The notes beneath the pieces were generated by a model, which made no database searches, was not told where the DNA came from, and saw only the letters and a list, made by a program, of their open reading frames with translations. Below, one piece after another: positions 1-16,816 of a stretch of 16,816 nt of DNA. Position numbers and translations under genes: made by a program. Source of the DNA: Spirochaetaceae bacterium (lineage in GTDB: Bacteria; Spirochaetota; Spirochaetia; Treponematales; Breznakiellaceae); the NCBI GenBank assembly GCA_031278575.1, contig JAITKD010000042.1:1-16816 (forward strand). Reading direction: 5' to 3'. How positions within the stretch are numbered: the first letter of the stretch is position 1; each line of letters starts with the position of its first letter.

Positions 1-84
1 ATTTACCCGGATAAGGTTACGGCGTTCCATGTCCCGCAGGAGGTCGAGGGCGGCTGAATCAATAAGGTCAACGGTTACGGTCAT
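1..84 (-). CDS. Small hypothetical protein, N-terminal part only (antitoxin-like?)
   Basis: The reading frame runs leftward from ATG at 84 and stays open to the window edge, giving 28 residues that begin MTVTVDLIDSAALDLLRDME and continue RRNLIRVN. A Shine-Dalgarno (ACGGAG) lies 5-10 bases upstream, and a perfect promoter stands just behind it. The residues suggest a short strand followed by an amphipathic helix rich in Leu, Asp and Arg. Small stand-alone proteins with this type of start are often found beside type II toxins, so an antitoxin is possible, but that is a loose resemblance and the rest of the gene is outside the window. The gene is divergent from the permease gene at 152. Presence of a gene is well supported; its function is not. 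Confidence 0.6.
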   Translation of the reverse strand, partial: MTVTVDLIDSAALDLLRDMERRNLIRVN

Positions 85-101
85 AAAATCTCCGTAACTG
101 G

Positions 102-130
102 ATTATAGCATAAATGAGAAAAGGTGTCAA
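102..130 (-). promoter_or_regulatory. Perfect-consensus sigma70-type promoter of the leftward gene
   Basis: Read on the minus strand, TTGACA (130-125), a 17-base spacer and TATAAT (107-102) all match consensus, and TGC before the -10 makes it an extended -10 as well. The expected start near 95 gives a leader of about 11 bases carrying ACGGAG at its very 5' end. An inverted repeat GGTG-N5-CACC (123-135) overlaps the -35 box and could be an operator. I see no equally good plus-strand promoter for the permease gene in this gap. Confidence 0.85.
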
Positions 131-151
131 TCACCGGTTAAGGAGGCTTAT

Positions 152-1426
152 ATGAGCGGTAATTATAGACAGGGGGGAACCGGGGCCCTTATCACCATCG
201 CGTTCAGGAACATTTTCCGCAATCTCAGGCGGACCCTGTTCTGCGTGGCCGCGGTGGGGATCGCGGTGTTCTTCATCGTGTTTTATTCGTCCCTCATCGA
301 CGGGATGATGAAGAGCATGCACGAGGTGGTGCAGGTTTTTGAACTGGGCCACGTGCGGGCGGTGTCGGCCCAATACGAGGCGGAGAGCGAATACAGCCCG
401 GTCCAGTACCCCGTGGCCGAGGGGCGGAGCCTCGCCGCGGTAACGGAACGGATCCGGGCCATCCCCGGCGTGCGGGCGGTGTTCCCCCGGATTTCCGCCT
501 ACGCCACCCTGCAGGAGAGCCTCGTGAAGCACGCGGCCCTCTGGGGCATGAACATGGCGGAGGAGACCGCGGTGAACCGCTTCAACCTCACCGACCGGAA
601 CGACGGCCTTGTGGAGGGCCGCTGGCCCGCGCCGGGCGGCAACGAGTGCGCCGTGGGCCTCCGGTTCGCGGAAAAGGCGGGCCTCAGGATCGGCGACCGG
701 ATCCCCCTCAAGACCGTGTCGGCCCAGTTCTCCGACAAGATGTGGGCCCCGGCGGTCAGCGGGATCTTCCGCTTCGACTACGCCAAGGCCGACGGGGAGA
801 CCATCATCGCGGACTTCAGCCGCCTCCAGCGCCTCCTCGTGCTGGACGACGCGGCCCAGCAGATCATCGTCTACGCCGACTCCCCGGAACAGAGCCCCCG
901 CATCGCCGCGGAGATGGAAAAGATCCTGGGGCCGGAGGACCTGGTTACCGAGTGGCGGGATCAGTACTGGATCGTGATGATGAATATGTACCAACCCCTC
1001 TACTATTTGATATACCTCATCTTCCTCATCGTGGCCTGCCTCCTCATCGTCAACACCATCACCATGATCATCCACGAGCGGATCAAGGAGATCGGCATGA
1101 TGGGGAGCCTCGGTATGACCCGGGCCGAGATCGTCCGGGTCTTCTTCTTCGAGTCGGTATTCCTCGCCATGGCCGGCGCCACGGCGGGGGTGATCGCGGG
1201 GGGGCTCCTCACCGGCATCGGCCAGTTCTTCCCCCTGCGCTGGACCGCCATGGCCGGCGAAAGCACCTTCGCCGAACTGCCCGCGGCCAACGCCATTTTC
1301 TTCGACTTCAGTTTCGCCAGCCTGCTGCGGAGCTGGCTCATGGGCGTACTCGTGGCGTCGGTGTTCACCCTGTTCCCCAGCCTGAAAAGCGCCTTCGTGG
1401 AACCGGTGGAAGCCTTACGGCGGTAA
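152..1426 (+). CDS. ABC transporter permease, FtsX/LolE/MacB family
   Basis: Membrane subunit of an ABC system of the lipoprotein-release or MacB type, which act from the inner membrane on periplasmic cargo. The 424-residue protein shows the family layout: a short cytoplasmic N-terminus with an amphipathic RNIFRNLRRTLF stretch, a first membrane segment at about residues 29-47, a periplasmic domain of some 230 residues, then three membrane segments near 284-307, 329-355 and 388-412. The loop after segment two has the typical HERIKEIGMMGSLGMTRAEI sequence, which contacts the ATPase in this family. ATG at 152 follows AAGGAGG (140-146) at good spacing. The LolA-like gene lies 76 bases downstream. 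The LolD-type ATPase normally encoded beside such a permease is absent: the upstream neighbour is a small divergent gene. Cargo cannot be read from the sequence. Confidence 0.9.
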   Translation: MSGNYRQGGTGALITIAFRNIFRNLRRTLFCVAAVGIAVFFIVFYSSLIDGMMKSMHEVVQVFELGHVRAVSAQYEAESEYSPVQYPVAEGRSLAAVTERIRAIPGVRAVFPRISAYATLQESLVKHAALWGMNMAEETAVNRFNLTDRNDGLVEGRWPAPGGNECAVGLRFAEKAGLRIGDRIPLKTVSAQFSDKMWAPAVSGIFRFDYAKADGETIIADFSRLQRLLVLDDAAQQIIVYADSPEQSPRIAAEMEKILGPEDLVTEWRDQYWIVMMNMYQPLYYLIYLIFLIVACLLIVNTITMIIHERIKEIGMMGSLGMTRAEIVRVFFFESVFLAMAGATAGVIAGGLLTGIGQFFPLRWTAMAGESTFAELPAANAIFFDFSFASLLRSWLMGVLVASVFTLFPSLKSAFVEPVEALRR

Positions 1427-1434
1427 ATAACAAT

Positions 1435-1472
1435 GGAGGCTTTCCCAAAACTTCAGTTTTGGGAAAGCAACC
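1435..1472. repeat. Intergenic hairpin, 14-base perfect arms
   Basis: GCTTTCCCAAAACT (1439-1452) is followed, after TC, by its exact reverse complement (1455-1468). No T-run follows on the plus strand, so it is not a standard intrinsic terminator. It sits between permease and LolA-like genes that otherwise look like one operon, so it may stabilise or partly stop the transcript. Its reverse complement (GGTTG, arm, loop, arm, CCTCC) has the same design as elements at 3898-3933 and 16409-16445. Confidence 0.8.
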
Positions 1473-1502
1473 TCATTATTCATAATTAATTTACGGAGGT
1501 TT

Positions 1503-2246
1503 ATGATGAAAGTAGCGGTATGCGCGTTTACATTTGTGGTAACGGCGGCGGCGTTGGTGTACGGACAGGCCCCGTCCGCCGCGGAACTGCTTCGGCGGGT
1601 GGATGACAACGAGATCTACGCCACCATCGAGTACGAGGGTGAAATGATCATCGAGTATCAAAACAGGCGCTTTGTCAAAACCATGAAAGCCTGGGCCCGG
1701 GAAAATTCCGACAGCTTTATCGAGTTCACCAACCCGGAGGACCGGGGAACCAAGTACCTGAAAAAGGGTGGGCGGCTCTACGTGTATTCCCCGGACACCG
1801 AGGAGGTGATGTTGATTTCCGGCCACATGCTCAAGGAGTCCATGATGGGTTCCGATATGTCCTACGAGGATACCATTGAAAACGAGAAGCTGTCGGCACG
1901 GTACAATCCGGTCCTTGCGGGTTCTGAAATTTGGAATAACCGGGACTGCTGGGTCCTGGACCTCTCCGCGAAAAAGCGGACCGAAAGTTACCCCAAACAG
2001 AAACTATGGATAGACCGGGAAACCGGGGACTGCATCCACTACGAACTCTTCGCCCTCTCCGGCGCGAAACTCAAGGAGTACAACCTCAACAGGGTGGAAG
2101 TCTTCGGGGGCAGGCGCTTCCCGGTGGAAATCGAGATCCGGGACCTTTTGCGGAAAAACAGCAAGACTACCATGGTGATGCGGAAGGCGGCGCTGGACCG
2201 GCCCATCGCGGATTCGGTGTTCAGTACCCGGAACCTGGAAAGATAG
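1503..2246 (+). CDS. Periplasmic LolA-like outer-membrane lipoprotein-sorting protein
   Basis: Predicted periplasmic carrier of lipid or lipoprotein cargo, with the LolA-type half-barrel fold seen in proteins annotated as outer membrane lipoprotein-sorting protein. Residues 1-22 form a signal peptide (MMK, a hydrophobic run, then VYG-QA as likely cleavage region); there is no lipobox cysteine. The mature part alternates strands typical of the fold, and the segment at about 106-126 (SGHMLKESMMGSDMSYED) matches the family's conserved motif. Length is 247 residues, normal for the family. ATG at 1503 follows ACGGAGG; ATG at 1506 is equally usable. It is placed between an FtsX-type permease and a beta-barrel protein, which fits a carrier between inner and outer membrane. 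Family assignment comes from recognised motif and context; cargo is unknown. Confidence 0.85.
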   Translation: MMKVAVCAFTFVVTAAALVYGQAPSAAELLRRVDDNEIYATIEYEGEMIIEYQNRRFVKTMKAWARENSDSFIEFTNPEDRGTKYLKKGGRLYVYSPDTEEVMLISGHMLKESMMGSDMSYEDTIENEKLSARYNPVLAGSEIWNNRDCWVLDLSAKKRTESYPKQKLWIDRETGDCIHYELFALSGAKLKEYNLNRVEVFGGRRFPVEIEIRDLLRKNSKTTMVMRKAALDRPIADSVFSTRNLER

Positions 2247-2261
2247 TGGATCGAGCCGGCC

Positions 2262-2291
2262 GCGAACCTGCGGTTGCGAACCTGCGGTTCG
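2262..2291. repeat. Tandem 14-base repeat forming a mini-hairpin
   Basis: GCGAACCTGCGGTT occurs twice head to tail (2262-2275 and 2276-2289), starting 15 bases after the LolA-like stop codon. The second copy plus the next two bases is a perfect hairpin, CGAACC-TGC-GGTTCG (2277-2291). A similar TGC-loop hairpin lies inside the distant repeat at 16572-16588. Confidence 0.75.
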
Positions 2292-2302
2292 ATAGAACAG
2301 GC

Positions 2303-2448
2303 GTTAGGGAAACGCTGATTAACTTGACGCTCATCGCGTTTCCCTAATGTATTTGCTCGTTTCATTGCGCAAATGGGGTAAACTTTGTTTACCTTGCGTT
2401 AAAGGAGCGCCGATTTATTCTCGATTGAATAAATCAGTGCTTCCTTAG
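2303..2448. repeat. Modular multi-hairpin repeat, copy A
   Basis: Shares two blocks with the reverse complement of 16539-16684: 2303-2374 matches 16684-16613 at 70 of 72 positions, and 2417-2448 matches 16570-16539 at 31 of 32. Four hairpins can be drawn: TTAGGGAAACGC arms (2304-2315/2336-2347); ATTTGC/GCAAAT (2351-2356/2369-2374); GGTAAAC-TTT-GTTTACC (2377-2393, missing in the other copy); and GATTTATTC/GAATAAATC (2412-2420/2427-2435) extended by imperfect flanks. It encodes no evident protein. It fills the spacer between the LolA-like and beta-barrel genes and ends six bases before the latter's ribosome-binding site. Confidence 0.9.
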
Positions 2449-2467
2449 GAATGAAGGAGGCGTGATA

Positions 2468-3580
2468 ATGATGAAGGCGGCGTTGGTTTTGGGGATGATA
2501 CTTTTTCTCTGTGCCGCGGGGGGAGGGGCCTTTGCCCAGGGATTGGAATTTTCGGGGCTTCTGGACAGCAAAGTGGGTTTTGCGGGGGATCCCGGCGGCA
2601 GGCAGCCCTTCGCCTATGATTGGGAGGAGTACGCCAATCTACGGATGCGGGCTTCCCTGGGGGATAGGGCGGATTTTTACGGCGCCGTTAACCTCATCGC
2701 CGTCGCGGGGAGTTCCGCCGTAAACGTAACGGCCGGGACCGCCCCTTCCGCCTTTACGGTTGGGGAAAACTACGCCGCCGCCATGGAACTGGAACGGCTC
2801 TATTTCCGGATTCGGGGGGAGGCGCTCGGCGCCGATATAGGGCTCCTGCGGCTGGCTTTCGGCTACGGCCAGGCTTTTAGCCCGTCGGACTTCCTCAACC
2901 CGCGCAGCCCCCTCTTCCCCGACGCCCGCCCCCGGGCTGTCTTGGGGGCCGCCCTCTCCGCCTACCCCCAGGACACCCTCAAGATTCTGGCCTTCACGGT
3001 TGCTCCCCAAAACCCCCTCGATTCCGGCGGCGGCGGTTTTATCGCCGGGACTTCCGCCGACAAGCACTGGGATCGGGCCAGCGTCCAATTCCTTTACGCC
3101 TACGAGGCCCCCCGGGACGGTTTCCCGGCCGGTATCCACCGTTCCGGCCTTTCCCTCAAGGCGGACCTTGAACTGGGTTTTGCCGCGGACCTCCTCTACA
3201 CCTATAACCCCGAGGCCGGGACGGGGATCGGGGGCCTCTCCGCGGACGCCGGCTTCGACTACTCCTTCCGGAACGGGGACTTCTACGTCCTCGCGGAATA
3301 CCTCTACAGCGGGTCCGCCGCCGCCCGAAATGCTGAGAACGCGCCGGGCTTTTCCTCCCGGCACAATCTCTGCGGTACGGTTCTTTACCATATCAATGAT
3401 TATACCCAGGCAAACCTCACCTGCCTTTTCGGCCTGGAGGATGTTTCCCTTACTCCGGTCATCACCCTGGATCACGATCTTATCCAGGGCGTTACCCTGA
3501 CCCTGTCAGGCCGGGCGTCCCTCGGCAAGGAAAAATTTAACGGTTTTTCCACCGCCGCCAGGGTCAGGCTCCGTTTCTGA
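2468..3580 (+). CDS. Predicted outer-membrane beta-barrel protein
   Basis: I do not recognise a named family. The 370-residue protein starts with a clear signal peptide (MMK, a hydrophobic run, cleavage near AFA-Q, about residue 24). The rest is rich in alternating polar/hydrophobic strands with many Gly, Tyr and Phe residues and turns such as YDWEEYANLRMRASLGDRAD. The chain ends ...FSTAARVRLRF, and a terminal Phe on a last amphipathic strand is the classic signature for outer-membrane barrel insertion. ATG at 2468 is chosen because AAGGAGG (2454-2460) is 7 bases away; GTG at 2462 would leave only one base. It is the third gene after the permease and LolA-like genes, so it may be the outer-membrane end, or a client, of that pathway. 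A porin-like role is possible but not shown. Confidence 0.8.
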   Translation: MMKAALVLGMILFLCAAGGGAFAQGLEFSGLLDSKVGFAGDPGGRQPFAYDWEEYANLRMRASLGDRADFYGAVNLIAVAGSSAVNVTAGTAPSAFTVGENYAAAMELERLYFRIRGEALGADIGLLRLAFGYGQAFSPSDFLNPRSPLFPDARPRAVLGAALSAYPQDTLKILAFTVAPQNPLDSGGGGFIAGTSADKHWDRASVQFLYAYEAPRDGFPAGIHRSGLSLKADLELGFAADLLYTYNPEAGTGIGGLSADAGFDYSFRNGDFYVLAEYLYSGSAAARNAENAPGFSSRHNLCGTVLYHINDYTQANLTCLFGLEDVSLTPVITLDHDLIQGVTLTLSGRASLGKEKFNGFSTAARVRLRF

Positions 3581-3827
3581 CGGAAACAATGGGAAGCCGC
3601 GATACGGCAGATCATGGTATGACGGGATCTCCCGGAGGCCCGGTATGCCGCCGGCCATCTTCTTCACCTTTTCGGTCCATACCGGTGAACCGGAGGTTCG
3701 CGCCGCGCGCGTTCAGCGCGCGGTCAATTAGTTTTGGAACAGGTTCACTGGACTATTGCCCAAAAAAAATATAAATTATAAGTAACGGTTCATGGATATA
3801 TATAGTGTATCTTTAATTCAATAACAC

Positions 3828-3856
3828 TATACATAGTATATGAATGAAAATATAAT
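3828..3856 (+). promoter_or_regulatory. Candidate promoter for the Hpt/HD-GYP operon
   Basis: A perfect -10 box TATAAT (3851-3856) is preceded at 17 bases by TATACA (3828-3833), which matches four of six -35 positions. The predicted start near 3863 would give a leader of about 100 bases containing the hairpin at 3898-3933. Other A+T-rich hexamers lie nearby, so the choice is tentative. Confidence 0.45.
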
Positions 3857-3897
3857 CATCATATAGGGGGGTGAACGGGTACACGGACAAAATCCGG

Positions 3898-3933
3898 GGT
3901 TGTTGTTTCAAAATTTAAGATTTTGAAACCGCC
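3898..3933. repeat. Small intergenic hairpin repeat in the Hpt gene leader
   Basis: Perfect ten-base arms GTTTCAAAAT (3905-3914) and ATTTTGAAAC (3920-3929) enclose the loop TTAAG. GG at 3898-3899 and CC at 3932-3933 could extend it. The same GGTTG-arm-loop-arm-CC design occurs at 1435-1472 (reverse orientation) and 16409-16445. No T-run follows, so a leader structure or dispersed repeat is more likely than a terminator. Confidence 0.75.
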
Positions 3934-3966
3934 TTAACTATAGTTGTTTTCATGGAGGATAAACGG

Positions 3967-4314
3967 ATGGCCGATAACGGAATTGTCTATGTTGATATAG
4001 AAGAAGGCCGCAAACGGGTAATGGGGAATACCAAACTTTATATAAAGTTGTTACTTAAATTCAAGACCGACCCGAATTTGGAGGCTTTTTTTGCGGCGGT
4101 AGCGGAAAGGGATTATGAGAAAGCCCAGGGCCTAGTCCATACCATCAAGGGTATTGCCGCTAATTTGTCTTTAACCGGGCTCTACAAACAGTCGGTGGAA
4201 TTTGAAGCCCAAATAAAAAACAAAGAGGTAAAACCAGGAATGCCGGAATCTTTTAAAACCTGCTTTGAGGAGACTATGAAAAACGTCGATAAGGTAATTG
4301 AGCAATATGGGTAA
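3967..4314 (+). CDS. Hpt-domain histidine phosphotransfer protein
   Basis: Stand-alone phosphotransfer protein that carries a phosphoryl group between histidine kinase and response-regulator receivers in the cytoplasm. The 115 residues are almost all helical and contain the signature LVHTIKGIAANL: His58 is the expected phosphorylated residue and Lys61-Gly62 complete the HxxKG motif. Length matches a single Hpt domain with no kinase or receiver attached. ATG at 3967 is preferred over the in-frame ATG at 3952 because GGAGG at 3954-3958 lies 8 bases before it and would be inside the longer version. Its stop overlaps the start of the HD-GYP regulator by 8 bases, so the two are translationally coupled and are probably phosphorelay partners. 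No hybrid kinase is encoded in the window. Confidence 0.88.
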   Translation: MADNGIVYVDIEEGRKRVMGNTKLYIKLLLKFKTDPNLEAFFAAVAERDYEKAQGLVHTIKGIAANLSLTGLYKQSVEFEAQIKNKEVKPGMPESFKTCFEETMKNVDKVIEQYG

Positions 4315-5380
4315 TAATGGCGCCAAAATTCCCACGGTTCTGGTGGTTGACGATGTAGAGATGAACCTCATGATCCTTGAGGAGATCCTCAAGGATAGTT
4401 ACCGGGTTATTACTGCGGGAAACGGGAAGGAAGCCTTGGAAATTCTGTATCATGCCGAGGTTTTGCCCAAGATTATTTTGCTTGATGTTTTTATGCCCGA
4501 GATGAACGGGTATGAGATGCTCAATGTACTGAGAGGAGATCCGCAAATCCACGATTCACTCAGGCGTATTCCGGTGATCTTCATCACCACTTCGGATTCG
4601 GAGAGCGAAGCCCTGTCCGCCGGGGCGGTGGATTTTATTTCTAAACCGTTTCAGCCGGAGATTGTAAAACTCCGGGTGATGAATCAAATCGAATTAAAAA
4701 ATTACAGTGACAGCCTGGAAGCAATGGTGGCGGAAAAGGCCGCGGAAATAACCTCCACCCTGGACAATATGCTCCAGGCCATGGCCAATATCATTGAGTA
4801 CCGTAATTTGGAGTCCGGAAGCCACGTTAAAAGGACCCAGCTTTTTTCAAAAGCCCTGATCAATCATGTCATGGATTCATCCTCCCCATACGCCGAAGAA
4901 CTCCACGGCCTTGAGCCGGATATTATCGTCAAATCCGTGGCCCTCCACGATGTGGGTAAAATAGGTATCCCCGACAAGATCCTCCTTAAGCCCGATAAAT
5001 TGGACCCGGAAGAGTTTGAAATTATGAAAACCCACACCATCATCGGGAAAAACATCATTGAGTCCATTCTAACCCATAGTGATGCGCTGTATTTAAAACA
5101 TTGCCGGGATATTTGTTACTGTCACCATGAACGGTTTGACGGGAAGGGTTATCCCCGGGGACTTAAGGGGCATGACATTCCCCTTTCCGCCCGGATCGTC
5201 TCCCTGGTTGATGTGTATGACGCTTTGGTTTGTGAGCGGGTCTATAAAAAGGCCTTTTCCCATGACGAGGCGATAAGAATAATCGGCAATGGCCGGGAGA
5301 CCCAGTTTGATCCCCTGCTTACCGATGCGCTCATTGAAATTCAGGATGCTTTTAAGGAAATTTTCCAACAAAATCAATAG
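4307..5380 (+). CDS. Response regulator with HD-GYP c-di-GMP phosphodiesterase domain
   Basis: Two-domain cytoplasmic regulator. Residues about 9-128 are a CheY-like receiver: acidic pair Asp15-Asp16, phosphoacceptor Asp60 in IILLDVFMP, Thr94/Thr95 in FITT and Lys113 in SKPF. A helical linker (about 130-165) leads to the HD-GYP domain (about 155-350), with catalytic His214-Asp215 in LHDVGKIGIPD and the diagnostic HHERFDGKGYP at 273-283. All key residues expected for cyclic-di-GMP hydrolysis are present, so it should be active rather than a degenerate binder. ATG at 4307 overlaps the Hpt gene; TTG at 4298 is an alternative but sits only two bases from AAGGT. Known family role: phosphorylation of the receiver tunes c-di-GMP breakdown, with effects on motility or adhesion. 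The partner Hpt gene directly upstream suggests it is the phosphorelay output. Confidence 0.93.
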   Translation: MGNNGAKIPTVLVVDDVEMNLMILEEILKDSYRVITAGNGKEALEILYHAEVLPKIILLDVFMPEMNGYEMLNVLRGDPQIHDSLRRIPVIFITTSDSESEALSAGAVDFISKPFQPEIVKLRVMNQIELKNYSDSLEAMVAEKAAEITSTLDNMLQAMANIIEYRNLESGSHVKRTQLFSKALINHVMDSSSPYAEELHGLEPDIIVKSVALHDVGKIGIPDKILLKPDKLDPEEFEIMKTHTIIGKNIIESILTHSDALYLKHCRDICYCHHERFDGKGYPRGLKGHDIPLSARIVSLVDVYDALVCERVYKKAFSHDEAIRIIGNGRETQFDPLLTDALIEIQDAFKEIFQQNQ

Positions 5381-5390
5381 CCGGGTAATG

Positions 5391-5466
5391 GTAAGGCCGG
5401 TGAGGAGGTTCCCGGACCGGTCCGATGCGCCTGTCCCAAACCCCCGTTGGTGGGAACCGGCTTTAC
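5391..5466. other. Long hairpin in the HD-GYP/CYTH spacer
   Basis: GTAAGGCC (5391-5398) can pair with GGCTTTAC (5459-5466), allowing G-T wobble, and GGTTCCC (5407-5413) with GGGAACC (5452-5458). Inside the loop lies the perfect palindrome GGACCGGTCC (5414-5423). There is no T-run. It may separate expression of the two genes, or be a repeat remnant; function cannot be inferred. Confidence 0.5.
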
Positions 5467-5482
5467 CGTTGAGGGGGTATAG

Positions 5483-6064
5483 GTGTCCGTTGAAATAGAA
5501 TTAAAAGCCTGGGTAGATGATCCCGATAGGGTGCGGCTCCGGCTCTTTTCCCGCGCCGGGCAGGGTACTTCTTTTGAAAAAGCGGATGCCTATTGGGTGT
5601 TTCCCGGGGGATGCGGCGCGGTCCCCCCGTCGGGGGTACGGATCCGAAGGGAAACCAGAACCGACCCTGCCGGAGCGGTTTCGCAAGCCCTGTGGGTAAC
5701 CTACAAGGTCAAGGAAGTCCGGGGGGGTATGGAAATAAACGACGAGCGGGAATTTTCGGTATCCGATGCCGCCGCCTTTGAGGATTTGCTCCGCCGGCTG
5801 GGGCTTCAAAAGGGCATAGAAAAAAACAAGCGGGGATGGGCCTGGAACTGCGCCGGCATCACCGCGGAACTCACCGAAGTAGCGGGCCTCGGCTGGTTTG
5901 TGGAACTGGAAATCATCACCGATGATGCGGCCGAGGGGACCGTAACCGCCGCCAGGACCCGTCTTTTGGCGTTGCTCCGCAAAATCGGCGTCAAAAAGAA
6001 CCGGATCGAACCCCGGTATTACACGGAAATGCTCCGGGCCCCCCAGGGGGTTTCAGGCCCCTAA
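5483..6064 (+). CDS. CYTH-domain protein (class IV adenylate cyclase / triphosphatase type)
   Basis: CYTH proteins fold into an eight-stranded tunnel that binds triphosphates with divalent metal; members include CyaB adenylate cyclases, thiamine triphosphatases and inorganic triphosphatases. The N-terminus VEIELKAW holds the hallmark ExExK (Glu4, Glu6, Lys8). Further charged strand motifs follow in the expected order: VRIRRETR, WVTYKVKEVR, NDEREF, NKRGWAW and WFVELEII. Length, 193 residues, is typical. Start is GTG at 5483, five bases after GAGGGGG (5471-5477). The last eight residues, APQGVSGP, and the stop are encoded by a GC-rich repeat also found after rnz, so the natural C-terminus may have been replaced. 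The HD-GYP gene ends 102 bases upstream, so a nucleotide-signalling role is tempting, but the substrate cannot be told from sequence. Confidence 0.85.
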   Translation: MSVEIELKAWVDDPDRVRLRLFSRAGQGTSFEKADAYWVFPGGCGAVPPSGVRIRRETRTDPAGAVSQALWVTYKVKEVRGGMEINDEREFSVSDAAAFEDLLRRLGLQKGIEKNKRGWAWNCAGITAELTEVAGLGWFVELEIITDDAAEGTVTAARTRLLALLRKIGVKKNRIEPRYYTEMLRAPQGVSGP

Positions 6065-6066
6065 GG
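6039..6066. repeat. GC-rich repeat overlapping the CYTH gene's 3' end
   Basis: CCCCCCAGGGGG followed by TTTCAGGCCCCTAA reproduces the first part of the 70-base repeats at 10607 and 10705, lacking one T between the C and G runs. It covers codons 186-193 and the stop codon. A palindromic C-run/G-run pair at the start could form a hairpin in the mRNA. Confidence 0.8.
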
Positions 6067-6067
6067 T

Positions 6068-6230
6068 GGGGTCTGACCCCAAGGGGACCCTTTCGGGGGC
6101 CCCTCGGCCGCGTCCTCGTTTGGGGTCTGACCCCGGCAAGGGGCTATGTCTGAATTTCTATACCGGGGTCTGACCCCAAGGGGGGGCAGACCGCTCCGGG
6201 GGCCTGAACTCCTGCCCTATGGGGGCCTGT
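6068..6230. repeat. Intergenic mosaic with three GGGGTCTGACCCC palindromes
   Basis: The near-perfect palindrome GGGGTCTGACCCC occurs at 6068-6080, 6122-6134 and 6165-6177, each able to form a GGGGTC/GACCCC hairpin. Between them are other G- and C-run inverted segments. CCCTATGGGGGCCTG (6215-6229) and GGGGGCCTGAA (6198-6208) reappear at 10806-10820 and 10812-10822, so the two GC-rich gaps are built from shared pieces. No gene is visible. No T-run follows any of the three hairpins. Confidence 0.8.
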
Positions 6231-6233
6231 GCC

Positions 6234-6262
6234 TTGACTAAGCGGTATCGCCTTTTTATAGT
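6234..6262 (+). promoter_or_regulatory. metG promoter, probably giving a leaderless mRNA
   Basis: TTGACT (6234-6239) and TATAGT (6257-6262) each match five of six consensus positions with a 17-base spacer. Only 8 bases separate the -10 box from ATG at 6271, so the expected transcription start falls at or within two bases of the start codon. No Shine-Dalgarno is present. Confidence 0.75.
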
Positions 6263-6270
6263 GATTGAAT

Positions 6271-8550
6271 ATGAAACGAAGATTAATAACCTCCGCGTTG
6301 CCCTATGTAAATAACGTCCCCCATTTGGGGAACCTTATCCAGGTTCTGTCCGCCGATGCCTTTGCCCGGTTCTGCCGGCTCCGGGGGTACGACACCCTCT
6401 ATATTTGCGGTACCGACGAATACGGTACCGCCACGGAAACCAAGGCCGCCGAGGAAGGGGTAAGCCCCCGGGAGTTATGCGATCGTTATTATGCCGTTCA
6501 CGCGGACATTTACCGCTGGTTCAATATCAACTTTGATAAATTCGGCCGGACCACAACGCCGATTCAGACCGAAATTGTACAGGACATATTCAAAAAACTG
6601 GATGCCCACGGCTTTATCGTGGAGCGTACCATAGAGCAGCTTCACTGCGGCCGCTGCGACAGGTTTCTGGCGGATCGGTACGTCCGGGGCGTCTGCCCCC
6701 ACTGCGGGTCCCCGGACGCCCGGGGGGATCAGTGTGAGGTTTGCGGCAAACTCCTGGACCCTACGGAATTGAAGGGCCCCCGGTGTTCAAGCTGCGGTTC
6801 CGAACCGGTTCTTAAATCAACCAGGCACCTCTATATCGATCTCCCCCGGCTCAAGGATCGTCTTGAGGAATGGCTCAAGGATGCTTCGGTAAAGGGTTTT
6901 TGGGCAAATAACGCGCTGCAGATGACCCATTCATGGATCCGTAACGGCCTTCGGGAACGGGCCATCACCCGGGATCTCAAATGGGGCATCCCGGTTCCCA
7001 AGGCGGGGTATGAAAATAAGGTTTTTTATGTTTGGTTCGACGCCTGTATCGGGTATATTTCCATCACCGGGAATTACGGGGCGGAAACCGCCGGAGACTG
7101 GCGCCGTTTTGTTGACGATTGGTGGAAAAATCCCGAAGAGGTGGAACTTTTTCAGTTCATCGGCAAGGACAATATCCCCTTCCATACGGTTATTTTCCCC
7201 TCAAGCCTTTTGGGAACCGGGGAAACCTGGACCATGCTACACCACATGTCCAGTACTGAATATCTCAATTACGAAGGGGGAAAATTCTCCAAATCCAAGG
7301 GAATGGGGGTTTTTGGTACCGATGTCATGGATACCGGCATCGGTACGGATATTTGGCGGTTTTATATATTTTATAACCGCCCGGAACGGGCGGACGCCCT
7401 TTTCACCTGGAAGGATTTTCAGGAGAAGGTGAACGGCGAATTGATCGGCAACCTGGGGAACCTGGTGAACCGGACCCTTTCTTTTGTTACCCGGTATTAT
7501 GACGGGGTGATTCCCGGCGGAACCGGAAATCCGGAGTTTTGGGATCGGGTACGGAAATTCGAGGCCGATATTACCGAAAAGCTGGAACGGGCGGAACTCC
7601 GGGACGCCTTTAGGACCGTTTTTGAGCTATCCTCTTTTGCCAATAAAACCTTTCAGGACGGCGAACCCTGGAAAAAACGCACGGAGAATCCCCCGGCCGC
7701 GGGAGCCCTCATCCGGGACCTTTGCCACGTGGTCCGGGATATCGCGGTGATGATCCACCCCTATATTCCCGCCTCCGCCGAGAAGATTGCATCCTTTTTC
7801 GGCCTGACTATCCGGGGGCAGGATGCTGCCTCAAAAGAAAAGAGCCTTTCCTGGGAGGATATCGGCCGGGAAGGGGGACTCCTCAGGGTGGAAAAAAGCG
7901 AGGTCCTTTTCTCCCGTTTGGAGGATGACCTGGTCCGGGAACTGCGGGAGCGTTACTCCGGGAGCCAGAAGGATCGGGCGGATCGGGACGCCCTTAAACC
8001 CGGGGGGGCGCCGCCGGGGGATACGGGGGATATGCCCATGGAAAAAGCCCTTCCCCTTCCGGACCGTTTTGTCCAAACCCTGGACCTCCGGGTCGCCCGG
8101 ATCGTAAAAATCGAAGGGCATCCCCGGGCGGATAAACTCTACATCGAAACCCTGGAAATCGCCGGGGAAGAACGGACCATTGTCTCGGGCCTGGTCCCCT
8201 TTTATAAAGCGGAGGAGCTTTTGGGTAAACACATCATCCTTGCCTATAACCTCAAGGCGGCGAAACTCCGGGGAGTGGAAAGCCGGGGTATGCTCCTGGC
8301 CGCTTCCGATAGGGACGCGGAGGGGAATGAACGGGTGGAGGTCCTGGACGCGGGGGATGCCCCCACCGGTACCCGGGTGCAAATCCGGGGGCTGTCCCCG
8401 GGAACGCCCCCCGCCGAGATCGATATCGACGCCTTTTTTTCTGTTCCCATCGGGGTGGTAAACCACGAAGTCGTTGTCGGGGACCGGGCGCTCACCCTCC
8501 GGGGAAATCCCCTCCGTACTCAGGTGATCGGCGCCGGTGAGGTACATTAA
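6271..8550 (+). CDS. metG: Methionyl-tRNA synthetase
   Basis: Charges tRNA-Met with methionine in the cytoplasm; essential for translation. The 759-residue protein carries the class I signatures HLGN (18-21, the HIGH equivalent) and KFSKS (338-342, the KMSKS equivalent). Its zinc insert has two complete knuckles: CxxC pairs at 126/129, 142/145, 155/158 and 172/175, typical of the four-pair type of MetRS. After the anticodon-binding helical domain and a Gly/Pro-rich linker, a C-terminal EMAP/Trbp111-like tRNA-binding domain starts near residue 600 (FVQTLDLRVARIVKIEGHPRADK). A further tail of about 50 residues follows it. ATG at 6271 is chosen to fit the N-terminus MKRRLITSALPYVNN; TTG at 6265 would add two residues. 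It has no ribosome-binding site and is followed by femX with a one-base overlap (TAATG). Confidence 0.97.
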   Translation: MKRRLITSALPYVNNVPHLGNLIQVLSADAFARFCRLRGYDTLYICGTDEYGTATETKAAEEGVSPRELCDRYYAVHADIYRWFNINFDKFGRTTTPIQTEIVQDIFKKLDAHGFIVERTIEQLHCGRCDRFLADRYVRGVCPHCGSPDARGDQCEVCGKLLDPTELKGPRCSSCGSEPVLKSTRHLYIDLPRLKDRLEEWLKDASVKGFWANNALQMTHSWIRNGLRERAITRDLKWGIPVPKAGYENKVFYVWFDACIGYISITGNYGAETAGDWRRFVDDWWKNPEEVELFQFIGKDNIPFHTVIFPSSLLGTGETWTMLHHMSSTEYLNYEGGKFSKSKGMGVFGTDVMDTGIGTDIWRFYIFYNRPERADALFTWKDFQEKVNGELIGNLGNLVNRTLSFVTRYYDGVIPGGTGNPEFWDRVRKFEADITEKLERAELRDAFRTVFELSSFANKTFQDGEPWKKRTENPPAAGALIRDLCHVVRDIAVMIHPYIPASAEKIASFFGLTIRGQDAASKEKSLSWEDIGREGGLLRVEKSEVLFSRLEDDLVRELRERYSGSQKDRADRDALKPGGAPPGDTGDMPMEKALPLPDRFVQTLDLRVARIVKIEGHPRADKLYIETLEIAGEERTIVSGLVPFYKAEELLGKHIILAYNLKAAKLRGVESRGMLLAASDRDAEGNERVEVLDAGDAPTGTRVQIRGLSPGTPPAEIDIDAFFSVPIGVVNHEVVVGDRALTLRGNPLRTQVIGAGEVH

Positions 8551-9683
8551 TGGTTGTCCCCGGACAATCTATCCCGGACTCCCGTACCGCCCCCCGGCGG
8601 GTTCATTCCCAAGGGCGCCCCCCGCCGGAGGTCGTCTCCGCGGCATACCTTCGTCAGCTCATCCCCGCGGATCTCTCCTGCTGCGGTAACGCCGGGTCTT
8701 TTCTCCAATCCGGTTTTTGGGGGGGCTTCAAGGCCCGGTTCGGCTGGACGGCCCGGGCGTTCCTCGCGGATTGGGCCGGGGCGGGCATTATGCCCCTCCT
8801 CGTGCTGTGGCGGCCCCTTGCGCCGGCCCTCTCCTTCGCCTATGTCCCCGGGGGGCCGGAACTGCCCCCGGATTTTCCCGGGGACGACGGGGCCCGAAAC
8901 GGGGCCCTGCGGGAACTGGCCCGGGCCTTAGGGCCCCTGCTGCCCGGGGATACGGCGTTTATCCGCTTCGATCCCCCCTGGTACACCGAAGGGGCCGAAA
9001 CGCCGCCCCCCCGGATAGCCCCCCCCTTCACCCGGGCGGGGGCGGATGTCCAGCCTCCGGATACGGTACTTATCGATCTTGCCGTTTCGGGGGATGAGAT
9101 CCTCCGGGGAATGAAACCCAAGTGGCGTTACAACATCGGTCTTGCGGAGAAGAAGGGGGTCGTTACGGAGCGCCGGGACGAGCGGGGCCTGGAGGTCTTT
9201 TACGCCCTCTACGGGGAAACGGCGAAACGGGACGGCATCGCCATCCACGGCCCGGAATACTACCGGACCCTTTTTGCCTGTTCCCGGGAACAGCCCGGCC
9301 AGGAACTCCGGCTCTACCTGGCCTTCCACGAAGGGGCCCCCGTCGCCGGCAGTATCGTCCTCTTCCGGGGGGCCGCGGCGGTTTACCTCTACGGGGCCTC
9401 CTCCAATCAAAAGCGGAACCTCATGGCCCCCTACGCCCTGCAATGGCGGGCCATACAGGACGCCCGGGCCGCCGGCTGCGGGGAATACGACCTCTACGGC
9501 ATCCCCCCCCGGGAAGATCCCGCCCATCCCATGGCGGGGCTTTACCGGTTTAAGACCGGTTTTGGCGGCCGGATCATCCACCGGAGCGGGAGCTGGGACT
9601 ATCCCTACCGGCGGGTAAGGAAAACCCTTTTTACCCTTGCCGAGGGGTTACGGAAATTTTTGCGGAGTATGAAAAAACGATGA
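8550..9683 (+). CDS. FemAB-family peptidoglycan cross-bridge aminoacyltransferase
   Basis: Fem proteins move an amino acid from aminoacyl-tRNA onto the peptide stem of lipid II using two GNAT-like folds. In this 377-residue protein the N-terminal half has FLQSGFWGGFKARFGW (51-66), resembling the family's early Trp/Lys motif. The second half has the highly typical MKPKWRYNIGLAEKKGV (188-204), the motif LYGASSNQKRNLMAPYALQW (280-299) and YDLYGIPP (313-320) before YRFKTGFGG (332-340). ATG at 8550 overlaps the metG stop as TAATG; the first 30 or so residues are Pro/Arg-rich and may be disordered. Its own stop overlaps rnz by four bases (ATGA). Treponemal peptidoglycan is known to contain ornithine bearing glycine, so adding that glycine is the likely job (inference). 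Family is sure, donor amino acid is not. Confidence 0.88.
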   Translation: MVVPGQSIPDSRTAPRRVHSQGRPPPEVVSAAYLRQLIPADLSCCGNAGSFLQSGFWGGFKARFGWTARAFLADWAGAGIMPLLVLWRPLAPALSFAYVPGGPELPPDFPGDDGARNGALRELARALGPLLPGDTAFIRFDPPWYTEGAETPPPRIAPPFTRAGADVQPPDTVLIDLAVSGDEILRGMKPKWRYNIGLAEKKGVVTERRDERGLEVFYALYGETAKRDGIAIHGPEYYRTLFACSREQPGQELRLYLAFHEGAPVAGSIVLFRGAAAVYLYGASSNQKRNLMAPYALQWRAIQDARAAGCGEYDLYGIPPREDPAHPMAGLYRFKTGFGGRIIHRSGSWDYPYRRVRKTLFTLAEGLRKFLRSMKKR

Positions 9684-10606
9684 ACCTGGAAGCCTTTATC
9701 CTCGGCTGCGGGGGGATGATGCCCCTGCCGAACCGCCACTTAACCTCGGTCCTGCTCCGGCGGGAGGGGGATCTTTTTCTTTTTGACGGGGGGGAGGGGA
9801 CCCAGGTTTCCCTGCGCCGGCTGAACCTCCGGTGGAAGAAGATCTCCGTTATCTTTGTCAGCCACCTCCACGCGGATCATGTGACGGGTATTCCGGGGCT
9901 CCTGATGCTCTCCTCCCAGGTTGACCGGGACGATCCCCTGTACGTCATCGGTCCCCGGGGGATTGCCGAATATATTGAAACCAACCGCCGTACCCTGGAT
10001 ATGTATATCAACTATGAAATCGTGGTTAAGGAGATAGGCCCCCCCGGCATCGTATACGCGGGGGAGGACTTTCAGGTGCGGGCCTTTCCCCTGCGGCATA
10101 CCAAACCCTGTGTGGGATATGTTTTTGAGGAGAACCGCCGCCCCGGGGAATTCCACCCCGAAAAAGCCGCCGCCCTGGGGGTTCCCCGGGGCCCCCTCTG
10201 GTCCAGGCTTCAGGCCGGGGAGCCGGTCCGGGCCGCGGACGGTTCGGAGGTGCTTCCCGGCGAGGTCCTGGGCCCTTCCCGTTCGGGGCGGAAATTTTCC
10301 TTTGTAACCGACACCCTGGCTTTTCCCGGGATCGCCGACGAGGTGGCGGGCTCGGATTTTTTTGTCTGCGAGGGGATGTTTGAAAAGGAATTGGAAGAAA
10401 GCGCCCGGGAGAAAAAGCACATGACCGCGGAACAAGCCGCCCGGATCGCCGCCGCCGCCGGGGTAAAGAAGCTCGCCCTGATCCACTACAGCCCCCGGTA
10501 CAACGAATACAACCTCAAAACCCTGCTACAGGAAGCCCAGGACATTTTTCCCGATACGATCCTCTCCCGGGACCGTCTGGTTTTTCCCATTGAGTACGTG
10601 GATTGA
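9680..10606 (+). CDS. rnz: Ribonuclease Z (tRNA 3' processing endonuclease)
   Basis: Metallo-beta-lactamase-fold nuclease that cleaves the 3' trailer from tRNA precursors. The 308-residue length fits the short bacterial RNase Z form. Zinc ligands are visible in SHLHADHVTG (His62, His64, Asp66, His67), in LRHTKPCVGY, in FVTDT and in the late IHYSPRY. The flexible-arm region has the characteristic RRPGEFHPEKAAALGVPRGP stretch, which separates RNase Z from other lactamase-fold enzymes, and MTAEQAARIA is the usual motif before the last histidine. ATG at 9680 overlaps the femX stop by four bases, giving tight coupling. The stop codon is followed with no gap by the first GC-rich repeat at 10607, which may shape the mRNA 3' end. 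Confidence 0.96.
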   Translation: MNLEAFILGCGGMMPLPNRHLTSVLLRREGDLFLFDGGEGTQVSLRRLNLRWKKISVIFVSHLHADHVTGIPGLLMLSSQVDRDDPLYVIGPRGIAEYIETNRRTLDMYINYEIVVKEIGPPGIVYAGEDFQVRAFPLRHTKPCVGYVFEENRRPGEFHPEKAAALGVPRGPLWSRLQAGEPVRAADGSEVLPGEVLGPSRSGRKFSFVTDTLAFPGIADEVAGSDFFVCEGMFEKELEESAREKKHMTAEQAARIAAAAGVKKLALIHYSPRYNEYNLKTLLQEAQDIFPDTILSRDRLVFPIEYVD

Positions 10607-10835
10607 CCCCCCTAGGGGGTTTCAGGCCCCTAAAGGGCCCCCCGAATAGGTTGAAGGGCCCCCTCCTTTGAAGGCGGACGGGCGGCCTGCACCCCTTCTG
10701 GAGCCCCCCCTAGGGGGTTTCAGGCCCCTAAAGGGCCTCCCGAATAGGTTGAAGGGCCCCCTCCTTTGAAGGCGAAGGGGGGCGCCCCCATGGGACCCCG
10801 GCGGGCCCTATGGGGGCCTGAAAGCCCCTAGGGGG
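10607..10835. repeat. GC-rich repeat cluster: two 70-base direct copies and an inverted fragment
   Basis: Copy 1 (10607-10676) and copy 2 (10705-10774) agree at 69 of 70 positions and are separated by 28 unrelated bases, giving a 98-base period. Each begins CCCCCCTAGGGGG, followed by TTTCAGGCCCCTAAAGGG, and ends CTCCTTTGAAGGCG. A partial copy in the opposite orientation lies at 10812-10835 (22 of 24 against copy 1). C-run/G-run pairs give several strong hairpins. A long T-run occurs only at 10861-10867, 25 or more bases after the last hairpin, so a standard terminator is not evident. Confidence 0.9.
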
Positions 10836-10856
10836 CCCTGTGGGGGGTCAGGCAGG

Positions 10857-10885
10857 TTGATTTTTTTGTAAATTTTTTATATATA
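10857..10885 (+). promoter_or_regulatory. Promoter of the Gld-type operon, probably leaderless
   Basis: TTGATT (10857-10862), a T-rich 17-base spacer and TATATA (10880-10885) form a good sigma70-type promoter. ATG at 10893 comes 7 bases after the -10 box, where transcription should begin, and the intervening AATCAGT holds no Shine-Dalgarno. Confidence 0.75.
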
Positions 10886-10892
10886 AATCAGT

Positions 10893-11873
10893 ATGATTGA
10901 AGTAGACAGCCTTACCAAACGGTACGGTTCGGTGGAAGCGGTAAAGGACGTATCCTTCTCAGTGGGTACGGATCAGGTTCTGGGCTTTCTCGGACCCAAT
11001 GGGGCGGGAAAAACCACCATCATGAAGATCCTCACGGGATATCATTTTCCCTCGGGAGGAACGGTTTTGGTGGATGGTCTTTCCGTCCAGGATGATCCCG
11101 TGGGGATAAAGAGCCGCATCGGGTACCTCCCCGAAAGCGTCCCCCTTTACGGAGATCTAACCCCCCTGGAATACCTTACGTTTATTGCCCAGGCCCGGCT
11201 CATCCCCCGGGGGGAGCAAAAAGACAAGATCCAATCCGCCCTGGACTCTTGCGGGCTCAAACAGGTGATGGGTAAAAAAATCGAAACCCTCTCCAAGGGC
11301 TATAAGCAGCGGGTCGGTCTTGCCCAGGCCATCCTCCACGATCCGCCCATCCTCATCCTGGACGAGCCTACTTCCGGGCTGGATCCAAACCAGATCATCG
11401 AGATCCGCGGCCTTATCACGGAACTGGGGAAGCGCAAAACCGTTATCCTTTCCACCCACATTTTGCAGGAAGTTGAGGCGGTTTGTTCCCGGGTACTCAT
11501 CCTCAACGAGGGCAGGATCGCCGCCCAGGGTAAACCCGAAGAAATCGCCGGGACCATGAAGGGAGGGGATACCTGGGAATTGGTCCTGAAAGGGCCGGAT
11601 ACCGCGGGCTTACAGGACGGACTCGGCCTTCCCGAAGGGGATATTAAACCGGGCGGTATCAGCGACGGTCCTGACGGTACGGTTAAGGTAAGTTTTTTTC
11701 TTCCGGCCCGGGATCCGGGGACCGGATGGGCGCGGTCCGAATGGACCGACGGGGAGCGGATCTTTGACTGGGCGGTTTCCCGGGGGTTTAAAATCCTCAG
11801 GATGGACCGGAAGCGGCTCAGTCTTGAAGATATTTTTGTGAAACTAACCAGCGAAGAAGGATCCCAGCCATGA
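10893..11873 (+). CDS. ABC transporter ATP-binding protein, GldA-like
   Basis: Cytoplasmic ATPase that drives the membrane complex encoded downstream. In its 326 residues are Walker A GPNGAGKTT (34-42), the signature LSKGYKQR (133-140), Walker B ILILDEP (153-159) with D-loop SGLD, and switch histidine His189 in STHI. The Q-loop region reads IGYLPES, the variant usual in GldA-type ATPases, where the glutamine is replaced. About 100 residues after the nucleotide-binding domain form a C-terminal extension common in ABC-2 ATPases. There is no ribosome-binding site, and the promoter places transcription start at the ATG. The stop overlaps the permease start by four bases. The set ATPase, ABC-2 permease, GldG-like and DUF4340 is the reason for the GldA-like label; a gliding function is not implied in a spirochaete. 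Confidence 0.92.
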   Translation: MIEVDSLTKRYGSVEAVKDVSFSVGTDQVLGFLGPNGAGKTTIMKILTGYHFPSGGTVLVDGLSVQDDPVGIKSRIGYLPESVPLYGDLTPLEYLTFIAQARLIPRGEQKDKIQSALDSCGLKQVMGKKIETLSKGYKQRVGLAQAILHDPPILILDEPTSGLDPNQIIEIRGLITELGKRKTVILSTHILQEVEAVCSRVLILNEGRIAAQGKPEEIAGTMKGGDTWELVLKGPDTAGLQDGLGLPEGDIKPGGISDGPDGTVKVSFFLPARDPGTGWARSEWTDGERIFDWAVSRGFKILRMDRKRLSLEDIFVKLTSEEGSQP

Positions 11874-12604
11874 AGTACCTGCCCTACAAAGCCCTTGCAT
11901 TGGCGAGGAAAGAGCTCTATTCCTACAGTATTTCTCCGGCCTTTTATGGCATCGGGGTGTTTTTTCTCCTCTTTACCTCCCTGTGGTTTTTTTATCTTCA
12001 GCGGTTTTTTTCCATGAACACCGCCACGCTGCGGCCTTTTTTTGAGGCCTTCCCCCTGGTCTTTATCCTGGTGATCCCGGTGATCACCATGAAAAGCTGG
12101 GCGGAGGAACGGAAGCTGGGGAGTGTGGAACTCCTCCTGACCATGCCCTTTTCCGAATGGGATCTGGTTCTGGGGAAATTTTTTTCCTCCCTTGCCGTAT
12201 TAATCCTGTTTATGGCCCTTACCATCCCGGTGCCCGTGAGCCTTTTTCCCCTGGGGTTTTTTGATGCCGGGGTCATCCTGGGGGAATATGCCGGGACTTT
12301 CCTCTTGGGAGCCTCCGCCACCGCCCTGGGGCTTTTCCTATCGTCGTTGTCGAAAAATCAGGCCGGCGCCTTCCTGGGGAGCGCCGTGGTACTCCTCGTG
12401 GTGATGTTGGTCAGCCAGTTAGCCATGACCTTCAACCTTCCCCTGTGGCTTACGGAATGCCTCAATTTTATTTCCCTGTCCTTTCATTTTGAAAGTTTTT
12501 CCAAGGGCCTAATCGACACCCGGGATCTGGCCTTTTTTATTCTTACCACGGCGTTGTTTTTATTTCTTAACACCCGGGTGTTAATTTTCAGGAAATGGAG
12601 GTAG
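11870..12604 (+). CDS. ABC-2 type permease, GldF-like
   Basis: Integral inner-membrane subunit. The 244 residues contain six hydrophobic segments: near 24-45 (FYGIGVFFLLFTSLWFFY), 60-76, 103-125, 130-156, 165-187 and 222-241. This matches the short ABC-2/GldF permeases. The loop MKSWAEERKLGSVELLLTMP after segment two is the typical ABC-2 motif that contacts the ATPase. ATG at 11870 overlaps the ATPase stop as ATGA, with GAAGAAGG just upstream as ribosome-binding site. The GldG-like gene begins three bases after its stop, so all are one transcript. What the complex moves, if anything, is not visible. Confidence 0.9.
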   Translation: MKYLPYKALALARKELYSYSISPAFYGIGVFFLLFTSLWFFYLQRFFSMNTATLRPFFEAFPLVFILVIPVITMKSWAEERKLGSVELLLTMPFSEWDLVLGKFFSSLAVLILFMALTIPVPVSLFPLGFFDAGVILGEYAGTFLLGASATALGLFLSSLSKNQAGAFLGSAVVLLVVMLVSQLAMTFNLPLWLTECLNFISLSFHFESFSKGLIDTRDLAFFILTTALFLFLNTRVLIFRKWR

Positions 12605-12607
12605 GGG

Positions 12608-14224
12608 ATGACTAAAAGACAAACCTGGATTCTGACGCTTATATCCGTCATCGCCCTGGTCCTGGGTTTATTGTTAAGCCAACGGGTATGGTTCCGCCTG
12701 GACTTAACCAAAAATAAGGCCTATACCATTTCCCCGGTCTCCCGGAACCTTTCCCGGGAAATTCCCGACCAACTGCGGATCACCTATTATGTGTCGGACA
12801 AACTCTCCGCCATCCATCCCATGCCCGGGGAAATTGAGGACCTGCTCCGGGAATATGCGGCCTACTCCCGGGGCAAGATCCGGTTTACCCGGCGGGATCC
12901 CTCAAAGACCGGGATGGTTCAGGCGGTGGAGCAAATGGGGATTCAGCCCCGGCAGATCCAGAGCGTCGAGCAGGACGAAGCCACCTTTTCCACCGTCTAT
13001 ACGGGAATCGTGATCGAATATCTGGATCAGGCTGAAGTATTACCCTGGGTGTTTTCCCTGGATACCCTGGAGTACGATTTGAGTTCCCGGATCCGTTCCA
13101 TGATCCGGGAGACCGGAAGGGAAGTGGGGGTTTTAACCGGGGACGCGGATAAGCAGTGGGCCTCGGACTACGGGTATCTGGATCAGGTTTTTACCCAGTC
13201 CGGGTATCGGGTCAGGGTGTTAAGCCCCGGGGAAGAGATAAGCGACGCCCTGCCGGTCCTTCTGGTGTTGGGGGGGGTGGAAGAACTGGATGAATGGGCC
13301 CTCTACCGCATAGACCGGTATATTCAGAACGGGGGAAAGGTTCTTTTTGCCCTGGAAGGGGTTTTTGTGGATTCCAAAAACAGCCTGGCGGTGCGGGAAA
13401 AAACCGACGGCGGCCTTCTTGCCATGATTTCATCCTACGGCGCCGCGGTACGGCCCGAAATGGTTCTGGATCGTTCCGCCCTGACCCTCCAATACCAAAC
13501 CGCCGCCCCCAACGGATCCATACAATTCAGGATAATCCGTTATCCCCATTGGATAGGGGTATTGGCGGAAAACAGCAATACCAAACATCCCATTACCTCG
13601 GGATTCGCCGGGATCGATCTTTTTTGGGCAAGCCCCATAGACTTGACCCCCCCCGAATCGGTGGAGGGGGAGATCCTCTTGTCTACGACCCCCGAAGCCT
13701 GGCTCATGACCAAGGATTTTTCCGCAAACCCCGAGACCGGTTACCTCTTTGAAATGGAGGAACCCGATACCCGGGGAACTAAAATTCTCGCCGCGGCCCT
13801 TTCGGGGAAATTCCCCGGCTGGTTCAGGGATAAGCCGAAGCCAACCCGGGAAGGTTCCGGGGAGGAATTACCGGAGCTTCCGGCGGAAACCCGGGATTCC
13901 CGGATAGTGGTTATTGGGGACAGCGATCTGGCCACAACCCTCATTCAAATGACCCAGGGTCAGGGCATACAGAACCTTGACTTTATGCTTAAAACCACGG
14001 ATTGGCTCGGAAGTGACGATGACATCATCGGTATCAGGAATCGGCAATCCCAGGCGGGGCGGCTTGACCGGATCCTCGATCCTGAAAAACGGCTCAAGGC
14101 CATGAGGTTCAGCCAGATCCTCAATGTAGGGATCATTCCCCTGGGGGTTGTGGTATTGGGTATAGTCAGAAGTCTTAAAAGACGGGTAAAAACTAAAGGA
14201 AGGGAGCTTTCCGATGGTGTTTAA
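12608..14224 (+). CDS. GldG-like ABC-associated extracytoplasmic protein
   Basis: Auxiliary subunit of Gld-type ABC systems (ABC_transp_aux / GldG domain). The 538 residues start with a membrane anchor (about 7-25), followed by the typical VWFRLDLTKNKAYTISPVSR, which opens the family domain. A long extracytoplasmic part contains a Rossmann-like region (GREVGVLTGDADKQW, then LLVLGGVEELDEWALYRIDR, a pattern familiar in this family) and RIVVIGDSDLATT near the end. A second membrane segment lies at about 502-521 (NVGIIPLGVVVLGIVRSLKR), leaving a short basic tail. Both ends are therefore membrane-anchored with the bulk in the periplasm. TGGAGGTAGGGG before ATG 12608 is a strong ribosome-binding site. 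The next gene overlaps by 11 bases. Family known, molecular action unknown. Confidence 0.9.
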   Translation: MTKRQTWILTLISVIALVLGLLLSQRVWFRLDLTKNKAYTISPVSRNLSREIPDQLRITYYVSDKLSAIHPMPGEIEDLLREYAAYSRGKIRFTRRDPSKTGMVQAVEQMGIQPRQIQSVEQDEATFSTVYTGIVIEYLDQAEVLPWVFSLDTLEYDLSSRIRSMIRETGREVGVLTGDADKQWASDYGYLDQVFTQSGYRVRVLSPGEEISDALPVLLVLGGVEELDEWALYRIDRYIQNGGKVLFALEGVFVDSKNSLAVREKTDGGLLAMISSYGAAVRPEMVLDRSALTLQYQTAAPNGSIQFRIIRYPHWIGVLAENSNTKHPITSGFAGIDLFWASPIDLTPPESVEGEILLSTTPEAWLMTKDFSANPETGYLFEMEEPDTRGTKILAAALSGKFPGWFRDKPKPTREGSGEELPELPAETRDSRIVVIGDSDLATTLIQMTQGQGIQNLDFMLKTTDWLGSDDDIIGIRNRQSQAGRLDRILDPEKRLKAMRFSQILNVGIIPLGVVVLGIVRSLKRRVKTKGRELSDGV

Positions 14225-15203
14225 AAAGAAATTATTGGTCCTTTCGGTTTTAACCGGTGTTCTGGGGTTGTTATATGCCGTTGCTTTGGTTTTTGATCCG
14301 GAACGGGTCAATTCCCGGGACGCCTCCTATGTCTGGCTTGAGCCGAAATGGGCGGACCTGGCGGAGCGGGTGGAGATTCAAGATAAGGGAAATGAGGGGG
14401 TTACCCTGGTACGGAACAGCGGCGGATGGTTTGTCTCCTTTGAGGGGAAAGAATATCCGGCAAAACAGTCCCGTATGGAAGACCTTTTACGGATCCTTTC
14501 AAGCCGGGCCGCGTATCCCCTCAGGGCTTCTTCCGCCGCCTCCCATGAAAAGATGGGTCTTGTGGAGGAAGACGCCTCCCGGATCGTCGTCCGGGGCGGT
14601 CCCGGTACGGCCTATCCCCTGTTGGACCTCCTCATCGGTGCGGGGGATGCTTCGGGTAAAGATGTGTACCTCCGCAAAAGCGCCCAGGACGAGGTCCGTT
14701 CCGGGGAGAATAAACTCGCTTCGTATCTTACCGGTACCCGTTCATCCTGGTACAACCTTCGGCTTTTCCCGGAAAACGAAACCGCTCCGGTGGGGGCCGA
14801 TATGGTTCAGCGGATTATCCTTACCCCTCCTCCCGCGAAGCCGGAGGATGAGACCCCCCAGGGCCCCGGTTTTACCCTAAGCCGGAATGGGGCCGGTTGG
14901 GTGCGGGAAGGGGGGGATGGGGAAGCCCTGGACACGAGTAAGGTGGAATCGTATATCCGGGCCGTCGTAGAAGCGGAAGGGGAGGATTTTGTTTCTACCC
15001 TGAATTCTTCGGATCCGGTCTTTACCGAAGGACAGATCACCCTGCAAATCGGGGACAATACCACCCGGATCATCAGGATTGGCCCCCTTTTGGAGTCAGG
15101 AAACCGTTCCGCCGTATCCTCCGGTTCAGACTACGTATACTCCCTGGCGGAATGGACGATGAACCGTATTTTCAGAGACCCTTCTTATTTCGTGACGCAA
15201 TAA
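14214..15203 (+). CDS. DUF4340-type membrane-anchored protein
   Basis: Fourth gene of the Gld-type operon. The 329-residue protein has a basic N-terminus and a single membrane anchor (about 7-27), then repeated beta-rich units with short motifs such as GVTLVRNSGGWFV, IVVRGG and LLIGAGDASGKDVYLR. That arrangement is characteristic of DUF4340 proteins, which commonly follow GldG-like genes. The anchor suggests the bulk is periplasmic, where it could dock with the GldG-like protein (inference). ATG at 14214 lies inside the end of that gene (11-base overlap) with AAGGAAGGGAG just upstream, so the two are coupled. Its last 32 bases overlap the end of the minus-strand gene at 15172. No enzymatic motif is seen. 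Confidence 0.82.
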   Translation: MVFKKKLLVLSVLTGVLGLLYAVALVFDPERVNSRDASYVWLEPKWADLAERVEIQDKGNEGVTLVRNSGGWFVSFEGKEYPAKQSRMEDLLRILSSRAAYPLRASSAASHEKMGLVEEDASRIVVRGGPGTAYPLLDLLIGAGDASGKDVYLRKSAQDEVRSGENKLASYLTGTRSSWYNLRLFPENETAPVGADMVQRIILTPPPAKPEDETPQGPGFTLSRNGAGWVREGGDGEALDTSKVESYIRAVVEAEGEDFVSTLNSSDPVFTEGQITLQIGDNTTRIIRIGPLLESGNRSAVSSGSDYVYSLAEWTMNRIFRDPSYFVTQ

Positions 15204-16335
15204 AGGCCCGGTATTTTACCGGATCGCTTTTAAAGGCCACCACGGGGGATACCGGATCCCCCAGGGCCTTTTTGAGGGCTTTTTCGGTCTCAAAGATAAG
15301 CCGGTCCGCCTCAATGATCCTTTCCAAACGGGAGCTAAGACCGATACAAAGATCTGTTTTTTGGAAATCCGGGAACAGGCTTTGCAGGATCTGATTGTGA
15401 AAAATTTCGGATTTCCTAAGGCCCTGCTCCAGATTGGTATGGGGAATAATAACGGAAATGCCCCGGTATCCCTTTTCAAAAATCAGGTCCCGGTTGGTAA
15501 AATAGTTTACCGCCCCCGCGGCAAACTGATTAAACAACTGTTCATTGATTTTTTCGGGATTTCTAAATTCCATGATGATAAAAACCAGATCCTGCCGATC
15601 AATGGTACAGCGGCGGAGTTCCGATGAAAGCCGGTCCTTGATGTAGTCTTCCCATCCTATGCCATAGGGTGAATAGAGGCCGCGGGGGCCCTGTTCTTCC
15701 TCCCGGAGGGCTTCCGCTGCCGGAGCGGCCTTTACCCCCGGCGGGGCGGCCGTTTCTTTTTTCGGTGCCGGCCGCTCCTGTTCCGTCCCGGCGTTTACCG
15801 GGTCCCCGCTCTTAGTCAGGAGGGATTCCAGGATCAGGGTAAAGCAGGCAATCATCAGGACCGTTAAAACCGCCATAAGGGTGTATTTCAATATATTGAT
15901 AAAGCCTTGCGGATCAAGAGAGGAGGAGACCGCGCTGATAGTGGCGTTTCGGATGCCATCCAGCCCGAGGGCGCTGAAAAAAGGCTCTTTAGAAAAACCC
16001 CAGACGGTTTTAAAGCGGGGGGACCCGCCGATCCAGGTAATGATACGGCCCGGCTCCCGTTCAAAGGCATCTATCCCCAGGGGGCTGGAAACGATCACGG
16101 CCTGGAGGGTTTTTGAGTTCAAGAGGGCATCCTGGATAGCCCCCTTGAAGGATTCGCTCGTAAATCCCAGCGTTCCCGCCGTCGATGAGATCTCCACAAG
16201 TTCGGCAAATTCCCGTTCCGCTAATCTTTGACGATCATTAATACCGGTAATGATTTTATAGGCCGCGAATCCCAGGGCCACAACATATACCGCTATACAA
16301 ATAATGGCTATCACCGATAATATTTTCTGCCGCAT
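15172..16335 (-). CDS. Two-TM membrane protein with degenerate GGDEF-like domain
   Basis: I do not recognise a named family. The 387 residues comprise: membrane segment 1 (about 5-29), a periplasmic sensor-sized domain (30-148), membrane segment 2 (149-171), a Pro/Ala/Glu-rich linker (175-220) and a cytoplasmic domain (about 223-367). The last follows the GGDEF pattern: DLVFIIMEFRNP where the metal-binding strand would be, FEKGYRGISVIIPHTNLEQG where GGDEF should stand, LCIGLSSR for the late conserved strand, and LIFETEKALKKALGD for the final helix. GYRGI replaces the active-site loop, so cyclase activity is unlikely; it may bind a nucleotide or a partner. ATG at 16335 has no ribosome-binding site, and a TATAAT box lies 7 bases before it. 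The 3' end overlaps the DUF4340 gene by 32 bases tail to tail. Confidence 0.75.
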   Translation of the reverse strand: MRQKILSVIAIICIAVYVVALGFAAYKIITGINDRQRLAEREFAELVEISSTAGTLGFTSESFKGAIQDALLNSKTLQAVIVSSPLGIDAFEREPGRIITWIGGSPRFKTVWGFSKEPFFSALGLDGIRNATISAVSSSLDPQGFINILKYTLMAVLTVLMIACFTLILESLLTKSGDPVNAGTEQERPAPKKETAAPPGVKAAPAAEALREEEQGPRGLYSPYGIGWEDYIKDRLSSELRRCTIDRQDLVFIIMEFRNPEKINEQLFNQFAAGAVNYFTNRDLIFEKGYRGISVIIPHTNLEQGLRKSEIFHNQILQSLFPDFQKTDLCIGLSSRLERIIEADRLIFETEKALKKALGDPVSPVVAFKSDPVKYRAFIASRNKKGL

Positions 16336-16342
16336 AGTAGTT

Positions 16343-16348
16343 ATTATA
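16343..16348 (-). promoter_or_regulatory. -10 box of the minus-strand GGDEF-like gene
   Basis: On the minus strand a perfect TATAAT ends 7 bases before ATG 16335, inside an AT-rich stretch. The -35 region is weak (best about three of six matches), so an activator may be needed. Spacing predicts transcription starting at the ATG. Confidence 0.55.
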
Positions 16349-16408
16349 TACGCTTTTTTTATATCATGCTAGAATAAAATGAGTATATTTCTTTAAATCA
16401 AAGAAAAA

Positions 16409-16445
16409 GAGGTTGTTTTTGAATCTGAGATTTTGAAATACCCTC
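16409..16445. repeat. Small intergenic hairpin repeat, degenerate copy
   Basis: GAGGTTGTTTTTGAATCTGA followed by GATTTTGAAATACCCTC forms an imperfect hairpin closed by GAGG/CCTC. It has the same plan as 3898-3933, sharing GGTTGTT and GATTTTGAAA. It lies in the divergent gap between the GGDEF-like gene and the lipoprotein gene. Confidence 0.55.
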
Positions 16446-16538
16446 AAAATTCGAGCTGTTCCTAAAACCCGGTTGGTGCGAACCTTCGGGTCGAGGGGAA
16501 TGGCTTGGGGAAAAGCGGACAAAAGGCCGTTTTTTCCT

Positions 16539-16684
16539 CTAAGGAGGCACTGATTTATTCAATCGAGAATTCGCCAACTGCGTTGGCGCAATCGGTGCTA
16601 CTTTAACGTTGTATTTGCGCAATGAAATGAGCAAATACATTAGGGAAACGCGATTAGCGTCAAGTTAATCAGCGTTTCCCTAAC
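16539..16684. repeat. Modular multi-hairpin repeat, copy B (inverted relative to A)
   Basis: The reverse complement shares 70 of 72 bases (16684-16613) and 31 of 32 bases (16570-16539) with copy A at 2303-2448. Between the blocks it lacks A's GGTAAAC-TTT-GTTTACC hairpin but carries a different perfect hairpin, CGCCAAC-TGC-GTTGGCG (16572-16588). The large hairpin (GCGTTTCCCTAA arm) is kept, and its inner GATTA/TAATC pair is intact here though broken in A. The element ends 6 bases before the lipoprotein start codon. Confidence 0.9.
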
Positions 16685-16690
16685 AAGACT

Positions 16691-16816
16691 GTGTTGCCAA
16701 AGAAAAACGCAGTATGGGGAATGGCGGCATCAGCACTGGGTATAGGGGGTGTAATCGTTGCCGGTTGCGCCACCGTAAACCCGATGGACGATCAGGCGAT
16801 ACGGAAATACGCGCTT
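16691..16816 (+). CDS. Putative lipoprotein, N-terminal part only
   Basis: From GTG at 16691 (TTG at 16694 is also possible) the frame is open to the window end: 42 residues reading (M/V)LPKKNAVWGMAASALGIGG, then VIVAGCATVNPMDDQAIRKY, then AL. This is a lipoprotein signal peptide: two lysines, a hydrophobic run and a lipobox VAGC with Cys26 as the predicted lipidated residue. No Shine-Dalgarno is visible, because the multi-hairpin repeat ends only 6 bases upstream; a later ATG at 16721 would remove the lysines but keep the lipobox. The mature protein is not seen, so its role is unknown. Confidence 0.65.
   Translation, partial: MLPKKNAVWGMAASALGIGGVIVAGCATVNPMDDQAIRKYAL

Follow-up and report, generated by a model that had tools for sequence, protein, structure and literature searches.

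Several described systems resemble the short hairpin repeat that we analyze here. Miniature non-autonomous transposons (MITEs) derived from IS5-family elements are, like it, short, non-coding and multi-copy, and they and the IS5_4-type insertion sequences (IS) have terminal repeats of the GGAARCRCTGATTTATTC kind and a YTAR-like 4-base target duplication, as our element does; it differs from both in its doubled hairpin ends, a third hairpin and optional inner hairpins found in all combinations. The Correia elements of Neisseria are MITEs with inverted repeats, known in two size classes and an internal-deletion form, that duplicate TA; they share with our element the inverted repeats and, very probably, the MITE character, and the four-way mosaic of modules sets ours apart. 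YTAR is given as the target motif of IS5, which duplicates it (PMC10359306). BOX of Streptococcus pneumoniae, made up of boxA, a variable boxB and boxC, is called modular and MITE-like in one account (PMC3049150), and is likewise a short repeat made of modules. As described there, BOX varies mainly in the number of tandem boxB units, whereas our element has two different single hairpins, each optional and each with its own fixed place, and its flanking sequence is reshuffled too. BIMEs and REPINs are, in the accounts cited, inverted pairs of extragenic palindromes of mosaic composition (PMC2817692, PMC6006769, PMC3116915), and both features recur here; unlike them, the element has no GTAG-tagged REP and no repeat-flanked RAYT, and it has a 4-base target duplication and IS5-type ends. 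TIRtrons are described as RAYT-like genes with long inverted ends, there with the HUH motif (PMC3733652). Among the titles listed in a literature search, mostly outside subscription journals, none describes the present repeat family.

The window, meaning the whole stretch of 16,816 nucleotides that was analyzed, comes from a draft Spirochaetaceae genome (1.67 Mb in 260 contigs, 60% complete) and contains two copies of the element. An earlier note on this DNA had described near-identical 72- and 32-base blocks around unlike sequence, and both a repeat search and the sequence itself bear this out: the left arms (2303-2374 and 16613-16684, 72 nt) and the right arms (2417-2448 and 16539-16570, 32 nt) are each 97% complementary. 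Copy A proper spans 2308-2444 on the plus strand, between TTAG tetramers at 2304-2307 and 2445-2448, its ends being defined by the duplicated tetramers and by the match to IS ends. It is situated between a LolA-like gene (1503-2246) and an ORF listed from 2462. Copy B proper spans 16543-16679 on the minus strand, with TTAG at 16680-16683 and 16539-16542; the whole (16684-16539) is upstream of a minus-strand ORF at 15172-16335. Other repeats are also present in the window. A second short hairpin repeat, of the GCGAACCTTCGGTTCGATGGAACAGGC kind, is found at 2270-2302, just upstream of copy A, and again on contigs C175, C242, C102, C22 and C157, with and without the element. A direct repeat of 76 bases (96%, spacing 98) at 10607-10780 has many CCCCCTAGGGGG-type palindromes, and 26 bases of it occur again at 6039-6064.

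Copies A and B both fold far better than shuffled sequence (z of -6.9 and -6.8; none of 200 shuffles as good), and the fold divides copy A into a series of hairpins on the plus strand. The left terminal inverted repeat, GGAAACGCTGATTAA (2308-2322), has the consensus GG(C/A)AACGCTGATTAA, and the right one, GGAAGCACTGATTTATTC (2427-2444, minus strand), has GGAAGC(A/G)CTGATTTATTC. Since each end carries an inverted copy of itself, each forms a long hairpin of its own: on the left, the end and its inverted copy (TTAGGGAAACGC...GCGTTTCCCTAA) occupy 2304-2347, and the right hairpin, TTAAAGGAGCGC...GTGCTTCCTTAG, occupies 2399-2448. A middle hairpin, TATTTGC...GCGCAAAT, lies at 2350-2375. Copy A also has inner hairpin A, GGTAAAC-TTT-GTTTACC (2377-2393), and lacks inner hairpin B; copy B lacks A and has B, GCGCCAACGCAGTTGGCGAA (16570-16589, minus strand), set in the stem of the right hairpin. 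In the alignment of intact copies, hairpin A is a 22-nt stretch (2375-2396 in copy A) that replaces 4 nt (ACAA), and hairpin B is a 20-nt stretch that replaces 2 nt (TA), for a net gain of 18 nt in either case. The inner hairpins are discrete pieces, as had been proposed, and not plain insertions, since each replaces a few bases. The element is 127-165 nt long and without coding capacity.

With up to 3 mismatches allowed, the left block is matched 80 times in the host genome and the right block 100 times (reversed-pattern control, 0), so the repeat is present at roughly a hundred sites and is not confined to the two copies of the window. Contigs bearing hits (C260 in part) and some others were sampled, giving 120 loci in addition to the window, or 864 kb, about half of the genome. 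This sample contains 68 elements with both left and right parts, 28 left-only and 38 right-only copies. The repeat evidently breaks the assembly, because 20 of the 28 left-only copies are no more than 110 bases from the end of a contig; for the same reason, a skew of left-only copies in replication strand (6 versus 22, p 0.004) was set aside and plays no part in the argument. The full copies are intergenic: 65 of 68 overlap no ORF of at least 100 amino acids by more than 10%, against 322 of 5000 random 146-mers. They show no clear orientation bias relative to neighboring genes, in small counts. In a pattern scan of named genomes, at least 82 stretches were found, and the 80 matches listed are all from Treponema sp. 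or Spirochaetaceae metagenome-assembled genomes, presumably from termite guts. The right hairpin is found in 11 of 58 genomes searched by pattern, the host included.

The two tetramers beside a full element are equal in 48 of 58 pairs from the host genome (shuffle mean 34.3) and in 39 of 57 pairs from an independent set in other genomes (shuffle mean 18.3), and in both cases none of 20,000 shuffles is as high; they are unequal in the other 10 and 18 pairs, respectively. The duplicated tetramers are mostly TTAG or CTAG, with some TTAA, CTAA and ATAG, and GTAG/GTAG occurs in one pair in the 57 from other genomes. The first base, before the TA, is the most variable and therefore the most informative, and it agrees in 52 of the 57 other-genome pairs. 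Because this base is duplicated along with the TA, a TA-only duplication of the IS630/Tc1 kind is disfavored. Among pairs with equal tetramers there is a strong strand bias, with 66 TTAG and 2 CTAA, an excess that a symmetric DDE enzyme does not predict. Some elements directly adjoin each other with a common TTAG (on C54, C142, C184 and C239); there is no preference for targets beside hairpins (left p 0.95, right p 0.68).

Filled and empty sites can also be compared directly. One TTAG of a host repeat is filled by the element in three copies of that repeat (C161, C32 and C61) and empty in C135, C22, C151, C120 and others. At the locus orthologous to that of copy A in a related genome, G004, the element is absent and the flanks are 90 and 94% identical; the upstream short hairpin repeat is likewise missing there, and the locus therefore does not qualify as a clean, one-event empty site. 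In another relative, G003, the locus has 58 bases between two matched flanks and no element. Together, the duplicated tetramers, the filled and empty sites and the element-free orthologous locus support the mobility that the earlier note had suggested.

The ends point to an enzyme. When the 32-base right end is used as a query, weak matches are found in 24 plasmid records, of which seven were inspected. In four of the seven (Burkholderia anthina, B. vietnamiensis, Marinobacter and Aromatoleum), the match forms the left end ahead of a transposase with an IS5- or IS4-family annotation (in Aromatoleum the reading frame is broken); these four hits are weak on their own, with E values of 3 to 9. 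The other three (Pseudomonas syringae, E. coli and Janthinobacterium) have no annotated transposase at the match. Two of the plasmid elements have a right end with a tetramer equal to the left one, CTAA/CTAA in L419 and CTAG/CTAG in L422, and their transposases score 334 and 354 bits against the NCBIfam model NF033581 (transpos_IS5_4), for which the cut-off is 140.

Among 118 genomes from the family of the host, a search with the Marinobacter protein gives matches in 11, and none in the host genome, as represented by its 60% complete draft. Of six spirochete IS5_4-type genes whose upstream DNA was read, four have a close relative of the element's left end shortly upstream, before the start codon, next to the tetramer CTAG (G011), CTAA (G016), CTAG (G034) or TTAG (G141); by pattern search, G016 and G034 also carry the repeat itself. 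The left end is missing upstream of the genes in G121 and G032, and G032 has a different end. This comparison covers the upstream DNA, and thus left ends, except in G011, where no right end is found in the next 761 bases. Allowing up to 3 substitutions, the left-end pattern has some background, as two matches (L429, minus strand, and L431) are not IS starts; in host contigs the rate on each strand is 0.02 per 220-base stretch. A stricter pattern, drawn up post hoc to fit the four IS starts, is matched a single time in 1.73 million positions outside elements. Element ends were also sought at 49 further loci (30 DDE_Tnp_1 loci in 11 genomes and 19 Y1 loci), where the only hits are a single weak one at L394 and a nested element at L402. 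The PF13340-type elements of G004 were considered as partners and rejected, having other ends (AGCTTATCCCTAAATAA). Those at L417 and L418 have a neighboring TTAG, and the one at L417 seems by eye to lie within a RAYT-like unit.

The element is therefore short, non-coding, intergenic and present in many copies, with IS5-type ends and 4-base YTAR-like duplications, and we consider it very probably an IS5-type MITE with hairpin ends and a mosaic interior. Judging from these ends, it appears to depend on an enzyme supplied by insertion sequences of a known class.

The interior was analyzed in 54 intact full copies, that is, the 68 full copies minus 10 cut by contig ends, three short ones (88, 92 and 94 nt) and one of 220 nt. 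Hairpin A is present in 29 of the 54 and hairpin B in 15. All four combinations exist (neither in 21 copies, A only in 18, B only in 4 and both in 11), and no association between A and B is detected among these copies (Fisher p 0.13). Discrete variation of the inner hairpins, which the earlier note had suggested, is real. It extends beyond the hairpins: in a four-combination test on 435 pairs of variable characters, target-derived and module-linked columns included, every combination occurs in 350 pairs, and in 280 of these each is seen at least twice. Part of this signal could stem from recurrent mutation. Linkage between variable sites, calculated on columns other than the end columns, fades over about 60 bases, the mean r2 being 0.52 at 1-10 bp, 0.17 at 11-30, 0.09 at 31-60 and 0.04 at 61-100; past 100 bp the mean climbs to 0.13 (median 0.035, 28 pairs).

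The stem of the left hairpin has two versions, in which the changes are matched, and there are chimeric left hairpins as well, with the join in the loop (C125, C13 and C183). At up to 1 mismatch on both strands of the 864 kb, the cores of the inner hairpins are not found outside elements as independent repeats. Among the matches listed from Treponema sp. Cd354_bin69, two (L304 and L347) show by eye an inverted hairpin closely related to hairpin B within the left-hairpin loop, and L304 has it in doubled form. Other small hairpins can be seen by eye near the left-hairpin loop among the matches listed from other genomes. We infer exchange between copies, by homologous recombination or template switching, as the source of the hairpin variation. 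The proposal of a non-coding, mobile or recombining element of interchangeable parts is supported by the modules, the copy number, the intergenic position and the duplicated tetramers.

The terminal hairpins are also found alone. The left hairpin, whole or nearly so, occurs by itself at C145, C10, C36, C83 and C140; judged by eye, the flanks are TTAG on both sides at C10 and TTAA/CTAA at C145, and are unmatched at the other three. Among the right-only copies, 36 of 38 are not flagged for a contig edge, although one of the 36 (C99) starts 2 bases from an edge; 27 of the 36 start within about 8 bases of one another, where the middle hairpin meets the right one. Right-hairpin solos mostly have fuzzy left ends and no duplication, with one exact duplicated tetramer seen by eye (C68). 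The left solo C145 and the right solo C68 lie inside a repeat whose other copies, C242 and C234, are empty at GTTAA/CGGTAAA. The idea that each terminal hairpin is able to move alone is only partly supported by these sites. A bolder reading, which we offer tentatively and regard as rather doubtful, is that each terminal hairpin, being two inverted copies of an IS end, would by itself be a minimal transposon, complete in about 45-50 bases; such units, fused together and joined by optional hairpin cassettes, would make up the full element, and cassettes and half-hairpins would be traded between copies by template switching during transposition.

The preferred reading, an IS5-type MITE, has to be weighed against other classes of repeat. 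In a REPIN or BIME, paired extragenic palindromes are moved as single-stranded DNA by a RAYT, a tyrosine transposase with an HUH motif. The two terminal palindromes in inverted relation, the YTAG-like feet, the high intergenic copy number and the strong TTAG strand asymmetry all fit, and a RAYT-like gene is present about 30 times in the host genome, where Y1_Tnp has 32 matches. The earlier note had suggested such a gene as a possible mover. In an alignment of 29 of these copies (one that contains a stop and four that are short were excluded), however, DDWLTFYI or a near variant stands at the HUH position and HxH in none, and the 120 homologs listed of 1270 share the altered motif, with HxH at that place in none; the host copies also seem by eye to be without the C-terminal tyrosine helix. 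Since the HUH motif is missing in the copies and homologs examined, RAYT-like proteins are unlikely movers of the element, and we reject them in that role; they may still have a binding role. The median dN/dS of the RAYT-like copies is 0.24 over 406 pairs, which suggests purifying selection.

Moreover, the RAYT-like units (about 850 bp by eye; for example L177:11573-12037 on C161 and L134:1161-1676 on C61) have their own inverted ends, CTAAACGTGACCCGC...GCGGGTCACGTTTAG, unrelated to those of the element. They are not flanked by the repeat as their own ends, and a few hold the element, as an insertion, so that they are sometimes its targets. At the hairpin foot, in place of GTAG or GT[AG]G, there is NTAG/YTAR that varies by site. 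Full copies show no replication-strand bias (31 versus 37, p 0.54, with contig GC skew as proxy), the element ends match those of the IS5 family, and 4-base duplications are not expected of the RAYT class. A REPIN or BIME is thus, in our assessment, improbable.

A second alternative is a family of structured RNAs or attenuators kept by selection, in which the mosaic would reflect selected hairpin variants instead of mobility. The stable fold (z about -6.9) is compatible with this, and copy A is directly before a putative ribosome-binding site (by eye) of the ORF from 2462. Pairing between the arms of the right hairpin also exceeds that in all 300 shuffles by a small margin (73 distinct arm pairs), as does that in one subset of left hairpins (20 distinct arm pairs). 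Such pairing is equally explained by the hairpin ends of a transposon, however, and the window has no match to an Rfam family at the gathering score. With the lack of a clear orientation preference (in small counts) and the absence of the element from the orthologous locus in G004, we find a conserved RNA family highly improbable.

The element could also be an IS200/IS605 derivative, as PATEs are, moved by a canonical TnpA. Relatives of the host (G003, G004 and G016) have high-scoring Y1 transposase matches; counts of Y1 matches are 35 in G004 and 22 in G016. In the host, a partial Y1 match with stops (C113:5635-5759) adjoins an element at a contig edge; by eye it has a DHVH motif, which suggests a remnant of canonical IS200 type. 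In the IS200/IS605 mechanism, insertion takes place 3' of a tetramer without duplication, and the right tetramer, as part of the element, should be independent of the target. Here the tetramers are duplicated, which disfavors single-strand insertion 3' of TTAG, the left and right first bases are correlated, and the lack of preference for hairpin-adjacent targets also argues against this origin, which we consider highly improbable. Integron attC sites can be set aside, because each copy stands by itself among ordinary genes and both orientations occur.

For the IS5-type MITE, we propose that an IS5-family DDE transposase acting in trans would mobilize the element, joining it to a target resembling YTAR, in most cases TTAG or CTAG, and duplicating 4 bases. 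Each end is folded into its own long hairpin, with a third hairpin between them and the small hairpins A and B as options. Copies in one genome would swap pieces over very short tracts, presumably by recombination or template switching between copies, giving a mosaic family.

As a natural example of a transposon assembled from interchangeable pieces, the element is unusually clear, and a concrete transposase type, IS5_4, can be named as its candidate mover. A single genome holds dozens of near-identical miniature-transposon copies, with only weak linkage between their variable sites beyond about 60 bases. Because this weak linkage is combined with the presence of every hairpin combination, it becomes possible to measure how often tiny repeats exchange sequence and over what tract length, and the family offers a natural setting in which to ask whether template switching is promoted by hairpins. 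If the reading of each terminal hairpin as a minimal transposon were true, the copies would constitute a recombining ('sexual') population of hairpin transposons within one genome.
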